From positions 124,001 through 188,000 of the forward strand of contig NZ_NFHP01000002.1 of NCBI RefSeq assembly GCF_002159335.1: a DNA stretch of 64,000 bases. Direction: 5' to 3'. The first letter of the stretch is position 1, and every line of letters starts with the position of its first letter. Of the stretch, positions 1-64,000 are shown one piece after another. Source of the DNA: Collinsella sp. An7 (lineage in GTDB: Bacteria; Actinomycetota; Coriobacteriia; Coriobacteriales; Coriobacteriaceae). A program made the position numbers and the translations under genes. The notes under the pieces are model-generated. The model searched no databases and was not told where the DNA came from. It saw only the letters and a list, made by a program, of their open reading frames with translations.

Positions 1-446
1 GTCTTGCACTGAAGCGCGTTGCCCTCCATGCCACGGCGCGAGCGTATCGAGGTCTTGCGGGACTCGCACGCGGCAAGGCCCTCAAGAAGCTTCTCGTAGA
101 TGATGCCCTCGGGGGAATCGGGTATGGCCTCAAGGGCGGAAACCAGCTTCACCCCGTGGGCCTGAAGCTCGCGCTTGTATATGGGGGCATCGAACGGATC
201 GCGGCTGAACCTGTCCATCATGTAGACGAGGACGATGTCGGACTCGCCGGCGTTGGCGATCATCTTCTGGAACTGCGGGCGGTCATCCGTGCGCCCGGAT
301 ATGGCGTAGTCGCAGTACTCCGCCACTATGGCGTAGCCCTCGCGGGCGCACCAGTCGCGGCACACCCTGAGCTGGCCCTCGATAGACTCCTCGCGCTGCT
401 TGGAGCACGAGAACCGCGCGTAGAGAACGGCGGTCTTCTGTGACAT
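1..446 (-). CDS. Large serine recombinase (prophage integrase), 3' part beyond window edge
   Basis: The minus-strand frame opens at ATG 446-444 behind a strong AAAGGAGG site and runs off the left edge, so only about 148 N-terminal residues are seen. Residues 7-25 carry the resolvase/invertase start YARFS (Ser13 is the expected nucleophile) followed by KQREESIEGQL. Later DRFSRDPFD and a KLLEGLAACESRKTS helix match the catalytic domain and start of helix E. Large serine recombinases integrate and excise phage DNA between short att sites through a phosphoserine link. It is last in the leftward lysogeny unit, beside the expected left prophage end. The zinc-ribbon DNA-binding part is not visible, so a small resolvase cannot be formally excluded. 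Confidence 0.9.
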   Translation of the reverse strand, partial: MSQKTAVLYARFSCSKQREESIEGQLRVCRDWCAREGYAIVAEYCDYAISGRTDDRPQFQKMIANAGESDIVLVYMMDRFSRDPFDAPIYKRELQAHGVKLVSALEAIPDSPEGIIYEKLLEGLAACESRKTSIRSRRGMEGNALQCK

Positions 447-480
447 AATGTGCTCGCCTCCTTTCTAGGAGGGGTTTGCT

Positions 481-520
481 GCCCCGGTGATGTGTCTTGG
501 CGGACGCACCGGGGCTCTTT
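481..520. terminator. Possible terminator between lipoprotein gene and integrase
   Basis: A 9-bp perfect stem (481-489 GCCCCGGTG, 507-515 CACCGGGGC) with a 17-nt loop is followed on the plus side by TCTTTTATT. On the minus side, the direction of the flanking genes, the tract after the stem is not T-rich, so termination there is uncertain. Confidence 0.4.
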
Positions 521-1254
521 TATTCGGTCATAGGCCAGCCGCAGTCAACGTAGGCCTCAACGCTCGCATGCTCGGGAACCTCCTGAGAAATCGTAGAGAA
601 CGGGGCCGTTGAGCCGGGGGCAAGCTCGCCGTTGACGTACGTGTACGTGCCTCCCACGATTCCGCCGTCGGCGTTGCGGAACACCACCTGCACGCGGGTG
701 CCCGAGAAGGTTCCCTCTGTGTTGTTGGCGATCTCACCAGCAACGGTGGTCTCTCCCCACTCGTCAACGCTCTCGGTGATGTTCTCGATGGGAAGCTGGT
801 CGTAGAAATCCTTCTGGGTTATGTCCTGCTTCGTCCAACCGCTCGAACCAACCGAAGCGGTTACGTCCAGGCTCGCGGTGCTATCCGGTGCGCCCATGTC
901 GCCGCAAATGGCGGTCTGACCGTCCGGGAACATCAGGGTGATGTAGTCGTCAAGCGTATCGACAACGTTGCCATCTGAGTCGCGAGCTGCAACGGTCACG
1001 TGTATGTTCTCCGCTGCCCACGATGAGTTCGGGTTGCTCACGATCGCTGCAAAGTGCGCGCTTCCGTACGAGTCGAAGTAAAAGCCAGACTCAACGACCT
1101 CAAGATCAATCGGCTCAGCCTCAGACACGGCATCTGTGGTTGCTGGCTCATTCACCTGATTCGAGCCCATTTCTTGCGTTTTGCCGGTGCAACCGGAAAG
1201 GCCCAAAAGGGCAGTTCCTGTTACGAAAACGAACTCTCTTCTCGTAAGGCTCAT
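520..1254 (-). CDS. Phage-encoded lipoprotein, candidate superinfection-exclusion factor
   Basis: This encodes 244 residues from ATG 1254, whose ATGA overlaps the stop of the upstream repressor; GAGGAGG sits just before it, so I prefer this start to one five codons earlier. MSLTRREFVFVTGTALLGL followed by SGC is a lipoprotein signal peptide with lipobox Cys. The mature part has a Thr/Ser/Asp-rich linker, then two beta-rich segments resembling FxLYD-type extracellular domains. The protein should be anchored outside the cell membrane. Its place between repressor and integrase is that of Ltp of Streptococcus phage TP-J34, a lipoprotein that blocks DNA injection by related phages. Exclusion function is inferred from position and topology only; I see no sequence match to Ltp. 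Confidence 0.75.
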   Translation of the reverse strand: MSLTRREFVFVTGTALLGLSGCTGKTQEMGSNQVNEPATTDAVSEAEPIDLEVVESGFYFDSYGSAHFAAIVSNPNSSWAAENIHVTVAARDSDGNVVDTLDDYITLMFPDGQTAICGDMGAPDSTASLDVTASVGSSGWTKQDITQKDFYDQLPIENITESVDEWGETTVAGEIANNTEGTFSGTRVQVVFRNADGGIVGGTYTYVNGELAPGSTAPFSTISQEVPEHASVEAYVDCGWPMTE

Positions 1255-1466
1255 TGATCCTCCTCGCATGTCATCCGTGCCATCTCCTCAAGCGAAACAC
1301 CTAGGGCATCTGCTATAGCCTTCGCCTTCCCCAGCGTTGGCTCCTTCGCCCTTCCCTTCAAAAGTGCATTGATAGTCGATCGCGGCGAGCCAATGGCGTG
1401 CGCAAGCTCAGCAGGCGTCATCCCCTTCTGCTCAAGGTAGTGCGCAAGCACGTCCCGGTACTCCAT
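1251..1466 (-). CDS. HTH XRE-family repressor (CI-like), short
   Basis: The 71-residue protein is essentially one Cro/C1-type helix-turn-helix domain: TPAELAHAIGSPRSTINALLKG holds the two HTH helices, followed by AKAIADALGVSLEEM. It lacks the C-terminal dimerisation or peptidase domain of lambda-type repressors. It is the first gene of the leftward unit, divergent from another HTH gene, with GTACAAA operators between. This placement suggests a lysogeny repressor. The start at ATG 1466 has AGAGAGG upstream. Whether it or the rightward HTH protein is the true repressor cannot be decided from sequence. Confidence 0.85.
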   Translation of the reverse strand: MEYRDVLAHYLEQKGMTPAELAHAIGSPRSTINALLKGRAKEPTLGKAKAIADALGVSLEEMARMTCEEDQ

Positions 1467-1498
1467 CTCACGCCTCTCTTAGAGTCCAATTATTTACA

Positions 1499-1562
1499 CG
1501 TACAAAGTATTGCACGGTGCAAAACTTTGTACAATACTAACAGGCGTACAAAGTTTTGTACG
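1499..1562. promoter_or_regulatory. Divergent operator/promoter region of the lysis-lysogeny switch
   Basis: The region between the two HTH genes holds GTACAAAGT at 1500-1508 and its inverse ACTTTGTAC at 1524-1532, a near-perfect palindrome CGTACAAA-GT-TTTGTACG at 1545-1562, and an inner palindrome TTGCAC-G-GTGCAA at 1510-1522. Rightward, TACAAT at 1530-1535 is a good -10 box and overlaps the second operator arm. Leftward, TTGCAC and downstream TGTAAAT resemble a promoter. The repeated GTACAAA half-sites are the likely targets of one or both flanking regulators. Confidence 0.7.
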
Positions 1563-1579
1563 CGAGAGAGGGGAGAGAG

Positions 1580-1795
1580 ATGACCCTGCAAGAGAAGGTA
1601 GGCCAGTATGTCGAGGCCAACCAAATGACAATGGGCGCGTTTGCCGACAAGCTCGGGATGAGCCGCTCGTCGTTGTTTAACAAAATGCGCGGATCAAACG
1701 AGTTCAGCCTTTCCGAGGCTTTCAACATGTCGCGCATCCTCGGCATGTCGCTTGACGAGTTTTATCGCCTCGCGGTTATCCAGCAGGTTTGCTAG
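1580..1795 (+). CDS. HTH XRE-family regulator (Cro-like)
   Basis: This is the first gene of the rightward early transcript, 71 residues from ATG 1580. An ATG at 1556 is in frame but has no ribosome site, while GAGGGGAGAG precedes 1580. MGAFADKLGMSRSSLFNKM is a recognisable helix-turn-helix, followed by a short SLSEAFNMSRILGMSLDEF segment typical of XRE proteins. Its position opposite the CI-like gene and next to the operator palindromes suggests a Cro-type control role. Confidence 0.82.
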   Translation: MTLQEKVGQYVEANQMTMGAFADKLGMSRSSLFNKMRGSNEFSLSEAFNMSRILGMSLDEFYRLAVIQQVC

Positions 1796-1803
1796 GGCTC
1801 GCC

Positions 1804-1893
1804 ATGGAAATCAACGAGCGCATCGAGTACATGCGCGACTTCCTCACAGCGCTCTACCTGCAATGGCTCGAGGAAGGTGAGCCGGTCAGGTGA
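1804..1893 (+). CDS. Small acidic phage peptide, 29 aa
   Basis: A short frame starting MEINERIEYMRDFLTALYL, ending in a GTGA overlap with the next gene. Codon use fits the neighbours and the tight coupling argues that it is translated. The ribosome site is weak. No function can be assigned. Confidence 0.45.
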   Translation: MEINERIEYMRDFLTALYLQWLEEGEPVR

Positions 1894-2252
1894 AGTGGAC
1901 TACCCGAGAAATCAAGTACCTCGAGGAGCACGCGGGCGACGGGGCGGCGGCAATAGCCGATGTGCTAGGACGCTCGGTTCGCTCGGTCGAGTCGCAGGCA
2001 CGCCGCTTCGGACTCTCACTCCGGAGGTCTTGGCAGTGCCCGAAGTGCGGGATGCGCGTGCACACGCCTCTATCGCCCAAGACGGGCTGGTGCGTCGCAT
2101 GCACCCGCGAGCTTCGCAACGAGCGGATCGCCGAAGAGGTACGGGAGCTTCAGGAGGAGGTGAGACGGGAGGAGAGGGTCAACCGCGAGCGACAGAGGCT
2201 CTACAGCGCGAAGCACAGGGCCAAGAAAAAGCTCAAAAACATGCGTAAGTAA
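1890..2252 (+). CDS. Small DNA-binding protein: Myb/SANT-like HTH plus zinc ribbon
   Basis: A 120-residue protein with GTG start overlapping the previous stop. Residues 1-45 (TTREIKYLEEH, AAIADVLGRSVRSVESQARR) form a Myb/SANT-like trihelical HTH. CPKCG and CVAC about 20 residues apart can hold a zinc ion. The C-terminus is a long basic, charged helix. It probably binds phage DNA as an early regulator; the target is unknown. Confidence 0.65.
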   Translation: MKWTTREIKYLEEHAGDGAAAIADVLGRSVRSVESQARRFGLSLRRSWQCPKCGMRVHTPLSPKTGWCVACTRELRNERIAEEVRELQEEVRREERVNRERQRLYSAKHRAKKKLKNMRK

Positions 2253-2296
2253 TGCGTACTCACGAGTACCTGCGGAAACGTAAGAAAGGAGAGAAC

Positions 2297-2578
2297 GTGA
2301 CCAAGCAAAAGAAATATCCGGGCACCCCCACCTACCACAGCACGAGCGCCCGGAACGGCCGAAGGGCCGCGAACAGCGTAACACGCCAGACGCGCATGCC
2401 AGCGCACGTGATGCGCATCCCCGCCGAAATCCAGCGGGAAAACCAGATGCGCGCCTTCAGGCTCGGCGTCTTGGTCGGCTTCGCCGCCACCGCTCTGGTG
2501 CTCGGCGCCGTCCTCTGGCTCTGGGTCATCCCAACGATGGACGCGGCAGTCGCGACCGCTCAGGGGATGGTCATGTGA
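2297..2578 (+). CDS. Small single-pass membrane protein
   Basis: I take GTG 2297 (93 aa) because AAGAAAGGAG lies 6 bases upstream; an ATG at 2252 overlapping the previous stop is the alternative (108 aa). A basic N-terminal half precedes one transmembrane helix (LGVLVGFAATALVLGAVLWL). No recognised family. It sits in the early region between a DNA-binding protein and an unknown gene. Confidence 0.55.
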   Translation: MTKQKKYPGTPTYHSTSARNGRRAANSVTRQTRMPAHVMRIPAEIQRENQMRAFRLGVLVGFAATALVLGAVLWLWVIPTMDAAVATAQGMVM

Positions 2579-2910
2579 GGAGCATGAAGCCGACCAGCGA
2601 CCAGATGGCTCTCCCCGGCCTCGACGGCAAGGGCGAGCAGCGCATGGCGGACGCACGTGCCTGGGTGGACGCCCACCCCGAGGAGTTCGGCTGGTACAAG
2701 GCCAACGCTCGCCGAGAGTGCGCCAAGCCGCACGACGGCAAGGCCAGCCCGAACCGCTGCATCTACGGCATGCGCATAACGTTCGGCATCGAGCTGCCCA
2801 ACTACCTCGCGCCGTACCTCGCGCGCATCGCCATGGAGCAAGACCCGTCCATCCGCATGAGGGTGGCGCGCAGCGACGCCGACTGCTATACGACGGCGGT
2901 GCTCAAATGA
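2575..2910 (+). CDS. Phage protein of unknown function, 111 aa
   Basis: GTG 2575 overlaps the previous stop; ATG 2584 is an alternative start. The protein has DARAWVDAHPEEFGWYKANA and a conserved-looking core CIYGMRITFGIELPNYLAPY, which suggests a compact helical domain. It is translationally coupled to rusA downstream, so a role in early DNA metabolism is possible but unproven. Confidence 0.6.
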   Translation: MRSMKPTSDQMALPGLDGKGEQRMADARAWVDAHPEEFGWYKANARRECAKPHDGKASPNRCIYGMRITFGIELPNYLAPYLARIAMEQDPSIRMRVARSDADCYTTAVLK

Positions 2911-3398
2911 GCTGGAAGACCAAGCGCGTGGGCGTGGCCGAGTGCGTCATGTGCTTCCCGGAGGTTCCCACCAAGCAGCGACCGAAGTTCGACACGAAGC
3001 GCTTCCGCACCTACACGCCGGACAAGACCCGGCACGCCGAGAAGTCCATCAAGCGCCAGTGGGAGGCCGCAGCGGGCGACCGCTGGAAGGACTTCGCCAC
3101 CGAGGTGCGCGTCTTCATCGAGGTTCAGCGCCCCTTGGCCAAGAGCAACCCGAAGTACTGGTCGGGGCGTCCCGACCTCATGAAGCCGGATGCGGACAAC
3201 TTGGCCAAGGTCATCTGCGACAGCCTCAACGGGCTCGCGTACCGCGATGACTGCCAGATCACGCAGCTCGGTGTGACCTTCGACCCAAGAACCCCATACA
3301 GCGACGAGTGCCTCGTGAGGGTGCGCGTCGAGTACTACAGCGAGAGATACGAGAAGGAGGCCAACGAGGCCCACATGCTCACCGAAAGGAGCGAGTAA
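2907..3398 (+). CDS. rusA: RusA-family Holliday junction resolvase
   Basis: The start at ATG 2907 overlaps the previous stop (ATGA). The 163-residue protein has the RusA signature: KPDADNLAKVICDSLNG followed by YRDDCQI, supplying the cluster of acidic residues that bind the catalytic metal. An N-terminal PTKQRPKF segment matches the usual start of the fold. RusA enzymes cut four-way junctions symmetrically as dimers and resolve phage recombination intermediates before packaging. Its neighbours are an annealing protein and SSB, consistent with a recombination module. Confidence 0.88.
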   Translation: MSWKTKRVGVAECVMCFPEVPTKQRPKFDTKRFRTYTPDKTRHAEKSIKRQWEAAAGDRWKDFATEVRVFIEVQRPLAKSNPKYWSGRPDLMKPDADNLAKVICDSLNGLAYRDDCQITQLGVTFDPRTPYSDECLVRVRVEYYSERYEKEANEAHMLTERSE

Positions 3399-3880
3399 TG
3401 AACATCACCAAGGATGAGCAGCTTGCCCTGCTCGTTGCAATCGACAAGCGTGTCACCCCCGCGCTGAAGGACGCCAAGGACGAGGCACGCGCGGAGATCA
3501 TGGGCGCCTACGCCGAGAACGGCACCGACCGCAAGGCGATTCTGGTGGGCGGCGAGAAGGTCGGCGAGGTCGGCATCAGCTACTCCAAGCCCGCGCCGTT
3601 CATCTACGCCGAGCAGATGCCCGCTGCCCTCGACTTCCTGCGGCAGGTCGGCCTCGTTCAGGAGGCACCGGCGAAGGGCTGGGAGACCCAGTTCGACCTC
3701 ATCGGTGGCCAGGTCGTCTACAAGCCCACCGGCGAGGTGGTCGAGTGGGCCGGTTGGAGCCCCAAGGCGGCCAAGACGGCGGCGGTACGCGGCTGCAAGC
3801 CCGAGGACGTCATGCGCGCCTTCGGCCCGCGCCTCGCATCCGTGGACGCCGTGGCCCTGCTTGAAGGGGAGGTGGAGTAG
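3398..3880 (+). CDS. Unknown early phage protein preceding the ERF recombinase
   Basis: A 160-residue protein starting at ATG 3398 in a TAATG overlap with rusA. The N-terminus (EQLALLVAIDKRVTPALKDA) is helical and resembles scaffolding segments in recombination-cassette proteins, followed by a region with ILVGGEKVGEVGISYSKP. No catalytic motif is seen. It lies directly upstream of the annealing protein, so it may assist recombination, but this is inference only. Confidence 0.6.
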   Translation: MNITKDEQLALLVAIDKRVTPALKDAKDEARAEIMGAYAENGTDRKAILVGGEKVGEVGISYSKPAPFIYAEQMPAALDFLRQVGLVQEAPAKGWETQFDLIGGQVVYKPTGEVVEWAGWSPKAAKTAAVRGCKPEDVMRAFGPRLASVDAVALLEGEVE

Positions 3881-4564
3881 ATGGATGAGACGCAGACCTA
3901 CGAGGGCCTTGCCGCTGAGCTGATGGAGCTTCTGTCTGAGGCACAGAAGGAGATGCCCAACCCGAAGAAGTCCCGCGAGGGCCAAAAGGGCTACCAGAAG
4001 TACAAGTACGCCACGCTCGACGCCGTTTTGGACATCGTGAAGGCGCCGCTCAACGAGCGTGGAATCTTCCTGTCGCAGCCGTCGGGCAAGCTCGATGACG
4101 GGACCATGCGGGTGCAGACGGTGGTCTTCTACAAGGGAACCCAGATGGTTCTCGACACGAAGCCCTACGAGTATGACAGCGACCCGCAGGAGTTCGGCAA
4201 GCGCGAGACCTACGCGCGCCGCTACTCGCTGCTCACCGCATTCGGCCTCGCCGGGGAGGACGACACCGACGGCGACACCGGACCGGCGAAGGCCGCTCCC
4301 AAACCCGCCTCCAAGGCGGCGCAGCCGAAGAAGGAGCAGCAGGTTCCCGACCGCCGAACCCGCATGCTCGCCAAGGTCGCGAAGTACAAGGCGACCCTCA
4401 TGGAGCGAGGCCTCTCCGAGGACGGGCTCAACGCCTACCTGACCGCCCACTACAACGTGGACTCTCCCGACAAGCTCACCGACGAGCAGCTGATCGACTA
4501 CGGCAAGCAGCTCGCGAAGACGGTCGAGGAGTACGAGGGGAAGGAGACCCCGAATGTCGATTAA
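3881..4564 (+). CDS. erf: ERF-family single-strand annealing protein
   Basis: This 227-residue protein carries the ERF signature: KYKYATLDAVLDIVKAPLNE, GIFLSQPSG, TVVFYKGTQMV, and GKRETYARRYSLLTAFGLAG. ERF proteins anneal complementary single strands in RecA-independent recombination and help circularise phage genomes. A Pro/Ala/Lys-rich linker leads to a C-terminal helical part (MLAKVAKYKATLMERGL) likely used for partner contacts. It overlaps ssb by 11 bases. Confidence 0.88.
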   Translation: MDETQTYEGLAAELMELLSEAQKEMPNPKKSREGQKGYQKYKYATLDAVLDIVKAPLNERGIFLSQPSGKLDDGTMRVQTVVFYKGTQMVLDTKPYEYDSDPQEFGKRETYARRYSLLTAFGLAGEDDTDGDTGPAKAAPKPASKAAQPKKEQQVPDRRTRMLAKVAKYKATLMERGLSEDGLNAYLTAHYNVDSPDKLTDEQLIDYGKQLAKTVEEYEGKETPNVD

Positions 4565-4949
4565 CCGCGTGAACCTATCGGGCAACCTGACCCGAGACCC
4601 CGAGCTCCGCATGACCAAGGGCGGGAAGCAGGTGCTCTCCTTCGGCCTCGCCGTGAACGACCGCATGAGGAACCAGCAGACCGGGGTGTGGGAGGACCGG
4701 CCCAACTTCGTTGACTGCATCATCTTCGGCAACCGCGCCGAGGCGGTGGCCAAGTACGTCTCCAAGGGGAGCAAGGTGGCCGTCGACGGCAAGCTCCGCT
4801 ACAGCTCCTGGGAGACCAAGGACGGCCAGAGGCGCAGCAAGCTCGAGGTGGTCGTGGACGAGATCGAGTTCATGACCGGCAAGCGGCAGGGCCAGGGCTC
4901 GGACGAGCAGCCGCCCGCCGACGTCTACGACGAGGACATTCCCTTCTAG
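4554..4949 (+). CDS. ssb: Single-stranded DNA-binding protein
   Basis: A 131-residue OB-fold protein: VNLSGNLTRDPELRMTKGGK at the start, FGLAVNDRM, NFVDCIIFGNRAEAVAKYV and SKVAVDGKLRYSSW are classic SSB segments. It ends in DEDIPF, the acidic tail used to recruit replication and repair proteins. It overlaps the annealing-protein gene, so the two are made together. It is shorter than host SSBs, mostly through a reduced linker. Confidence 0.95.
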   Translation: MSINRVNLSGNLTRDPELRMTKGGKQVLSFGLAVNDRMRNQQTGVWEDRPNFVDCIIFGNRAEAVAKYVSKGSKVAVDGKLRYSSWETKDGQRRSKLEVVVDEIEFMTGKRQGQGSDEQPPADVYDEDIPF

Positions 4950-4957
4950 GAGGAAGC

Positions 4958-5314
4958 ATGGAGAAGACCTACTCAATCGGGGGGCTTGCCGCGCAGGCGT
5001 ATCTGCGCGACGCCGGACACCCCCAGGCAAGCGCGGCCGGCTACGAGTGCCCGGAGGGAAGGGCGGACATCGTCTGCGTCGACGCCGACTCGACCACCCT
5101 TGTCTTCGTGACGGCGAAGCGCGCGCGCAAGGGCTCGGAGCTCGAGCCGTCCTACAGCCAGAAGAGGCTGTCGCGCATCGCCATGTGCTACCTCGTGGAG
5201 CACCCTGGCGTTGAGAGCCTCAGCTGCGACGTGCTGTGCGCGCTGATCGGAAGCGGCGGAACCGTGACCGTCTCGTGCGTAAAGGGCGCCTACGTCTGGA
5301 AGCACGAGGAGTAG
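4958..5314 (+). CDS. YraN/UPF0102-like nuclease-fold protein, catalytic Glu not conserved
   Basis: The 118-residue protein resembles YraN (UPF0102): GYECPEGRADIVCVDADSTT corresponds to the family's GEIDL strand, TLVFVTAKRARKG to VFVEVKTR, and QKRLSRIAMCYL to the KQRRL helix. In the restriction-endonuclease-like fold Asp, Glu and Lys bind metal. Here the Asp (ADIV) and the Lys (AKR) are present but the Glu of the EVK motif is replaced by Thr. It may be inactive, a DNA-binding partner, or use another acidic residue. AGGAGG lies 4 bases before the start. Confidence 0.65.
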   Translation: MEKTYSIGGLAAQAYLRDAGHPQASAAGYECPEGRADIVCVDADSTTLVFVTAKRARKGSELEPSYSQKRLSRIAMCYLVEHPGVESLSCDVLCALIGSGGTVTVSCVKGAYVWKHEE

Positions 5315-5318
5315 CGCC

Positions 5319-5942
5319 ATGACGGAAGCCAAGTTCACATGGTTTCCGAAGCTGACCGCCACGGCGGCCAAGGTGCCGGAGGAGCAGCGCGGAGCTCTCC
5401 TCTGGGCCTTGGCCCTCTACGGCACCACCGGCGAGGAGTCCGACCTTGAGTGGCCGCTCGACGCGATCTTCGAGGGGCTGCGCGAGGACATCGACAACTC
5501 CAAGCGGGCAATCACGGCGGGGAAAACGGGGGGACGCGGGAGGCGAAAGGGCGCTTCAAGCGACTCGAAAGACCCCTTTGCTGAAAGCGAAACCCCCCTT
5601 TCCGATGATGCAAACCCCGCTTACGCCGAGGACGATACGGGGGTTTCGGAAATCGAAAACGGGGGTTCGGCATCTACCGAACCCAAACCATACCAATCCA
5701 TACCAAACCACACCAAGCCAAAGAAAGAGAGGCGCTTCACGCCTCCCACCGTCGAGGAGGTGCGCGAGCACTGCCGGGAGAGGGGCTACACCTTCGACCC
5801 CGAGGCCTTCGTGGCGTTCTACGAGTCCAAGGGCTGGAAGGTCGGGAGAAACCCCATGAGGTCGTGGCAGGCGGCTTGCACCACGTGGCAGAAGCGGCAG
5901 GGCGGGAAGGAGGCCAGCAATGACGAGTACTCGAATCTCTGA
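5319..5942 (+). CDS. Phage replisome organiser (DUF6291-like)
   Basis: The 207-residue protein has an N-terminal helical domain (TWFPKLTATAAKVPEEQRGA, LLWALALYGTTGEE) like DUF6291 replication proteins. A long low-complexity hydrophilic linker follows, then a C-terminal module (VEEVREHCRERGYTFDPEAF, YESKGWKVGRNPMRSWQAA) common in phage replisome organisers. It overlaps the DnaC-like loader by 23 bases. In such pairs the organiser binds the origin and recruits the loader and host helicase. Any origin inside this gene is not identifiable by eye. Confidence 0.75.
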   Translation: MTEAKFTWFPKLTATAAKVPEEQRGALLWALALYGTTGEESDLEWPLDAIFEGLREDIDNSKRAITAGKTGGRGRRKGASSDSKDPFAESETPLSDDANPAYAEDDTGVSEIENGGSASTEPKPYQSIPNHTKPKKERRFTPPTVEEVREHCRERGYTFDPEAFVAFYESKGWKVGRNPMRSWQAACTTWQKRQGGKEASNDEYSNL

Positions 5943-6570
5943 CGCGCTCAAGGCTGTCGAGATCCCCGACGGCGTCAGACCCTCCAAGCCCGTGCCCTTC
6001 GAGCAGACCGAGGAGTATCGGGAGACGCTGCGCCGGATGCGCGAGAGCAGCCTCCGCAAGGCCGGTCTGCGCGGCTCCTACATGAGCGCCCGCAGCGACG
6101 TGGGCGAGCGCGTGTGCGCCCTCATCGAGAGCGGGCGCGGCGCGTACCTCTGGGGCGAGCCGGGGCGCGGCAAGACCTACGCGGCGGCCCATGCGGTGCG
6201 CGTCGCCGTCGAGCGCTCCAAGGGCACCAAGCCGCCCGCGAAGCTCGTGAGCGCCAAGCACCTGCTGGACAGCATCCGCGACGGCTTCAACGGAGGAGAC
6301 CGCGACGCTCTGAGAAGGGCCGAGACCGTTCCGCTTCTGGCGCTTGACGACCTAGGTGCGGAGAGGCCCACCGACTGGGCAATCGAGACGCTCACGGGCC
6401 TCATAGACGCCAGAACCGCCGAGGGGCTGCCGACCATCGTCACGAGCAACTACAGCCTCGGGCAGCTGCGCGAGCTGTGGGGCGGCATGCCCGGCGCGCG
6501 CATCGCCTCAAGGCTCGGCGGGGCCTGCGAGCGCATCGAGGTGACTGGGCCGGACAGGAGGCTCCGATGA
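5920..6570 (+). CDS. DnaC/IstB-like helicase loader ATPase
   Basis: A 216-residue AAA+ protein. Walker A is GEPGRGKT, Walker B is VPLLALDDLGAE, and sensor 1 is TIVTSNYSLGQL, in the DnaC/IstB arrangement. Members load the replicative helicase onto phage origins with the adjacent organiser protein. The N-terminal 70 residues are helical, for helicase contact. Overlapping frames with both neighbours indicate one early operon. Confidence 0.88.
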   Translation: MTSTRISDALKAVEIPDGVRPSKPVPFEQTEEYRETLRRMRESSLRKAGLRGSYMSARSDVGERVCALIESGRGAYLWGEPGRGKTYAAAHAVRVAVERSKGTKPPAKLVSAKHLLDSIRDGFNGGDRDALRRAETVPLLALDDLGAERPTDWAIETLTGLIDARTAEGLPTIVTSNYSLGQLRELWGGMPGARIASRLGGACERIEVTGPDRRLR

Positions 6571-7031
6571 TCTCGATGGGACAGCTTCAGGGCCACTCGC
6601 TTGAGAGGGCCGAGCTTTACGGAAAGCCGCACGTGGGCGCGCGATACACCGGCAAGGGGGCGAGGGACTACGAGCGCACGCAGGAGTGGTGCTGCATCTG
6701 CGGCAAGCCCGCCATGAGCTGCCACCACGTCATCCCGAGGGGGCGCGGCGAGCGCTTCAACCTCGTCACGCCGAACGGCAAGTGGAGCCTTCGCAGCCCG
6801 CTGTTCGCGCTCTGCGGTTCCGGCACCACGGGGTGCCACGACGGGTTCCACGGCGCGGCACGATTCGTTCCCCGCTGGGTGTGGGACAACATCCAGTTCG
6901 AGCAGCAGTGGTGGGACGGGCTTCTTCTGAAGCTGTTCCCCCCGCACCATCCCGGCCTCTACGACTACGGGCGCTGGGAGATTGAAGACCGGGATACCGG
7001 CAGGATCATCACCATCAGGGAAAGGGTTTGA
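6567..7031 (+). CDS. HNH-type nuclease-like protein
   Basis: ATG 6567 overlaps the loader's stop. The 154-residue protein has CCICGKPAMSCHHVIPRGRG, an HNH-like treble-clef core, with a second Cys/His set at CGSGTTGCHDGFHG. The zinc ligands and HH pair fit HNH nucleases or recombination-associated nucleases. The C-terminus is aromatic-rich (WVWDNIQFEQQWWDG). It likely processes branched or single-strand DNA; the specific substrate is unknown. Confidence 0.72.
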   Translation: MISMGQLQGHSLERAELYGKPHVGARYTGKGARDYERTQEWCCICGKPAMSCHHVIPRGRGERFNLVTPNGKWSLRSPLFALCGSGTTGCHDGFHGAARFVPRWVWDNIQFEQQWWDGLLLKLFPPHHPGLYDYGRWEIEDRDTGRIITIRERV

Positions 7032-7032
7032 A

Positions 7033-7641
7033 ATGGAAATCAGGACTTGCGAAGAGTACGTTCTTGCCAAGCTTCATGCGGCTGAGGCAGCGAACGAGGT
7101 GCTTCGCGGAAAGATCGCGGAGCTTGAGCGCGAGAAGAGCGAGGCGGCCGCCAAGAAGGCTGAAAGCCCCAACGGCGAGATCGAGCCGAGGCAGGTGCAG
7201 ATCGTCAAGCTCAACGAGCCGTTCGAGACGGCCTATCTCACGGTGAAGGACGTCTACGACTTCAAGAACAGCGAGAACGGGCTTGGTCTTACTGCTGAGG
7301 AGGCACGCGAGAAGGCCGCAAGCGAGGAGGGCCTGCGAGAGGTGGCCCGCAAGCGCGTCGGTTGGAGCAGGAACGAGGCCATGAGCGTTGAGACGCGCAT
7401 CTGGCCCTGCCAACTCCGCACCGGAACCCAGACGTTCGTTATGGACGTTTGGGACAACGGGCGCAACCTCTCCGAGGCCCGCGTGGCCAAGGACACCGAG
7501 AAGGCGTGCACGGGGAATTACTTCCCGGCGTACCGCGCGCAGGAGCTTGAAAGGTTCGGCCTCGACCTGCTCAAGAAGCGGCTCATCGAGTACGCCGACA
7601 AGCTGGACGCCGAGGCGAAGAAGGGCGAGGAAAACGAGTGA
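7033..7641 (+). CDS. Unknown early phage protein with N-terminal coiled coil
   Basis: I use ATG 7033 (202 aa) with AGGGAAAGGG upstream; an in-frame ATG at 6982 has none. Residues 10-45 form a coiled coil (AEAANEVLRGKIAELEREKS) and the rest is a mixed alpha/beta domain with TAYLTVKDVYDFKNSENGLG and TRIWPCQLRTGTQTFVMDVW. No catalytic motif is recognised. Confidence 0.6.
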   Translation: MEIRTCEEYVLAKLHAAEAANEVLRGKIAELEREKSEAAAKKAESPNGEIEPRQVQIVKLNEPFETAYLTVKDVYDFKNSENGLGLTAEEAREKAASEEGLREVARKRVGWSRNEAMSVETRIWPCQLRTGTQTFVMDVWDNGRNLSEARVAKDTEKACTGNYFPAYRAQELERFGLDLLKKRLIEYADKLDAEAKKGEENE

Positions 7642-7775
7642 GAAGGCTTCTTTTCGCAATCGCGATAGCTGCCGCCGTGAGCATTCCGGCGGCCATCATC
7701 TACGCGGCGCTGAGGGCATTGCAGCTTCTCGCCCTCGGGCTTGCGTTCCTGTGCTTTCTGTCGCTCGTAGCGTGA
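7638..7775 (+). CDS. Tiny hydrophobic membrane protein, 45 aa
   Basis: A GTG start in a GTGA overlap, 7 bases after GGGCGAGG. The sequence is almost wholly hydrophobic with two candidate membrane spans (LLFAIAIAAAVSIPAAIIY and LQLLALGLAFLCFLSLVA). Translational coupling supports expression. It could be an early membrane-acting host-takeover or exclusion peptide; no family is known to me. Confidence 0.5.
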   Translation: MRRLLFAIAIAAAVSIPAAIIYAALRALQLLALGLAFLCFLSLVA

Positions 7776-7786
7776 AAGGAGACACG

Positions 7787-7960
7787 ATGAAAGACGTTAA
7801 GGCGGAGCAGGCGCGAATCCGCATCGACGCGGCGCGCAAGCACCTCACCGAGGCCCTTGAGGCCGTCAGCGGGCCGGAGCCGGACTGGACGAGGTGCGAG
7901 GCCTGCATGGACATGGCGAGCGATGTGCTGCCTACGGTCATCGATGGTGAGCCGCGATGA
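7787..7960 (+). CDS. Small phage protein, 57 aa
   Basis: ATG 7787 has AAAGGAG 6 bases upstream. The protein is a short helical chain (EQARIRIDAARKHLTEALEA) with CEAC in the second half, which could be a half zinc site. Unknown function. Positions 7961-8028 contain only a 12-codon frame and the next ribosome site. Confidence 0.5.
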   Translation: MKDVKAEQARIRIDAARKHLTEALEAVSGPEPDWTRCEACMDMASDVLPTVIDGEPR

Positions 7961-8028
7961 GGGCATGGGCCGGGGAGTTCGCCTTCGTCGCCTGATTAGT
8001 TGACGACTTTACCGAGAGGAGAGCAAGC

Positions 8029-8484
8029 ATGGCTGAGAACAAGAAGCCCATCATCGGAATCGACCTTGGAATCGACCCGGAGTACCTGGAGGAGGTCGTG
8101 CGGCAGACCGTGTGCGCCGGCATCGCAGAAGCGCTCGGCGGCAAGGAGGCGGTCGCGTCGGAGATCGTCCACGAGGTGCTGAACAGCAGGGTCGACAAGG
8201 ACGGGAACGTCATCGGCAAGGGGAACTACACGTACGACAAGGGCACGCCCATCATCGAGCACTACGTGCGCAAGGTCGTGAAGCGGGAGGCCGCTGCCTA
8301 CGTGTCGGAGATGATGGAGAAGTACCGCCCGCAGATCAGGGATGCCATCGCCAAGGAGCTTGGGGATCAGGTGTTCACCAAAGACCTCGCGGAGAAGTTC
8401 GTTGGCGCGCTCGTCAACGAGACGGTAAAGGACTGGCGCTGCAACATCGACGTCACCTTTACCAAGCCGGAGAGGGACTGGTGA
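8029..8484 (+). CDS. Unknown phage protein, 151 aa
   Basis: Preceded by GAGAGGAG. Predicted mostly helical and charged, with EYLEEVVRQTVCAGIAEALG and REAAAYVSEMMEKYRPQI. No motif is recognised. It lies among small middle genes of the prophage. Confidence 0.55.
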   Translation: MAENKKPIIGIDLGIDPEYLEEVVRQTVCAGIAEALGGKEAVASEIVHEVLNSRVDKDGNVIGKGNYTYDKGTPIIEHYVRKVVKREAAAYVSEMMEKYRPQIRDAIAKELGDQVFTKDLAEKFVGALVNETVKDWRCNIDVTFTKPERDW

Positions 8485-8490
8485 TGAGCA

Positions 8491-8820
8491 ATGACCGAGC
8501 TGAAGCGGTGCCCCTTCTGCGGGGCAGAGGCCGAGATTGTACGGAACAGCAGCGGGAGCTACTTCGCGCGATGCACCAACAGGCAGTGCGCGGCGAAGAC
8601 CCGGCTCTACCACGAGAACGAGAACGGCGCGCGCCTGGCGTGGAACAGCCGCGCGGAGCGCACCTGCCACGTCGAGGTGTCGCACGGCTCCCACGGGCCT
8701 GAGCCGCGCTTCGAGGGCGACGTCTGGACCATGCACCACGTCTGCTCGGAGTGCGGCGGTGCAATCGGCCGCGACGACGTGTACTGCAAGCACTGCGGGT
8801 CAAGGGTGGTGAGCGAATGA
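8491..8820 (+). CDS. Lar-like zinc-ribbon protein (possible restriction alleviation)
   Basis: The N-terminal half is Lar-like: LKRCPFCGAEAEI, FARCTNRQC, then ENGARLAWNSRA, as in Rac prophage Lar, which modulates type I restriction. A second zinc ribbon follows (CSECGG and CKHCGS). The 109-residue length is close to the family's. Restriction relief is known for Lar itself, but many phage proteins share the ribbon, so function is tentative. Confidence 0.65.
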   Translation: MTELKRCPFCGAEAEIVRNSSGSYFARCTNRQCAAKTRLYHENENGARLAWNSRAERTCHVEVSHGSHGPEPRFEGDVWTMHHVCSECGGAIGRDDVYCKHCGSRVVSE

Positions 8821-9095
8821 GCATCGAGAAGCTGCGCGACAAGTACCAGGAGAAGGCCGACTACTACTGGGAGTGCTACCAGATGGACGGCCAGGCGAGC
8901 GCTCTGCGCGCCCACGAGCGTAACGAGGAGCTGGCGGACGCTCTCACCAAGGCCATCAACGCGGGCGTCATATCCGAGGAGCTGGCCGTCCTGAAGATTG
9001 CCGTGCTCGACCTCGACCCGGACGACGAGCACGGCGATCTCGTGACCGCCGTCAAGCGCCTCCAGAAGCGAGTTCGAGAGGGGAAGGTGATCTAA
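8817..9095 (+). CDS. Unknown phage protein, 92 aa
   Basis: ATG 8817 overlaps the preceding stop. A helical, strongly charged protein (IEKLRDKYQEKADYYWECYQ; LVTAVKRLQKRVREGK) with no recognised domain. It overlaps the next gene by one base. Confidence 0.55.
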   Translation: MSIEKLRDKYQEKADYYWECYQMDGQASALRAHERNEELADALTKAINAGVISEELAVLKIAVLDLDPDDEHGDLVTAVKRLQKRVREGKVI

Positions 9096-9727
9096 TGGTT
9101 ACTGACGACGAGCGCCGCGAGGTGGCGCGGAGGCTGCGGGATTACGTAGACCTTCCCGATGATTGGTGGCAGGAGACGAGAGCCGAGTTCTACGTCGAGA
9201 AGTGCGTTTTCGGCGACGTCAACAGACACAGAGAAGGGGAACTGTTCGCCCGCCTCGCCGACCTCATAGAGCCGCATCGAGGCTCCGGCGGGAGGACCAT
9301 CCTCTGCGCGCACTGCGAGAGCGCGTCGTGGTGCGGGTGCGAGCCGGGAGACGAGCAGGGCGGCTGCGACTTCGAGCCGAGCGTCACCGAGGGCGAGCCG
9401 CCGTACAACCTCTACTCGCTCTACGAGGCCGTGCTCCGACGCCACCCGCGCGACGAGTCCGCAATCGAGGACGACGAGGTGGACGAGCTGGTCGACGCGC
9501 TGCTCGACATCTGCAACGCCCCCGGCCATGACGTAATCCAGAGGCCGCAGCCGAGCTGCGACCGCGACGCGCTGCTTGCGCTGGCAGACGAGTTCAAGAG
9601 TGGCGCGAGAGTCGCGCGCGCTCGCAGGTGGAACGAGCCCGCGAACGCTGCGATGGCGATTGCGCTAGCCGACGAGTACGAGGCGAATGCCCGCCGCATC
9701 CGCGAGGAGCTGGGGGCGAAGTCGTGA
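9095..9727 (+). CDS. Unknown phage protein with Cys-rich insert, 210 aa
   Basis: The frame starts at ATG 9095 overlapping the previous stop. An N-terminal helix (DERREVARRLRDYVDLPDDW) is followed by CAHCESASWCGCEPG, a possible zinc site, and then acidic helices. The first part resembles short segments repeated in other coriobacterial phage proteins, as far as I recall; no function is known. Confidence 0.55.
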   Translation: MVTDDERREVARRLRDYVDLPDDWWQETRAEFYVEKCVFGDVNRHREGELFARLADLIEPHRGSGGRTILCAHCESASWCGCEPGDEQGGCDFEPSVTEGEPPYNLYSLYEAVLRRHPRDESAIEDDEVDELVDALLDICNAPGHDVIQRPQPSCDRDALLALADEFKSGARVARARRWNEPANAAMAIALADEYEANARRIREELGAKS

Positions 9728-10176
9728 GACCCGAGCCGGGACAGATGGTGCTCGACCTCTTCCCCGAGGAGCGCCAGGAGGACAGGAGCCCGGAGGATCT
9801 GTGCGTGTCGTGGCTCGTTGAGACGCACGGCTGCGACGAGGGGAGGGTGAGGCCGCTCGTTGCCCAGCTCTACAGGCAGTTCGGGGACGCCGAGGCGTTC
9901 GACCGCGCCAAGGCCCTCGCCTGCTTCTACGGGACGCACGCCATCCAGAGGCTCCAGGCATGCCCGCCCTCCATCATGGGGGTGTTCGACCAGGGTATCG
10001 ACTACCACACGCTGTGGGACAGGTGCTGGGCCGCGCGATGGGTGCCGCTGCAGGAGGCGCTCGAGGTCGCGAGCTGGAGATACGGACAGTACAGGGAGCC
10101 GTACACCGGTGCGCCCGAGTACGTCTGGTACATCGACGGCAGGGGGAGCGAGGTCAAGCGCCCGTATGGTGGTTAG
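9724..10176 (+). CDS. Unknown phage protein, 150 aa
   Basis: GTG 9724 overlaps the preceding stop. Mixed helical protein with FDRAKALACFYGTHAIQRLQ and aromatic C-terminal part. No recognised family. Positions 10177-10215 hold a 15-codon frame that ends inside the next gene and its ribosome site. Confidence 0.55.
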   Translation: MRPEPGQMVLDLFPEERQEDRSPEDLCVSWLVETHGCDEGRVRPLVAQLYRQFGDAEAFDRAKALACFYGTHAIQRLQACPPSIMGVFDQGIDYHTLWDRCWAARWVPLQEALEVASWRYGQYREPYTGAPEYVWYIDGRGSEVKRPYGG

Positions 10177-10215
10177 AATGGGAAAAGGTGATCAACTGAG
10201 GGGTGGTGTGAAGAC

Positions 10216-10734
10216 ATGCAAGTGAACTGGGACGCCGTGTCCGCAGTCGGGACGTGGTTCGGAGGTATGGCGACGTTCGCCGCCGTCCTGGTTGCCCTTA
10301 AGGAGTCATCTAGGGCGAACAAGCCTCGCGTTATGTCCGCTGCGGAGTTGCGTGCCTACGGTCCGTTCAACAATATGCTTCACGAGGGCGTTGGGATTGT
10401 CGTCACCAATGTCGGCGCGTGCCGGGCCTCCATCAAAGGCGTTGTCATCAGGAAGCCGGGGATGGAGCCTGTATTGATTGGCATAGACCAAGGATACGCC
10501 CACGTCAAGGCGTTTAGGACTCTCGAGGGAGGCGAGCAGATCGAGCGTGATTATCCCATCAGCTACTTCCGCATGTATGTCCCCAGCAAGAGAAAGGGAA
10601 GGCTGCGCGGCTTCGTGCGAGGTGTTATCGGTCGACCATACAGCATGAGAGTCGTAGACACGTCAGGCAGAGAGTTCCGCGTCAAAATGTCCGATCCATT
10701 GCAGAGCCGTCTTGACGCAGCTCAGAAGGCGTAG
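10216..10734 (+). CDS. Membrane-anchored protein of unknown function, 172 aa
   Basis: GAGGGGTGG precedes the start. Residues 8-30 are a hydrophobic helix (SAVGTWFGGMATFAAVLVAL) and the rest is a soluble beta-rich domain (GVGIVVTNVGACRASIKGVV). This N-terminal pattern, a helix followed by an Ig-like or beta-sandwich domain, is common in small phage proteins of unknown role. Its lower GC and AGG/AAA codon use differ somewhat from neighbours, hinting at a separate origin. Confidence 0.55.
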   Translation: MQVNWDAVSAVGTWFGGMATFAAVLVALKESSRANKPRVMSAAELRAYGPFNNMLHEGVGIVVTNVGACRASIKGVVIRKPGMEPVLIGIDQGYAHVKAFRTLEGGEQIERDYPISYFRMYVPSKRKGRLRGFVRGVIGRPYSMRVVDTSGREFRVKMSDPLQSRLDAAQKA

Positions 10735-10799
10735 ACACTAAGGGGCGCCCCGCGCGTCTCTTCCACGCCACGCACGTCACCTATGCTCTCCCATAATGT

Positions 10800-10822
10800 G
10801 GCCGCCTCCGGGCGGCCTTTCT
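10800..10822 (+). terminator. Rho-independent terminator ending the early operon
   Basis: GGCCGCC (10800-10806) and GGCGGCC (10811-10817) form a 7-bp stem with a 4-nt loop, followed by TTTCTC. It stands between the early/middle genes and the HNH-ParB-DpdA block. Confidence 0.65.
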
Positions 10823-10839
10823 CATGCGCGCGCTACCAT
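10821..10839 (+). repeat. Recurring phage element, copy 1 (before HNH gene)
   Basis: CTCATGCGCGCGCTACCAT, 30 bases before the HNH start. It shares CTCA at its start and TACCAT thirteen bases later with four other prophage sites (11392, 15778, 17753, 34436), most at gene starts. It may be a promoter with TACCAT as the -10 box. Confidence 0.5.
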
Positions 10840-10868
10840 CCTCGGGAAAGGACGAGAGGGAGGCGGGG

Positions 10869-11258
10869 ATGAGCAGGATGAGGACCTACTGCCCGCACTG
10901 CGGCCGCGTCGTGCCGGCGGGCAAGCGCTGCCCGTGTCGCCCGAGGCCAAAGCGCAGGCCGACCGAGGGCGACCGCACGCGCGGCGGACGCGAGCCGTGG
11001 CGGGCCAACTACTCCACCAAGGAGTACCAGGCCTCAAGGCAGCAGGCGATAGCGAGGACCGGGGGAAGGTGCTCGGCGTGCGGGAGGCAGTGCGCGTGGT
11101 TCGACGGCGCCAAGTGGAGGACGGCTGGCATGGGAGGCGAGGTGGACCACGTCGTGCCGCTGTGCAAGGGAGGGACGAACGCACCAGGCAACCTCCAGCT
11201 GCTCTGCAAGAGCTGCCACGGCACCAAGGACGCGAGGCTCAGGCGCAAGACCCCCTAA
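10869..11258 (+). CDS. HNH endonuclease of the packaging region
   Basis: Start ATG 10869 (GAGGGAGGCGGGG just upstream); 129 residues. CPHCG and CPCRP form a small N-terminal zinc knuckle; CSACGRQC, GGEVDHVVPLCKGGTN and NLQLLCKSCHGTK make the full HNH active site. HNH proteins near terminase genes in HK97-like phages assist cleavage during DNA packaging. Here three other genes separate it from the terminase genes, so a homing role is also possible. Confidence 0.82.
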   Translation: MSRMRTYCPHCGRVVPAGKRCPCRPRPKRRPTEGDRTRGGREPWRANYSTKEYQASRQQAIARTGGRCSACGRQCAWFDGAKWRTAGMGGEVDHVVPLCKGGTNAPGNLQLLCKSCHGTKDARLRRKTP

Positions 11259-11405
11259 CCCCTCCGAAAACCGCAAAAGAAACCCCATACCCCGCGCGCC
11301 ACCCCCCGGCGTCTATCGCCACGAAATTGGAGGTTCGGGGGGGCCTGAGCGAGGGCGCAACGCTAAGACGCCAAAAAACGCAACGCTAAATCTCACACGC
11401 GCGAT
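11259..11405 (+). other. Noncoding spacer before the ParB-like gene, with short direct repeats
   Basis: About 180 bases without a credible gene. It holds CGCAACGCTAA twice (near 11356 and 11379) and the second copy of the recurring CTCA element at 11392-11410. Confidence 0.5.
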
Positions 11406-11410
11406 AGCCT
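11392..11410 (+). repeat. Recurring phage element, copy 2
   Basis: CTCACACGCGCGATAGCCT, the most divergent of five copies; AAAT precedes it as in other copies. Its end overlaps the stem of the 11406 hairpin. Confidence 0.4.
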
Positions 11411-11439
11411 CCTTTCACCCGTCTGGAAGGAGGCTTTTT
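11406..11439 (+). promoter_or_regulatory. Hairpin that combines a terminator with the SD of the ParB-like gene
   Basis: AGCCTCCTT (11406-11414) pairs perfectly with AAGGAGGCT (11427-11435), followed by TTTTA. The second arm is also the ribosome-binding site AAGGAGG, 6 bases from ATG 11440. Transcripts arriving from upstream should end or hide the SD. Transcripts starting within the stem would leave it open. Confidence 0.65.
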
Positions 11440-11946
11440 ATGCGAAAAACCGAGCTGAAAATCGAGGAAATCCCGATTGACGAGCTGGTTCCCTACGAAA
11501 ACAACGCCAAGAAGCACACGCGAGAGCAGATTGACGCGGTAGAGGCCTCAATCAAGGAGTTCGGCTTCAGGAACCCCGTGATCGTGTGGCGCAACGCCGA
11601 CGGACGCCCCGAGGTGGTGGCCGGGCACGCAAGAGTGGCCGCAGCCAAGAACATCGGCATGCAGAAGGTTCCATGCGTCTCTTGCGACGACCTCACGGAC
11701 GCCCAGCGCCGCGCCCTCACGCTGGTGGACAACCAAACCACCATGATGACCGGGTGGGACTTCGACACGCTCAACTACGAGCTTGACACGCTGTGCGGGG
11801 AGTTCGACATGGGAGACTTCGGCTTCGACACGACCGGCGTGGCGGACATCGACAACCTCTTTACCGAGGAGGGCGAGCCGAAGGACGATTCGCCAGCGCC
11901 AAAAACAGCCACATGCCCGAACTGCGGTGAGACGTTTGAGCTATGA
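11440..11946 (+). CDS. ParB/Srx-fold (ParB-like nuclease domain) protein
   Basis: The 168-residue protein carries the ParB N-terminal fold: IDELVPYENNAKKHTREQID, IKEFGFRNPVIVW, RPEVVAGHARVAAAKNIGM. The GHAR motif is the nucleotide-binding box. A C-terminal CPNCGETFEL tail resembles half a zinc ribbon. In phages such domains usually accompany DNA modification enzymes. It overlaps the DpdA-like gene by 4 bases, so the pair is co-translated, suggesting a role in modification or site choice. CTP or nuclease activity has not been shown here. Confidence 0.82.
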   Translation: MRKTELKIEEIPIDELVPYENNAKKHTREQIDAVEASIKEFGFRNPVIVWRNADGRPEVVAGHARVAAAKNIGMQKVPCVSCDDLTDAQRRALTLVDNQTTMMTGWDFDTLNYELDTLCGEFDMGDFGFDTTGVADIDNLFTEEGEPKDDSPAPKTATCPNCGETFEL

Positions 11947-12165
11947 GGCTGTACGTCGCCGGAACGAACGGCCTCGGCAACTATCTGGAACGCGCCCTGT
12001 TCCAAAACGCTGCGGGGGGGGGCGTCGATGAAATGAGGCTTTATCTTGCCGCCACCCACGGCCCCGGAGGCCGCTATCTGCAAGGAGAACTGTTTTGCGA
12101 CTCTACCAAGCCGGGACGTTCACTCGACCGTACATCTTCCAAAACGCTAACGGGGGGTGCGCTCC
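11943..12165 (+). repeat. Three diverged tandem units at the 5' end of dpdA, with G9 and G6 tracts
   Basis: Units begin at 11943 (MRLYVAGT), 12033 (MRLYLAAT) and 12094 (TTG; RLYQAGT in another frame). Units 1 and 3 share TTCCAAAACGCT before a G run: G9 at 12014-12022, G6 at 12152-12157. Removing one G from the G6 tract would join unit 3's frame to the conserved body. Confidence 0.6.
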
Positions 12166-12866
12166 AAGGAGGGTTGGCCGGAATGTGCAACATCCTTGAG
12201 AGCTACTACTACGTGGCGGACTGGCAGACGCGCAACATCCACCGCTTCAAGCGCTTCCTGCTCGATTCCGGAGCGTTCACCGCGCTCTACGGGGCTGGGA
12301 TGGAGGCGAAGGCCCTTCCGGCCTACGTTGACAGGTACATCCGGTACATCTGCGAGAACAACGTCCAAGACTTCTTCGAGATGGACGTGGACTCGGTTGT
12401 TGGCTACAAGCGCGTGCTTGAGTTCCGGCGCGAGATCGAGGCGCAGACGGGGCGCAGGTGCATCCCGGTCTGGCACCTAGAGCGCGGCAAGAGGGCCTTT
12501 CAGGAGATGTGCACGGAGTACCCGTATGTCGCCATCGGCGGGATAGCCACCAAGGACGGCAGGAAGAGGCTCAAGCCGTATCTCAGGTGGTTCACGAGGG
12601 AGGCGCACAGGCTTGGGGCAAAGGTTCACGGGCTCGGATACACCGAGCTGAAAACGCTCCCATCCGTTGGCTTCGATTCCGTTGACTCCACGGCGTGGCT
12701 CTACGGGAACCGAGGCGGATACATCTACACGTTCGACGGCGTTGCCATCTGCAAGGTCAACGCACCAAAGGGCCACCGGCTTAAAACGCGGGAGGCCGTC
12801 ATCCATAACTTCACCGAATGGCTCCGATACGCGGAGTACTTGGAAGCAAACGACAAGGAGTGGTAA
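11943..12866 (+). CDS. dpdA: DpdA-like DNA-guanine transglycosylase (TGT family)
   Basis: The conserved part (ILESYYYVADWQ, RFLLDSGAFTALYG, FFEMDVDSVVGY, IPVWHLERG, YVAIGGIA, KVHGLGYTELKTLP, DSVDSTAWLYG) matches phage DpdA, a relative of tRNA-guanine transglycosylase that exchanges guanine in DNA for a 7-deazaguanine such as preQ0. The Asp residues of LLDSGAF and FEMDVD are the likely catalytic pair. The 307-residue frame starts in an ATGA overlap, but ATG 12183 (AAGGAGGG before it) would give a shorter 227-residue form beginning at MCNILESYYY. The first 80 residues are repetitive and include G9 and G6 tracts. A queuosine-precursor transporter follows three bases later, which supports the assignment. 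Confidence 0.78.
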   Translation: MRLYVAGTNGLGNYLERALFQNAAGGGVDEMRLYLAATHGPGGRYLQGELFCDSTKPGRSLDRTSSKTLTGGALQGGLAGMCNILESYYYVADWQTRNIHRFKRFLLDSGAFTALYGAGMEAKALPAYVDRYIRYICENNVQDFFEMDVDSVVGYKRVLEFRREIEAQTGRRCIPVWHLERGKRAFQEMCTEYPYVAIGGIATKDGRKRLKPYLRWFTREAHRLGAKVHGLGYTELKTLPSVGFDSVDSTAWLYGNRGGYIYTFDGVAICKVNAPKGHRLKTREAVIHNFTEWLRYAEYLEANDKEW

Positions 12867-12868
12867 GC

Positions 12869-13486
12869 ATGACAAAGAGTAAGTTCCTTTTCTATGCGGC
12901 AGCGACGTACTGCGTTCTGCTGATCGCAAACAACACCATCGCTGGGAAGACGTTTGACGTGTTCGGCTTCAGCTGGTCGAGCGCGTTCGTTACGTTCCCG
13001 GTCGTGTACATCCTCAACGACGTGTTCACCGAGGTCTACGGTTTCAAGACCGCGCGCAAGGTCGTTTTCATGGGCTTTATCCTGAACCTCGCAGCCGTGC
13101 TGGTGTACCAGATCGCGATCATCGTTCCCGGTTCCGCGCACTTCACCGCGCAGCCCGCGTTCGAGGCGGTGTTCTCAACGACTCCGCGAGCGCTTGCGGC
13201 AAGCTTCGGCGGCTACCTCGTTGGCTCCACGCTCAACGCCAAGATCATGCAGGTCATGCACGACCGTCACGGAGAGAGGCACCTTATGGCGCGCTGCGTG
13301 GTCTCCACGCTCTTTGGCGAGCTGAGCGATGCCGCCGTTTTCAACTTCGGAATGTTCCTCGGCGTGATGCCGGCTCAGGTAATTCTGGCGACGGTCGTAT
13401 CCTTCGGCCTCGCAAAGGTCGCCTACGAGGTCGTCATGTTCCCCGTGACCAAGGTTGTTATCGGAAAGGTCAAGCAGCTTGATTAA
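12869..13486 (+). CDS. yhhQ: YhhQ-family queuosine precursor transporter
   Basis: A 205-residue protein with about six membrane spans, CAAGGAG before ATG 12869. Family marks: IANNTIAGKTFDVFGF, FPVVYILNDVFTEVYGFK, GYLVGSTLNAKIM, and STLFGELSDAAVFNFG. YhhQ (COG1738) imports preQ0, preQ1 or related 7-deazaguanine bases. Phage copies occur next to dpdA, where they can feed DNA modification without a full preQ0 synthesis pathway. No queCDE or folE is seen in this prophage. Confidence 0.9.
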   Translation: MTKSKFLFYAAATYCVLLIANNTIAGKTFDVFGFSWSSAFVTFPVVYILNDVFTEVYGFKTARKVVFMGFILNLAAVLVYQIAIIVPGSAHFTAQPAFEAVFSTTPRALAASFGGYLVGSTLNAKIMQVMHDRHGERHLMARCVVSTLFGELSDAAVFNFGMFLGVMPAQVILATVVSFGLAKVAYEVVMFPVTKVVIGKVKQLD

Positions 13487-13778
13487 GCGGTGCGAGATAT
13501 GCGGGCGGGAGTTCAAGGCCCAGCGAAGCACGGCGCGGTACTGCTCCGCCACGTGCCGCTCGCGCGCGGCCAGAGGCTACGCCTACACGGGCGAGCTTCA
13601 GGCTCCCGCCCCGTCCGCATCAATGACCGATGACGAGGTGCTTGAGGTCTTGCAGCGCGCCCACGTGGCGGCGAGCGACCTTTCCCGCGCCTCCATGCTC
13701 ACGTCATCGCCCCTGTGCCTGAAGCTGCGCAGGGTCGCGAAGAAGATCGAGGACGCACTGAGGGGTGAGGGCCTGTGA
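13479..13778 (+). CDS. Small zinc-finger protein upstream of terminase
   Basis: I choose TTG 13479, overlapping the yhhQ end, with GGAAAGG 9 bases before it; TTG 13455 is possible. IKRCEICGREFKAQRSTARY and CSATCRSRAARG form a four-cysteine zinc finger of the kind found just upstream of P27-type terminases. A helical C-terminus follows. Probably DNA binding; role unknown. Confidence 0.6.
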   Translation: MIKRCEICGREFKAQRSTARYCSATCRSRAARGYAYTGELQAPAPSASMTDDEVLEVLQRAHVAASDLSRASMLTSSPLCLKLRRVAKKIEDALRGEGL

Positions 13779-14320
13779 AGGGCGCGAAGCCGAAGCACAA
13801 CGCCATACGCCGGGGCCTCTCGGACTCCTACGGCCTCGCCGTGCGCGATGGTTTCTCGGGCGTGCTCATGCCGCAGGACATAGCCGAAGACCCCGTGCAG
13901 AGCGAGATATGGGCGTGGCTCGCGCCGCCCGTGAACAGCTTCACGGAGCAGGACATCCCGACGCTGCGGCTCCTGACCTACTGGCACGCCGTGGCGCATC
14001 AGGCGGAGCAGGCCATACACTCGGAGAACGGAAAGATAGCCATCTTCGACAAGATCGGCGTGAAGCCCTTCAAGACGCCGGACGGGCACGAGGTTCCGCT
14101 GGTGCGCAAGAGCCCCGCGCTCACCATCCTCAAGGAGGCCAGCTCGGAGATTCGCGCGCTCTCGGACATGCTCGGTCTCTCGCCGCTCGCCCGCTCGCGC
14201 ATCGGCCTCATGGACGCCACCGCAACCAAGACGGCTGCCGACACCGCCGCCATGTTCCGCTCCATCGACGCCGCCTACGAGCTGCCGGAGGTCGAGGTGG
14301 TAGTAGATGAGGAGGACTGA
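13775..14320 (+). CDS. terS: Terminase small subunit, P27 family
   Basis: GTG 13775 overlaps the preceding stop. The 181-residue helical protein has DPVQSEIWAWLAPPVNSFTE, PTLRLLTYWHAVAHQAEQAI, and SPALTILKEASSEIRALSDM then LSPLARSRIGL, the P27-like small-subunit pattern. It recognises the packaging site and hands DNA to the large subunit, whose gene overlaps its end. Confidence 0.85.
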   Translation: MKGAKPKHNAIRRGLSDSYGLAVRDGFSGVLMPQDIAEDPVQSEIWAWLAPPVNSFTEQDIPTLRLLTYWHAVAHQAEQAIHSENGKIAIFDKIGVKPFKTPDGHEVPLVRKSPALTILKEASSEIRALSDMLGLSPLARSRIGLMDATATKTAADTAAMFRSIDAAYELPEVEVVVDEED

Positions 14321-15776
14321 GACCGCGTACTCGCGCGAGGGCCTTGTCATGGCCCGCGACTACGAGAAGTGCCTCTCCTCGATGTGCCACCACGTGTCGA
14401 ACGACTCCTACTACGGGAAGCCCTTCCTGCTCGAGCCGTTCCAGCGCGAGAACATCTGGAAGCCCATATTCGCGACCGGGAGCATGGAGGATGGGAGGTT
14501 CAAGCGCCGGTTCCGCCGCGTGATAATCGGGCTCCCGTCCGGCTACGGCAAGACCGAGCTCGCGGCGGCCATCGTGCTCACCGTGGCCACGATGGAGGTC
14601 ATACACAACGGCCAGTACGGCGTCGTGGCGTCGAGCAAGGACCAGGTGCGCAACATCTTCGAGAAGATAGCCACCATGATTAAGCTCAACGACACGTGGC
14701 GCGACCAGTGGGAGATAGGCAAGGACGTCATCACCCACCGCGAGACCGGCGCCAAGATCATGGTGCTGCCGAACAAGCCGGACGCCTTGGAATCGTGGCA
14801 CTTCAACGTGCTCGTATTCGATGAGCTCCACGTCTACAAGGACAGCAAGGTGTGGGACGCGGGCCTCAAGGGACAGAAGGTGCTCTGGAACCCGCTCTCC
14901 ATCGGCATCACCACTGCAGCGGACGCGCGCGAGGGCTTCCTCTGGGACACCCTGAAGAAGGCCGACGACGACCACGGCATGTACCTCTACTGGCTCGGCC
15001 TCGATGATAAGGCCGACATCGACAAGCGCGAGAGCTGGGAGCCTCTCATGTGCGCCTCGTGGGTCACGTGGGAGAGCATCCAAGACCAGCGCGGCATGGC
15101 CACGTCGAAGCGGTCGTTCGAGCGCTACACCGCCAACCGGTTCCCATCGGACAGGGACGCGTACTCGTGCTTCACCACGGCGCAGCTCGACCGGTGCGAG
15201 CGCGGCGTGAACAGGCTCGACTTCGAGCGGCCCTACACCATAGGCATCGACGGCGCCACGGCGGGCGACTCGTACGCGATAGTGGCCTATCAGGAGCGCC
15301 CGAACAAGAGCGGGAAGATGGTCGGCTACACCAAGAGCTGGATATTCGACACGCCGGACGAGGACACCGGGCACTACCCGCTGAACCAGATCATGGAGCT
15401 CATAGCCGGGGTGTGCCAAGAGCACTGGCCGGAGGTCGTTGGCATCGACCCGAACCGCATGATCGTCATGAGCAGCCAGCTCAACGACGTGTACGGCATC
15501 GACACCGTGTCCTTCGCCCAGAACAACGCCACCATGTGCCAAGCGACCTCAATCGTGATGAACCTCGTGAAGGACAGGCGGCTCAAGCTCAAGGGCGAGA
15601 GGAAGCTTCGGCAGCACTTGGAGAACACCGTGGAGGAGGAGCGCGAGCCATACGGCACGCGCTTCGGCAAGGACTCTCGCAAATCCAAGATAGACGGCGC
15701 TATCGCCTTGGCTATAGCCGCGCTCGCCTACAACAAGCTCGTGTCGGGAAGCGAGGACGCCCCGGAAATCTACTAA
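14307..15776 (+). CDS. terL: Terminase large subunit
   Basis: 489 residues. Walker A is GLPSGYGKTE; Walker B is NVLVFDELHVY; the RNase H-like nuclease starts at YTIGIDGATAGDSYAIVAYQ and continues with VVGIDPNRM, supplying metal-binding Asp residues. The enzyme pumps DNA into the prohead and cuts concatemers. The length and VLPNKPDALESWHFN region fit phage terminases of the HK97/phi-C31 group. ATG 14349 is an alternative start. Confidence 0.95.
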   Translation: MRRTETAYSREGLVMARDYEKCLSSMCHHVSNDSYYGKPFLLEPFQRENIWKPIFATGSMEDGRFKRRFRRVIIGLPSGYGKTELAAAIVLTVATMEVIHNGQYGVVASSKDQVRNIFEKIATMIKLNDTWRDQWEIGKDVITHRETGAKIMVLPNKPDALESWHFNVLVFDELHVYKDSKVWDAGLKGQKVLWNPLSIGITTAADAREGFLWDTLKKADDDHGMYLYWLGLDDKADIDKRESWEPLMCASWVTWESIQDQRGMATSKRSFERYTANRFPSDRDAYSCFTTAQLDRCERGVNRLDFERPYTIGIDGATAGDSYAIVAYQERPNKSGKMVGYTKSWIFDTPDEDTGHYPLNQIMELIAGVCQEHWPEVVGIDPNRMIVMSSQLNDVYGIDTVSFAQNNATMCQATSIVMNLVKDRRLKLKGERKLRQHLENTVEEEREPYGTRFGKDSRKSKIDGAIALAIAALAYNKLVSGSEDAPEIY

Positions 15777-15777
15777 T

Positions 15778-15796
15778 CTCACGCCGCCCGTACCAT
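15778..15796 (+). repeat. Recurring phage element, copy 3 (before portal gene)
   Basis: CTCACGCCGCCCGTACCAT preceded by TAAT, 22 bases before the portal start. It is one of the two best matches to the shared consensus. Confidence 0.55.
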
Positions 15797-15818
15797 GCCG
15801 CCAGAAGAAAGGGGCAGC

Positions 15819-17117
15819 ATGGGACGTTTCTACGACATGTTCTACAAGCGCGGCGAGGAGCCGGAGCTTTCAGACGTGGTGCGCGTCAACCTTCCGCCGG
15901 GGTTCGCTCCCACACCGGCTGGATACGGCGCGCTCATGTCAATCGACTACGCCGCGTGCGAGCAGACCAAGGCGCGCTCAATGGCGTCTCTTCCGTTCAG
16001 CGTGGTCAACCACAGGCGCAGCGGATCGGAGCGCCTGACCAACCATCCGCTCGCGAAGCTCCTCAACGGCATGGCCAACGAGGAGATGACCGCCCCGGCG
16101 CTCATGGCGTGGACGGTGCTGCGACGTGACACGTTCGGCAACGCCTACTGGTTCATCGAGTGGAACCGTGGGCGCATCGAGGCCATCTGGCCCATCACCG
16201 CGACCGTGCAGCACAACTATGACCGCGACGCGCCGAAGGGCTACCGCACCACCTACACCGTATCGCCGGGCGATGACCACGTGCCCGCAGGGACGTACTT
16301 CAACCACGAGGTCGTCAACATCTGCACGCACGTGACCAAGGACGGCATCAAGGGCAAGTCGCTCGCGAAGCTGGCAGCCGAGGAGATCGGCCTGAGCCTC
16401 GACCTTGAGCGCTTCTACCGATCGATGCTCCGCAACGGGAACCACCATCTGGGCCACGTCGAGCTACCAGCCGGGAACGTCATCAACGACGAGAAGAAGC
16501 TGAGCGCCCTGCGCACGGCAATCGACATGAAGAGCGGCATCACCGAGGCAGGGCGCGCGCCCATCTTCGGCTACGGGGCTAAGTGGGTCGCCGACCAGCA
16601 GACCATGAAGGACGCGTCGGTCATCGAGCAGCAGAAGTGGGTGCTGCATCAGGTGTGCCGCGCCTGCAACGTTCCCCCTTGGAAGGTCTACGACGGAGAC
16701 CAGACGACCTACGCCGGCGGGCAGCAGTCCAACATCGACTACGTGACTGACACCATAGTGCCCGACGTGCGGTGCATCGAGATCGCGTTGCATCCGGTTC
16801 TCGCGTCCTGCGGGCTTCCGAACGCGCAGGCCAAGTTCCGCGTTCAGGGCCTCATGCGCGGCGACGACGCCACCCGCACCCAGTACTACCGCGAGATGGG
16901 CTATCTGGGCGCGATCACGCGCGAGGACGTCCGCGACCTTGAGGACTTCGACCCGCTTGAGGGCATCGGGCTTCCGCTGTTCCCGCTGAACTACGGAACC
17001 GTCAACCCTGATGGAACCGTGAACGTTTTCAACTCGTCCAACGCAGAGAAGCCGAAGGAACCCGGAGACGGGAGCCAGACGGGAGTAGGAGGCACGAATG
17101 TTTCAAATCAAGAATGA
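15819..17117 (+). CDS. Portal protein, HK97 family
   Basis: Start ATG 15819 with GAAAGGGG upstream; an in-frame ATG at 15795 lies inside the recurring element and lacks a site. The 432-residue protein has the family's EQTKARSMASLPFSVVN, RDTFGNAYWFIEWNRGRIEA and AGGQQSNIDYVTDTIVPDV segments. Twelve copies form the ring through which DNA is packed and released. The Ser/Gly-rich tail overlaps the protease gene by 20 bases. Confidence 0.93.
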   Translation: MGRFYDMFYKRGEEPELSDVVRVNLPPGFAPTPAGYGALMSIDYAACEQTKARSMASLPFSVVNHRRSGSERLTNHPLAKLLNGMANEEMTAPALMAWTVLRRDTFGNAYWFIEWNRGRIEAIWPITATVQHNYDRDAPKGYRTTYTVSPGDDHVPAGTYFNHEVVNICTHVTKDGIKGKSLAKLAAEEIGLSLDLERFYRSMLRNGNHHLGHVELPAGNVINDEKKLSALRTAIDMKSGITEAGRAPIFGYGAKWVADQQTMKDASVIEQQKWVLHQVCRACNVPPWKVYDGDQTTYAGGQQSNIDYVTDTIVPDVRCIEIALHPVLASCGLPNAQAKFRVQGLMRGDDATRTQYYREMGYLGAITREDVRDLEDFDPLEGIGLPLFPLNYGTVNPDGTVNVFNSSNAEKPKEPGDGSQTGVGGTNVSNQE

Positions 17118-17835
17118 GGCCCAGCGCGCGACGGTGTACCTCTACGGCACCATCGGGAGCGACTTCTGGGACATGGATTCGAGCAACACGGCCAAGAACT
17201 TCGCCGCGACGCTTGACGAGCTGAGTCCCAAGCCGCTCGACATCCGCATCGACAGCTGCGGCGGCGACGTGTACGAGGGCTTCGGCATCGCCTCGGCCAT
17301 CCAGCGCTACGAGGGCGAGACCACCGCATACGTTGACGGCATCGCGGCCTCGGCGGCCTCCTACATCGCCGTCATGGCGGACAAGGTCATCATGAGCGAC
17401 TTCGCGCAGCTGATGATTCATGACGCATGGACCTACACGAGCGGCAACGCGGCAGAGCTTCTTGTGGCCGCAGAGCGCCTTGAGGCCGTGGACGCCACCA
17501 TCGCGGGCATCATCGCCGCACGCTCCGGCATGGACGTTGAGGACGTGCGTTCCGCCATGGACGCCGAGACGTGGTACGACGCGCAGGCCGCAGTTGACGC
17601 GGGCCTCGCGGACGAGATCATCCAGACCGAGCAGCGCGTGGCGGCCTGCATCGACCCGGCCATGCTGGCCCGCTACAAGCATGCCCCGAAGGCGGCAATC
17701 GAGGCGCTTTCCACTCCCAAGCCCGCCGAGCCGGAGGACGAGCCGGGCAAATCTCACGCCGCAAATACCATGCAGCAAAACGAGGGGAGCCGCCTCCTCG
17801 TGCTGGGAAACAGGGTCTACCAGACAAAGGAGTAG
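17098..17835 (+). CDS. ClpP-like (S14) prohead maturation protease
   Basis: 245 residues. The ClpP fold is clear: IRIDSCGGDVYEGFGIASAI, VDGIAASAASYIAVMAD (Ser85 nucleophile) and AQLMIHDAWTYTSGN (His108). In phages such proteases trim the scaffold or delta domain of the capsid. The last about 35 residues are low-complexity and their DNA contains copy 4 of the recurring element, so part of the tail may be a coding by-product. It precedes the capsid gene by 2 bases. Confidence 0.9.
   Translation: MFQIKNEAQRATVYLYGTIGSDFWDMDSSNTAKNFAATLDELSPKPLDIRIDSCGGDVYEGFGIASAIQRYEGETTAYVDGIAASAASYIAVMADKVIMSDFAQLMIHDAWTYTSGNAAELLVAAERLEAVDATIAGIIAARSGMDVEDVRSAMDAETWYDAQAAVDAGLADEIIQTEQRVAACIDPAMLARYKHAPKAAIEALSTPKPAEPEDEPGKSHAANTMQQNEGSRLLVLGNRVYQTKE
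17753..17771 (+). repeat. Recurring phage element, copy 4 (end of protease gene)
   Basis: CTCACGCCGCAAATACCAT preceded by AAAT, inside the 3' end of the protease gene and 66 bases before the capsid start. It is the only copy embedded in a clear coding frame. Confidence 0.5.
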
Positions 17836-17837
17836 AA

Positions 17838-18962
17838 ATGGCAGTCATCACTTCCAAGCAGCTCTGGCAGGAGCGCAACCGACTCGCGGAGGAGCAGCGC
17901 ATCGCCGCCGACTCCGGCGACAAGGACAAGGCCCTCGTCATTCAGGGCCACATCGAGCAGCTCGACGTCACGCTCGAGCACGTCATCGACATGGAGGACG
18001 CGCTTCGCAACGCGCCCAAGCCCAAGCCGCAGAACACCTCCTTCGCCGAGCGCATCTTCGGCGCTCGCGACGAGTTCCACGGCGTGGAGATCGGCTTCAA
18101 GAACTCCGCCGAGGTCGGCCCGCGCAACGACGCGACCGTCGTCACCGTCGGCGCCCCCACCGAGATCGAGCTCGAGCTCCCGGCCAAGCCCGAGTCCCCG
18201 TTCCAGACCTTCGCGGACACCCTCCTCGAGGCCCCCGCAGCCGGTTCCGTCAGCTACAAGCAGCGCAGCACCCAGACCGGCTCCCCGGACACGTGGGGCG
18301 GCGTGACCTCCGGCAACTCCGCGACCAAGAGCCGCGTGCTCTACTCCTACAAGGACGCCGTCGCCAACAAGGAGACCATCGCTGGCTACGTCCCCATCTC
18401 CAAGGAGTCCCTCAGGGACTACGACGAGCTGATGGACGTCACCAACCATGACCTCCTGCTCGACCTCGACATGAAGACAAACTCCAAGTACTGGACCGGC
18501 GACAGCTCCACCGGCATCGTGGGCATCACCAACGTCACCGGCATCCAGACCTTCGAGACCGCCATGGGCGGCAACTACTACGAGGCCATCCGCAAGATGC
18601 GCACCCTCGTCATGAAGAACGGCCTCTGCATCCCCACGCACGTCGCCGTCTCGCCCGAGATCAAGGAGGCCATCGACCTCTACAAGACCGCCACGGGCCT
18701 CTACCAGACGCTCGGCACCAACATCTACTGGGGCATGCCCGTCGTGGAAGACCCCGACTGCCCCGGCATCCTCGTGTACGACTCCTTCGCCGCTCGCCGC
18801 CGCGCCATTCACGGCGGGGTCTCGGTGGAGATCGGCTACTACAACGACCAGTTCATCAAAAACGAGCTGTCCATCCTCGCCGAGTGGACCAAGGCGCTTC
18901 AGGTGCGCCGCCCCGACGGCTTCTGCTACGCCGAGAAGACCGACCTCGACAAGACCGAGTAA
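17838..18962 (+). CDS. Major capsid protein, HK97 fold
   Basis: 374 residues. The first about 100 form a helical, charged scaffold-like delta region (ALVIQGHIEQLDVTLEHVID). The capsid body follows with LELPAKPESPFQTFADTLLE, GYVPISKESLRDYDELMD, GITNVTGIQTFE, and LGTNIYWGMPVVEDPDCPG. This is the HK97 type in which the upstream protease removes the delta region. The codon use is the most biased of the window, as expected for an abundant structural protein. Confidence 0.93.
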   Translation: MAVITSKQLWQERNRLAEEQRIAADSGDKDKALVIQGHIEQLDVTLEHVIDMEDALRNAPKPKPQNTSFAERIFGARDEFHGVEIGFKNSAEVGPRNDATVVTVGAPTEIELELPAKPESPFQTFADTLLEAPAAGSVSYKQRSTQTGSPDTWGGVTSGNSATKSRVLYSYKDAVANKETIAGYVPISKESLRDYDELMDVTNHDLLLDLDMKTNSKYWTGDSSTGIVGITNVTGIQTFETAMGGNYYEAIRKMRTLVMKNGLCIPTHVAVSPEIKEAIDLYKTATGLYQTLGTNIYWGMPVVEDPDCPGILVYDSFAARRRAIHGGVSVEIGYYNDQFIKNELSILAEWTKALQVRRPDGFCYAEKTDLDKTE

Positions 18963-18971
18963 GGAGGAGCC

Positions 18972-19142
18972 ATGTACACGAGCACCAAGAGGGTCACGCG
19001 CGACGGCCGCCTCGTCGCCTACAAGGGCGAGACCATGTCCGACGACGAGGCGCGCGAGCGCGGGCTCCTCAAGGAGGAGAAGCCCAAGGGCAAGGCGCCG
19101 CGCCGCAAGGCCAAGCCCGAGCCAGAGGACGAGGAGGAGTGA
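18972..19142 (+). CDS. Small basic-acidic protein after capsid, 56 aa
   Basis: AGGAGG precedes ATG 18972. The chain starts with MYTSTKRVTRDGRLVAYKG and ends in alternating Lys/Arg and Glu/Asp. Short proteins of this type lie between capsid and connector genes in many siphophages; the role is unknown. Stop and next start overlap as TGATG. Confidence 0.6.
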   Translation: MYTSTKRVTRDGRLVAYKGETMSDDEARERGLLKEEKPKGKAPRRKAKPEPEDEEE

Positions 19143-19900
19143 TGCTCGTAGCGCCGGACTCGACAATCCGCGTCGCGGCATCCGAGGCCATCACGCTCAA
19201 GCTAGAGGCCGACGCCTCGATCGACTCCGCGACCCTGCGCCCCCGCTTCGGCGGGGAGCAGGGTCTCCCCGTTGAGGACAACGCCATCGAGCTTCCCGTG
19301 ATGAAGGCGCCCGACCTCCTGCGCATCGACTGGAAGGTCGGCGGCGAGACCATGTTCTCCACCTACTGCGAGGTGGTCTCCCGCCACTACTTCCCGCTCG
19401 ACGCGCTCAGGGGCTACGGCGACGGGCAGGACGACTTCGACAAGCTCAGCGAGGAGGAGCTGTTCCAGGCGCGTCAGGCGGCCACCGAGGTCATCGAGCG
19501 CAACGCCCTCCGCTCCTTCGTCACCCGCATCGGGCGCACCAAGGACTACGGGCGCGGCAGCTACCTTCAGCTCGACCACAACGACGTGCGCGAGCTCCTG
19601 ACCGAGGGCTACCGGCTCGAGAGCGACTGTCAGGCCACGCGCACGGCGTGCCACCCCTTCCCGTGCTGGGTCGAGTACCTCTACGGCTACGGGGAGGTGC
19701 CCGCGCAGGTGTCCCGCGCCGCCCTTGAGCTCGCGGCGTACATGCTCCGCCCCTCGAACCGCCCCATCGGTGCCACGGGCGAGAGCACGGACGCGGGCTT
19801 CATCCGCTTCACCACGGCAGGGCAGGACGGCGCCACGGACATCCCCGAGGTCAATGCGGCCATCGAGCAGTTCGGGCGGGGGGCGAACCTCGTATGGTGA
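19142..19900 (+). CDS. Head-tail connector (adaptor-like) protein
   Basis: 252 residues from ATG 19142. After a beta-rich N-terminus, a helical part with LSEEELFQARQAATEVIERN and a DVRELLTEGYRLESD region, then AALELAAYMLRPSNRPIG, fits gp6/gp15-type adaptor proteins that bind under the portal. The N-terminal domain is longer than in HK97 gp6. The position directly after the capsid gene supports the role. Confidence 0.7.
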   Translation: MLVAPDSTIRVAASEAITLKLEADASIDSATLRPRFGGEQGLPVEDNAIELPVMKAPDLLRIDWKVGGETMFSTYCEVVSRHYFPLDALRGYGDGQDDFDKLSEEELFQARQAATEVIERNALRSFVTRIGRTKDYGRGSYLQLDHNDVRELLTEGYRLESDCQATRTACHPFPCWVEYLYGYGEVPAQVSRAALELAAYMLRPSNRPIGATGESTDAGFIRFTTAGQDGATDIPEVNAAIEQFGRGANLVW

Positions 19901-20367
19901 CGTTCAAGGAGGCGCGCGACGAGCTGTACCGGCGCATGGCCAAGGTAGCCGAGGGCTTCGCCGACCTCTACCCAGGCGTGCAGGCACCGAAGGTCTACGA
20001 CGGGTTCCCGACCAGCGAGCCGCCGTTCTACATCGCGGTCGATTCCATCGTGGACACCGCGACCATGGGCGGGCGCGCTGTGCCGGGTGCCGGGAAGCTC
20101 GACTTCACCATCCACGTCCTGTGCTTCGCCCGCCACTCCGACCAAGCCACGGCATCGGCGACGCTTCTGGCTTACGTGGACGCGGTCTTCAACGCCGTGA
20201 TGGCAGACCAGCGCCTCGCCATGTCCGTTGACAACTCGTTCCCATCCATCGAGGCCGCCGGAGCGTCCGGTGACAGCTCCAAGTACCACATGGCCGCTGC
20301 ATCCGTGGGCGTGCAGTGCTCCGTGTTCGCCAAGTGCCCGCAGAAGTTCAGGGAGGTTATGCAGTGA
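19894..20367 (+). CDS. Head-tail joining / tail terminator-like protein
   Basis: 157 residues. FKEARDELYRRMAKVAEGFA and a long beta stretch (AGKLDFTIHVLCFARHSDQA) are like tail-terminator or minor-connector proteins. The place after the connector agrees. The exact joint (stopper or terminator) cannot be decided. Confidence 0.6.
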   Translation: MVTFKEARDELYRRMAKVAEGFADLYPGVQAPKVYDGFPTSEPPFYIAVDSIVDTATMGGRAVPGAGKLDFTIHVLCFARHSDQATASATLLAYVDAVFNAVMADQRLAMSVDNSFPSIEAAGASGDSSKYHMAAASVGVQCSVFAKCPQKFREVMQ

Positions 20368-20522
20368 TCGCCACCAAGGACGTCTCGGTGCTCTACAACG
20401 GGCACCCCTACCGGTTCAAGAAGGGCGCGACCGTCAAAGCGCCCACCGCGCTCGTGAGGGCGCTCAAGGAGCAGGGGGCGGTTCGAGCCGCCGCACGGAA
20501 GAAGGAGACCAGCGATGATTAA
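20364..20522 (+). CDS. Small phage protein, 52 aa
   Basis: GTG 20364 overlaps the previous stop. A single small beta domain (VSVLYNGHPYRFKKGATVKA) resembling SH3-like segments seen between connectors and tail tube genes. Overlaps the tail tube gene by 8 bases. Confidence 0.5.
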   Translation: MIATKDVSVLYNGHPYRFKKGATVKAPTALVRALKEQGAVRAAARKKETSDD

Positions 20523-21531
20523 CGTTTCCATCGGCATGCTGGGCGTCGCGCTTCAGGATAGCGACGCCCCGGCGGAGCAGCCCACCATCAAGCACGGCCT
20601 GACCGGCGGCGGTCTGGTCAACCCCGAGCGCACCATCGAGCAGAAGGCCGTTGCGTGCGGCCTGCGCGCCAACGCCGCGAACGGTGCCTACGTCTCCGAG
20701 GTCAACATGGGCGTTGACTTCGAGACGCTGGCCTACGCCGACTCACTTGCCCTCTACTGCCTCGCCGCAATGGGCAACATCGTCTCAACCACCGTTGAAG
20801 AGCATCCCGGCTACCACAAGCACGTCATCACGCTCGGCTCGGTGCTCCCGCTGCTGACCTTCTGGGGCCAGATCGGTGACACCGCCCAGCAGACCGTGCA
20901 CAAGGTTGACGGCTGCAAGGTTGACACGCTTGGCCTCACCTTCGAGGGCAACGCCCCGCTCGACATCAGCGTTACCGCAGCGGGCGTCGACGCGACGCTC
21001 TTCCAGTCTTGGGGCGACGTGGTCAACCCCTCGTGCTTCGACGGCTACTTCGTGCCCACCGGCGGCGACTTCAAGATCGACACCGCGAGCAAGACCCCCG
21101 TTGACGTGACCGTTACGCAGGGCAGCTTCGAGATGTCCAACAGCCTCGAGGCGAAGCGCGCGGCGGGTCAGGTCGTGCCAACCATCCTCGCGGAGGGCAA
21201 GCTGACCACCTCCGTGAACATGACCGTCGTGCCGGATGACTTCGCGCTCATGCGCAAGTGCCTCACCGGCGCTGCCGACGGCACCAAGGTCTCCTCCAAG
21301 ATCGTGTACGGCTCCGCGCTGTGGAAGTTCACCCACTCCGCCGACGCCAACTGCACGCTCGAAGTCGCGTTCACCAACGTGCCGTGGAACTTCGAGATGC
21401 CGGAGGTCGACCCCGAGGGAAACGCCGCAGAGGTCGAGTTCAGCGCCGATGACATCGGCATCGACTCCGCAGACGGCACCCCCGTCACCGTGACCATCGT
21501 CAACAAGACCGAGAGCTACATCACCGAGTAA
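20515..21531 (+). CDS. Major tail (tube) protein
   Basis: 338 residues. Long beta strands, GVDFETLAYADSLALYCLAA, and repeated DVTVTQGSFEMSNSLEAKRA style segments match siphovirus tube proteins. The C-terminal part after about residue 290 (AEVEFSADDIGIDSADGTPV) could be an added decoration domain. It precedes the frameshifting tail chaperones and the tape measure, as usual. Confidence 0.82.
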   Translation: MINVSIGMLGVALQDSDAPAEQPTIKHGLTGGGLVNPERTIEQKAVACGLRANAANGAYVSEVNMGVDFETLAYADSLALYCLAAMGNIVSTTVEEHPGYHKHVITLGSVLPLLTFWGQIGDTAQQTVHKVDGCKVDTLGLTFEGNAPLDISVTAAGVDATLFQSWGDVVNPSCFDGYFVPTGGDFKIDTASKTPVDVTVTQGSFEMSNSLEAKRAAGQVVPTILAEGKLTTSVNMTVVPDDFALMRKCLTGAADGTKVSSKIVYGSALWKFTHSADANCTLEVAFTNVPWNFEMPEVDPEGNAAEVEFSADDIGIDSADGTPVTVTIVNKTESYITE

Positions 21532-21540
21532 GGAGCAGCG

Positions 21541-21843
21541 ATGAAATACGCCTTCGTGTTCACCAAGCCGGAGGACGGCACCAGCTTCGAGATCGAGGGA
21601 GGCCGCTCCGCCCTCTGGGAGGCGCAGGAGAACGCCGCAGGCTGGCCGGATCGCGTCACCAACCAGAACCGCCTCGACTTCGCGTGGGCCTACGTTGCCG
21701 CCAAGCGCGCTGGGAAGCTCAAGGAGCTTGGCCTTGACGGCATGGAGTTCGATGAGGCCGTCGAGGCCCTTGCGGACACCTACGACGTTCTCATCAAGGA
21801 CAACAAGCCCGACGCCCCTTTAGCGGGCGCGCGCCCCGAATAG
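21541..21843 (+). CDS. Tail assembly chaperone G-like; also made as a -1 frameshift G-T fusion
   Basis: AAGGAGCAGCG precedes ATG 21541. The unshifted product has 100 residues (KYAFVFTKPEDGTSFEIEGG, FAWAYVAAKRAGKLKELGLD). A CCCTTTA heptamer in the right phase at 21816-21822 allows a -1 shift into a frame open to 22028. It would add RTGCSPYDLARLCDEYPAVF and a basic helical tail. Such G and GT proteins bind the tape measure and the tube protein during tail assembly, in a set ratio. Confidence 0.82.
   Translation: MKYAFVFTKPEDGTSFEIEGGRSALWEAQENAAGWPDRVTNQNRLDFAWAYVAAKRAGKLKELGLDGMEFDEAVEALADTYDVLIKDNKPDAPLAGARPE
21816..21822 (+). promoter_or_regulatory. Programmed -1 ribosomal frameshift site CCCTTTA
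   Basis: Zero-frame codons are CCT-TTA after a final C, giving the X-XXY-YYZ pattern. The -1 frame stays open until TGA 22026-22028 and encodes the chaperone T domain, while no separate start for that domain is seen. Confidence 0.78.
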
Positions 21844-22028
21844 CCGCGCTGAGCCTGAGAACGGGGTGCTCGCCGTATGACCTAGCGAGGCTGTGCGACG
21901 AGTACCCCGCTGTTTTCGATGAGTACGTGGACATGTTCTACGACGCTCAGGAGGAGCGGGGGCGCAAGGCCGACATGGAGGCGCGAAGGGCGAGGGTAAA
22001 CAGGATTTTCAATCGCGGGAGGAAATGA
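21844..22028 (+). CDS. Tail chaperone T domain, reached only by -1 frameshift
   Basis: This segment is in the -1 frame relative to the G gene. It encodes a helical acidic-then-basic protein part (DEYVDMFYDAQEERGRKADM, then VNRIFNRGRK). It has no ribosome site of its own and continues directly from the slippery site. Its stop overlaps the start of the HK97 gp10-like gene. Confidence 0.75.
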
Positions 22029-22468
22029 TGGCGTTCACTCACGGCGGCGGCGTCCGCATCGAGGCCAAGGGGCTTCAGGAGACCATCAAGGCCCTGCGCT
22101 CGATCAACAAGGAGCTTCCCCGCGAGTTCAAGAAGGGCCTGAAGCAGGACGCCAAGCCCATCCTCACCGACGCGCGAAACAACGCCCAGTCAATCGCCAG
22201 AACCGGCGCTTACGCGTCGAGCATGGCCATGCGCGCGATCTCGAACGGAATACGCATACAGAGCACCGACCCCGGCGCGGGAACCATCGAGTTCGCCAAC
22301 GCCGGGGCCGTCTACCTTTCGGGCAGGCGCAGGGGCCTCCCCGTCGGAGTCCCGCAGGGCAACCCTCCCCGCGCCCTCGTGAGGGCCGTCCTCGACAACG
22401 AGGACGCCGTTGTGGACGCGGTAGAGACCCGCATCGAGCAGACCATAAGGAAGTACCTCAATGGGTAA
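22028..22468 (+). CDS. HK97 gp10-like minor structural protein
   Basis: Two ATGs at 22025 and 22028; the second has better spacing from GGGAGG. The 146-residue protein has IEAKGLQETIKALRSINKEL, FKKGLKQDAKPILTDARNNA and VYLSGRRRGLPVGVPQGNPP, with a helical end, as in HK97 gp10 relatives (neck/tail completion). Its place after the chaperones rather than before the tube is unusual. Confidence 0.72.
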   Translation: MAFTHGGGVRIEAKGLQETIKALRSINKELPREFKKGLKQDAKPILTDARNNAQSIARTGAYASSMAMRAISNGIRIQSTDPGAGTIEFANAGAVYLSGRRRGLPVGVPQGNPPRALVRAVLDNEDAVVDAVETRIEQTIRKYLNG

Positions 22469-25400
22469 GGCAAGCATCTCCATCGCCATATCCGGCTCCT
22501 ACAACGCCTCTGCGGTCGAGAGGGCCGAGAAGTCCCTAGACCGCCTCGCGGTGAAGACCGCAGCGGCAGAGGGCTCCATGTCCAAGAGCTGGGTCGAGGC
22601 AGGCTCCAAGGCCGCCGAGGCTGGCGGTCGCATCTACAGCGCCGGGCAGCAGGTCGCCGATGCGGGCGACGCCATGACCGCAGGGGTAACCATTCCACTC
22701 GCGGCCATCGGCGCGGCATCGGCCAAGACCGCCATAGACTTCGAGAGCAGCATGAGCCGCGTAGAGGGCGCGCTGAACGACCCCAAGGCGAACATGGAGG
22801 AGCTTCGACAGCTCGCGCTCGACATGGGCGCGGACACGGTGTTCAGCGCCTCCGAGGCCGGTGCCGCCATGGAGGAGCTTGCCAAGGGAGGCCTTACAGC
22901 TGCGGACATCAAGGGCGGTGCGCTCAAGACCACCATGGACTTGGCAGCCGCCGGAAGCCTTCAGCTCGCCGATGCTGCCAACGTGACCGTTCAGGCCATG
23001 GGCGCGTTCGGCCTCACCGCCGACGAGACCGGCGAGGCGGCCAACGCCCTAGCGGGTGCTGCCGCCGCATCCTCTGCGGACGTCTCAGACCTCACGCAGG
23101 GCCTATCTCAGGTGTCCGCTCAGGCCCACAGCGCCGGGTGGAGCATCCAAGACACCACCGCCGTGCTCGGTGCCTTCGCCGACGCCGGCATCCGTGGAAG
23201 CGACGCGGGCACGTCGCTCAAGACGATGCTTCAGCGCCTCGCGGCCCCCACGGACAAGTCCGCCGCCATGATGGAGAGCCTTGGCATCAACGTCCGCGAC
23301 GCGAACGGCAACATGCTTGACGCCGCCGGAGTCGCGGGCGAGCTTCAGGCCAAGCTGAGCGGCCTCGACTCCGCGACGCGCGATGCCGCGATCCAGACCA
23401 TCTTCGGCGCTGACGCGTCCCGTGCGGCCCTCGTGATGATGAACCAAGGCACCGAGGGCATACAGCGCTACACCGCCGCCACGAACGACCAGACGGCGGC
23501 CCAGCGCCTCGCCGACTCCCAGATGGGCGACACGCAGCGCAGCATCGAGGAGATGAACGGCGCAATCGAGACCGCCTCCATCCAAGTGGGCAGCGCCCTC
23601 GCACCGGCGGTGACCGACGCCGCAGAGGCCGTGGGCGGCGCTGCCGACGCCTTCAGTCAGATGGACGAGGGCACGCAGCAGACCGTCATCGGCTTCGGCC
23701 TCGTGGCGGCTGCGGCAGGCCCCGTGCTGTCCGTCACCGGTCGCATAACCAAGGGCGTAGGCTCCATGTTCACGGCGTTCGGCAGGGCCAAGCAGGACAT
23801 CGCGACCTATGCCGACGCGCTCACGACGACCAACGTCGCGTCACTCAAGGCTTATCAGGGCAACGACAAGCTGGCGAAGGCGCTCGAGCGCAACCCCGCC
23901 GCAAAGGCAGCCGGTGGCGTTCAGCAGTACATCGACGCGGTTACGGATTCGATTGTAAAGACACGCGATTACGAGCAGGCGGTCAAGAAGCTTACAACGG
24001 AGCAGCAGAAAGGCTCCAAGGCCAACGCCGACACCGTAGAAGCGCTTCAGAACGTTGTCGATGCTCGAAAGCAGGACATGGACGCGGCCAAGGGAACCGT
24101 CGAGGGATACAAGGCCTCGGCCACCGCAGCGCAGGCGAGCACCACCGCCGTGACCGCCCAGAGCGTGGCCATGAAGGCCGCATCCGTAGCGGCAACCGGC
24201 CTCAAGCTCGCGCTGGCGACCATCGCGCCGCTCGCGATCATCGCGGGAATCACCGCCTTGGTCGGCGTCTTCCAAGAGGCCAAGGAGCACGAGGACAACC
24301 TGAAGGCGGCAACGGAGGGCCTTACCGCAGCGACCGAGAAGGGCGTGAGCGCCTCGAACGCCGGGGCCGACGCCTTGGAGGGCTACGGGGCCTCCGCCGG
24401 TGTCGCAAAGGTTGACATTGACGAGATGCTTGAGTCCCAAGCCCAGCTCGCCCAGACGATCAGCGACACCAACACCAGCGCCTCGGCCCAGATGGCGCAG
24501 CTTCAGCAGGCCTACTCGACCATCCAGCAGTACGCCAACCACACCGACCTCGCCAACGACGCGCAGGCGCGGCTCCGCACCGCCGTCGATACGGTGAACG
24601 ACCTGTGCGGAACGCAGATACAGGTGACGGATGCGGCAAACGGCAAGCTTTCGGATGAGCAGGGCGCTATCGAGAACGTGACGCAGTCGCTCGGCGGCTA
24701 CATCGACCAGAAGATGCAGCAGATTCAGGTCGACGCGCAGCAGCAGAACCTCTCCGCGCTCTACCAGCAGCAGGCCGAGAACATCACAGCCCTTACGCAG
24801 GCGCAGCAGGAGTACAACAACGTATACGGCGACATGGACACCTTGGCGCAGAACTACTACAACACCATGGCTGCGCAAGGGGTTCCCATTACCATGGAGC
24901 AGGCGCGCGCAACCATAGAGGCAACCGCCGAGAACTCCAAGTACGGGCAGGCGGTTAAGGACGCGCAGGCGGCCCTCGACGCTACCAACACGTCGATCAA
25001 CAACGTCTCATCGTCCATGACGGCGCAGGCCGCCATAGCAGACGGAAACGCCTTCAGCATGCAGAACCTCGTGCTGTCCAGCTCCACGGTCTCGACAGCC
25101 ATGAATGCCGTGGGTGGCGACATCAACGACTTCGCCAACGACCTGAGCAACGCGGGCGTGTCCGTCGAGTCCTTCCGCAGCCTCAACGACCAGCAGCTCA
25201 CGCAGCTCGTCGCGTCGTGGGACGGCACCTCGCAGAGCATCATCACGACGCTCGACAACATGGGCGTCCAGATGGGCGACGCGGGCCTCAACGCCGCCAC
25301 CGCCTTGGCCAACGGCATGCAGAGCGGGACGGTCAACGTCGACACCGCCACGAGCATCCTGAAGGCCGCCGCAACGGGGGACTGGTCTAGCGTCTCGTCG

Positions 25401-26579
25401 CAGATGAGCAGCGCTGGAATCAGCCTACCGCAGAGCGTCGCCGACGGCATCACCGCCAACAGCTTCACGGCATCCGGCGCGACCAACACCATGCTCTCGA
25501 TGATCGCGCTTCAGCTAACGGGCGGTGACGTTCCCGCAGCCGCGCAGCTCCTCGGCCACGACATCGACCAAGGCCTTGCAGACGGCATCGCCAACGGGAC
25601 GCTCTCAGAGGAGCAGGCTGCGCTCCTCGGCGAGGACGTCATCAGCAAGGCCAAGGACACGCTGGAATCGCACTCGCCGTCTCAGGCTTTCTACCGCATC
25701 GGCTCCGACGTGGACGCTGGCCTCTCGAACGGCATCAGCGGCAACACGGACGGCCCGCTCAGCTCGATCGCGCAGCTCGGTCATCAGCTCATCGACCGAA
25801 TCAGCGGGCTTCCGGGGGACGCGCAGAGCACGGGCAGCAGAGCCTCAAGCGGCCTCTCGTCCGGCCTCGCGGCGGGAATCGGCGCGGTGTCCTCAAGCGC
25901 CCGCAGCCTCGCCAGGAGCGCCTCGTCCGGCGTCTCCGGCACGCCCTCAGACCTTTCGAGCAAGGGCCGCATCGCCTCAAGCAACTTCGCCAGCGGCATC
26001 GGCTCCGGCGTCGGCTCCACCCTCAGCAACGCGCGGAGCCTCGCCAGCGCCGCAAGCAACATGCAGAACGCGGGCAACTCCTACGGGTGGGGCAGCCACC
26101 TCGCGAGCAACTTCGCCAGCGGCATCCGCGCTGGTATCACGTGGGTCTCGAACGCCGCTTGGAGCATTGTCAGCGCCGCCAAGCGCGCCATGGGCTTCTC
26201 AGTCCCGGAGGAAGGCCCGTGGTCTGGCGCCGAGAAGGGAGGCGAGACCTCCGGCCTGCACCTCGCGCAGAACTTCGCGAGCGGCATGCTCAAGGGTGAG
26301 GGAACCGTCTCCGACGCCGCCAGAAGGCTCGCCAGCGCTTCCTACTTCGAGGCGAACAACGGCGGGTTCTCCTCCGGCGTGCGCACCGTCGGCTACGGAA
26401 CGGCGCAGCAGGACGGCGGAAGCGACGCCGAGGTTATGGCCATGCTGGGCGAGATGGTGAATCTTCTGCGCGAGATAGCATCCAAGGACACCAACGCCTA
26501 CATCGGCGTTGACGCGGTCTCCACCGCGCTCGCGCAGAGCAGCAGGATCACGGCACGAGGAAGGGGGTACGCCGTATGA
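22461..26579 (+). CDS. Tail tape measure protein
   Basis: 1372 residues, the longest gene of the prophage. It opens with a helical segment, then the phage tape-measure domain (MSRVEGALNDPKANMEELRQ; LGAFADAGIRGSDAGTSLKT; TIFGADASRAALVMMNQGTE). Hydrophobic helices lie near residues 565-600. A Ser/Ala-rich C-terminal part has FASGI-type repeats (ASSNFASGIGSGVGS, HLASNFASGIRAG, HLAQNFASGMLKGEG) and SPSQAFYRIGSDVDAGLSNG. Its length sets tail length; by the usual 0.15 nm per residue the tail is about 200 nm. Confidence 0.95.
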   Translation: MGKASISIAISGSYNASAVERAEKSLDRLAVKTAAAEGSMSKSWVEAGSKAAEAGGRIYSAGQQVADAGDAMTAGVTIPLAAIGAASAKTAIDFESSMSRVEGALNDPKANMEELRQLALDMGADTVFSASEAGAAMEELAKGGLTAADIKGGALKTTMDLAAAGSLQLADAANVTVQAMGAFGLTADETGEAANALAGAAAASSADVSDLTQGLSQVSAQAHSAGWSIQDTTAVLGAFADAGIRGSDAGTSLKTMLQRLAAPTDKSAAMMESLGINVRDANGNMLDAAGVAGELQAKLSGLDSATRDAAIQTIFGADASRAALVMMNQGTEGIQRYTAATNDQTAAQRLADSQMGDTQRSIEEMNGAIETASIQVGSALAPAVTDAAEAVGGAADAFSQMDEGTQQTVIGFGLVAAAAGPVLSVTGRITKGVGSMFTAFGRAKQDIATYADALTTTNVASLKAYQGNDKLAKALERNPAAKAAGGVQQYIDAVTDSIVKTRDYEQAVKKLTTEQQKGSKANADTVEALQNVVDARKQDMDAAKGTVEGYKASATAAQASTTAVTAQSVAMKAASVAATGLKLALATIAPLAIIAGITALVGVFQEAKEHEDNLKAATEGLTAATEKGVSASNAGADALEGYGASAGVAKVDIDEMLESQAQLAQTISDTNTSASAQMAQLQQAYSTIQQYANHTDLANDAQARLRTAVDTVNDLCGTQIQVTDAANGKLSDEQGAIENVTQSLGGYIDQKMQQIQVDAQQQNLSALYQQQAENITALTQAQQEYNNVYGDMDTLAQNYYNTMAAQGVPITMEQARATIEATAENSKYGQAVKDAQAALDATNTSINNVSSSMTAQAAIADGNAFSMQNLVLSSSTVSTAMNAVGGDINDFANDLSNAGVSVESFRSLNDQQLTQLVASWDGTSQSIITTLDNMGVQMGDAGLNAATALANGMQSGTVNVDTATSILKAAATGDWSSVSSQMSSAGISLPQSVADGITANSFTASGATNTMLSMIALQLTGGDVPAAAQLLGHDIDQGLADGIANGTLSEEQAALLGEDVISKAKDTLESHSPSQAFYRIGSDVDAGLSNGISGNTDGPLSSIAQLGHQLIDRISGLPGDAQSTGSRASSGLSSGLAAGIGAVSSSARSLARSASSGVSGTPSDLSSKGRIASSNFASGIGSGVGSTLSNARSLASAASNMQNAGNSYGWGSHLASNFASGIRAGITWVSNAAWSIVSAAKRAMGFSVPEEGPWSGAEKGGETSGLHLAQNFASGMLKGEGTVSDAARRLASASYFEANNGGFSSGVRTVGYGTAQQDGGSDAEVMAMLGEMVNLLREIASKDTNAYIGVDAVSTALAQSSRITARGRGYAV

Positions 26580-27292
26580 GCTTCGACCAGAGGATACAGT
26601 TCGACGGCCACGACCTCTCACCGTACATGCTCGTGACCGACATCAAGCGGCAGGTGGTGCCCAAGCGCCGCATCACGCAGACGCAGGTTCCCGGCATGGA
26701 CGGCGCGCTCGTCTCCTCCGTGGAGCTTGACGCCATCGAGGTCACCGTGAGCGGCTGCATCACCCGCCGCCTCATGAGCGAGGTAACCGAGGCGCGCAAG
26801 GCACTCTCGGCGTGCCTGATGTCCGCCGACCCCGCTCCGCTGGTTCTGCCAGATGACCCAACGACCTACCTCATGGCGCTCTACGAGGGCGGGGCGGAGC
26901 TGAGCAAGCCCGCCTACATCCCCGACGTGGAGCTTGTGTTCCTCTGCGCAGACCCGGTGGCCTACGGGCAACGTCGCAGCGTCGAGGTGAGCGGAACCAA
27001 GCGCGTGCGGGTCGGCGGGAGCTATCCGGCGCGCCCCGTCGTGACCGTAAAGCCTCCCAAGGGCAGCCAGTGGCAGATAACCAACGTAGGAACTGGGGAG
27101 TACGTGCGCGTGCTCGCGAGCTTCACCGGCTCACAGACCTTGGTGCTCGACATGGGGCTTGAGCGCTGCACCGTCAACGGCACGGATCACGCCGTGGACA
27201 TCACGAGCGACTTCTTTTCCATCGCGGGCGATGCGTCGCTCATGGTGTCGGGCGGCACCGCAACCGTCGAGTGGGACGAGAGGTGGCTGTGA
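26576..27292 (+). CDS. Distal tail protein (Dit-like)
   Basis: 238 residues. IQFDGHDLSPYMLVTDIKRQ, VPGMDGALVSSVELDAIEVT and ARKALSACLMSADPAPLVLP fit the N-terminal ring-forming domain of siphovirus Dit proteins. The C-terminal half is a beta galectin-like domain. Dit forms the hub at the tail end and holds the tail-tip protein encoded next. It overlaps the tape measure by 4 bases. Confidence 0.83.
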   Translation: MSFDQRIQFDGHDLSPYMLVTDIKRQVVPKRRITQTQVPGMDGALVSSVELDAIEVTVSGCITRRLMSEVTEARKALSACLMSADPAPLVLPDDPTTYLMALYEGGAELSKPAYIPDVELVFLCADPVAYGQRRSVEVSGTKRVRVGGSYPARPVVTVKPPKGSQWQITNVGTGEYVRVLASFTGSQTLVLDMGLERCTVNGTDHAVDITSDFFSIAGDASLMVSGGTATVEWDERWL

Positions 27293-30200
27293 TGCGCGTA
27301 GACGTTTACAGCCGGCACGACGCATACGTCGGCACCATAGGGGCGCGCCAGCTGCTCAACTTCGTGTGGACGGACTGCCTCAACGGCGAGGACACCGTGG
27401 ACATCACCACGACCTTTCCGCTCAAGGAGGGGTACCGCCTCGTATGGCAAGACCTCAACGGCGTGCCGCACGAGCACGTGTGCCAAGACCCGCAGGGCGC
27501 GAGCGCCGCAGGGCTTCCCATCTACAGCGACACCGCGCTCAACTCAATCTGCGAGCTTTTCGGCGACTACATCGAGGACAAGCGTCCCTACGGCTACAGC
27601 TTCCAGCGCGCCCTCGAGGTGTGCCTTGAGCCTACCCGCTGGGAGGTCGGGACGGTAGACCAGCCGGGTACCGTTTCCGACGGCCTCACCTTCTACCACA
27701 CCGACTGCCGCTCCGCCCTCAACAGCATCCTAGAGTGCGGCGGCGAGCTTGAGACCTCAATCACCGTCGGTGCGAGCGGCGTCACGGGCCGTCGCGTCTC
27801 CATCCTCAAGCACCGTGGGGAGGCGAACGGTCACCGCCGCTTCAGCTACGGCAAGGACATCAACAGCATCACGCGCACCGAGCACTGGGGAGCCATCACA
27901 GCGTGCTACGGCTACGGCAAGGGCGTCGAGACGGACGCGGGCGGCTACGGGCGCAAGCTCACCTTCGGCGAGATCAACAACGGCAAGGACTACGTTGAGG
28001 ACGCCGAAGCCCTCAAGCTGTACGGACGCCCCGACGGCAAGGGCGGACTCAAGCACGTGTTCGGAAAGTACGAGAACTCGAGCTGCGAGGACGCGCAGCA
28101 GCTCAAGGACGAGACGCAGGACTACCTAGGCCAGCACAAGACGCCCGGCGTCACCTACGAGGCGGACGTGGTTGACCTCGTGGCCATGGGCCGCCCGTGG
28201 GAGGGCGTTGGCGTCGGCGATGACACGCAGATGGTAGATAGCAGCTTCGAGCCCACGCTTCGGTGCCAAGGGCGCGTTACCAAGCTGGTCATCGACATCC
28301 TAGCCAAGACGCAGAAGGTGACGCTCGGCAACGTGACCGAGAGCATCGCCGACATCTTGCAGCAGCAACAGCAGCAGATAACGCACTTGCAGAACCAGTC
28401 GGGCAGCTGGGACGCCGTTGCGGGAACCACGCCAGCATTCCTGCAACAGCTCATAGATTCGCTGAACGAGCAGTTCAACCTCAACGGCATGAGCTACATG
28501 CACGTGAGCTTCGAGAACGGCTTCATATTCTCGAGTGTTCCGCTTGACGAGGACGGCAGGCCGACCGCAACGGGCGGCACGGCCATGCAGCTGTGCTCGC
28601 TTGGATTCCGCATCGCTGCGGGAACCAAGGCCGACGGCTCCTACGACTGGCGCACGTTCGGTACGGGTAACGGCTTCGTAGCCGACTGGATCACGACCGG
28701 AACGCTCATGGCCAACCTCATCAAGGCGGGCCGCATGGTCGTGGGTGACCCTAACGACCCCGTTTTCATGGTCGACTTCGATTCCGGCGACGTGGCCATA
28801 TCCGCCACCGCCTCCGTTGGAAGCAGCACGGCGGGCGAGATAGTCATATCCGCCGACGTTCAGTACGGCCTTTCGGATTCCGCCACCGCACAGCCCACGT
28901 CATGGACTACCACGGCCCTCTGGCAGAAGGGAAAGCACCTCTGGACGCGCGTGAAGATGACGCTCGCGGACGGCTCGGTGCAGTACACGACCCCGCGCCG
29001 CATCACCAACGACAAGGGCATAGGCGCTTCCGAGGTCGTTGAGCAGTACTACCTCTCCACGAGCCAGACCACACAGACGGGCGGCCAGTGGCAGAACTCG
29101 CAGCCGAAATGGGTCAAGGGACGCTACTACTGGACGCGCTCAAGGATAACGTGGTCTGACGGAACAATAACCTTCACGGAGCCGGTTCTTGCGAGCGCCC
29201 TTACCAGCGGCAACCAGTCGACCGACGATCTGGACACCAAGCTCGACAAGGAGGAGGTGTTCAACCGCCTGACGGACAACGGGGCGGTGCAGGGCCTCTA
29301 CATGAAGGACGGCAAGCTGTACCTCAACGGAGAGTACATCAAGACCGGCACCATCAAGGTTGAGAAGAACGGGAAGACCGTCTTCAGCGCCGACATCGAC
29401 ACTGGCGACGTGACGATCTCCGCCCTTGCGAACCTCGCGGGTTCTCAGGCCGGTTCCGTCGTGGTGTCAACCGATGTGCAATACGGTCTTTCGGGCAGCG
29501 CGACCACCGAGCCGACGAGCTGGACGAGCACCGCGCTCTGGTCTCAGGGGAAGCACCTTTGGACGCGCGTAAAAATGACGCTCGCCGACGGAACTACCGA
29601 GTACACACAGGCAAGGCGCATAGCGAACGACGGCGGCATAGGAGCTAAGGAGGTAGTGGAGCAATACTACCTGAGCACCAGCAGCACCACGCAAGCGGGC
29701 GGCTCTTGGTCAACCACGCAGCAGACGTGGGTGGCCGGTCGCTACTACTGGACGCGCAGCCGCATCACGTGGTCTGACGGGACGGTTACCTACACCGACC
29801 CCGTTCTCGCGCGGGCGCTCACGAGCGGCAACCAGAGCACGAACGACCTAGACAACTCGCTAACGCAGCTCGATGTGTTCAATCGACTGACTAATAACGG
29901 GCAGACGCAGGGTGTTTACCTCAGCAACGGGAAGCTCTATATCAACGGAGACTACATCAAGAGCGGTGTCGTGGACGCCGCTCTCGTAAAGGCGGGAATC
30001 CTGACCGACAAGAGCGGCAAGAACTCCTGGGATCTGGAGAGCGGTGACCTATCTGTCACTAACGGCACGGTCAAGATTGCCGGGTCTTGGAACACGGTAG
30101 AAATCAGCCCAGAAAACGGTCTGATGATTACTGACGAATACGGAGACGTCGTGTTCAGGGTTGAGAGGGACTCAAAGGACACTTCCAACATAGAAGTCAT

Positions 30201-30492
30201 GCGAATCAAGTTCGGTGAAAACGTCCTCGCAACGCTGAGCGCAAACACAAATCAGGACTGCACCCTCTACATGGATGTCTATGATGCGAAAAGCGTTCCC
30301 GACGCGAATCTCTCCGCAAGTCTTCAGCTGTCTCCAAAGAGCATAGAGATGACGAGCAACAGAAGAGTTTCCGTCGGAGCAACGAGATCGGTATTCGGGA
30401 TTCGCATCACCGATGCCGGAATCCAGTACCTCAACTCAAGCTATGGGCGATGGGTCGGGTTGGAGGAGTACGTGAAAGACAGGAACCAATAG
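27292..30492 (+). CDS. Tail-tip protein (Tal / prophage tail endopeptidase-like) with tandem repeats
   Basis: ATG 27292 overlaps the Dit stop. 1066 residues. The first about 370 match phage tail-associated lysin-like hub domains (VYSRHDAYVGTIGARQLLNF; HTDCRSALNSILECGGELET; ITRTEHWGAITACYGYGKGV). A short coiled coil (ILQQQQQQITHLQNQ) leads to two tandem about 200-residue copies containing VQYGLSDSATAQPTSW, YYWTRSRITWSDGT and LTSGNQSTDDLD. The end is beta-rich and has lower GC. Repeats probably form elongated fibres that reach the cell wall. No catalytic residues are obvious. Confidence 0.8.
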   Translation: MRVDVYSRHDAYVGTIGARQLLNFVWTDCLNGEDTVDITTTFPLKEGYRLVWQDLNGVPHEHVCQDPQGASAAGLPIYSDTALNSICELFGDYIEDKRPYGYSFQRALEVCLEPTRWEVGTVDQPGTVSDGLTFYHTDCRSALNSILECGGELETSITVGASGVTGRRVSILKHRGEANGHRRFSYGKDINSITRTEHWGAITACYGYGKGVETDAGGYGRKLTFGEINNGKDYVEDAEALKLYGRPDGKGGLKHVFGKYENSSCEDAQQLKDETQDYLGQHKTPGVTYEADVVDLVAMGRPWEGVGVGDDTQMVDSSFEPTLRCQGRVTKLVIDILAKTQKVTLGNVTESIADILQQQQQQITHLQNQSGSWDAVAGTTPAFLQQLIDSLNEQFNLNGMSYMHVSFENGFIFSSVPLDEDGRPTATGGTAMQLCSLGFRIAAGTKADGSYDWRTFGTGNGFVADWITTGTLMANLIKAGRMVVGDPNDPVFMVDFDSGDVAISATASVGSSTAGEIVISADVQYGLSDSATAQPTSWTTTALWQKGKHLWTRVKMTLADGSVQYTTPRRITNDKGIGASEVVEQYYLSTSQTTQTGGQWQNSQPKWVKGRYYWTRSRITWSDGTITFTEPVLASALTSGNQSTDDLDTKLDKEEVFNRLTDNGAVQGLYMKDGKLYLNGEYIKTGTIKVEKNGKTVFSADIDTGDVTISALANLAGSQAGSVVVSTDVQYGLSGSATTEPTSWTSTALWSQGKHLWTRVKMTLADGTTEYTQARRIANDGGIGAKEVVEQYYLSTSSTTQAGGSWSTTQQTWVAGRYYWTRSRITWSDGTVTYTDPVLARALTSGNQSTNDLDNSLTQLDVFNRLTNNGQTQGVYLSNGKLYINGDYIKSGVVDAALVKAGILTDKSGKNSWDLESGDLSVTNGTVKIAGSWNTVEISPENGLMITDEYGDVVFRVERDSKDTSNIEVMRIKFGENVLATLSANTNQDCTLYMDVYDAKSVPDANLSASLQLSPKSIEMTSNRRVSVGATRSVFGIRITDAGIQYLNSSYGRWVGLEEYVKDRNQ
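28770..29985 (+). repeat. Two tandem about 600-bp repeats in the tail-tip gene
   Basis: The copies span about 28770-29387 and 29388-29985. Matching points such as GGCGACGTG at 28786 and 29404 are 618 bases apart. Protein identity is high (ALW-QGKHLWTRVKMTLADG and GIGA-EVVEQYYLSTS in both). Confidence 0.75.
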
Positions 30493-30520
30493 CACGATAT
30501 GAATTGATGGGGGGCCTTTG

Positions 30521-31414
30521 ATGTCCGTAGAGCACAACATAGTCCTAGAAGTCAACAAGAGCACGTCGCTCGTGCCGCCGCGCGTCGTGGTGCGCGAGGG
30601 CGACGTGGCCACGCAGACCATCAGCGCCCAGCTCATGAACGACGGCGAGAAATACACGCCCAGCGGCCTGACGGCGCGCCTCGACATCCTCAAGGCCGAC
30701 GGGACGTGGGCGCGCTGCACGGCGTCCATCTCCGGCAGCATCGTGAAGTGCACGCTCCCGTCTCAGGCGGTCTCGTCACCCGGCTTGGCGAGGCTCGCGC
30801 ACTTCGTGCTCTACAGCGGAACGTCGAAGGCGGAATCCACCGAGGGCTTCGAGCTGAGAATCCTGCCCGCCGTGGACACGTCCGACCCCGAGGCTGCCGC
30901 AGAGTACTACGATGACATGCTCACCAAGCTCTACGAGAAGTGGGAAGCCTACGAGAAGAAGGCCGAGAGCCAAGAGTCCGCGCGCGTAAGCGCAGAGAAC
31001 GCCCGCAAGAGCAACGAGTCGGCGCGCCAGAAGGCCGAGGAGACCCGCGAGAGCCAAGAGGAAGCGAGGGCCACCGCCGAGGAGAACCGCGTGACGGAGT
31101 TCAACTCGCTCAAGAGCCAATCTCAAGCCGCCACGAACGCGGCGAACGGTGCGGCCACAAACGCCAACAACGCGGCGACCTACGCCCGCAACGTCGCGGA
31201 CAACCTGCAATCGAGCGTCGTGGGGGACGAGGACGTGGCCGAGATGCGCGCCCAGATCGACAAGCTCGGTTCGATGCTCGCCGACTCCACAGGCGGGTTC
31301 TTCTACATGGACGGCACGGTGTACTGCCCAAGCTCCAAGGCGTCCGTATCCGGCAGCACCGTAACCTTCGGCTCGACCTGCACGGCGAGCGGCACGACCA
31401 TAACCCTCGAGTAG
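30521..31414 (+). CDS. BppU-like upper baseplate protein
   Basis: 297 residues from ATG 30521; GGGGGG-rich site upstream. The N-terminal domain (NIVLEVNKSTSLVPPRVVVR; TISAQLMNDGEKYTPSGLTA) is like BppU/DUF2479 proteins, which link receptor-binding parts to the tail hub. Residues 140-220 form a long coiled coil rich in ESARQKAEETRESQEEARAT. The C-terminus is a small beta domain. It precedes the variable receptor-binding target, so it likely carries it. Confidence 0.78.
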   Translation: MSVEHNIVLEVNKSTSLVPPRVVVREGDVATQTISAQLMNDGEKYTPSGLTARLDILKADGTWARCTASISGSIVKCTLPSQAVSSPGLARLAHFVLYSGTSKAESTEGFELRILPAVDTSDPEAAAEYYDDMLTKLYEKWEAYEKKAESQESARVSAENARKSNESARQKAEETRESQEEARATAEENRVTEFNSLKSQSQAATNAANGAATNANNAATYARNVADNLQSSVVGDEDVAEMRAQIDKLGSMLADSTGGFFYMDGTVYCPSSKASVSGSTVTFGSTCTASGTTITLE

Positions 31415-31426
31415 AAAGGCAAGTAA

Positions 31427-32302
31427 ATGGCAGACGCGAAGACCCTCAACGTCAACGGAACCAACTACAGCATCATCGACCAGACGGCGCGAAATTCCGC
31501 AACGCTGGCATCGACCAACGCCGAGTACGACCGTCAGGAGTTCAACGGCATCTATGCGGGCCGCAACCTCAACTCGCTGTTCTCCGGTCAGTCCGACCTC
31601 TACGCCTACCTCGGCGGGCTGTGTGACTCTGGCTTCGGCAACCTGCGCATCGGCGACTACTTCACCGTGCCCGTCGAGAGCAACAACCTCACGGCGCGCA
31701 TCGCGGGCATGGACACCTACCTCAACGCCATGGACACGCAGCTCACCCAGCATCATCTCGTGTGCCTGTTCGATCCCATCGCCATTACCGACACGGACTG
31801 GCAGACGACAGACGGGCAGTACCTCTACTGGGGAGACACCGAGAGCAATCAGGGCACGGCGGAGGAGAAGCACCCGTACCTCAACAGCAACCTGCACAAG
31901 TGGGAGACCGAGTGGCTTTTCCCGAAGCTCCCGCAGGCGCTCCGCAACCGCATCATCGACCGCCGGTGCCTGCTTGAGGAGCGCTACAGCGCGAGCGGCA
32001 ACGTCGAGGAGTCCACGGGCTGGTCTTGGGCCAACCTCGGCAAGGTTTGGTCGCTCAACGAGATGGAGGTGTACGGCGCGCCCGTATGGGGTACGCATGG
32101 CTACTCCGTCGGAGAGAGCTGCCAGCTGCCCATCTTCCGCCAGACCAAAGACCGCGTGAAAGTTCGCGTCCCTTGGTGGCTTCGCTCCGTCGTGGGTGGT
32201 TCGGCGTCCGACGTCTGCTGTTGCGCCAGCGGCGGCAACGCCAACGGCACCTCCCCTCGCAACACGTGGGTGCGGCCCCGCCCCGGCTTCCTCCTCAGCT
32301 GA
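31427..32302 (+). CDS. DGR target protein: tail receptor-binding protein with variable C-type-lectin-like end
   Basis: 291 residues. The C-terminal domain (ESCQLPIFRQTKDRVKVRVP, then WWLRSV, NTWVRPRPGF) is a CLec-fold variable domain of the formylglycine-enzyme type used by diversity-generating retroelements. The variable repeat covers residues 246-289. Compared with the template, six codons differ: 249, 262, 265, 267, 268 and 269, each at an AAC, AAT or TAT codon of the template. The N-terminal segment (VNGTNYSIIDQTARNSAT) is a trimerising fibre stem. The protein most likely contacts the host surface and changes specificity. Confidence 0.92.
   Translation: MADAKTLNVNGTNYSIIDQTARNSATLASTNAEYDRQEFNGIYAGRNLNSLFSGQSDLYAYLGGLCDSGFGNLRIGDYFTVPVESNNLTARIAGMDTYLNAMDTQLTQHHLVCLFDPIAITDTDWQTTDGQYLYWGDTESNQGTAEEKHPYLNSNLHKWETEWLFPKLPQALRNRIIDRRCLLEERYSASGNVEESTGWSWANLGKVWSLNEMEVYGAPVWGTHGYSVGESCQLPIFRQTKDRVKVRVPWWLRSVVGGSASDVCCCASGGNANGTSPRNTWVRPRPGFLLS
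32163..32291 (+). repeat. DGR variable repeat (VR)
   Basis: 129 bases matching the template at 32923-33051 (offset 760). Nine differences, at 32171, 32172, 32210, 32220, 32225, 32226, 32229, 32231 and 32232, all at template adenines. The last 59 bases, GC-rich, are identical and would serve as the homing initiation site. Confidence 0.95.
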
Positions 32303-32315
32303 TTCATTCAGCTGA
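32295..32315 (+). promoter_or_regulatory. Hairpin/cruciform just after VR
   Basis: TCAGCTGA at 32295-32302 and again at 32308-32315 form an 8-bp inverted repeat with a 5-nt loop, beginning 4 bases past VR and spanning the target's stop codon. Similar structures with 7-10 bp stems next to VR are needed for DGR target recognition in Bordetella phage BPP-1. Confidence 0.75.
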
Positions 32316-32332
32316 ACCACGGCTATACTTAC

Positions 32333-32366
32333 GGCGACCGCCTTGCGCGGTCGCCCTTTGCTTTTG
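32333..32366 (+). terminator. Rho-independent terminator after the DGR target gene
   Basis: GGCGACCGC (32333-32341) and GCGGTCGCC (32347-32355), 9-bp stem, 5-nt loop, followed by CTTTGCTTTTG. It would end the late structural transcript before avd. Confidence 0.85.
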
Positions 32367-32375
32367 TTCTTATAT

Positions 32376-32398
32376 GCCCGCGAAGCGGGCCGAATTTT
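32376..32398 (+). terminator. Second hairpin with T tract before avd
   Basis: GCCCGC (32376-32381), GAA loop, GCGGGC (32385-32390), then CGAATTTTT. It may be a back-up terminator or a leader structure of avd, whose ribosome site GGGGGCG follows. Confidence 0.6.
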
Positions 32399-32408
32399 TG
32401 GGGGCGAA

Positions 32409-32906
32409 ATGAGCCAAGTATTCCAACGGAACCGCAAGGAGGCCGACACGGACTTCCTAAGCCTCGCGGCAGACATACGCCTTGAGGTGCTTTCCCTCGT
32501 GAGCAACGAGAACGTGGTGCCGAAGCGCAAGAGGCTCATTCTGGGCGTCCCCATGGCAGAAACCGCCCGCTCGCTGGTGTACAACGTGAACAGGGCCAAC
32601 CGCTTCTACCCAAGCAACTCCTTTAACGTGTTGGAGCGCAAGAGGTATCTGGGACTCGCCATGGCGGACTGCGATCAGCTTGAGCAGGACTTCCAGTGCC
32701 TCATCGCCATGAAGTGCACCACCGCGAGCGAGCTTGAGCGCATCTCCGGCATGATCCGCGACGAGGCGGACAAGGTCTCCAAAAAGCGCAAGTACACGCG
32801 CATAATCGGCAGGGAGTCGGCGGAGGACAGGCTTGCCGCCGCGAGGGCCGAGACCGAGCGCCTAGAGGCCGTGGTGCTCGAACAGCCGGGCGGCTATAAT
32901 GCGTAG
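32409..32906 (+). CDS. avd: DGR accessory variability determinant (Avd)
   Basis: 165 residues from ATG 32409 with GGGGGCG before it. The protein is helical (FLSLAADIRLEVLSLVSNEN, LVYNVNRANRFYPSNSFNV, ERKRYLGLAMADCDQLEQDF, ELERISGMIRDEADKVSKKR), as the four-helix Avd that forms a pentamer and binds the reverse transcriptase and template RNA. It lies between target and template, the standard DGR order. A TATAAT box for the template RNA lies in its last codons. Confidence 0.88.
   Translation: MSQVFQRNRKEADTDFLSLAADIRLEVLSLVSNENVVPKRKRLILGVPMAETARSLVYNVNRANRFYPSNSFNVLERKRYLGLAMADCDQLEQDFQCLIAMKCTTASELERISGMIRDEADKVSKKRKYTRIIGRESAEDRLAAARAETERLEAVVLEQPGGYNA
32895..32900 (+). promoter_or_regulatory. 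-10 box (TATAAT) for the template RNA
   Basis: A perfect TATAAT lies inside the final codons of avd, 23 bases before the start of the template repeat. No clear -35 hexamer is seen at 17 bases, though GTGGTG is nearby. A transcript starting near 32907 would contain the whole template. Confidence 0.6.
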
Positions 32907-33255
32907 CGGTTGCGCTTTGTTATTCGCGTCAATTGGTGGCTTCGCTCCGTCGTGGGTGGTTCGGCGTCCAACGTCTGCTATTGCAACAACAACGGCAACG
33001 CCAACGGCACCTCCCCTCGCAACACGTGGGTGCGGCCCCGCCCCGGCTTCCCTTTCACTGCCAGACCGAGTAAGCGAGAGCCGAAAGCCGAGCGCAAAGA
33101 GGAAGGAAGGCGCGACCATCGGCCTCAGCGCCGTAAATATGCACCCCGCGCGGGGAGCCGGACGCTTCTTGCATGGCCGGGCGCTCCGGCGCTCAGCCCG
33201 GTTTCATGGTCTCCCCGCAAAGCGGCTGTTCGAGCGCCACTGCTAGCCGTGCGGG
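32907..33255 (+). ncRNA. DGR template RNA region with template repeat (TR)
   Basis: About 350 noncoding bases between avd and the reverse transcriptase. TR is 32923-33051 and carries 19 adenines, nine of which are changed in VR. The spacer after TR is GC-rich and could fold as the part of the RNA that primes cDNA synthesis. Open frames across the region are repeats of the target's frame and are not genes. Confidence 0.85.
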
Positions 33256-33264
33256 GTGCCCTCC

Positions 33265-34434
33265 ATGAACTCAGACGACAGGCGCGCTGCCCGCAGGGCT
33301 AGGCGCGAGGAAAAGCGCGCCCGCAACAGGGCCGAGAGAATAGACGGCCTCACGCTTGAGCGTATCGCCGACATGGACGCGCTCTACGACGCCGCCATGA
33401 AGTCGAGGCGCGGTGTGTCGTGGAAGGCGTCTGTTCAGGGCTACTGCCTCCACGTTCTGGGCAACGTCTACAAGGCACGCCAAGACCTGCTGAACGGCGA
33501 GGACATCCGGCGCGGCTTCCACGAGTTCGACCTCATTGAGCGCGGCAAGCTTCGGCACATATCGTCCGTGCACTTCAGCGAGCGGGTCGTACACAAGTCG
33601 CTGAGCCAGAACGCGCTCGTCCCCGCGATCATGCCGACGCTCACCGCCGGCAACTCCGCCAACATGAAGGGCAGGGGCGTCGACTACGCTATAGCGCGGC
33701 TCAAGAACCAGCTCGCGCGCCACTACCGGCGGCACGGAACCGATGGCTACGTGCTGCTCGTTGACTTCAGCGACTACTTCGCGCGCATCGACCACGACGC
33801 GGCCAAGCGGCTCGTGATGAAGGCCCTCGATGACGAACGTCTCGTGGCGCTGACAAACGGCCTCATAGACGCATGCGGCGACGTGGGCCTCGGCCTCGGA
33901 AGCGAGCCGAACCAGATACTCGCGGTTGCGCTCCCGAACCCCATCGACCACTGGGCGGAGGAGATGGCGGGGCTTGAGGCGACGGGCCGCTACATGGACG
34001 ATTCCTACTACATCGACATGAGCAAGGACAAGCTCAAGCTGGTCTTGGCCTGCATCGAGATACTGTGCGATGACCTCGGCATCACAATCAACAAGAAGAA
34101 GACGCGTATCGTCAAGCTATCGCGCGGCTTCAGGTTCCTCAAGAAGCGGTTCTACTACGGCCCCACGGGCAAGGTCGTCGTGCGCCCGAGCCGCGAGGCC
34201 ATAACCCGCGAGCGCCGCAAGCTCAAGGCGATGCGCCGCATGCTAGACCGTGGCGAGATAACGCTGAGGCAGATAAACCAGTCATACCAGAGCTGGCGCG
34301 GCGGCATGCTCAGGCTCGACGCGCACGAAACCGTCCTCAGCATGGACAGGCTCTACAAGGAGCTGTTCGTCAATGAATACCCCCCCCCCGGAGCGGAAAT
34401 CCTGACCCTGACTAGGCTCAAGGCCGCCGCGTAA
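33265..34434 (+). CDS. DGR reverse transcriptase
   Basis: About 389 residues from ATG 33265; GTG 33256 is the alternative and neither ribosome site is strong. RT blocks: VLLVDFSDYFARIDHDAAKR (motif A), GLGLGSEPNQILAVALPNPI (the DGR-type replacement of the usual QG...SQ motif), YMDDSYYIDMSKD (catalytic Asp pair), and ITINKKKTRIVKLSRGFRFL. It copies the template RNA with errors at adenines. The C-terminal end is encoded across a C10 tract (34380-34389). Confidence 0.95.
   Translation: MNSDDRRAARRARREEKRARNRAERIDGLTLERIADMDALYDAAMKSRRGVSWKASVQGYCLHVLGNVYKARQDLLNGEDIRRGFHEFDLIERGKLRHISSVHFSERVVHKSLSQNALVPAIMPTLTAGNSANMKGRGVDYAIARLKNQLARHYRRHGTDGYVLLVDFSDYFARIDHDAAKRLVMKALDDERLVALTNGLIDACGDVGLGLGSEPNQILAVALPNPIDHWAEEMAGLEATGRYMDDSYYIDMSKDKLKLVLACIEILCDDLGITINKKKTRIVKLSRGFRFLKKRFYYGPTGKVVVRPSREAITRERRKLKAMRRMLDRGEITLRQINQSYQSWRGGMLRLDAHETVLSMDRLYKELFVNEYPPPGAEILTLTRLKAAA
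34380..34389 (+). repeat. C10 homopolymer near the 3' end of the DGR reverse transcriptase
   Basis: Ten consecutive C encode part of YPPPG, 15 codons before the stop. A slip of one base would change only the last residues. Confidence 0.9.
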
Positions 34435-34435
34435 T

Positions 34436-34454
34436 CTCACGCCGCCCATACGAT
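34436..34454 (+). repeat. Recurring phage element, copy 5
   Basis: CTCACGCCGCCCATACGAT preceded by TAAT, 27 bases before the next gene, right after the reverse transcriptase stop. Confidence 0.55.
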
Positions 34455-34481
34455 GTGCGCACCCTATGAAAGGAGTGCGCC

Positions 34482-34700
34482 ATGGAGCGAACCAGAGAGG
34501 CCATCGAGGCCGAGATCAACGGTTACAAGCAGCTTCTCGTGCAGAGCGACTACAAGGCCCTCAAGCACGCTGACGGCGTTATGCCAGATGAGGAATGGGA
34601 GCCGGTCAAGGCCCAGCGCGAGGAGCTTCGCGCCAAGATCAACGCCTGCGAGGCCGAGCTTGAGACGGCCCCCTCGGCTTATGTGCCGGAGGAGGCATGA
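34482..34700 (+). CDS. Small coiled-coil phage protein, 72 aa
   Basis: GAAAGGAG lies before ATG 34482. The chain is mostly helical and charged (REAIEAEINGYKQLLVQSDY; QREELRAKINACEAELE). It opens the lysis block. Similar short proteins near holins in other phages have no known role. Confidence 0.6.
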   Translation: MERTREAIEAEINGYKQLLVQSDYKALKHADGVMPDEEWEPVKAQREELRAKINACEAELETAPSAYVPEEA

Positions 34701-35227
34701 GCGGGGATGCCCTAGCGGGAGGGTTCGAGGCCGCCGCCATAGCCGAGCCGCTTGCCGCCCTCCTCGCCTTCACCGTTGCGGCTATCTGCTTCGTGGTCGT
34801 CAAGTGGGGAATGCCCCAGCGCCGCGCCCTCAAGGAGAAGCAGCTTGAGAACGAGCGCGCCATCGAGGAGAAGAAGCTTGAGATCGAGCGCTACCGCATC
34901 GAGGTGCAGGAGACGGCGGACAAGGCCCTCGACTCCCGCGAGCGCGAGCGCATCAAGACCACCCAGCAGCAGGTGGCCGCGCAGAACGAGCAGACGCGCG
35001 TCATCGAGACGCTTTCCAACGGCCAGCAGGCGCAGACGCGAATCCTAGAGGTGCTCTCTACGCAGGTCGGTGACTCCAAGGAGCGCAGCCACGAGATGGG
35101 CGGGCGCTTGGAGCACACCGAGGCCACCGCCCAGCGCATCGACCAGACCACCTCGCACATGGCCAAGCAGATTGACGAGGTTCACGCAATCGTCGTCCGA
35201 CGCAAGGGAGCGGGCGATGAAGGTTAG
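34697..35227 (+). CDS. Membrane-anchored coiled-coil protein of the lysis block
   Basis: 176 residues. An N-terminal membrane helix (EPLAALLAFTVAAICFVVVK) is followed by a long charged coiled coil (KQLENERAIEEKKLEIERYR) ending in a helical part. BhlA/holin-like proteins share this layout. It may be a second holin or a spanin-like support; not decidable. Confidence 0.65.
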   Translation: MSGDALAGGFEAAAIAEPLAALLAFTVAAICFVVVKWGMPQRRALKEKQLENERAIEEKKLEIERYRIEVQETADKALDSRERERIKTTQQQVAAQNEQTRVIETLSNGQQAQTRILEVLSTQVGDSKERSHEMGGRLEHTEATAQRIDQTTSHMAKQIDEVHAIVVRRKGAGDEG

Positions 35228-35241
35228 AAAGGGGTTCAACC

Positions 35242-35475
35242 ATGACCAAGGACGGAATCAAGAAGTGGTTCGTCGCGGCTGGCGTCCGCGCCGTCAAGAC
35301 CGCAGCCCAGACGGCGCTCGCCGCCATGGGAACGACCGTGGTCTCCATTACCGCGCTGGACTGGCCGCAGATCGCGGCGCTCGCGGCCACGGCTGCGGTC
35401 GCGTCGGTGCTCACGAGCATCGTTGGCGTGCCGGAGGTGGAGGAAGGCACAAGCCCGCTCTCCAAGCAGCAGTAG
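35242..35475 (+). CDS. Phage holin, r1t-type
   Basis: 77 residues with GAAAGGGG before the start. RAVKTAAQTALAAMGTTVVS and WPQIAALAATAAVASVLTSI match the two membrane spans and the conserved AVKTAAQT box of r1t holins. It makes holes in the membrane at the time set for lysis, letting the endolysin out. Confidence 0.88.
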   Translation: MTKDGIKKWFVAAGVRAVKTAAQTALAAMGTTVVSITALDWPQIAALAATAAVASVLTSIVGVPEVEEGTSPLSKQQ

Positions 35476-35486
35476 CGCTCCTTCTC

Positions 35487-36083
35487 GTGGCCCTGTTCCT
35501 CTTCGGCGCGCTCGTGGTATGGACTCAGCCGCAGCCCGTCGAGGAGGAGCCGGAGCAGCTCCCCGTCGTGTACGACACGCCCGCCGAGCCGCAAGTCCCG
35601 CTCTACATGCAGACGGACGAGCGGTGGGGCGGGCTGCCCTACGCCGGCGCAGACCTCGCCACGTCCGGCTGCGGTCTCACGTGCGCTGCCATGGCTTGGG
35701 AGAGGCTTTCTGGCGAGACGTGCACGCCGCCCATGCTGCTCAACCTCGTGGGCAACGACTACGTTCAGGACGGGCAGAACTACATGCCCGGCTTCTGCGA
35801 GTGGATGGCGCAGCAAGACCCGAAGCTCGACTACACGGTTCTCTACGAGGACAGATCGCGGGCGCTTGAGGAGTCCGCCGCCGGGCGTCTGGTGTTCGGA
35901 ACCATGGAGAGCGCGCTCCACGAGGACGGGCGCGAGTACGGCGGCCACGTGGTGCTCATAACGGAGAACCTTTACGGACACATCACAATCCACGACCCGT
36001 GCGAGGCGTATCCCGTCGCACTCGACTACGACGAGTTCAACGCCGTCGCTTGGGACTACTTCATCTCGATCGGAAGGGGCTAG
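35487..36083 (+). CDS. C39-like cysteine peptidase, membrane-anchored
   Basis: The GTG at 35487 is the only usual start after the holin that keeps the hydrophobic N-terminus (ALFLFGALVVW); the ribosome site is poor, so coupling to the holin gene is likely. About 198 residues. The mature part is a Peptidase_C39_2-like domain: TSGCGLTCAAMAWERL (catalytic Cys), GGHVVLITENL (His), HDPCEAYPV (Asp). It may cut cell-wall or surface peptides during lysis or entry. Confidence 0.75.
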   Translation: MALFLFGALVVWTQPQPVEEEPEQLPVVYDTPAEPQVPLYMQTDERWGGLPYAGADLATSGCGLTCAAMAWERLSGETCTPPMLLNLVGNDYVQDGQNYMPGFCEWMAQQDPKLDYTVLYEDRSRALEESAAGRLVFGTMESALHEDGREYGGHVVLITENLYGHITIHDPCEAYPVALDYDEFNAVAWDYFISIGRG

Positions 36084-36085
36084 AA

Positions 36086-37138
36086 ATGTCCATGAACGGT
36101 ATCGACATCAGCAACTGGCAGAACGGCATCAACCTCGACGCCGTTCCCTATGACTTCATCATCGCCAAGGCCACGCAGGGCAAGACCTACGTCTCCCCGG
36201 ACTGCGCGCGTCAGGTCGAGCAGGCCCGCGCTCGTGGCAAGCTTTTCGGCGTATATCACTACATCGACGGTTCCGGCGCTATCGGCGAGGCCGACTTCTT
36301 CATCGACAACATCAAGAACTGGGTCGGCGAGGGCATGCTGTGCCTCGACTGGGAAAGCAACCAGAACAGCGCGTGGGGCAACGAGGACTACCTGCGGCAG
36401 GTCGCGCAGCGCGTCATCGACCGCACCGGAATCCCGCCCGTCATCTACGTGCAGCAGAGCCGCATGGCTCAGGTGAAGCCAATCGCCGACGCGCTCAACT
36501 GCGCCCTCTGGATCGCACAGTACGCAAACATGAACGCCACCGGTTATCAGGATGCGCCTTGGAACGAGGGGGCCTACTCGTGCGCCATCCGCCAGTACAG
36601 CTCTTGCGGCCGCCTCTCCGGCTACAGCGGAAACCTCGACCTGAACAAGGCGTACATGGACGCTGCGGCTTGGAAGAAGTACGCCAACCCCGGCGGCAGC
36701 ACCTCGACCCCTGCGCCGTCCCCGTCCCAGCCGGCGGACTCCGCGCCGTCCGGCTCCACGCTCGACCTCGTGTACCACATCGTCACGAACAACATCAACG
36801 GCGATGCCCGTAGGGACTACTGCGGCAGCCGCTACGACGAGGTCCAGGGCTTCATCAACGACACCCACGACGCCTCCGCGTCCACGCTCGCCAAGTGGAT
36901 CAGGGCCGGGAAGTACGGAAACAACCCGGTTCGCCAGACCGTCATCGAGGCGTGCGGAGGCAAGTACCGGGAGGCGCAGGACATCATCAACGGGAAGTCC
37001 CGCACCTACACCGTCAGGAGCGGTGACACGCTCTCTGGCATCGGCGCCAAGCTCGGCGTCAGCTGGAAGGGCATAGCGAGCAAGAACGGCATCTCGTCGC
37101 CGTACACCATCTATCCCGGCCAGAAGCTCAAGTACTAG
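36086..37138 (+). CDS. Endolysin: GH25 lysozyme with linker domain and LysM
   Basis: 350 residues from ATG 36086 (GGAAGGGG upstream). The GH25 muramidase starts GIDISNWQNGINLD, with LCLDWESN holding the catalytic Asp/Glu and DLNKAYMD its end. A Pro/Ser linker follows, then a domain with IVTNNINGDARRDYCGSRYD and EVQGFINDTHDASASTL of the CW_7-like kind, then LysM (YTVRSGDTLSGIGAKLGVSW). It cuts the glycan between MurNAc and GlcNAc. Confidence 0.92.
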   Translation: MSMNGIDISNWQNGINLDAVPYDFIIAKATQGKTYVSPDCARQVEQARARGKLFGVYHYIDGSGAIGEADFFIDNIKNWVGEGMLCLDWESNQNSAWGNEDYLRQVAQRVIDRTGIPPVIYVQQSRMAQVKPIADALNCALWIAQYANMNATGYQDAPWNEGAYSCAIRQYSSCGRLSGYSGNLDLNKAYMDAAAWKKYANPGGSTSTPAPSPSQPADSAPSGSTLDLVYHIVTNNINGDARRDYCGSRYDEVQGFINDTHDASASTLAKWIRAGKYGNNPVRQTVIEACGGKYREAQDIINGKSRTYTVRSGDTLSGIGAKLGVSWKGIASKNGISSPYTIYPGQKLKY

Positions 37139-37147
37139 GAGGAAGCC

Positions 37148-37486
37148 ATGCAGACCATCAACGCCAAGTACACCTCTACCAAGCAGAAGGGCGCTCAGGA
37201 GGTGAGCCTCTACATCGAGGGGCTCCCTTCTGGCGGCTCCGCTACCGTCGATGACGGCTCAATCACAACCGACAAGCTCGCCTCCAAGGCCGTAACCGCC
37301 GACAAGATCGCCGACGGCGTGATTCCGGAGAAGTACACGCTCCCGGCCGCGTCGGCCTCCGCGCTCGGCGGCGTGAAGCAGGTCGATTATGTCGCAGACC
37401 CCGCCGGTGAGACGCCGACCAAGGCGGAGTTCATCTCCCTGCGCGACGCCATGGTCACCGCTGGCGTCATGAAGCCCGCGAGCTAG
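37148..37486 (+). CDS. Head-fibre-like protein at the prophage end
   Basis: 112 residues, AGGAGG before the start. ITTDKLASKAVTADKIADGV, and ASASALGGVKQVDYVADPAG, look like head-fibre (phi29 gp8.5-like) proteins that decorate virions. The location after the endolysin is unusual. It could be a morons-type late gain. The terminator at 37577 ends its transcript. Confidence 0.7.
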   Translation: MQTINAKYTSTKQKGAQEVSLYIEGLPSGGSATVDDGSITTDKLASKAVTADKIADGVIPEKYTLPAASASALGGVKQVDYVADPAGETPTKAEFISLRDAMVTAGVMKPAS

Positions 37487-37576
37487 GCCGCGCGGCTGAA
37501 GCGCAGGTAGACGGCCCCGTTCACGACGGTCATCATCGTTCGAGTATTTTTGCAAACGGGGCACCCTTAAAGTCTG

Positions 37577-37609
37577 AAGCCCAGATACCCATCGGTACCT
37601 GGGCTTTTT
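37577..37609 (+). terminator. Rho-independent terminator at the right prophage end
   Basis: AAGCCCAG (37577-37584) pairs with CTGGGCTT (37599-37606), with an inner TACC/GGTA stem, followed by TTTTTG. It can also act weakly on the minus strand. Confidence 0.85.
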
Positions 37610-37612
37610 GCT

Positions 37613-37680
37613 ATCCAGCGCCGGGATTCGAACCCGACAGGGCCCCATGGTGAGCAAAGCGCGCAGCTCCCCCACTCACC
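37613..37680 (-). other. Orphan tRNA 3'-end-like sequence (T-arm) at the island edge
   Basis: On the minus strand, CGGGTTCGAATCCCG (37636-37622) is a textbook T-arm followed by GCGCTGGAT, then AAAAAGCCC of a hairpin, as after a tRNA. No matching TCCAGCG 5' acceptor strand is found upstream; the DUF4062 gene stops there instead. It looks like the 3' remnant of a tRNA split or copied by integration. Confidence 0.4.
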
Positions 37681-38224
37681 CCAAGTCAATAACCGCTTCG
37701 TCGCCAACGTAGACAAAATCACCATGGCGCTGCGGGGCCATCAGAACACCCCAGCTCACAAACGCCTGCAGCAGCGCCAATTCAATGGTGCGCACGTCGT
37801 CGTACATCTGGTACGGCAATGACAGCGTCCCCGCGGCGATACGCTCCTTTAGCGCCGTGAGCTCTGGCGTCTCGTGTTCACCCGCCGCCAGCGCGCGCAT
37901 CCACGTAAAGATGCGCAACGCCCTGTAAGTGCGGCGCTTTTGCTCATCAAGCGCGCAGTACACCTCTTCCATGGTGTATGCGCCACACTTCGTGTGGAAC
38001 AGGAACAGGCACGCATCGCACCCACGCACCAGGTCGTCGTATTCAGCCTGCTTGCCCGCCTCGTGCCGCGCGATGGCGATGCTCTCGTGCTCCCACACCA
38101 CGAGCACGAAGCGCTGCCCGTACGGCACACACGCATTGTTCACGCTGTTGATGAACGCCGAGAGCGCTAGGCGGTCGCCCCGTAGCTCCTCGCTCGACCC
38201 TAGAAAGATGCGCGTCGTGTGCAT
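37676..38224 (-). CDS. DUF4062-like (FLGSS) domain protein, short
   Basis: 182 residues, 6 bases after the large TPR gene, whose last codons supply GGAGGCG as ribosome site. RIFLGSSEELRGDRLALSAF, then VLVVWEHESIAI, and LVRGCDACLFLFHTKCGAYT with EEVYCAL match the DUF4062 class, a Rossmann-like (TIR/SLOG-related) domain at the start of many predicted immunity proteins. The copy is a stand-alone domain without sensor repeats; it could be an effector or adaptor paired with the long protein. Function unknown. Confidence 0.7.
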   Translation of the reverse strand: MHTTRIFLGSSEELRGDRLALSAFINSVNNACVPYGQRFVLVVWEHESIAIARHEAGKQAEYDDLVRGCDACLFLFHTKCGAYTMEEVYCALDEQKRRTYRALRIFTWMRALAAGEHETPELTALKERIAAGTLSLPYQMYDDVRTIELALLQAFVSWGVLMAPQRHGDFVYVGDEAVIDLG

Positions 38225-38230
38225 GGCGCC

Positions 38231-41200
38231 CTACGCCTCCGTCGTATCGGATGTCGCTGCCCCCGCGCGCTGGCGCAAATCGTCCAAATCGGCCTGCGCA
38301 GAAAGTTCCAGATCGGCAAACGCATCAGGCGCGCGCAAGGCAACTAACTTGGCGGACATCGTAGCAATGTTCATCGACGCAATAGCTCCCGCCGGATCGG
38401 TGGCACCGTGACGCAGCGCCTGACGTTGCAACCGCTCGATGACCTTGCGAAGCTCCTCGCCCTTCATCTTACCGTCTCGATACAACTCGAGGCGCAGCAC
38501 AAGCGCGTTTTCAAGTAGCGTCAGCGCCTCGTCGCACGATGGATCACGGAACGCGAAGCTCGCGTTGTAGTAACAAGACGCCAGACTTTTCTTGTCGCCC
38601 AGCACGCGATACAGCTCGACCGCCCGTTTGTATGTGCTCAGCGCTTCGTCGAGGCGCCCCTGCTTATCCAGCACCCATGCCTGCCACCAGCGCATCCGCG
38701 CGGCCTGGCTCAACGCATCGTGATCGTGCAGCTCGCCCTCCTCGTCGCCCACATCCGCCGTCGCGGCGTCGGAGCCCCAGCCGGCGGCGCGCTCATACAG
38801 CTCCGCCGCCTCGCCGTAGCGCCCCGCGGCGTCGGCCCAGTGCTCTCCACGGCGCGCCACGTCGGCCCAGCGCCTCAACGTGCGCGCGAGCCGATCTTGG
38901 TAGCCAGATTCATCGTTCGCTGCAAGCTTGCGAAAAACGGTCACGGCCTCGCCGTAGGCGGCCTCCGCGCGCGCCGTCTTGCCTGCACGATCGCATAAGA
39001 GACCGATATTATCCAGGCACTCTGCGATATTCTTGCGGTACGCCTCATCTGGTTGCATCTCGTACAGCGTGCGATACTGCTCGACCGCCCGCTCGTACGC
39101 GCTCAGCCCCTCATCGAAACGCCCCTGCTTATCCAGCACCCATGCCTGCCACCAGCGCATGCGCGCGGCTCGACTCAACGCATCGAGGTCGCGCTGCGCG
39201 TCATCCGTGCCACCCGCGCCCGTAGACGCAACGCCTTCGGTGGCGGCGTCGGCGCGCGATGGCGCATCGGCGTCCCCGGAATGGATGGATGTAGCATCCT
39301 CGACATCGGTGTACCCCCAGCCGGCAGTGCGCTCGTACAGCACCGCCGCCTCGTCGTAGCGCGCCGCGGCGTCGGCCCAGCGCTCCTCATGGCGCGCCAG
39401 ATCGGCCCAGCTCCTCAGCGTGCGCACGAGCCAATCACGGTAATACGGATTACCATCCGCCGCGAGTTCCCACAAAATGCCCATTGCCTCACTATAAGCA
39501 GTCTCCGCACGGGCCGTCTGGCCAGCACGATTATATAGAGCACCGGTGTTGCCCAGGCAGCGCGCATAATCCTCGCGATACACCACGTCGGGCTGTGCCT
39601 CGTGCAGTGCGCGATAACGTGCACGCGCATCCTCTAACATGGCGATAGCGCGCTCGTGCTGCCCCACTTTGTCTAGGCAGAGCGCTTCGTTGTGCAGAAC
39701 ATCGGCAGCATCACCTGCGGCGCCCGCCTTGCCTGCATCCTGTGCCGCCTGTGCCACGGCGCGGGCCTCTTCATACACTGGCAGCGCCTCGTTCGCATCC
39801 GTTTGTCCCAAGAGCAACGCAAGATCCAGCAAGCGATACACAAGCCGATGGTCGTGCATGCCCGGTTGCAGCCGCGCGAGTGCACGCATCACCGAAACGC
39901 CCTCGCGTATATATTGCTCGGCGAGCGCATTTTGCCCAAGCTCTCGGTACACGTTGCTCAACTGTGCCAACGACGAACTGAACATTTCTCCGAACACCGC
40001 AAGGTTCTCGCGCGCCCAAGGGCGACGCAGGGTAACGCACTCGCGCAGCAAACGCTCACCGTCTGCGAGACGCCCCATTTTCCAGTATAGACTTCCCAAG
40101 TTGTTGAGCGTTATGGCGTAGTCCTCGCCAAACGCCGCCGGATTCTGTTCAAAAAGTCGCCGGCGGATTGCCAACGCCTGAAGATACCACGCCTCACTCT
40201 CCTCGTAACGCCTAAAGGTCGATGCATTGTCACCCAGCTCAGCGAGCGACCTGGCAAAGTCGACGTCATAGCGCCCCGGATCGCGCGCCGCCAGATCGCG
40301 TAGCAGCTCCGCCGCCTCCCTAAAGTACGACTGCGCCGCATCGTGTTGATTGAGACTTGTGCAAGCAGTGCCCGCGTTACCCAGCGCAATTGCGAGGTTG
40401 AAACGATTATCATCGCTGTCACGTGCCGCTAACATGACACGTATGAGGTCAACGGCGCGCTTGTGGGCGCACAGTGCCTCGCGCGGTCGCCAACTCTGCC
40501 TAAGCACCACGCCGCGCGAAAGCTGCACACTCGCTTCCAAGCGCTCGGGATGAGGAAGTGGGCTCACCACGGCCTCGGCCTCGTCAAGGGTTGCTAGCGC
40601 ATCTTCAAACCGATGCATATCACTGAGCACCACCGCCTTCGTGCGCAGACACCAAGCCAGTAGAGCCCGCCAAGGCGCACCCGCACGCCGAGCGACTTCA
40701 ACGGCATGTTCACTCACTGCGAGAGCATCATCCCAGGCACACTCATCACTCAGCAGCGTGCCCAGCGCCTTGAGCGTGTTGATGCGCGCCGTAAACTGTT
40801 CATCGGAAAACGTCACGCCGGCGTGCTCCCACTCGTCGCAAACGCGCTCCGCCGCCTCCAGATACGGACGCGCCTCATTGTAGCGATTATGCCAAAACAG
40901 GAAAGACCCAAACTCCGCCTGCGCCGTGAACCCCAACTCATGCGCCGCCTCGCACGCCGCCGCCTCGGCAAGCGCCGTCTCGATGCGCTCCACCGTGGCG
41001 GTGTCCTCAATATGCGCAGCAAGCAAATCGGCAAGCTGCAGCTGCTCCGCAACCGTTGCGCGTAAGCGCTCAAGCACGCGGTCGCGCTCAGCATCCACCA
41101 CCGCCAAATCCTGCTCCGCCCGCGCGCGATCGGCGCGAATCTCCGCCTCATCGAGCAGCGCAATGGCTTCATCGATCTTGCCCGCCTCCACGAGCCGATA

Positions 41201-42064
41201 AGCTTGTCGCTGGCGAGCGGTCAGGCGTGCACCCGTAGCCGTATCGCGCGTCATGGTGCGCATGAACGACAAAAACTGCCGCTGCGCCTGTTCAAGCGCC
41301 TGGGTAAGCTGCGCACGGCGGGCGGCGGCGTCACCGTAGGCCCGCGCTGCCTCATCGTTATCCGGCGCCTCAAGCTGACGCGCCTTGGCTGCCTGATACT
41401 GCGGCTCAAACGCATCGAGCGCGGCGCGCGCGTCTGCAATGGCACGCCAGCCACGGTATGCGGGGACATCGGCGAGATTCACGAGCGCTCGTCCATCCAG
41501 ATACATCGTGTCGTCGCGCACAGAAAGGCCCCCGGCAGTGCCGCCCGTTGCGAACGAGCCCGCTACCTTCCCCATCATCTCATCTGGCGCGCTATCGAGT
41601 TCCGCATCGCGCGCAATCTGCAACAGCACGCCCAGCTTCACGGTGTCAAGCGTTTCGTATGTGTTATAGAAGTGGTGGAGCTCCGTATCCAGCTGATTGC
41701 GAAAACGCTCTAGCTCGCACGAGATGGAGCCTCCCTGCGGCACCACTTTGAACCACGTTACGATTTGCGGCGCGCCGTTGGCACGAAACGCCTCAAGCGC
41801 TTGCCGAAAGCGCTCCTCCATAGCGTCGTCGCTCGTCATAAAATACAAAAACAAGGCAAGCGAGCTGCCGCGCACCGCGGCATCGTAGTCTTTCAGCGGG
41901 TCGTTACGGCCGTCCCACTGCCAGCTCACCAGCCGAAAGAACACGCCGCGGTCCAGCATAATGCGGTTCAGCTCTGCTACGAAGTCACACAGAATGCGCT
42001 GATCGGGCTCAAGCTCATGCGATGAACCAAGGAACACCGAAATCGTCGTCTTAACGTCCGCCAT
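38231..42064 (-). CDS. DUF4062-like domain plus TPR array, 1277 aa, conflict-system-like
   Basis: ATG 42064 with AAGGAGG 5 bases before it is preferred to the earlier ATG. Residues 1-150 (TISVFLGSSHELEPDQRILC, FRLVSWQWDG, LKDYDAAVRGSSLALFLYF, TWFKVV) form the DUF4062-like domain. A charged helical section follows. From about residue 420 on, some 15 TPR-like helical pairs occur (ALGTLLSDECAWDDALAVSE; NNLGSLYWKMGRLADGERLL; RCLGNTGALYNRAGQTARAE). Such effector-sensor layouts are typical of bacterial immune proteins. Two long C-terminal blocks are internal duplicates. It is divergent from the RyR protein and co-directional with the short DUF4062 gene. Confidence 0.75.
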   Translation of the reverse strand: MADVKTTISVFLGSSHELEPDQRILCDFVAELNRIMLDRGVFFRLVSWQWDGRNDPLKDYDAAVRGSSLALFLYFMTSDDAMEERFRQALEAFRANGAPQIVTWFKVVPQGGSISCELERFRNQLDTELHHFYNTYETLDTVKLGVLLQIARDAELDSAPDEMMGKVAGSFATGGTAGGLSVRDDTMYLDGRALVNLADVPAYRGWRAIADARAALDAFEPQYQAAKARQLEAPDNDEAARAYGDAAARRAQLTQALEQAQRQFLSFMRTMTRDTATGARLTARQRQAYRLVEAGKIDEAIALLDEAEIRADRARAEQDLAVVDAERDRVLERLRATVAEQLQLADLLAAHIEDTATVERIETALAEAAACEAAHELGFTAQAEFGSFLFWHNRYNEARPYLEAAERVCDEWEHAGVTFSDEQFTARINTLKALGTLLSDECAWDDALAVSEHAVEVARRAGAPWRALLAWCLRTKAVVLSDMHRFEDALATLDEAEAVVSPLPHPERLEASVQLSRGVVLRQSWRPREALCAHKRAVDLIRVMLAARDSDDNRFNLAIALGNAGTACTSLNQHDAAQSYFREAAELLRDLAARDPGRYDVDFARSLAELGDNASTFRRYEESEAWYLQALAIRRRLFEQNPAAFGEDYAITLNNLGSLYWKMGRLADGERLLRECVTLRRPWARENLAVFGEMFSSSLAQLSNVYRELGQNALAEQYIREGVSVMRALARLQPGMHDHRLVYRLLDLALLLGQTDANEALPVYEEARAVAQAAQDAGKAGAAGDAADVLHNEALCLDKVGQHERAIAMLEDARARYRALHEAQPDVVYREDYARCLGNTGALYNRAGQTARAETAYSEAMGILWELAADGNPYYRDWLVRTLRSWADLARHEERWADAAARYDEAAVLYERTAGWGYTDVEDATSIHSGDADAPSRADAATEGVASTGAGGTDDAQRDLDALSRAARMRWWQAWVLDKQGRFDEGLSAYERAVEQYRTLYEMQPDEAYRKNIAECLDNIGLLCDRAGKTARAEAAYGEAVTVFRKLAANDESGYQDRLARTLRRWADVARRGEHWADAAGRYGEAAELYERAAGWGSDAATADVGDEEGELHDHDALSQAARMRWWQAWVLDKQGRLDEALSTYKRAVELYRVLGDKKSLASCYYNASFAFRDPSCDEALTLLENALVLRLELYRDGKMKGEELRKVIERLQRQALRHGATDPAGAIASMNIATMSAKLVALRAPDAFADLELSAQADLDDLRQRAGAATSDTTEA
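38640..39560 (-). repeat. Tandem duplication inside the TPR gene
   Basis: Matching points 38651/39119 (offset 468) and 38814/39354 (offset 540) show two copies of a TPR block; the offset change reflects a Ser/Asp-rich insert in the copy nearer the protein's middle. ARMRWWQAWVLDKQGR appears in both. Confidence 0.7.
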
Positions 42065-42207
42065 AGGAGCCTCCTTGCGCCCGGGCACGCGCTGCGCGCT
42101 TTTCCTGATGGTAGTCCAACGACTAAGATGGGGGTATGACGATTCGGCCCGGTGGGCAATGGAAACGTTTGCCACCGGCGCCGCGCACCCCGTCTGAGGG
42201 AGGCATC
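42065..42207. promoter_or_regulatory. Divergent control region of the DUF4062 and RyR genes
   Basis: About 140 bases between divergent starts. TAAGAT at 42125-42130 is a possible rightward -10 box; no convincing -35 or operator is visible. A plus-strand ATG at 42136 is in frame with the next gene but has a poorer site. Confidence 0.35.
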
Positions 42208-44520
42208 ATGGGCATCTGGTACGTGGCCGAAACCGCGCTCGGCGTGCTGGCAGCGCTCGCCGTGGTGGGCATGGTTATCTTTGTCCTGCACGATCGGCTC
42301 GACCAAGGCCGCCGACCGCGCGTTGCCGTGGCGACGTTTGCGGCCGTCGCCCTCCTGAGCTTTTGCCAGAGCATGCTCCTCGAGGTCGATACCACGGCGG
42401 GTGCCTTCCCCAACCTCACCGCTGCCGCCGCGACCGCTGCCCTGAGCTCGCTCGGTACCGCGGGGGCCGCCTTCCTGGGCGGCAACGGCTTCTCGCTCCT
42501 GCCCGAAGCGGCGGGTTCGGGCGGCCTTGCCTGGATCGCGGCCAATCCCCTCGCCTTTGGCCTCCACGCCCTCTTTGAACTCGCCAACCTGCTCGCCCTC
42601 GCCCTCACGGCGGAATTTGTCCTCTCGCTCTTTACGGGCTTCTCCACCCACTTGAGCCTGCGCCAAGGGCACTTTGGCGATGTGCTGATCGTACGCACCA
42701 CCGACGCCATGCGCCCTCTTGCCGACCGGTTTATCGAGGAGGCGTGTGCCGAGGGCCCGCGCGCGCCGGCGGTGATTCTTGCCGAACAGGGTGCCGAGGG
42801 CGCGGGCTGCCGCATCATGGCGGCCGGGCATGCCGAGGAGCTGCCGGCGCATCTTGCGCAGCGCGAGCTTGCGTGCATCACGCGGCAGCTCCACCGCAAT
42901 GCCCGAGATGCAGAAGCGGAGCGTATGCCGGCAAGCGCTCCGAGCGCCGCACCGGCACCAGACGCGTCCTCGGCCGGCGGGGCGGACGTCCTCGCACATC
43001 GAGGCGGGCGCGCACGAACCCCGCGCCGCAGCGTCTATCTCATTGTCTTCCGCAACGGGCGCATCTCCGTCGCGGTCTTTCACCCCGACCGTGCCGCCTC
43101 TTGGAGCTCCCGCGACTGGGAGCGTGCCCTCGACGGCCCCGCCACCGCGCATGCCGCAGCCGATCTCCCCGAGACCTCCCGCACAGCGCCGCGCCCTTCC
43201 GAGCTCTCGCTCACCGCGCCTTCCGATCTCTACTCCTATAGCATCGAGGAGATCAAAGTCCGCCAGCTCGTCCGGCAGCTTCTCCCCGCAAGCGGCCCTG
43301 GCATCGGGCTCGGCCTGCGCCCACTCCACGCCATGGTCCTCGGTGACGACGTCGAACGCGTGGTGCTCGCCATCGTCTACCTCATCCGGAACGGCCAGGC
43401 GCTCGACGCGACCGGCCCCGAGCCGCAGCCGTGCATACCGCGCATCGCCGTGGCAAGCGCCCAAGCCGCGCGCATCGAGCACCGCCTGCGCTCGGCCTAC
43501 CCCGCGCTCTTTTATGACTCGCACGAGCTCCCCGACGGCACGCCCCTCCCCACCCCGCCGGCACGCTTTGCCTTCTACACCAGCAAGCTCGACATGATGG
43601 AACACGAGCCGCTCAACGCCGCTGATGTGACGTTCGTGATCAACACGCGGCCCGACACCGGGCGCGCGCCCTCGCAGCGCGAGGTGTGGCACCGAATCCT
43701 CGAGCGACGCGCACCGGGCATTGTGCCCATCTACGTGCAGTACGACGACGCCGAGGCGCCGGACTGGGTGCGCGAGAACTCCTTTGGCGGGCGCGAAGAG
43801 GCCCACGCTGACGACCTCAAACGCGTGCTCCTCTATGGCGGCACCGCCGACAGTCTGCAAAGCGCACTCGTGCTCCACCGCGCCATCGACCGGCGCGCGA
43901 TGATGGTAAACCTGCGCTACGCCGACCGCTCATGCCACCCCAGTCTCTTTAACGATGCCGCCAACGAGCCGTTTCTTGCCCGGGCGCTCGCGGCGTGGGA
44001 GAGCTGCTCACTCAGCCTCTACGACCATGAGTCGAGCCGCGCCACGGCCGACTTTATCGTGGCCGAACGCCTCTTTTGGGAGCAGTGTGCCACCGCGATG
44101 CAAGGACAAGAGGAGTCGAAAGTCGAGGCCCGCGGGCACCTGCGCGACCTTGTGGGACAGCTTGAGCACCTGCGCTGGAACGCCTACATGGCAACGTCGG
44201 GCTACGTTACGCGCCCATGGGGAACGCTCGGTGAGGACATTGCCGCGCGGCTGCGCGAGCTTGCCGAACGAGGAGAAAACTTGGACAACCCGCAGGTCGT
44301 AAAGGCCGCGGTAAAGGGCGAGCTGCGCGACAGCCGGCTCAAGCGCCATACCGCGCTCGTCGACTGGGCGGACCTGCCCCGGGCCGACCGCGCAATCGCG
44401 GCGCTCTCCGACTATCCGGGCATCCGCGAGACTGTCGAGCAGGCAGGATGTCTCAGCTGGCTGCGCAACTGGGACTATCGCGAGAGCGACCGCGGTATCG
44501 CGGAGCAGCTGGAGGAGTAG
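42208..44520 (+). CDS. Membrane protein with TrkA-N-like and C-terminal RyR-like domains
   Basis: 770 residues from ATG 42208 (GAGGGAGG 5 bases before it). Three hydrophobic segments near residues 3-27, 38-57 and 112-137 form the membrane part. Two Rossmann-like segments follow (HFGDVLIVRTTDAMRPLADR; LHAMVLGDDVERVVLAIVYL). The last about 120 residues (LVGQLEHLRWNAYMATSGYV, then LKRHTALVDWADLP) fit the RyR domain, known in bacteria in nucleotide-signalling conflict systems and fused to potassium-channel-like units. It may be a ligand-gated membrane effector. The partner genes are the divergent DUF4062 proteins. Confidence 0.72.
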   Translation: MGIWYVAETALGVLAALAVVGMVIFVLHDRLDQGRRPRVAVATFAAVALLSFCQSMLLEVDTTAGAFPNLTAAAATAALSSLGTAGAAFLGGNGFSLLPEAAGSGGLAWIAANPLAFGLHALFELANLLALALTAEFVLSLFTGFSTHLSLRQGHFGDVLIVRTTDAMRPLADRFIEEACAEGPRAPAVILAEQGAEGAGCRIMAAGHAEELPAHLAQRELACITRQLHRNARDAEAERMPASAPSAAPAPDASSAGGADVLAHRGGRARTPRRSVYLIVFRNGRISVAVFHPDRAASWSSRDWERALDGPATAHAAADLPETSRTAPRPSELSLTAPSDLYSYSIEEIKVRQLVRQLLPASGPGIGLGLRPLHAMVLGDDVERVVLAIVYLIRNGQALDATGPEPQPCIPRIAVASAQAARIEHRLRSAYPALFYDSHELPDGTPLPTPPARFAFYTSKLDMMEHEPLNAADVTFVINTRPDTGRAPSQREVWHRILERRAPGIVPIYVQYDDAEAPDWVRENSFGGREEAHADDLKRVLLYGGTADSLQSALVLHRAIDRRAMMVNLRYADRSCHPSLFNDAANEPFLARALAAWESCSLSLYDHESSRATADFIVAERLFWEQCATAMQGQEESKVEARGHLRDLVGQLEHLRWNAYMATSGYVTRPWGTLGEDIAARLRELAERGENLDNPQVVKAAVKGELRDSRLKRHTALVDWADLPRADRAIAALSDYPGIRETVEQAGCLSWLRNWDYRESDRGIAEQLEE

Positions 44521-44782
44521 GGTCGCAGTCGATAGCTGCCCCCGTGTGGGTGCGCCCCTGCGGCAACGCCCCGCTGGGTGCCGACCGAGTCTCGTCGGGT
44601 CCTCGATACTCCCATCGCGAGGCAGCCGCTGCCCCGTGCCAGGTTTTCGGCACTTCCGCCTCAAGACCGCCACGGTTCTGCCACGGCGCCGGGTCGAGCC
44701 TTAGACGCTTTCGCCACAAGACCACCGCGGCTCCGCCACAGCCCCACGCCGGGTCGTATCGTACGCTCTCCGCGCCCCGCCG
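44521..44782. other. Gene-free spacer with a degenerate direct repeat
   Basis: 262 bases between convergent genes. AAGACCGCCACGGTTCTGCC (44663) recurs in altered form at 44716, both ending in GCCGGGTCG. No terminator with a clear T tract is seen. Confidence 0.4.
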
Positions 44783-46048
44783 CTAGTCCGCGAGCTTCTC
44801 CACCTGGTCGAGCACCTTGCTGATCTTCTGCTTTGCCTCGGCCTTCATCTTCTCGGCGTCCTTTTTGGCCTGGGCCGCCTCGAGCGCCTTGCGCTCGGCC
44901 TCGGGGTCGGGCACCACAAGCTCCGTACCCTCGTGGGTAGCCATCGTGAGCGCATGCTCGGGGCAGACCTCCGCGCAGAGCCCGCAGCCCACGCAATAGG
45001 TGGGCTCGAGCGCAAAGCGGCCCGCGCCCACAAGATCGCACGCATGGAGCGGGCAGACGCGCACGCACTCGCCGCACATGGTGCATTTGGAGAAATCGCA
45101 CTCGGGTAGCGTAATCTGGATGTTCTCGGCGAGCTTGGGGTGCGCCTGTAGCGTAGAGAGCAGCAGCTGGCGCGATTGCGTAAGGACGCGACGGCGCTTC
45201 TGGGTGGTCGTTCCCGTGGCCTGGGCCAGCGTGCGTTCGAGCGCAGAAAGCTTCTTGTTATGCTCCTTGAGGCGCTGCGTCACCGTGGCGACCGCCGCCG
45301 CGGCCGGGTTGAGCTTGGACACGGTGAGGCCCGTGGTGCGCTTGATGTTGTCGAGGAACTCCTTGCGCTCGTACTCGCGGCGCTTTTGGCACACGAGCGC
45401 GCGCGGCTCAACCTCGAGTCCCATGCCCGTGCCCGACCACTCCTCCGCGGTGGCGATGGCGTCGCCGAGGATCTCCTCGCCGCCGGCGTTGCGGCACTTG
45501 TCGCAGATGCCGAGCGGCAGGTAAACGCTCACCTGCGGGAAATCGGTCATGATGGCAAACCAGGCCTCGGGCGTAACGTCGCCCACGCAGGCGATGACCA
45601 CTTCGTTCTCGCGCGGCACACGGCGCAGGGCCCGCGTGCAGGTAACGTAGGCCGTGGTATGGGCCGTCGCCGCCTTGGCAACGGCATCGTAGATCTTCTT
45701 GGGCTGGACCCTGGGCGAAAGAATCGCCTCAGTGGGGCACACGGGCACGCAGAGCCCACACTTGCGGCACGCGTCGGAGATGTCGACCTCGCCGTCATCG
45801 ACCTCGATGGCGTTTACGGGACAGACCTCCTCGCAGCGGCGGCACGTGCTCTTCTCGGACTTGCAGACAAGGCACGGAATCGCGTTGAACCGCGGGCGCT
45901 CCTTGTAGTCGGCCGGGTTCCACTCGGGGGTCTGGGCCTCGGGCTTACCGAGCAGCGCGTCGGTGACACCGCCGAGCGGGTCCTTGAGAACGTCGAGGCT
46001 CTTGCTGATATCGATGATGTCGTCAAAGAGGTCGTGCTGCTGCGCCAT
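44783..46048 (-). CDS. Polyferredoxin with four [4Fe-4S] motifs and a central coiled coil
   Basis: ATG 46048 (GGGAGGG upstream); 421 residues. Four cluster motifs: CLVCKSEKSTCRRCEEVCP (an expanded first spacing), CRKCGLCVPVCP, CTMCGECVRVCP and CVGCGLCAEVCP. Between pairs, residues 240-310 form helices; an extra GICDKCRNAGG could take part in another centre. This looks like a soluble electron carrier or a subunit of an oxidoreductase complex. No flavin or molybdopterin motif is seen, and no partner genes adjoin. The C-terminus is a Lys/Glu/Ala-rich helix. Confidence 0.75.
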   Translation of the reverse strand: MAQQHDLFDDIIDISKSLDVLKDPLGGVTDALLGKPEAQTPEWNPADYKERPRFNAIPCLVCKSEKSTCRRCEEVCPVNAIEVDDGEVDISDACRKCGLCVPVCPTEAILSPRVQPKKIYDAVAKAATAHTTAYVTCTRALRRVPRENEVVIACVGDVTPEAWFAIMTDFPQVSVYLPLGICDKCRNAGGEEILGDAIATAEEWSGTGMGLEVEPRALVCQKRREYERKEFLDNIKRTTGLTVSKLNPAAAAVATVTQRLKEHNKKLSALERTLAQATGTTTQKRRRVLTQSRQLLLSTLQAHPKLAENIQITLPECDFSKCTMCGECVRVCPLHACDLVGAGRFALEPTYCVGCGLCAEVCPEHALTMATHEGTELVVPDPEAERKALEAAQAKKDAEKMKAEAKQKISKVLDQVEKLAD

Positions 46049-46295
46049 ATCGAGTGCCCTCCCTGCATTTGGCTGCGATGCCCTGGCAACCTGCATATTC
46101 TACCGCGCACCGTTTGCCCGCCACCACGACAGCCCGAATCGTCACAGAGGCGCGTGGCGGCATCGCACGTGCAGCGACCTTTGCCCGCGGCGGCCGTCTC
46201 CGCCGTATCCAATTGCTTCTACTAGAAAGTATTAGTCACGCCCGGGACGAGCATCAGAGCCTTCCGGTCCCGCGACCTGCACGGTTCGTAACGCA
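46049..46295. other. Intergenic region upstream of the polyferredoxin gene
   Basis: About 245 bases before the hairpin element. It should hold the leftward promoter of the polyferredoxin gene; no box pair is convincing. No gene is seen. Confidence 0.35.
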
Positions 46296-46415
46296 GGGAG
46301 GCCCCGAACACTGAGGCCCCGGAGGGATTCCCTGGCGAACATTCTGCAGACGCGATCTTTGCGTCGAGGACGTTCGCCAGGGAACCCTCCGGGGCCTCAG
46401 TGTTCGGGGCCTCCC
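46296..46415 (-). ncRNA. Long 3'-UTR hairpin after groEL (element family copy 1)
   Basis: Arms 46296-46326 and 46385-46415 pair perfectly over 31 bp. An inner 11-bp stem (46330-46340 with 46372-46382) and a terminal 5-bp stem GACGC/GCGTC (46349-46353 with 46361-46365) continue it. The core CGAACATTC-TGCAG ... CGAGGACGTTCG recurs at 58197-58299 after metQ. It follows the groEL stop in the direction of transcription and may terminate, stabilise or regulate. Confidence 0.75.
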
Positions 46416-46441
46416 GGACAGGGAGTTACCGCCGTACTCGC

Positions 46442-48106
<1,665 letters not shown>

Positions 48107-48133
48107 TTACCTGGGGTGAGTGGGCGCTTGGCG

Positions 48134-48421
48134 CTACTCGACGATCGCGTAGATGTCGTCGGCGCGCATGAGCAGGTAGTCCTCGCCGTCGACCTTGACC
48201 TCATTGCCACCGAACTTGCCGTAGATGACGACGTCGCCCTCGTGGACGTCGATGGGCATACGCTCGCCCTTGTCGTTCATCTTGCCGGCGCCCACGGCGA
48301 CGACGGTGCCGCGCTGCGGCTTCTCCTGCGCGTTGCTCGCGATGTAGAGACCAGAGGCGGTCTTCTGCTCCGCGGCATCGGGCTTAACGAGAACGCGATC
48401 TCCAAGCGGCTTGAGACTCAT
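48134..48421 (-). CDS. groS: Co-chaperonin GroES
   Basis: 95 residues; ATG 48421 follows AAAGGAGG. MSLKPLGDRVLVKPDAAEQK, the mobile loop TASGLYIASNAQEKPQRGTV, and VIYGKFGGNEVKVDGEDYLL are diagnostic. It caps GroEL. A promoter lies about 70 bases upstream; no CIRCE element is seen. Confidence 0.97.
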   Translation of the reverse strand: MSLKPLGDRVLVKPDAAEQKTASGLYIASNAQEKPQRGTVVAVGAGKMNDKGERMPIDVHEGDVVIYGKFGGNEVKVDGEDYLLMRADDIYAIVE

Positions 48422-48488
48422 GTGGGATTCCTCCTTTGCTGGTGCTCCGGCAGGCTGCCGTGCATCCATGCCTTTACGTACGCAGAGA

Positions 48489-48517
48489 ATAGTACCCACG
48501 ATTGGAGACTTATACAA
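48489..48517 (-). promoter_or_regulatory. groESL promoter
   Basis: On the minus strand TTGTAT (48517-48512), a 17-base spacer, then TACTAT (48494-48489): a good housekeeping-type pair 68 bases before the groES start. Confidence 0.7.
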
Positions 48518-48528
48518 CACGAAGGCAA

Positions 48529-48557
48529 AAAATCTTATGAATTGGCACTTAGATTTT
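48529..48557. promoter_or_regulatory. Inverted repeat upstream of the groESL promoter
   Basis: AAAATCT (48529-48535) and AGATTTT (48551-48557) are inverted with a 15-base gap holding TTGGCACTT. It is AT-rich against the surroundings and lies just upstream of the -35 box. It could be a regulator site; it does not fit CIRCE or HAIR consensus. Between it and 48629 no other signal is seen. Confidence 0.4.
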
Positions 48558-48629
48558 CTGTTACGTAGCGCCGCAGGTAGGGCAGCCACGTGAGATTGGG
48601 GGCAGGTTCTTTTGTCACGCGCGGGCGAC

Positions 48630-49466
48630 TCAGCACTGCTTGAGCAACAGCTCGCGCTCGGCAGCTTGGCGCGGGGCGAGCGGCTCCAGGGAGGACGCCG
48701 TGAGCTCGCGGCGGGCGGCCTCGGTGTTGCCCTGGGCAAGCTCCCAGGCTGCCAGGCGCAGCTGGAACCCCGCACGGTTGAGGTGCTTCTCGGTGAGCAC
48801 CAGCTGCTCACGGATGAACCGCACGTCGCTCTCGCTCCATTCGCTCACCGGGCGGAACCGCACCTCCATGCTCTGCAGCAGATTGACAAGCTGACGCTCG
48901 GCCTTAGACCCCGCGCGGTAGCGTTCATGCATCTGCGAGAGCCGCGCCACGGCGGCATCGCGATCGGCGATTTTGCCCAGGTCGTTGCAGATCATCGCCC
49001 TCAGGTTGTACGCACGGACCCATTGGAAGTTGCGCTCACCGCGGAACGAGACGCGGTCGAGCCGCGTGAGCGCGTCGCGGTCGCGCCCGTCGTAGTAGTC
49101 GCAAAAGGCCAGCTCGAGCTCGATAAGGTTCGCGCCCGACCGGCGGTTGCGCACCTTGAGGGCCCGCGCCTCCATAACGGCGCGGTACTTGGCCACATCG
49201 GCATCTTGCCAGAGGATATCCTGCAGAGGCAGAAAGCTGCGTGCAAGCCGGATGCAGAACACCACAAAGTCGAGCGCTAGAAGCACCAGACCAACAACAT
49301 AGAGTGGCTCGAGGTCGCAGTGCACCGCGTAGATCGACACGGCGCCGCACGCGAGCGCCAGGATGATATGCGTCACGCGCATGGTGAGTATGCTGCGGTT
49401 ATAGGAACGCACGACCTCCTCGGCCGTCATGCCTACGTACGGTGAGTGCACGCCCGTCTCGGCCAT
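48630..49466 (-). CDS. Membrane protein with two TM helices and a helical cytoplasmic tail
   Basis: ATG 49466 (GAGGGGAG upstream) gives 278 residues; the longer frame start lies in repeat DNA. Two spans (VTHIILALACGAVSIYAV and LYVVGLVLLALDFVVFCI) are followed by a helical region of TPR-like pairs (ARALKVRNRRSGANLIELEL; AYNLRAMICNDLGKIADRDA; LAAWELAQGNTEAARRELTA). A scaffold or sensory role is possible. Unknown function. Confidence 0.7.
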   Translation of the reverse strand: MAETGVHSPYVGMTAEEVVRSYNRSILTMRVTHIILALACGAVSIYAVHCDLEPLYVVGLVLLALDFVVFCIRLARSFLPLQDILWQDADVAKYRAVMEARALKVRNRRSGANLIELELAFCDYYDGRDRDALTRLDRVSFRGERNFQWVRAYNLRAMICNDLGKIADRDAAVARLSQMHERYRAGSKAERQLVNLLQSMEVRFRPVSEWSESDVRFIREQLVLTEKHLNRAGFQLRLAAWELAQGNTEAARRELTASSLEPLAPRQAAERELLLKQC

Positions 49467-49639
49467 GGCATCTCCCCTCGCTCGATCGGGTTTGCACACC
49501 ATTATGGCCCGCAATGCAGAACTCAGGTTGATTCTGTTGCCCAAATTTGAGATTCGGCGAGCAGGGCGCCCATGCAGCCTCGGGCGACCCGCATTTTCAC
49601 CTGCCCCCGCGCTGGCGAGGCAGAGACGTCGGCGGGGGA

Positions 49640-50070
49640 TTGACGAGCCGCAACGTAACTTCGCCGCGCCCCGGAATTCCACCGCGCTTCGTCAATCTAC
49701 CGGACCGAGAGGCGCCCCCCGTTTGACGAACCGTTGAGGAACTTCTGGGCGGTGCCGAGTTCCACCGCAAATCGTCAAAGGAGCGGCTGATATCCTGCCC
49801 CAGATTGACGAACCGTAGCGCAACTATGCAACAACCCGAAATTCCACCACGTTTTGTCAATCGCGCGACCCAACACGCGTCCCGGTTTGACGAACCGTTG
49901 CGAAACATCGCGGCAGTTCTGAGTACCGCAGCAGATTGTCAAACGAGCTGCCGATGCCCCGCCCCAGATTGACGAAATGCAGAGGAACCAAAAGCGCCGC
50001 ACACCCGTCGACCGGTTACGCGGCGCTTCGTCAATCTGGCCGGCAGCGGACCCCCGACCAACGGTTGACG
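49640..50070. repeat. Regular array of alternating TTGACRA half-sites (82-83-bp period)
   Basis: TTGACGA starts at 49640, 49723, 49805, 49887, 49969 and (TTGACG) 50065. The inverse motif T(C/T)GTCAA starts at 49689, 49772, 49854, 49936 and 50028. Within a unit the two are 49 bases apart (59 in the last), and the next unit follows 33-34 bases later. Half-sites share TTGACRAA-CG-NG-GGAAC over about 20 bases. It is noncoding and lies upstream of the 48630 membrane protein gene. Confidence 0.85.
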
Positions 50071-50116
50071 GGGCAAGATGCGGTACCCTCCCCGGCGTCC
50101 CCATCCGGGACCCTCA

Positions 50117-50345
50117 GGTGCCGCGGATCGGGCCGAACGAGGAGGGAGCGCGCCTCGGGGTGATGGCCGGCGTCCCGAGGCGCAGCACCCGTCCCCCGTC
50201 CGGGTTTCCCGGGTGCCGCAGGTCGCCCCGAAAGAGGAGCGCCGCGTGCTTAGGCAGGCAAGCGACGGCTTGAGGGGCGAGACGCGGCGCTCCGCGTCGC
50301 CGGAGAGGCTGGGGGCCTCAGGTGCCGCAGATCGCCGCAAACGAG
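50117..50345. repeat. Second repeat family: three GGTGCCGC...GAGGAG copies
   Basis: GGTGCCGC followed by G/AGATCG-like and AAMGAGGAG segments occurs at 50117, 50212 and 50321 (spacings 95 and 109). The zone between this and the glnN stop contains nothing else I can name. Confidence 0.6.
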
Positions 50346-50412
50346 GAGGGCATAGGCCTTCGTGCCATGCCCGACGAGTGAACGGCGAGGTGCGGTGTCT
50401 GAGGTTCCCAGG

Positions 50413-52503
50413 CTAGACGTAGAAGAGGATGTCGTCGTACGTCGGCACCGGCCAGTAATCGGCTGCGACCACGTCCTCCATCGCGTCGACCGACGCACGC
50501 AGGCGCTCCATGGCAGGGACGACCTCGTGCGCATAGACGTCGGCCTTCTCCTGCCAGCCCTCGGTCTCGAGCGCCTTGTTGTGCACGACGGTCAGCTCAA
50601 GAATCGCCTCGTTGATGACGGTCACGCCCTCGAGCAGACGCTCCAAGAGGTCGCGCTCAAAATTGAGGGTGCTCACGCCGCCGGCACCCATGACGGTGTC
50701 GATGCCCTTGGCGATCTTGGTTGCGTAGGCGCTGATGCGCGGCAGGTAGGTGCGGCGCGCCATGCGCTCCATGGTGCGAGCCTCGATGTTCATGCGCTTA
50801 GCGTACTTCTCGAGCTTAACCTCGTAGCGGCTCCGGACCTCAACCTCCGAGAGCACGCCCATCTCGTCAAAGAGGGCAATGGAGCGCTCGGTCACAAACG
50901 CGGGCAGCGCGTCGGCAGTGGTGGGGAGGTTGGCCAGGCCACGGCGCTCGGCCTCCTCATGCCACTCCTCGGAATAGCCGTTGCCGCCAAAGAGGATGCG
51001 CTGGTGCATCGTCAGGCTCTCGCGCACGTAGTCGAGCGCGCGCTCGGCAAACTCGTCTGCGCCCACGCCCTCGAGCGCGTCGGCGAAACGCTTGAGCTCG
51101 AGCGCCACGGCGGTGTCGAGCACCATGTTGGCGTCGGAGACGTTCACGGCCGAGCCGGGCATGCGGAACTCAAACTTGTTGCCCGTAAAGGCAAAGGGCG
51201 AGGTGCGGTTGCGGTCGGAGTTATCCTGCTGGAGCTTGGGCAGCACGTCCGCGCCCAGGTCGAGCACGCCGTGGGCGGCATGGACCGACGCCTTGCCGTC
51301 GACGATCTTCTGCACGCACTCGGTAAGAAGGTCGCCCAAGAAAATCGAGATGATCGCCGGCGGCGCCTCGTTGGCGCCCAGACGGTGATCGTTGCCGCAG
51401 GTGGCAACGCTTGCGCGCAGCACGTCCTGGTACTCGTCCACCGCGGCGATCACCGCAGCGAGAAAGACGAGGAACTGCAGGTTCTCCTCGGGAGTCTCGC
51501 CGGGGTCGAGGAGGTTGGCATCCTCGGTGGCAAGCGACCAGTTGTTGTGCTTGCCCGAGCCGTTGATGCCCTCAAAGGGCTTCTCGTGCTGCAGGCATAC
51601 CAGACCATGGCGGCTCGCGATGAGGCGCATCTCCTCCATCGTAATGAGGTTCTCGTCCACCGCGCGGTTGGCGTTGGTAAAGACCGGGGCGAGCTCGTGC
51701 TGCGCGGGCGCGACCTCGTTGTGCTTGGTCTTTGCTGGGATGCCGAGCGCCCAGAGCTCGTCGTCGAGCTCCTTCATAAACTCGTTGACCGTGGGGCGGA
51801 TGGCGCCGAAGTAGTGCTCCTCGAGCTCCTGGCCCTTGCAGGGCGGCGCGCCAAAGAGCGTGCGACCGGTGAGGATAAGATCGGGGCGGCGGGCGTAGTC
51901 CTCCTCGCGGATGAGGAAGTACTCCTGCTCGTTGCCGACCGAGGGAACAACGCGCTCCGGGTGCTTGCCAAAGAAGCCGAGCACGCGCTTGGCCTGTGTG
52001 TCGAGAGCCTTCATCGAGCGCAGCAGCGGGGTCTTCTTGTCGAGCGCCTCGCCGGTGTAGCTGCAGAAGGCCGTGGGAATGCAGAGCACCTCGTCTTTGA
52101 TGAACGCCGGCGAGGTGGGGTCCCAGGCGGTGTAGCCGCGCGCCTCAAAGGTAGCGCGCAGGCCGCCCGTGGGGAACGAGCTCGCATCGGGCTCGCCCTG
52201 GATGAGCTCCTTGCCGCTGAACTTGGTGATGGCCGTGCCGTCGCCCTTGGGCTCGAGGAAGGCCTCGTGCTTCTCGGACGTGATGCAGCTGAGCGGCTGG
52301 AACCAGTGCGCGTAGTGGGTGGCGCCGCGCTCGATTGCCCAGGTCTTCATGGCGTGCGCGACGGCGTTGGCTACGTCGAGGTCGAGCGGCTCACCCTCCT
52401 CGATCGTGGCCGAGAGCCTCTTGTAGATATCACTTGGCAGATAGCGACGCTGTTCGGCGTCCGAGAACACCATCGTGCCAAACCGGTCCTCCAAAGCGGG
52501 CAT
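50413..52503 (-). CDS. glnN: Glutamine synthetase type III
   Basis: 696 residues from ATG 52503 (GAGAGGGG upstream). Large GSIII features: [64 protein letters not shown], and [20 protein letters not shown] bind ATP, glutamate and ammonia. It makes glutamine from glutamate and ammonium. GSIII is a dodecamer common in Bacteroidetes and some Gram-positives. It is the only nitrogen gene seen here. Confidence 0.95.
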
Positions 52504-53122
52504 ACGGTCCCCTCTCCCGCGGCCGAGCGGCCGCGCTCTCGTACGGGCGCAAGGGAACCACCGGTCAACGGCCTTCACACCCCGCCAGTCGCCGAAACAA
52601 CAGGACGGGTTGCAAAACGCTTTAATCAGTGGCTCCCTACGGCGCCCCAGAACGCAAACCACAATAGGGGCCGGAGGTTACGCGGCGGTTGCGCTTTGAT
52701 TGCCGCCACGCGTCGAGATGGTGAACAGTGCGAGTCAGCGCGGTTACGCGTGCATGGCGGGCGAGTTACGGTTCGGTGAAATCGAGTGCCGTACACCAAG
52801 CTGAAACGCAGGGAGGGTCAGCTTGGGAGACCCGATGTATCGGTTGCCACGCGCCTGGGGGTGTCCGCAGCGCACAGAAAAGCCCGCGTCTCGCCGCCGT
52901 AAGGGGCGCTGAATCATCTCGACCCCCGATGTGAGCGTATCTTTTGAGATGTCCCCGTAGCACTCCACTAGACTAAAGCACTCAACTGGTCTTTTACTTG
53001 AGATTCATCACCGATTTGAGCGGTCTATCCGAGGGGCCCCAAAAGATGCACTCACTTCGGGGGTCGAGTTTCTGCGCAGGGCGCGAAATCCCTTGTTCGG
53101 CGCCTTGCCAGAGGACAAGAGG
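52504..53122. other. Long intergenic region upstream of glnN
   Basis: About 620 bases with no credible gene on either strand. It should contain the glnN promoter; the clearest AT-rich spots are around 52610-52670 and 52930-53010, where CTCAA (52982) and TTGAG (52999) are inverted. No riboswitch or glnA-RNA fold is evident by eye. No terminator for the TIR gene is clear. Confidence 0.4.
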
Positions 53123-55360
53123 CTATTCCCACAGACCGAGGGCACGGGCGGTGTCGAGGCGTTCCCGCAAACGTTCGCGCAGCGTAGCGGCATCAAACGA
53201 CCCATCGTCCACCTCGACGCGCGCAATGGTGCCATCGCGCATCGCCACGATGAGCGCCGAGGCGTCTGGGCTGAACGCGAGCGCACGCACCTCGCTCCCC
53301 TGCTCGCGCACCACCGCACCCGGATAGAGGTCGCTGTCGCGCAGAAGCGCCACACTGCCGTCGGAAAACCCGGCGGCAAACACCGTGCCGTCGGGAGAGG
53401 CGGCGAGTGCGCGGGCCTGGTGCGCGTCGACGGGCGTCCACGAGGTAAGAAAACCAGTTGTGAGCTGCCACGAACCGTCCTCAAAAGCGAGCGCAAGCGA
53501 GCCGTTCTCTTCAAAGCCGTCGCCTACGCTCACGGCGTGCGTCCCGCCCACGGCGATTGCGCGCGGAGAGGCGCCCGGCGTTGCCGAGACGCTCGCGACG
53601 CCATCGATGCTCGCAGCCGTGGTATCGGCGGGCACGGACGAGTCGGGCTCCACCACCGAGAAGCCACCCCCGCCAAAGCTCCCAAGGTAGATGCGCCCTT
53701 CGTCGTCTACCGCAAGGGCGGAGACCGAGACGTTCTCGATGCGCTTCAGCCCCTCACCGGTGGCAAGGTCGTATACCAGTGTTTGCGCCCCGTCGCTCAG
53801 CGCCAAGATGTCCGCCGTGGGCGACGTGGCGATGTACCAGGGCTCCACATCCGCCGGCACGTTGACCACCTGCGCCGTGTGCCCGGCAACATCAACCAGA
53901 TAGAGCCCCCGCTTGCCCGTGGTATCGACACCCACCACCAAGACCTCGTGCGCCGTGGCACCCGGTGCGATATCCGAAGCCGTCTTTAGCATGCCGCCCA
54001 AGCTCGTATCGAGCCCGAGCACCTCTCCGGTTGCCGCATCCACCACGGCGATGGAGCCGTCGCGCGCAAGAAACGCCACCTGGGATCCGTCCGCGATTAT
54101 CGCGCCATCCATGAACCAGAGGCCTGTGCTGGCCGTCACGGTGGTACGGGAGCTCGGCTCCCACACCGCAACCGAGCCGTCGGGAGCCCGCATGGCAAGA
54201 TAGGTGCCGTCCACGCTCCACGAGAGCACGCTGCCCGCCGCGACCGGCGCACCGGAAAGCTCCGCAAAGCAGGTACCGAACACCGGATCGAAGAGCTGAA
54301 CGCCCTGCGCGCTCACCACCGCGAGCACGTCGCCACCAGGAGATGCCGCCATATCATCGCAAGGGGCGTCGAGCACCGCCGTCGCCGCAGCGCCGTCTCC
54401 CGCGCCTGCCGCGCCCCCATCCTGGTCGATGCGCAGCACCCTATCGTCGTCCGAGACGGAGGCGCGCCATCCCGCGCCGGTTGCCGACGTGCGTCCCGCC
54501 TGCGGAAATGCGGCGTTCTCGAGTGCCTCGACGGCAGAAGCGTCGCCTGCGGCCTCGCCCCCGGCCGGCGCATACGCAACGGGAACACACGGCTCGAGGG
54601 CATCCTGATACGAAGCGAGCGTTGTTGGCCCCTCGCTTGCCGGGTCCTCCGCAAGCGCCGCCTCGGCTCCTGCGTAAGGGCTCTCGAGCAAGGCGCTCTC
54701 GAGCGCCGTGCGCCGCTCGGCCAACGCGGTGTTGCTCTGGTTTGCCTCGTCAACCTGGCCTATCTGGTAGGCTCCCGCCACAAGTACCATCACACTCGCC
54801 ATCACGCCCATGACGAGCACCGACAGAGATGCCCGAACCATGCGCCGCCAGCGCAGCGACTGCTGAACAAAGTCCTCCGCCAGCTCGGTCACCGCCCCGG
54901 GGCGAGCCGCCACCGGCAGGAACCTCCTCAGGTTTCTCCGGCGAGCAAGGTTGCGCACGCGCCGCCCCGTGCGGGCCCACTCCGCCGCCTCAACCTCGAG
55001 GTCGGCAACCACATCGCCCTCCGGCGGACGAGCGGCAAAGCGCTTGGCCACAAACGCCGCGGCTTCCTCGAGGTCAACCTCGCTGTCATGCGCGGAGAGC
55101 GTCACAATCGGCCGATGGTAGTAGCGTGCCTGGTCTGCCTCGCTGCGGCATGGGCCGGAGGCAAACCATTCCTCGGATTGAAAGAGCACGACCATGGCAG
55201 ACCCGCGAATCGCCGCCGTCACCCGGGCGTCCCACGCGGTGCCAAACCGCAGCTGCTCGGTATCGCGCCAAACCTCGATGCCCCGGGCCTCGAGAAGCGC
55301 CTGCAAGCGGGCGACGGACTCGGCGCGCCGGCGGGGATATGAGATAAACAGGTACGCCAT
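53123..55360 (-). CDS. TIR - membrane helix - beta-propeller protein
   Basis: ATG 55360 with GGGAGGA upstream; 745 residues. The TIR domain (1-90): MAYLFISYPRRRAESV, IEVWRDTEQLRFGTAWDARV, VVLFQSEEW, and CRSEADQA, whose Glu74 matches the catalytic Glu of TIR NADases. A membrane helix spans about 176-198. The rest is beta-propeller-like repeats (VLDAPCDDMAASPGGDVLAV; LAASPDGTVFAAGFSDGSVA; ALAFSPDASALIVAMRDGTI). It would place TIR inside and the propeller outside. It follows the related upstream gene by 10 bases. Candidate immune or surface sensor. Confidence 0.78.
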   Translation of the reverse strand: MAYLFISYPRRRAESVARLQALLEARGIEVWRDTEQLRFGTAWDARVTAAIRGSAMVVLFQSEEWFASGPCRSEADQARYYHRPIVTLSAHDSEVDLEEAAAFVAKRFAARPPEGDVVADLEVEAAEWARTGRRVRNLARRRNLRRFLPVAARPGAVTELAEDFVQQSLRWRRMVRASLSVLVMGVMASVMVLVAGAYQIGQVDEANQSNTALAERRTALESALLESPYAGAEAALAEDPASEGPTTLASYQDALEPCVPVAYAPAGGEAAGDASAVEALENAAFPQAGRTSATGAGWRASVSDDDRVLRIDQDGGAAGAGDGAAATAVLDAPCDDMAASPGGDVLAVVSAQGVQLFDPVFGTCFAELSGAPVAAGSVLSWSVDGTYLAMRAPDGSVAVWEPSSRTTVTASTGLWFMDGAIIADGSQVAFLARDGSIAVVDAATGEVLGLDTSLGGMLKTASDIAPGATAHEVLVVGVDTTGKRGLYLVDVAGHTAQVVNVPADVEPWYIATSPTADILALSDGAQTLVYDLATGEGLKRIENVSVSALAVDDEGRIYLGSFGGGGFSVVEPDSSVPADTTAASIDGVASVSATPGASPRAIAVGGTHAVSVGDGFEENGSLALAFEDGSWQLTTGFLTSWTPVDAHQARALAASPDGTVFAAGFSDGSVALLRDSDLYPGAVVREQGSEVRALAFSPDASALIVAMRDGTIARVEVDDGSFDAATLRERLRERLDTARALGLWE

Positions 55361-55370
55361 GGCATCCTCC

Positions 55371-57875
55371 CTACCGCGCACTCGGCGCCGCAGCGGCGCA
55401 CGTCATGCCGAGCTGTGTCCGAAACTCCTCGGGGAAGGTCTGCCATTGCGCAAGCGCCCACCGGCGCGGCTGACGAGCCCGCAACAGCTGCTCGGCACCG
55501 GACATACTCGTGCACCCGCTGTTGGACCACGGGTGCCACCAGCGGCCGTCCGCCTCCACCATGAGCTGGACCCCATCCGCCGAGAATCCCACTTGCGTAA
55601 CCTCCTCAGCCGTCGGCACTCGCCAAGCACGGCAGGCGTGTGCCTCGCCATCCGCCGTGAGGTCGAAGGCGAGCACGGTGCCCGAGGCAAAGCCCACGGC
55701 GACGGCATCTCCGTCCGGCGCCACGCACACGCTCGACACCGCACCAAGATCCCCGTACGAGTCGAGGGGGATATCGAGCGAAGCCGACCGGTCGGACGAT
55801 GTCCCATCGTCCTGCGCGGCGGCATCGCCTTGAGCGTCCGAGCCATTGGTCGCGCCTGTGCCCTCCGATGGCCCGGAGGTGTCAGCCGTGCGCGTGACCC
55901 GCACGAGCCCTTCGCCCACAACCTCCGCCGTCACCCCAGATGCCCGGGAGGATGCGCCCGCAGACGTGACGCTCCCCTCGGACGGCTCCTCGTGGGGCAC
56001 CAGGGTATCGAGCGACCAGACGCTCGTAACAAACCCGTTTCCGCAGGCAACAGTACCCGTCTTGCCGATCGCAAGATAGCAGACACCCGCTATGTCGTTG
56101 GCGATAGTGCCGAGCTTGGCGCCCGTGGCGAGGTCCACCACCTGCACCCCGTCCTGCGCCGTGGCGACCACGAGCACGCTGCCGTCCGTTGCGAGCGCGT
56201 CGGGCGCGTCGTATGTGGTAAAACCGATGGGCCTGAGCTCCCCCTCGTTTGAGAGGGCCAAAACCTGGCCGTTGGCGCAGACGAGCGCATCCCCTTGGGG
56301 CGACACCGCACCGGTGAGCACTTCGGCGTCTGGGAGCGGGGCCTGCCGAACGGTCTTGCCCGCAGTCAAATCGATGAGCCGCAGCGTCCAATCTGAAGTG
56401 GATGCGTCCGCGTCGGACGCGCCCTGCGATCCCGCCGCCGGCTCCGCGCAGAGCGCCAGAAGGCCCGAGGATGTTCGCGCAAGGGCAAGGGCCTGGGTCT
56501 TGCTCACGTCGAGTGTCTGCGCCGGCGAGCCGTCCTCGTACACCGCAAGAGAGTTCGTCGTCTGCACGGCAATCTGTGAACCGTCGGCACTGCAGACCAC
56601 GGCAACGCCGTCGGTGCACGCTCCGTCAAGCACCGAGCGCTCGCCCGATGTCAGGTCGACGAGCGCCACGCCCTCGGCATCGGCTATCACAGCCTGCGCG
56701 CCATCTGCCGTTACGTCAAAGGCAAAGGCGTCCGACGAGGACACACGGACCGTGTCGAGCGGATCGAACGTCGATAGATCCCACTGTTGGAGCGCCCCGC
56801 CCGACGCGCGAACCCAATAGCGCGTGCCGCTCAGCGCCATGACGCCCTCGCCCTGCCACTCGCCGGCGTTGAAGTTCTCGGTTCCGAGCATCCCCGTCGC
56901 CCACGGCCGCTCAAGACCCTCTGCCAAGTCGCTCACCTGCGAAGAGGCAACCTCATCCGCATCGAGCATCGAGCGATAGGTCTGAAAGGTAAAGAACGCC
57001 GGGTCGGTCTCGAGCCGCATGTTATAGATGGCCTGACCGGTGCGAACGGCATCTGCAACCTGCCCCGAGACGATGCCGCGCACCACGGCGACCACCGCGA
57101 CGGCCGCCACGACCGCCGCAGCGAACACAAGGCCCCGCCGGCGGGTGCGGCGCCGCTGCCGGTCCGCAAAGACAAGAGAGGCTCTCGCATATTCCACCAT
57201 CGTCGCGGTCGGCGGCTGAAAGGAATCGTCGCGCATCTCGCTGATAAGGGAAAGGGCCTGCTGTGCCTGGGCAACCTGCTGGATGAGAAAGCTGTCGTCG
57301 CGACCGCACGTTTCCCAACGCGCGGAACGGGCAGCAAGATCGTCGAACGCGCCGTAGAGCCAGACGTGAGAATGGAATATCTTCTGCCAGATAGCACCAT
57401 CGGTACGGGCATCGGCCCAATGCCGCTCGCGAATGGGCGAGCCGGGCGCACCGCAACGCTCAGGCGTGATGTCATCGAGCCGAACGGGAATCGCGGCGGG
57501 CGCAAGCTCGGCTAGGTGGTTGGCACAATCGAGAAAGCCGGGCAGCCCGACGGTGGCCTCGGAGAGGAGCACCACGCAAAGAGCTAGGCCACGCAGCACG
57601 TCCGCATCGGGCGCACTCTCGGCACGTTCCTTGGCATCGCCCGCCTTGGCGCTGCCCGGTGTAGAGACCACCGAGGCCGCATCGGTGTGGGTGGCTGCCT
57701 CAGCCGTAGAAGTGTCAGCCGCATCGGACGGCCCGGGGGCGTCGGCACAGGAGAACATCTCGAACCGCACCTCATAGCCCGCGCGCCGCGCCTCATCGGC
57801 AGCGGCCGTCGCCGCAGCAGCATCCGTCTCGCAGGCCATGAGCAGCACGAATCGCTCCCGCCGATGGGTATCCAT
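55371..57875 (-). CDS. TIR-like domain - membrane helix - beta-propeller protein, paralogous partner
   Basis: 834 residues from ATG 57875 (GGGGGAG upstream). The N-terminal part (RFVLLMACETDAAAATAAAD, then ALCVVLLSEATVGLPGFLDC, AAIPVRLDD) is a TIR-like fold split by a long Ala/Ser/Asp insert at residues 45-95; no Glu is clear at the active place. A helix crosses the membrane at about 249-268. The C-terminal 560 residues are propeller-like (TSSGLLALCAEPAAGSQ; VSSVCVAPDGDAVAVGFASG). It is the first gene of the pair. The inactive-looking and active-looking TIR domains may act together. Confidence 0.7.
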   Translation of the reverse strand: MDTHRRERFVLLMACETDAAAATAAADEARRAGYEVRFEMFSCADAPGPSDAADTSTAEAATHTDAASVVSTPGSAKAGDAKERAESAPDADVLRGLALCVVLLSEATVGLPGFLDCANHLAELAPAAIPVRLDDITPERCGAPGSPIRERHWADARTDGAIWQKIFHSHVWLYGAFDDLAARSARWETCGRDDSFLIQQVAQAQQALSLISEMRDDSFQPPTATMVEYARASLVFADRQRRRTRRRGLVFAAAVVAAVAVVAVVRGIVSGQVADAVRTGQAIYNMRLETDPAFFTFQTYRSMLDADEVASSQVSDLAEGLERPWATGMLGTENFNAGEWQGEGVMALSGTRYWVRASGGALQQWDLSTFDPLDTVRVSSSDAFAFDVTADGAQAVIADAEGVALVDLTSGERSVLDGACTDGVAVVCSADGSQIAVQTTNSLAVYEDGSPAQTLDVSKTQALALARTSSGLLALCAEPAAGSQGASDADASTSDWTLRLIDLTAGKTVRQAPLPDAEVLTGAVSPQGDALVCANGQVLALSNEGELRPIGFTTYDAPDALATDGSVLVVATAQDGVQVVDLATGAKLGTIANDIAGVCYLAIGKTGTVACGNGFVTSVWSLDTLVPHEEPSEGSVTSAGASSRASGVTAEVVGEGLVRVTRTADTSGPSEGTGATNGSDAQGDAAAQDDGTSSDRSASLDIPLDSYGDLGAVSSVCVAPDGDAVAVGFASGTVLAFDLTADGEAHACRAWRVPTAEEVTQVGFSADGVQLMVEADGRWWHPWSNSGCTSMSGAEQLLRARQPRRWALAQWQTFPEEFRTQLGMTCAAAAPSAR

Positions 57876-58196
57876 AGGCTCCCCCAACCCTCGCGGCAAT
57901 CGAGACCATCATAGCGCAGGCAGCAATCCGCCCAAGCACATTAGGGGCGCCCAAACACGACCGAAACGAACAGAAGCCCCAAGTTGGCACCAACAACCCC
58001 GTCCACAAGCCAAAGCACCCGCACCGCCCAAGCACCGCCCGCGCCACCAGCATAACCCGCCGCAGCCCAAGCAACGCCCGGCACCCGCGTAACCCGCCGC
58101 ACCCCCGCCGTCACCGCGGCAGCTCAAAGCCCGCCTCAACCCAGTCCCCAGCGCACCCTTTTTGCCCGCCCGCGACCCGCAAGGCTCATACGCAGA
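57876..58196. other. C-rich intergenic spacer with a 38-bp direct repeat
   Basis: About 320 bases upstream of the TIR-like gene. From 57980 to 58140 the plus strand is very rich in C with few G or T. GCCCAAGCA-N-TAACCCGCCGCA occurs twice (58026-58064 and 58065-58101). No gene is credible. Confidence 0.55.
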
Positions 58197-58299
58197 GCGG
58201 CCCGACATCGGCCCTGAAGGGATTCTCCGGCGAACATTCCGCAGGCGCTTGCGCCGAGGACGTTCGCAGAAGAACCCTTCGGGGCCGGCGTCGGGCCGC
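58197..58299 (-). ncRNA. Long 3'-UTR hairpin after metQ (element family copy 2)
   Basis: Arms 58197-58221 and 58275-58299 pair over 25 bases with only three changes that remain G-U-like. The core CGAACATTC-CGCAG ... CGAGGACGTTCG is shared with 46296-46415. The terminal stem is GGCGC/GCGCC here and GACGC/GCGTC there, a compensatory change. TAAGCGAG at the stop codon and ACTCCC after it also match the groEL copy. Confidence 0.75.
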
Positions 58300-58325
58300 C
58301 CGTCGGGAGTATCAGCCTTGCTCGC

Positions 58326-59186
58326 TTAGAATGCTGCCTGCACCGCGTCGCCGAAGGTCTCCTTGAGGTACGCCTTGAAGTCGTCGGTCTGCAGCACCTC
58401 GACCAGCGCGGCGATGCGCTCGTCGTCCTCGAGCTCGGGCGTCGTCACGATAACGTTGGCGTACTCGTTCTTGATGACGTCGGAGTCGGCGCTCTCCTGC
58501 GCCACGGCGTCGGCGAGCGAAAGGCCGGCGTCGATGGCGTAGTTGCCGTTGATGACCGAGAAGTCCACATCGGCCAGCGTGCTCGGCAGCATCGCGGCCT
58601 CCTGCTCCAGGATCTCGATGTTGTGCGGGTTCTCCACGATGTCGTTCTTGGTGGCGGTGATGCCGGCGTCCTCGGAGAGGGTGATGACGCCGTTCTCTTG
58701 GAGCAGCAGCAGCGCGCGGCCCTCGTTGGTGGCGTCGTTGGGCACCGAGATGGTCGCGCCGTCGGGGATCGTCGAGAGGTCGCTGGACTTGCCGGCGAAG
58801 ATGCCCATCGGCTCGAAGTGGATCTTGCCCACGTTCACGAGGTCGGTGCCGTTCTCCTCGTTGTAGTTGTTGAGGTAGTTGATGTGCTGGAAGTAGTTGG
58901 CGTCCACCTCGCCCGAGCTCGTGTCCTGGTTGGGGAGGATGTAGTCGGTGTACTCCTTGACCTCGAGGGTGATGCCCTGCTCCTCGAGCAGCGGCGCGGC
59001 AAAGTCGTTGAGAATCTCGGCATGTGGGCTCGGGCTCGCGGCGACGGTGAGCGTCTGGGTCTCGGCCGCGGCGGAACCGGTGGCGGCGCCGTCGCCCCCG
59101 TTGGAGCAGGCGGCGAGGGCGCCCGCGGCCACGAGGCCGGCGGCACCGGAGAGGAAGGAGCGGCGGGAGAGGCTGAAGTTCGTCAT
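58326..59186 (-). CDS. metQ: Methionine-binding lipoprotein MetQ (NlpA family)
   Basis: ATG 59186 (AAAGGAA upstream); 286 residues. The signal NFSLSRRSFLSGAAGLVAAG ends in LAAC, a lipobox behind a Tat-like RR motif. The body has VAASPSPHAEILNDFAAPLL, EYTDYILPNQDTSSGEVDAN, YFQHINYL and FEPMGIFAGKSSDLSTIPDG, typical for MetQ. It captures methionine outside and gives it to MetI. It is last in metNIQ, with a 138-base gap after metI that may hold an extra signal. Confidence 0.95.
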   Translation of the reverse strand: MTNFSLSRRSFLSGAAGLVAAGALAACSNGGDGAATGSAAAETQTLTVAASPSPHAEILNDFAAPLLEEQGITLEVKEYTDYILPNQDTSSGEVDANYFQHINYLNNYNEENGTDLVNVGKIHFEPMGIFAGKSSDLSTIPDGATISVPNDATNEGRALLLLQENGVITLSEDAGITATKNDIVENPHNIEILEQEAAMLPSTLADVDFSVINGNYAIDAGLSLADAVAQESADSDVIKNEYANVIVTTPELEDDERIAALVEVLQTDDFKAYLKETFGDAVQAAF

Positions 59187-59324
59187 GATGGTTTCCTTTC
59201 TGTTGCCCCGCAGCACGGGGCGCTGATACCTATATTGGATGTGCTGACCACAGAGCTGCGCCGGGTGCAGGTGCCGGGCCGGCCGCGCAAGACGTTTGCG
59301 CAAAGCGCTCAGCTCAAAACGCCT
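59187..59324 (-). other. metI-metQ intergenic gap
   Basis: 138 bases, longer than the metN-metI overlap. Only the metQ ribosome site is clear; a small internal promoter or processing site could exist but none is convincing. Confidence 0.35.
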
Positions 59325-60065
59325 CTAGCGCTTGATCGCCGCGCGCTCGCGGTTGGCCGCACGCTTGGAGGCCGCCTTGACGACCGACGCGGTGCGATGG
59401 TCGACCTTGCGGGCGGCGAGGTCGCAGACGCTCTGGATCACCTGCACGATCACGATCAGAATGATCACCGCGACCCACATGACCTCCTCGACGCGCCGGT
59501 AGTAGCCATAGCGCACGGCGATGTCGCCAAGGCCGCCCGCGCCGATGGCACCCGCCATGGCCGTATAGCCGAGCACCGAGATGAGCACCACGGCCACACC
59601 GCGCACGATGGAGGGCAGGGCCTCGGGCAGAAGCGCCGAGAACACGATGCGCGGCACCGAGGCGCCGCAGGCCTCCACCGCCTCAACGCTCTCGCGCGGG
59701 ACCTCGGCGAGCGACTGCTCAACCATGCGCGCGATAAAGGGCGAGGCGGAGAGCACGAGCGGCGGGATGGTCCCCAGAATGCCCGAGCCCGTCCCCATGA
59801 TGAGGCGCGTAAAGGGGATGATAAAGACCATGAGCACGATGAACGGGAACGACCGCAGAATGTTGACGATCCATCCGAGCACGGCGTTGAGCACGGGCGC
59901 CGGGCGCAGTGACCCGGGTGCGGTGAGATAGAGGACGACGCCGAGCACGAGACCGATGGCGTACGAGATGGCCGTCGGCACGAGCACCATCACGATGGTG
60001 CTCCACGTTCCCTCGGCTAGGAGTGCGCCGTACTCGGCGATAAAGGCGTTTACGGCATCAAGCAT
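59325..60065 (-). CDS. metI: Methionine ABC transporter permease MetI
   Basis: 246 residues from ATG 60065, overlapping metN by 8 bases. Five hydrophobic segments and the EAA-type loop (VEAVEACGASVPRIVFSALL) are seen; TWSTIVMVLVPTAISYAIGL and NILRSFPFIVLMVFIIPFTR fit the family. It forms the membrane channel as a dimer with MetN. The C-terminus carries a basic tail not common in E. coli MetI. Confidence 0.94.
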   Translation of the reverse strand: MLDAVNAFIAEYGALLAEGTWSTIVMVLVPTAISYAIGLVLGVVLYLTAPGSLRPAPVLNAVLGWIVNILRSFPFIVLMVFIIPFTRLIMGTGSGILGTIPPLVLSASPFIARMVEQSLAEVPRESVEAVEACGASVPRIVFSALLPEALPSIVRGVAVVLISVLGYTAMAGAIGAGGLGDIAVRYGYYRRVEEVMWVAVIILIVIVQVIQSVCDLAARKVDHRTASVVKAASKRAANRERAAIKR

Positions 60066-60807
60066 CCCAATCAACCCTTTCGAGCAGCACCTTGGCGGCA
60101 TTGGACTGGGGGTTGGCGAACACGTCCGCCACGCTCCCCTGCTCCACCACGCGTCCGTGCTCCAAGACGGCAACGTTGCGGCAGATCTTCTCGACCACGC
60201 CCATCGAGTGCGTGATCACGATCACGGTAACGCCCGTATCGCGGTTGATCTGACGCAGCAGCTTTAAGATCGTGTTGGTGCTCGCGGGGTCGAGGGCCGA
60301 GGTGGCCTCGTCGCAGAGGATGTACTCAGGGTCGCACGCGAGCGCGCGGGCGATGGCCACGCGCTGCTGCTGACCGCCCGAGAGCTGAGACGGATAGGAC
60401 TGTGCCTTCTCCTTGAGGCCCACCATGTCGAGCAGCTCGAGGGCGCGCTCGCGGTTAGCCGCGGTGACTTTGCCCGTGGCCGCCAAAAACGGGAAGCACA
60501 CGTTGGCGAGCACGGTCTTTTGCGCCAGCAGGCCAAAGTTCTGGAAAATCATGGCCACGCGACGGCGGTAGCTGCGCAGCGCCGCGCCGGAAAGCCCGGT
60601 GATATCCTGCCCGTCGACGATGATGCTCCCCGAGGTGGGGCGCTCGAGCAGGTTGATGCAGCGCACAAGGGTCGACTTGCCGGCACCGCTCATGCCGATG
60701 ATGCCCATGATGTCGCCGTCGGCGATCGTGAGCGAGACGTTGTCGAGCGCATGGGGCGCGCCCTCGGCTGCGGCATAGGCCTTGGTGAGATTCTTGATTT
60801 CTATCAC
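60058..60807 (-). CDS. metN: Methionine ABC transporter ATPase MetN, without the C-terminal NIL domain
   Basis: GTG start at 60807; 249 residues. Walker A GMSGAGKST, signature LSGGQQQRV, Walker B YILCDEATSALDP and the H-loop VIVITHSMGVV are all present. E. coli MetN is about 340 residues because of a C-terminal ACT/NIL domain that binds methionine and stops transport. Here the protein ends soon after the ATPase core, so this feedback control is absent. Control may lie in the Met-rich leader upstream. Confidence 0.95.
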   Translation of the reverse strand: MIEIKNLTKAYAAAEGAPHALDNVSLTIADGDIMGIIGMSGAGKSTLVRCINLLERPTSGSIIVDGQDITGLSGAALRSYRRRVAMIFQNFGLLAQKTVLANVCFPFLAATGKVTAANRERALELLDMVGLKEKAQSYPSQLSGGQQQRVAIARALACDPEYILCDEATSALDPASTNTILKLLRQINRDTGVTVIVITHSMGVVEKICRNVAVLEHGRVVEQGSVADVFANPQSNAAKVLLERVDWDA

Positions 60808-60888
60808 GGGAAAAACTCCGCTCGATGAGGTGGTCTCAAGTGAGGCGCGCGGTCTCCCGCCGGAGACTGCGAAGGAGGCGCCCGGTCT

Positions 60889-60984
60889 TTACCTGCCCGC
60901 GATGTCTCGCGGCATGACAAAGTGCCCGGGCGAGGGCATCTGCATGACCATCATCATCGTGATATGTGCGGAAGTCGTAAACAT
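60889..60984 (-). CDS. Methionine-rich leader peptide of metNIQ (31 aa)
   Basis: A 31-codon frame from ATG 60984 to TAA 60889. It reads MFTTSAHITMMMVMQMPSPG and then HFVMPRDIAGR: seven Met, five of them within residues 10-16. Typical amino-acid attenuator peptides have such runs of the pathway's amino acid. A promoter (TTGCGC, 17 bases, TACCCT) ends 7 bases before the ATG, so the mRNA likely starts at the ATG (leaderless). After the Met run come hairpins TGCCC/GGGCA, CCGCGA/TCGCGG and GTCTCC/GGAGAC before metN. The T5 tract at 60815-60811 precedes the metN GTG. Confidence 0.7.
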   Translation of the reverse strand: MFTTSAHITMMMVMQMPSPGHFVMPRDIAGR

Positions 60985-60991
60985 GGTGTCT

Positions 60992-61020
60992 AGGGTAGCA
61001 GCGCGCGGGGCCGAGCGCAA
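60992..61020 (-). promoter_or_regulatory. metNIQ leader promoter
   Basis: Minus strand: TTGCGC (61020-61015), 17-base spacer, TACCCT (60997-60992). With usual spacing transcription begins at or beside the leader ATG at 60984. Confidence 0.65.
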
Positions 61021-61078
61021 CCCGCGAATGTTATCGGTTAGTTACGCCTGAGCGCACCGCAGTACCCCTCCCGCGACG

Positions 61079-61115
61079 CAAAACGGGCGCCCACCGCATC
61101 TAGGTAGGCGCCCGT
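61079..61115 (-). terminator. Terminator after the Asp23 gene
   Basis: Minus strand ACGGGCGCC (61115-61107) pairs with GGCGCCCGT (61091-61083), a 9-bp stem with a 15-nt loop, followed by TTTTGC. It ends the AmaP-DUF2273-Asp23 unit before metN's promoter. Confidence 0.75.
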
Positions 61116-61149
61116 CGCATGCCTTCGGCAGACGTGCCGTCAGAATAGG

Positions 61150-61725
61150 TTAGGCCGCGTTCTCGCGCGCCGCCTCCGCCTGCTTCTTGCTCGCGTTGTA
61201 GGCCTCGAGCGTCACAACGTCCTCGATGCGCAGGTTGATACCCGCGACCTCGAGGCCCGTCATGGCGGCCAAGCGCTCGGTCACGCGCTCCTTCACGTCC
61301 TCAAAGATCGCCGGCGCGTAGCAGCCGTACTCGATGATGACCGAGATGTTCACGATCACGCGGTTGTCGTCGGTGACCTCCACCGACACGCCCTTGGTGA
61401 GGTCCTTGGCGCCGAGCGTCTCCTGCACAAAGTGGATGAGGTTGCCCTTCATGCCGAGCACGTGCGGCACCTCGCGCGTGGCCATGGCCACGATCTTCTC
61501 GATCACGCCGTTGGAATAGGTGAGCGAGTCCTCGGTCTCCTCGTACTCCTCGTCATCCTCATCGTCGGACGCCTCGTCGGCCGCCGCATTCTCCGGCTCG
61601 TCTGCAGCGGGGGCAGCCTCGGTATCCGCCGCCGGCGTGACCTCGACCTCAGGGGCCTTCTCCTCAGCAGCCGCATCCTCGTCCGCAACCGCAACGCTCT
61701 CGCGCAGATCCTTCTCCTGAGCCAT
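61150..61725 (-). CDS. Asp23/Gls24 family envelope stress protein
   Basis: ATG 61725 (GAGAGGAG upstream) gives 191 residues. An acidic N-terminal region (residues 20-70, rich in Asp, Glu and Ala) precedes the Asp23 domain: LTYSNGVIEKIVAMATREVP, VSVEVTDDNRVIVNISVIIE, and VAGINLRIEDVVTLE. Asp23 proteins lie beneath the membrane of Gram-positive cells and are held there by AmaP, whose gene is two places upstream. The acidic region is longer than in Staphylococcus. Confidence 0.88.
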   Translation of the reverse strand: MAQEKDLRESVAVADEDAAAEEKAPEVEVTPAADTEAAPAADEPENAAADEASDDEDDEEYEETEDSLTYSNGVIEKIVAMATREVPHVLGMKGNLIHFVQETLGAKDLTKGVSVEVTDDNRVIVNISVIIEYGCYAPAIFEDVKERVTERLAAMTGLEVAGINLRIEDVVTLEAYNASKKQAEAARENAA

Positions 61726-61786
61726 CGCGACTCCTCTCGCATCGGCGGCACGGGGCCGCACGGAACCTGTGGGCGCCGTCCGGGCG

Positions 61787-62203
61787 CTACCGGCCGCCGC
61801 GCAGAAGGCGGCGGAAGAAGTTGACGATTCCATTATCCCCATCGCGAATCTGGCCAATCACCGCGCCCACCATCACAAAGACGGCGATCACGATGGTGTC
61901 CCAGAGCCCGATGGTAAGGATGAGCACCGCGAGCACGAGCCCCACAAAGCCGTAGGTCACGGTAAAGGGGTGCCGCTTGGCGTACTCCCACGCCGTGGCG
62001 CCGAGCCCCTTGATAAAGCCGACCGCGCCGCGCAGGTCGTCGGAGGCCATGGCGTCGTGGACCGCATCCGTTGCCGTCGACCACGCGGAGCGCGCGGCGT
62101 CGCCGGCAGACGCCTCCTCTGCCTCGTCGGGCTGGGTGGGATCGGTCTCGATCGAAAGCTTGGGAATCCGCACCGAGCGGGCGTCGTCGCGTTCATCGCT
62201 CAT
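61787..62203 (-). CDS. Small membrane protein of the Asp23 cluster (DUF2273-like)
   Basis: 138 residues, AAGGAGG before ATG 62203. The C-terminal half has two close membrane helices (FTVTYGFVGLVLAVLILTIG; TIVIAVFVMVGAVIGQIRDG) followed by IVNFFRRLLRGGR, as in DUF2273 proteins encoded with asp23 and amaP. The N-terminal 60 residues are an acidic addition. Function is probably membrane anchoring. Confidence 0.78.
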   Translation of the reverse strand: MSDERDDARSVRIPKLSIETDPTQPDEAEEASAGDAARSAWSTATDAVHDAMASDDLRGAVGFIKGLGATAWEYAKRHPFTVTYGFVGLVLAVLILTIGLWDTIVIAVFVMVGAVIGQIRDGDNGIVNFFRRLLRGGR

Positions 62204-62738
62204 GGGGGACCTCCTTGGTCACAACGGTGGTCTTGGCGGGCAAAAAGCGCACGCGCGCCGTAACGCCCGGGGTGCCCAGAGTCTCGGCGCAGGCGCGCTC
62301 GATGCTATGCTGAATACGTTCGGCAAGCTCGGTGAGGCCTTGGTTGGTAAACGCGATGACCTCAACGGTCGCGCGCAGCTGGTCGCGCTCCCGGCCCAGG
62401 ATGCGCCCCTCGACGGACTCCACGAGCACGTCCTCGCGCTCGGCGGCGGTGCGGATGGTCGACTCGAGCGCGCCGAGCGTAACCTCGATCTCGGGGTTTC
62501 CGCCGGGGTGCATGCTCACCGGCTCGCGGCGCGAAAGAAAGACCGCGAGCACGGTGATGAGCGCACCGAGCGCGAGCACCACAAGACAGACGCCGAGCGC
62601 ACCCTGCATAGTGGGGTCGTCAACGAGCCGCTCAAAGCGCGCCGTGAAGGGCCCGTAGGTGAGCCCCGTCACCACGCCGAGCACCACGATGGCAGAAAGC
62701 AGGTAGAAGAAAGCACAGATCTTCTTGATGACGCGCAT
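62193..62738 (-). CDS. AmaP-like alkaline-shock membrane anchor protein
   Basis: I choose ATG 62738 (GGGAGG 5 bases before it) over an ATG two codons earlier; 181 residues. Two N-terminal membrane helices (ICAFFYLLSAIVVLGVVTGL; GVCLVVLALGALITVLAVFL) are followed by an Asp23-related domain (IEVTLGALESTIRTAAERED; RATVEVIAFTNQGLTELAER), the AmaP layout. It recruits Asp23 to the membrane. It overlaps the DUF2273 gene by 11 bases. Confidence 0.82.
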   Translation of the reverse strand: MRVIKKICAFFYLLSAIVVLGVVTGLTYGPFTARFERLVDDPTMQGALGVCLVVLALGALITVLAVFLSRREPVSMHPGGNPEIEVTLGALESTIRTAAEREDVLVESVEGRILGRERDQLRATVEVIAFTNQGLTELAERIQHSIERACAETLGTPGVTARVRFLPAKTTVVTKEVPHER

Positions 62739-62797
62739 GCACACCTCCCGGGCAGACGGCGCGAACGCGCGGCGTCCTTGGCCTGCGCGACCCTCTG

Positions 62798-62803
62798 ATT
62801 ATA
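62798..62803 (-). promoter_or_regulatory. -10 box of the AmaP-Asp23 unit
   Basis: A perfect minus-strand TATAAT (62803-62798), 60 bases before the AmaP start. The -35 region is GC-rich and weak, so an alternative sigma factor or activator is possible. Confidence 0.6.
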
Positions 62804-62972
62804 CGCGAGCCGGGCCCGCGGCGACATGCCACGGACCCGGCTTAAGGACTTTGTCATAGGTTGGCGGGGCGAGCGCTTGGCGGTACTGCGGGAGACTCGG
62901 CGGAAGCGGGCTCCTGCGAGCGCCGGTGCGGCGGGGCGCTGTCACACCTGCGCGCTGACGCGCCGAGAGCGC

Positions 62973-63779
62973 TTACTCCTCCTCGAGGGCGGCGATGACC
63001 TCGTCGGTCATGTCCATCGTGCTGTAGACGTCCTGGACGTCGTCGAGCTCCTCGAGACGGTCAATCAGACGCTGCACCTTCTTGGCGTCGGCGGCGGAAA
63101 CGGCGGTCGGGGTCGTCGGCACCATGGTGAGCTCGGAGCCCTTGACCTCGACGCCCTGCTCCTCAAGACCATTGGAGACGGCCATGAGATCACCGGGATT
63201 GGTCCAGACGATCCACTCCTCGCCGGCGTCCTCATAATCCTCGCCACCGGCCTCGGCCACGGCCATCATGAACTCCTCCTCATCGCCAGCGGCGCCGTTG
63301 GCCATGAGGTTCTCCTTCTTGTCGTTGGGGTCGACGATCTCCTTGGCAACGACGACCTGGCCCTTGCGCTCAAACTGGAACGCCACCGAGCCCGTGGTGC
63401 CGAGGTTGCCGCCGGAGTGGCTGAAGGCGGAGCGCACGTCGGCCGCGGTGCGGTTGCGGTTATCGGTCAGGCACTCGACGTAGACCGCCACGCCCGCGGG
63501 GCCGTAGCCCTCGTAGACGATGTTCTCGTACACGGCCGCGTCGGCACCAGCGCCAAACGCTTTGTCGATGGCAGACTTGATCTTGTCCTTGGGCATCGAC
63601 TGGGCCTTCGCCTTGGCGACGGCGGCGGCGAGCGACGCGTTGTTATCGGGATTGGGGTCGTTGCCCAGGCGGGCCGCAACGGTGATGTTACGGGAGAGCT
63701 TGGAGAAGAGGGCCGAGCGCTTGGCGTCCTGAGCGCCCTTGCGATGCTTGGTGGTTGCCCATTTAGAATGTCCGGACAT
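62973..63779 (-). CDS. YebC/PmpR-family transcription or translation regulator
   Basis: 268 residues from ATG 63779 (GAAGGAG upstream). MSGHSKWATTKHRKGAQDAK, DNASLAAAVAKAKAQSMPKD, YEGYGPAGVAVYVECLTDNR and RTAADVRSAFSHSGGNLGTT are the family's best-kept segments. Members act as DNA-binding regulators or, as shown recently for YebC, help ribosomes through proline stretches. The length is slightly above the usual 240-250, mainly from an acidic insert (AAGDEEEFMMAVAEAGGEDY). Confidence 0.94.
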   Translation of the reverse strand: MSGHSKWATTKHRKGAQDAKRSALFSKLSRNITVAARLGNDPNPDNNASLAAAVAKAKAQSMPKDKIKSAIDKAFGAGADAAVYENIVYEGYGPAGVAVYVECLTDNRNRTAADVRSAFSHSGGNLGTTGSVAFQFERKGQVVVAKEIVDPNDKKENLMANGAAGDEEEFMMAVAEAGGEDYEDAGEEWIVWTNPGDLMAVSNGLEEQGVEVKGSELTMVPTTPTAVSAADAKKVQRLIDRLEELDDVQDVYSTMDMTDEVIAALEEE

Positions 63780-64000
63780 GCAAGACTCCTTCATGTATTT
63801 GCGGCCACGGGGCGCTGAGGTGCCGAGCTGGCCCATTTGAGCATGAACTTTAGCATGATATACCGTTTGCGCGCACCGGTACAGTCCCGGCGCGCGCTGC
63901 CACGCAATATGCAAAGAGATTCGAGGCGGACGTGCGAGGCCGCCCGCCGGCGGCGGGGCCGCGTTGCCACCCGCTTCGCGCGGAGCGCGAGATCGCGCCG
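63780..64000. other. Upstream region of the YebC-family gene
   Basis: About 220 bases to the window edge. AT-rich GGTATATCATGC on the minus strand at 63865-63854 may hold the promoter -10 (TATATC). The rest is GC-rich; no gene is seen. Confidence 0.4.

Follow-up and report, generated by a model that had tools for sequence, protein, structure and literature searches.

A predicted salvage-fed ParB-DpdA-YhhQ DNA modification module in a Collinsella prophage with a probably phase-variable, cassette-switched dpdA 5' end

The DpdA1 protein of Klebsiella phage K4PH164, annotated as a 'queuine tRNA-ribosyltransferase' and of what we take to be the Queuovirinae/9g type, is TGT-like, with the motif order M-N-L-Y-L-A ... 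NILESYHY ... FLDSGAF, and its gene adjoins QueD and FolE-type genes. In the bacterial Dpd system (DpdA/DpdB/DpdC), a defence island, DpdA and its partner DpdB, a ParB-like ATPase, are required for the insertion of dPreQ0, according to the available part of the source (PMC12839542). The accessible text on mycobacteriophage CRB2 describes ParB-DpdA-queCDE loci in which a ParB-superfamily gene directly precedes that of DpdA, and its product was proposed to be a DpdB homologue (PMC6392294). Phase-variable methyltransferases and phasevarions (Mod, HsdS) are described, in the excerpt at hand, as combining repeat-length frame switching with exchangeable specificity parts (PMC12707154).

The locus studied here lies in a prophage within a 64,000 nt stretch of the Collinsella sp. 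An7 genome (the window, that is, the whole stretch of DNA that was analyzed). Genes for a ParB-domain, a DpdA-like, and a YhhQ-family protein form a tightly coupled trio with terminase genes downstream; the first two overlap by 4 nt (ATGA), and the better start of the third is the one with AAGGAG ahead of it (Table 1). The three coupled genes claimed by the initial annotation are all present as described, and the trio goes beyond chance because its synteny is kept in relatives. The reading of ParB-DpdA-YhhQ as a salvage module is well supported and largely known already. The newer part, and the main unusual feature, is the 5' end of dpdA with its cassettes and poly-G runs, which the initial annotation missed.

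Table 1. Features of the ParB-DpdA-YhhQ locus in window coordinates.
Feature	Position	Strand	Remarks
ParB_N-domain protein	11440..11946	+	168 aa; CxxC motif (CPNCG) in C-terminal part; putative DpdB-like partner for DpdA
DpdA-like DNA-guanine transglycosylase ORF, predicted	11943..12866	+	307 aa in current phase; phrog_887
N-terminal cassette 1, MRLYVAGTNGLGNYLERALFQNAAGGG	11943..12032	+	start overlaps ParB stop (ATGA)
G9 tract inside cassette 1	12014..12022	+	
N-terminal cassette 2, MRLYLAATHGPGGRYLQGELF	12033..12094	+	currently in frame with body; strand 32-36 in AF2 model
AAGGAG Shine-Dalgarno-like site ahead of cassette 3	12082..12087	+	such sites enriched 5' of cassettes
N-terminal cassette 3, TTG start, LRLYQAGTFTRPYIFQNANGG	12095..12157	+	currently out of frame with body
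G6 tract, cassette 3/body junction	12152..12157	+	proposed frame-selector position
Catalytic body	12192..12866	+	ILESYYY ... LDSGAF (codons from 12261) ... HGLGYT ... SVDST
YhhQ/QPTR-family queuosine-precursor transporter, predicted	12869..13486	+	205 aa; AAGGAG at 12855-12860; PF02592, TIGR00697

As in CRB2, the ParB gene of the window directly precedes dpdA; the CRB2 loci differ in that synthesis takes the place of import, and cassettes are unmentioned in the accessible text (PMC6392294). The ParB-DpdA pair is also similar, by position and superfamily, to that of bacterial Dpd, which is a defence island, whereas the window module belongs to a phage. None of the genes examined was identifiable as DpdC-type, and PADLOC gave no match to any Dpd model. 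The ParB-domain protein contains a ParB_N domain (PF02195, 44.2 bits, Pfam cut-off 26.3), matches phrog_620 (E 3e-49), phrog_498 (labelled DNA methyltransferase; E 3e-44) and the PADLOC model MTase_II (PDLC03229), and remains below the cut-off of the full ParB/RepB/Spo0J model TIGR00180 (49.9 bits, cut-off 58.45). By these profile matches, it is a ParB_N-domain protein only and is not filed as a partition protein. Its role was called not defined in the initial annotation, which overlooks the published proposal of a DpdB homologue (PMC6392294) and the published description of DpdB as an insertion ATPase (PMC12839542); position and superfamily agree with the possibility that the window protein acts as DpdB does in bacteria. 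Counting the G-x-R motif of ParB literally gave 34 of 182 relatives, by a crude pattern that was not relied on.

The window DpdA is homologous to the phage DpdA family: it matches phrog_887 ('queuine tRNA-ribosyltransferase', E 8e-41) over residues 83-274, and the match begins only at residue 83. A Pfam search returned nothing above cut-off. The K4PH164 protein is about 27% identical; it differs in having a single N-terminal strand, no cassette array and no poly-Gly/poly-G cassette in the translated 5' end, and no ParB is annotated adjacent to DpdA in its record. The transglycosylase motifs LLDSGAFTAL, FEMDVDSVVG and HGLGYT named in the initial annotation were all found in the middle ORF, and D108, H229 and D248 are invariant in an alignment of 79 sequences (the available part of PMC6884629 names histidine 196, a possible counterpart of H229). 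A profile comparison with the host TGT aligned LDSGAF with TDSGGF of that enzyme, yielding the DSGGF register only and a weak score (E 0.085), and a sequence search of solved structures with the window DpdA gave no TGT match, only a chance match to LRP4. The predicted structures have a TGT fold: TGT takes Foldseek ranks 1-11 for the window model and, for the relative L168, 50 of 50 among the matches listed (Z 14.7-15.6, rmsd 3.5-4.1, 238-247 aligned). None of these listed L168 matches was to an unrelated TIM barrel, the contrary outcome that the initial annotation had considered for the middle gene.

The third gene, claimed to be YhhQ, is YhhQ-family by Vut_1 PF02592 (E 5e-38) and TIGR00697 (111.7 bits, cut-off 50.95), although it stays below the cut-off of the curated YhhQ equivalog PRK11212 (47 bits, cut-off 252). 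By these scores, it belongs to the same superfamily as E. coli YhhQ and is not its equivalog. It is the sole Vut_1/YhhQ-family gene of the host genome, in which TGT and QueA are present and QueC was not found. Together with the replacement of the transporter by QueC-QueD-QueE-FolE in relatives, these observations uphold the earlier proposal of a 7-deazaguanine DpdA module fed by salvage.

The relatives comprise 205 non-redundant DpdA loci, mostly on metagenome contigs of unknown read quality. Of the 185 relatives that could be tested, 182 carry ParB directly 5' of DpdA, and in 152 of these 182 the first DpdA start overlaps the ParB stop. On the 3' side of DpdA (176 testable relatives), preQ0 synthesis genes are present in 101, a YhhQ-type transporter in 70, both in four, and neither in one. 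DpdA is thus linked to preQ0 supply genes, represented in the window by the transporter, and the family offers a clean make-or-import comparison around one conserved ParB-DpdA core. A second genome with the window prophage was not encountered: DpdA matched one of 98 relatives and one of 396 genomes of the phylum, in both cases its own genome, and a pattern scan of genome contigs for DpdA relatives yielded 50 pattern matches, none of them confirmed.

Residues 1-83 of the middle ORF contain three cassette-like starts in two frames, together with G9 and G6 runs. In the current phase, about 27 residues (about 52-78) of the protein would derive from cassette-3 DNA read out of frame, and the segment 54-76, which covers most of them, is of low confidence in the predicted model. 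The selector tract of the window is only a G6, and the G8+ runs of the window alone are within dinucleotide-shuffle expectation (5 matches reached in 29 of 100 shuffles).

In the relatives, cassette arrays, G tracts, length differences, changes of the in-frame cassette, coding constraint out of frame and cassette swaps are all evident at the level of compared sequences. The dpdA 5' end carries tandem alternative N-terminal cassettes (M-K/R-I-Y/F-L-A-G...) with their own starts and often in different frames, interspersed with poly-G tracts, and in most loci the first of them overlaps the stop of ParB. Runs of at least seven G number 160 in the 55.9 kb between ParB and LDSGAF and 25 in 1,407 kb elsewhere, a 160-fold enrichment. 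The enrichment is strand-specific, with no run of at least seven C in the same interval, and runs of at least seven A are not enriched there. At the level of the family, the reading frame thus holds simple-sequence tracts of the mutable kind in excess of background; for the window by itself, no such excess beyond chance is seen. Without a tract, the last cassette shares the frame of the body in 104 of 107 loci; with one, it does so in 28 of 57 (Fisher p 3e-13). Two relatives, L056 and L061, are 99.6% identical over 1280 nt, with three mismatches and two indels, both of 1 nt within G tracts; they differ in tract length (G9 vs G8) and have different cassettes fused, MRLFLAGVAPWRSGGG-body in L056 and LRVFLAGVESRHWI...-body in L061. 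Also in L042 and L045, near-identical genomes differ in tract length and the frame changes. A further pair, L072 and L175, has bodies that are 97% identical, and the last cassette of L072 is absent from L175 with an exact boundary, in a pair comparison that ignores kinship.

We consider it probable that the trio is a salvage-fed DNA modification module whose dpdA 5' end is a phase-variable, cassette-switched contingency locus. The YhhQ-family transporter would bring in a preQ0/preQ1-like base, which DpdA, with the ParB-domain protein as partner, would exchange for guanine in DNA. Each cassette, in tandem between ParB and body, would supply the first barrel strand and the next loop from its own start codon; gain or loss of G in the tracts between cassettes and body would determine whether any cassette shares the reading frame of the body and which one, and recombination would also exchange cassettes. 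Slipped-strand mispairing while the phage or lysogen grows may cause the tract changes, the choice of cassette may alter target sequence or activity, and the window prophage itself may switch. Unlike Mod and HsdS, the enzyme is a phage transglycosylase, and the repeat would choose among N-terminal cassettes, each with a start of its own. As proposed here for dpdA, the length of a repeat at Haemophilus lic-type loci determines which of several starts, lying in different frames, is used; there, unlike the dpdA cassettes, the alternative starts change the amount of protein and not a conserved segment of it. No report of a phase-variable or cassette DpdA was found among the titles and abstracts listed from an open-access library; a description elsewhere is possible.

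An ordinary ParB-DpdA-YhhQ module with one working DpdA start, in which extra cassettes are dead recombination leftovers and G runs are incidental Gly codons, is unlikely, even if it would account for the many single-cassette, tract-free relatives (41 of the 205 loci have no cassette unit and 59 have one; G runs of at least seven are absent from the interval in 121), as well as for a window in which two of three cassettes are in frame, the ORF is intact and the G8+ runs are not unusual. The strand-specific enrichment of G runs argues against it. So do the frames of earlier, out-of-frame cassettes, which contain no stop before the tract in 42 of 80 cases vs 27 of 240 controls; counted only past the start of the next cassette, the values are 49 of 80 vs 118 of 400 and 106 of 350 in the controls, and frames without any cassette are open in four of 36. 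Coding constraint is kept, with a third-position share of 0.52 for distal out-of-frame cassettes and 0.53 for proximal ones, and Shine-Dalgarno-like sites precede cassettes in 31 of 86, 34 of 144 and 50 of 193 cases vs 231 of 2354 background ATGs (all these constraint and site counts ignore kinship).

Slippage is known to occur, in general, at tracts of 7-11 G, and programmed ribosomal frameshifting or transcriptional slippage could yield several DpdA isoforms from unchanged DNA. The nine of 47 tract loci without a cassette currently in frame with the body would fit such a mechanism. Because of these loci, and because only one phase is served in 16 of 47, some arrays may alternatively be decayed. 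We regard slippage as improbable: the offsets are both +1 and +2 and track tract length with no single fixed shift, the APWRSG cassette is in frame with G9 in 8 of 8 cases and out of frame with G8, G10 and G11, and tract length differs between near-identical genomes. Still less probably, the upstream cassettes are separate short peptides that, e.g., compete with the first DpdA strand, or complete it, in trans; they do have their own starts, Shine-Dalgarno-like sites and coding constraint, and the first of these starts is coupled to the stop of ParB, but in the near twins L072 and L175 a cassette of one type is internal in one phage and joined to the body in the other, the open paths continue to the tract, and many arrays are in frame as a single polypeptide.

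There is little to recommend homopolymer errors of metagenome assemblies as the source of the length differences: the contigs are mostly metagenomic, and the tract difference of a further pair (L038/L041) is near a contig end, but errors cannot create a 160-fold tract enrichment, and a change of length opens another conserved, stop-free cassette. That DpdA acts on tRNA, in host queuosine salvage, is highly improbable despite the TGT fold and the established service of YhhQ (TIGR00697) in tRNA queuosine in hosts, given that this host has its own TGT, that ParB_N domains accompany DNA-modifying enzymes (phrog_498; PDLC03229 MTase_II), and that the nearest named relatives are phage DpdA-type proteins.

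The prophage carries a diversity-generating retroelement (DGR), with template and variable repeats at 32-33 kb. Mutagenesis of the dpdA 5' end by a DGR was rejected, as the repeats sit at that distant position and such changes occur at template adenines; a ParB binding array in the cassette DNA was likewise rejected, as the cassettes vary mostly at the third position of codons.

Hypermodification of phage DNA is usually regarded as fixed. Should DpdA be phase-variable, with N-terminal loops exchanged in the manner of specificity cassettes, phages would hedge against restriction systems, and stocks of a single phage would be mixed in modification. More tentatively, a three-position poly-G selector might fuse one cassette, comprising the first strand and a catalytic-face loop, to the single body, such that the phage switches the sequence specificity or presence of hypermodification between generations. 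If this holds, self-marking would be switchable, the restriction enzymes escaped would vary, and recombination would renew the cassette set. The disguise of phage DNA could then change rapidly, and the array would constitute a naturally occurring collection of loops with which to study how DpdA picks the guanines to be replaced.

Profile searches upheld most of what the initial annotation had said of the three module proteins: the first carries a ParB_N domain (PF02195) but scores under the cut-off of the full partition model TIGR00180, the DpdA-like protein matches phrog_887, solely from residue 83 onward, and the third scores as a queuosine-precursor transporter with TIGR00697, though not as the E. 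coli YhhQ equivalog. The ParB-domain protein also matches phrog_498, labelled DNA methyltransferase (profile residues 30-186 of 633), and the PADLOC type II methyltransferase model; thus, this type of ParB domain accompanies DNA-modifying enzymes. With an AlphaFold2 model of the window DpdA (mean pLDDT 81), Foldseek ranks 1-11 were tRNA-guanine transglycosylases. The module is flanked by an HNH endonuclease gene on one side and by the genes for terminase small and large subunits, portal and tape measure on the other. The same prophage, whose host genome has 2.37 Mb, is present as IMG/VR contig 2788500616 (39.2 kb), where the compared stretch encodes an identical DpdA.

Positions of the module, its cassettes and the retroelement in the window
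Feature	Position	Remark
HNH endonuclease gene	10824-11258	directly upstream of ParB
ParB-domain gene	11440-11946	3' end overlaps next ORF by ATGA
DpdA-like ORF	11943-12866	
Cassette 1 strand, MRLYVAGT	11943	
Cassette 2 strand, MRLYLAAT	12033	
Cassette 3 strand, LRLYQAGT	12095	TTG start, other frame; AAGGAG upstream
YhhQ-family transporter gene	12869	best start
DGR variable repeat	32163-32291	129 nt; at end of gene 31427-32302
DGR template repeat	32923-33051	
DGR reverse transcriptase	33256-34434	phrog_1423

Three copies of the family N-terminal strand lie within residues 1-83 of the window ORF; phage K4PH164 DpdA has a single one. Each copy opens a cassette, that is, an alternative N-terminal piece with its own start ahead of the shared catalytic body with its LDSGAF motif. 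With the G6 tract (a run of six G) at 12152-12157, cassette 2 is in frame with the body, as is cassette 1, through a G9 run. Cassette 3, 163 nt (about 54 aa) from LDSGAF and thereby close to the family median of 48, is currently out of frame; removal of one G from the tract or addition of two would fuse it to the body.

The prophage also carries a diversity-generating retroelement (DGR, 31427-34434), whose template and variable repeats show 9 differences, all at template adenines. The window's sole G/C run of at least 8 besides the G9 tract, C10 at 34380-34389, falls close to where the reverse-transcriptase ORF ends, and slippage there could alter the C-terminus of the enzyme.

Relatives were collected from six viral-contig scans (the best 80 per scan, so that the set is a sample), two phage records and the window genome's own copy, altogether 374 loci. 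An LDSGAF-type motif was present in 356; the 18 without it were left out, and removal of 151 duplicates, identical over the compared stretch, left 205 loci. ParB is directly upstream of DpdA in 182 of these but not in 3, and a contig edge cuts 20. Among the 176 loci with enough 3' sequence, QueD/QueE/FolE, mostly with QueC, are downstream in 101, a YhhQ-family gene without QueD/QueE in 70, both in 4 and neither in 1. Fusobacterium phage phiFN37 has the same gene order with one additional gene ahead of the transporter. The Collinsella host encodes TGT and QueA; neither QueC nor a second Vut_1 besides the window transporter was found in its genome. Because of the alternation of import and synthesis in the relatives and the gene content of the host, the natural reading is that the module would be salvage-fed, which bears out the initial annotation. 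The module itself belongs to a known type of system: Hutinet et al. (2019; PMC6884629) had pointed out that some phages carry YhhQ and that uptake is possible, and the CRB2 authors proposed the ParB adjoining DpdA as DpdB (PMC6392294).

In 29/176 relatives (e.g., L012, L014, L023, and L042), YhhQ occurs with a QueC-like gene but neither QueD nor QueE. This unusual supply set suggests that the imported intermediate is not preQ0 or that the QueC-like enzyme has another job. In 11/176, DpdA is separated from the supply genes by a small gene homologous to L005:6646-7080; near this homologue, about 680 nt past LDSGAF, L029, L035 and L127 have G8-G9 runs.

In the relatives, the interval that runs from the ParB stop to LDSGAF holds arrays of up to five cassettes. 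A strict cassette pattern occurs 183 times in 27 kb of interval versus 2 times in the 1,282 kb outside it, both strands counted, and a looser one 350 versus 39 times across the 205 loci. A start codon, mostly that of the first cassette, overlaps the ParB stop in 152/182 loci. Runs of at least 7 G are concentrated in the same interval (160 in 55.9 kb versus 25 in 1,407 kb elsewhere), where C runs of this length are absent (55.9 kb) and A runs are not enriched (205 loci). Such G tracts, present in 84/205 loci, are commoner with import (50/70) than with synthesis (23/101), in counts that ignore kinship. In L074, L161 and L266, G8 runs lie about 450 nt past LDSGAF, at the YGN(R)GG site within the body, and are possibly further tracts of the same gene.

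The tracts are associated with loss of frame. When no run of at least 5 G separates the last cassette from the body, this cassette is in frame in 104/107 loci, versus 28/57 with such a run (Fisher p 3e-13; 41/205 loci had no cassette by the pattern used and were left out). G9 places the APWRSG-type cassette in frame in 8/8 cases; with G8, G10 or G11 at the same place it is out of frame. Between loci L056 and L061, which come from different metagenomes, identity is 99.6% over 1280 nt; they differ by 3 mismatches and by two indels of 1 nt, each within a G tract. Direct translation of L056 gives MRLFLAGVAPWRSGGG joined to YDQIIHTHRPYILES; in L061, LRVFLAGVESRHWIPS... is joined to YDQIIHTHRPYILES, the identical body start. 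Tract length likewise changes the fused cassette between L042 (G8) and L045 (G7), which have other cassettes; the 3-G difference between L080 and L114 leaves the phase, the frame joining cassette to body, unchanged. Among pairs at least 98.5% identical, the sole indel outside a G tract is one of 11 nt (L016/L017).

The phase analysis covered the 47 loci that have two or more cassettes and, ahead of the body, a tract of at least 6 G. Of the earlier cassettes that do not share the last cassette's frame, 42/80 run to the tract without a stop, versus 27/240 alternative body frames; counted only past the next cassette's start, the values are 49/80 versus 118/400 and 106/350 in controls. Frames belonging to no cassette, measured over a longer stretch, are open in 4/36. 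One phase is served in 16 loci, two in 27 and three in 4; in 9/47 no cassette is currently in frame. Judged from these reading frames, it is tract length that is predicted to select the cassette fused to the body.

In same-type distal out-of-frame cassettes (78 pairs), the third-position share of differences in their own frame is 0.52, compared with 0.53 in proximal cassettes and 0.61 in the body control. Shine-Dalgarno-like sites precede 31/86 out-of-frame distal, 34/144 in-frame distal and 50/193 proximal cassettes, versus 231/2354 background ATGs. Last-cassette loops are less than 40% identical in 23 of 120 non-independent pairs whose bodies share at least 85% identity. Between L072 and L175 (bodies 97% identical) one cassette is missing with an exact boundary, and therefore an internal L072 cassette is the fused one in L175. 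These comparisons argue that the cassettes are real coding units, exchanged between phages. In the model of the four-cassette L168 protein, the TGT match spans residues 67-323, including the last cassette and excluding the earlier ones; by barrel topology, the loop after the cassette strand would face the DNA.

The window alone does not prove switching, because its runs of at least 8 G do not exceed shuffle expectation over the 64 kb and G9, although rare in the host genome, also occurs outside the locus (23 overlapping matches in total). No published description of such a DpdA front end was found in the open-access literature searched. Given this cassette-and-tract front end, the window-type DpdA is a candidate phase-variable DNA modifier, whose switching may change the presence or the target of the DNA modification.

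Follow-up and report, generated by a model that had tools for sequence, protein, structure and literature searches.

The stretch of DNA analysed here (the window) is 64,000 nt, or 64 kb, of the Collinsella sp. An7 genome, and positions given below are positions within it. On its minus strand lie the three genes of the metNIQ transporter, together with the leader that is the subject of this report, and all features of the locus are on that strand. metN (60058–60807) encodes an ABC ATPase and starts with GTG at 60807, metI (59325–60065) a permease and metQ (58326–59186) a lipoprotein, the last two probably starting at internal ATGs. The Shine-Dalgarno sequence of metN is GGAG at 60816–60819, conserved as ATCGAGCGGAG in the alignment. 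A Pfam search of MetN found no NIL domain. A preliminary description of the locus had noted this absence, correctly, and had taken it to fit a shift of control to the RNA level. That second part fails, since MetN genes of similar length, with an open frame of 258 aa and homology ending at residue 248, occur in two related genomes where no leader was found (G228 and G233), and we therefore do not use NIL loss as specific support.

Upstream of metN is an open reading frame of 31 codons (60889–60984, read from 60984 to 60889), MFTTSAHITMMMVMQMPSPGHFVMPRDIAGR followed by TAA, whose stop is 81 nt from the metN GTG. In the An7 copy, Met residues occupy positions 1, 10, 11, 12, 14, 16 and 24, and codons 10–16 (MMMVMQM; 60937–60957) form a Met run that we propose as control codons. 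Ahead of the frame is a promoter, TTGCGC-N17-TACCCT, with its −35 element at 61015–61020 and an extended −10 element (TGC-TACCCT) at 60992–61000, the 3′ edge of which is 7 nt before the leader ATG. When close relatives are aligned, TTGC keeps its alignment position and TGnTAnnnT stays about 6–7 nt before the ATG. From this conserved spacing we infer that transcription starts at the ATG itself, i.e., that the leader is leaderless. The preliminary description had reported the frame, its seven Met positions, the 81-nt gap and the promoter; re-reading the sequence gave the same frame, positions and distance, and the promoter is not only present but also holds its place before the ATG in dozens of genomes.

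Short Met-rich frames are not confined to this site (of 460 short frames in the window, 4 have at least six Met, the metN leader being one of them), as one would expect if the leader were a functionless frame that is rich in Met by chance. It is the sole promoter-linked, short, leaderless frame with a Met run within the window, and its RNA folds better than shuffled versions (z = −2.7). What refutes the chance reading, leaving it a negligible probability, is the conservation of the leader across an order, its covariation (below) and its exclusive link to metN.

A DNA search of 100 relatives placed the leader upstream of metN across the whole family, and a search for metN found the gene in 42 of 67 family genomes, with the leader in the same 42. 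We also scanned about 85,000 species with a pattern made of the leader’s two invariant blocks. This gave 47 matches, all in Coriobacteriales and all 47 upstream of metN, in Collinsella, Enorma, Olsenella, Thermophilibacter and unnamed Coriobacteriaceae or Atopobiaceae. Class-wide, the regions upstream of metN contain diverged copies in other Olsenella-family genera, in a third family (f2, probably Eggerthellaceae) and, once, in a fourth family; in these further groups some metN genes had no recognisable leader before them (e.g., L149, L150, L154 and L158). Other genes under the same leader were sought among the non-metN matches of ATGCCCAAGCCYGG, and those inspected do not look like leaders. 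Judged from these sequences, the leader is not a product of chance and is kept across the order Coriobacteriales, with promoter position, in-frame Met codons and RNA segments conserved in dozens of genomes.

In many bacteria, methionine genes are usually controlled at the RNA level by the SAM-I riboswitch (RF00162). The preliminary description had seen no SAM riboswitch here, and this agrees with the Rfam searches, which found no riboswitch at the locus and no SAM-I in the whole An7 genome. The family genomes with SAM-I matches are L237–L240 and 15 others; 18 of these 19 are Collinsella without metN, and one (G029) has both SAM-I and metN. In this family, the two types of element are thus nearly mutually exclusive.

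Whether the frame is read can be judged by choosing the ATG of each leader from the promoter alone and then comparing its frame with that of the MPKPG core. This put 77 of 81 promoter-defined ATGs in frame, and the other four look like mis-picked promoter patterns. Some 70 different 5′ coding segments retain the promoter immediately ahead of the ATG, and where closely related copies are aligned, the gaps separating start from core have lengths divisible by three. Met makes up 24% of the codons in this interval (228 of 939 in 67 distinct leaders, with at least one in each), about tenfold over an ordinary protein, and the interval’s ATGs are in frame 240 times and out of frame twice. A few copies have a single Met there (L148 and L151). 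The other residues drift freely (pairwise comparison of codons 2–6 gives 1139 nonsynonymous and 231 synonymous differences), as expected when the control codons alone matter. This conservation of frame suggests that the leader is translated, and the amino acid specified by its in-frame Met codons is the one served by the downstream genes, as in an attenuator.

The same results bear on a different reading, in which the leader is a pure, riboswitch-like RNA element and its reading frame is incidental. Such an element would account for the long blocks conserved at the nucleotide level, and for the motif ACATA, which covers +18 to +22 relative to the leader ATG (60963–60967). Of 70 distinct 5′ segments, 91% have ACATA, compared with 4% in codon-shuffled controls. 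Its position is pinned to the start site and not to the core, and it is retained in several leaders that read it in a different frame (L155, L156 and L162); no pairing partner was found for it. However, the in-frame Met run, the bias in ATG frame, the indels in threes and the conserved leaderless start codon all argue that the frame matters, and the locus gave no match to Rfam at gathering scores. At 12 related loci, Rfam gave nothing convincing at E-values up to 5. We therefore consider a pure RNA element very improbable. Elsewhere in the window, at 33056–33279, is a strong Rfam match to RT-2 RNA (RF03077, 135.5 bits).

Three segments of the leader can pair in two ways. Segment 1 (UGCCC; 60934–60938) pairs with the GGGCA of segment 2 (CGCCCGGGCA; 60923–60932), which uses its 3′ part for this and its 5′ part to pair with segment 3 (CCGGGCG; 60879–60885). 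The resulting helices, 1:2 (UGCCC:GGGCA) and 2:3 (CGCCCGG at 60926–60932 with CCGGGCG at 60879–60885), have a segment in common and are mutually exclusive, as is characteristic of attenuators; CGCCCGG sits in the peptide’s Pro-Gly codons, CCGGGCG close to where the frame ends. The long 2:3 hairpin (60879–60932), with CCGCGA/TCGCGG as its upper stem, is the fold we propose for methionine starvation. All three hairpins named in the preliminary description (TGCCC/GGGCA, CCGCGA/TCGCGG and GTCTCC/GGAGAC) are able to form. Its suggested alternative fold, TGCCC with the GGGCA of GCGGGCAGG, is present in the An7 copy but not conserved in relatives, which mostly have GTGCAGG or GTGCATG there, and we have dropped it in favour of 2:3.

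Alignment of the region upstream of metN across Coriobacteriia, as the preliminary description had proposed, revealed covarying stems along with the conserved Met codons. RNAalifold on 39 leaders recovers the long 2:3 hairpin with a covarying upper stem, plus a separate third hairpin. Segment 3 is invariant in close relatives and has compensatory changes in distant families. For the base of 2:3, we aligned 22 distinct types of core plus segment 3 across families: 94.8% of cells are paired, with 13 double-sided changes (a count that is not fully independent, as complementarity was one of the guides used to place segment 3 in distant leaders), and 0 of 500 shuffles, which ignore the relatedness of the sequences, were as high. 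Pairing is at most 61% once the register is slid. The 1:2 helix has double changes at two pairs, and in two leaders all three segments are altered jointly with both helices preserved: L162 has UGCUC, GAGCA and UGCUUGGGC, and L163 has UGCUU, AAGCA and GUUUGGGC. Among the sequence data, we regard this triple covariation as the strongest evidence for what would be a two-state switch.

It also helps to judge a further reading, that the nascent chain itself arrests the ribosome, with Met-Pro-(Lys/Ser/Leu)-Pro-Gly stalling it, perhaps via free methionine or SAM. Indeed, across four families no stretch of the peptide is better conserved than MP[KSL]PG, and other Met codons are few in some leaders. 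However, its Pro and Gly codons coincide exactly with the segments that pair, the peptide otherwise drifts freely (see the counts for codons 2–6), and in L162 and L163 MPKPGH becomes MLKPEH or MLKPKH while compensation restores both helices. Helices that are kept when residues change imply a constraint on the RNA, so the conserved “MPKPG” reflects pairing, and no conservation of the peptide independent of pairing is seen in these two leaders. An arrest peptide is therefore very unlikely.

For control by a translating ribosome, the Met codons must be positioned so that segment 2 stays free during a stall. We modelled this with equilibrium folding in which the part covered by the ribosome, for an assumed footprint, was masked. 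In the An7 copy, the predicted probability of 2:3 is 0.05 for ribosome-free RNA, 0.39–0.52 with the A site at Met10–12, 1.00 at Met14 and 0 from codon 16 onward, and with the ribosome at the stop codon the 1:2 hairpin has a probability of 1.00. Across 41 genomes, a stall at any Met preceding the core Met gives a mean 2:3 probability of 0.83–0.93, and a ribosome at the stop gives 0, with a mean of 0.91 for 1:2; stalling at the core Met, by contrast with earlier Met codons, would prevent 2:3. In these thermodynamic models, the Met codons are thus placed so that stalling leaves segment 2 free. The models also have 1:2 forming immediately in nascent RNA (0.97 in the 41 genomes) and ribosome-free RNA favouring 2:3 in most relatives (0.67–0.85), so in those relatives it is translation to the stop that would remove 2:3. 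Of 89 leaders, 80 have segment 3 covered when the ribosome has reached the stop. That such a ribosome masks one arm of 2:3 is not a universal rule: it holds in 81 of the 89, and in the other 8 neither arm is sufficiently covered. Compared with its relatives, the An7 copy has lost 1 nt, so that its stop comes about 20 nt earlier and its frame ends before segment 3. A stop before segment 3 is also found in some Olsenella-type leaders and in L035.

Between segment 3 and metN is the third hairpin (GTCTCC...GGAGAC; 60848–60871), for which we counted 43 double-sided changes at 9 of 10 pairs, a number reached in 0 of 500 shuffles that likewise take no account of relatedness. Its loop has a GGC conserved in two families, with a closing pair that alternates between C-G and U-A. 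Kissing of this loop with segment 3 was considered and rejected, GCC not being conserved in segment 3. On its 3′ side, the hairpin is followed by CGCC (60844–60847), which can pair with the GGCG of segment 3 and so extend the hairpin; this complement is kept in most family members and lost in Olsenella-type and some other copies.

The readout may be intrinsic termination, Rho-dependent termination or translation. In the window, no U-tract was found after the third hairpin, where the sequence is CGCCTCACTTGA, and no classical attenuator terminator is evident before metN; relatives range from no U-tract to a partial one, CGCCTTCTTTTT. Upstream, GACGGGCGCC...GGGCGCCCGTTTT (61080–61120, minus strand) is apparently the intrinsic terminator of an Asp23-family gene, which suggests that this genome does use terminators of the hairpin plus T-run type. 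A variant compatible with the attenuator reading keeps the same sensor and has a translational or Rho-dependent output in place of intrinsic termination. Besides the missing canonical U-tract, it draws support from two known systems: mycobacterial Cys leaders are described as controlling downstream translation (PMC9031893), and the leaderless leader peptide metL upstream of metNIQ in Streptomyces lividans is likewise reported to lack a typical terminator (PMC8079986). Against it, accessibility of the Shine-Dalgarno sequence in the folding model averages about 0.2–0.36 in every state with no consistent switch, so we did not retain sequestration of that site, and many Collinsella copies allow segment 3 to lengthen the third hairpin as far as a CGCC that precedes UUCUU. 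We rate the chances of this variant as even.

Taken together, sequence comparison and folding models make it likely that the metN leader acts on metNIQ as a leaderless, ribosome-mediated methionine attenuator. RNA polymerase would start at the ATG of the Met-rich peptide, and segments 1 and 2 would form their short hairpin upon synthesis. When charged Met-tRNA is scarce, the ribosome would stall on Met codons just 5′ of segment 1, leaving segment 2 free for the long 2:3 hairpin, the pairing of which is indicated by covariation. When methionine is plentiful, the ribosome would reach the stop, over segment 3 in most copies, and block 2:3; 1:2 would then re-form, with segment 3 later freed to lengthen the third hairpin. 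Given the transporter’s role, starvation presumably switches metNIQ on, in which case 2:3 would mark the ON state and the extended third hairpin would mark OFF.

Ribosome-mediated attenuators control the trp, his, leu, ilv and thr operons. The metN leader shares with the trp/his type a short peptide with (here putative) control codons, a hairpin directly after them, exclusive 1:2 and 2:3 pairing and a cognate gene downstream. Unlike that type, it would sense methionine, its start is predicted to be leaderless, it has no clear intrinsic terminator, and its stop is usually near segment 3, whereas theirs is near segment 2.

Within Actinobacteria, the closest comparison is with the leaderless polycysteine uORFs that act as attenuators in mycobacteria (Canestrari et al. 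2020, cited in PMC9031893). A leaderless start, contiguous control codons and amino-acid-responsive attenuation, which these have, are all proposed for the metN leader of the same phylum as well; they differ in using Cys rather than Met and in the genes controlled, and the covarying exclusive fold is evident in the metN leader. The S. lividans peptide metL is the only case found in the literature on methionine leader peptides. Its sequence, MSTTSDRTPATEATTTPGARCMCRRMCAF, has neither the Met run nor the MPKPG core and so no visible homology to the Coriobacteriales leader, and the account in PMC8079986, as far as its passages on metL go, concerns one genome and includes no conservation analysis. 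In a comparative survey of Actinobacteria, methionine operons were reported to have no conserved RNA regulatory structure ahead of them (PMC1262725).

The metN leader is tied strictly to one gene, keeps its Met codons and shows compensatory changes pointing to two exclusive folds. It raises the question of how Met-tRNA can be sensed by elongation codons when Met also starts the peptide. A tentative and rather doubtful extension is an order-wide methionine attenuator in which the start codon doubles as a control codon on a leaderless mRNA, with a non-intrinsic readout and ACATA as a further component; if the start codon does act in this way, initiator and elongator Met-tRNA could be sensed together. 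The attenuator reading itself, which we consider likely, would mean that in a major group of gut bacteria control by leader peptides extends to methionine.
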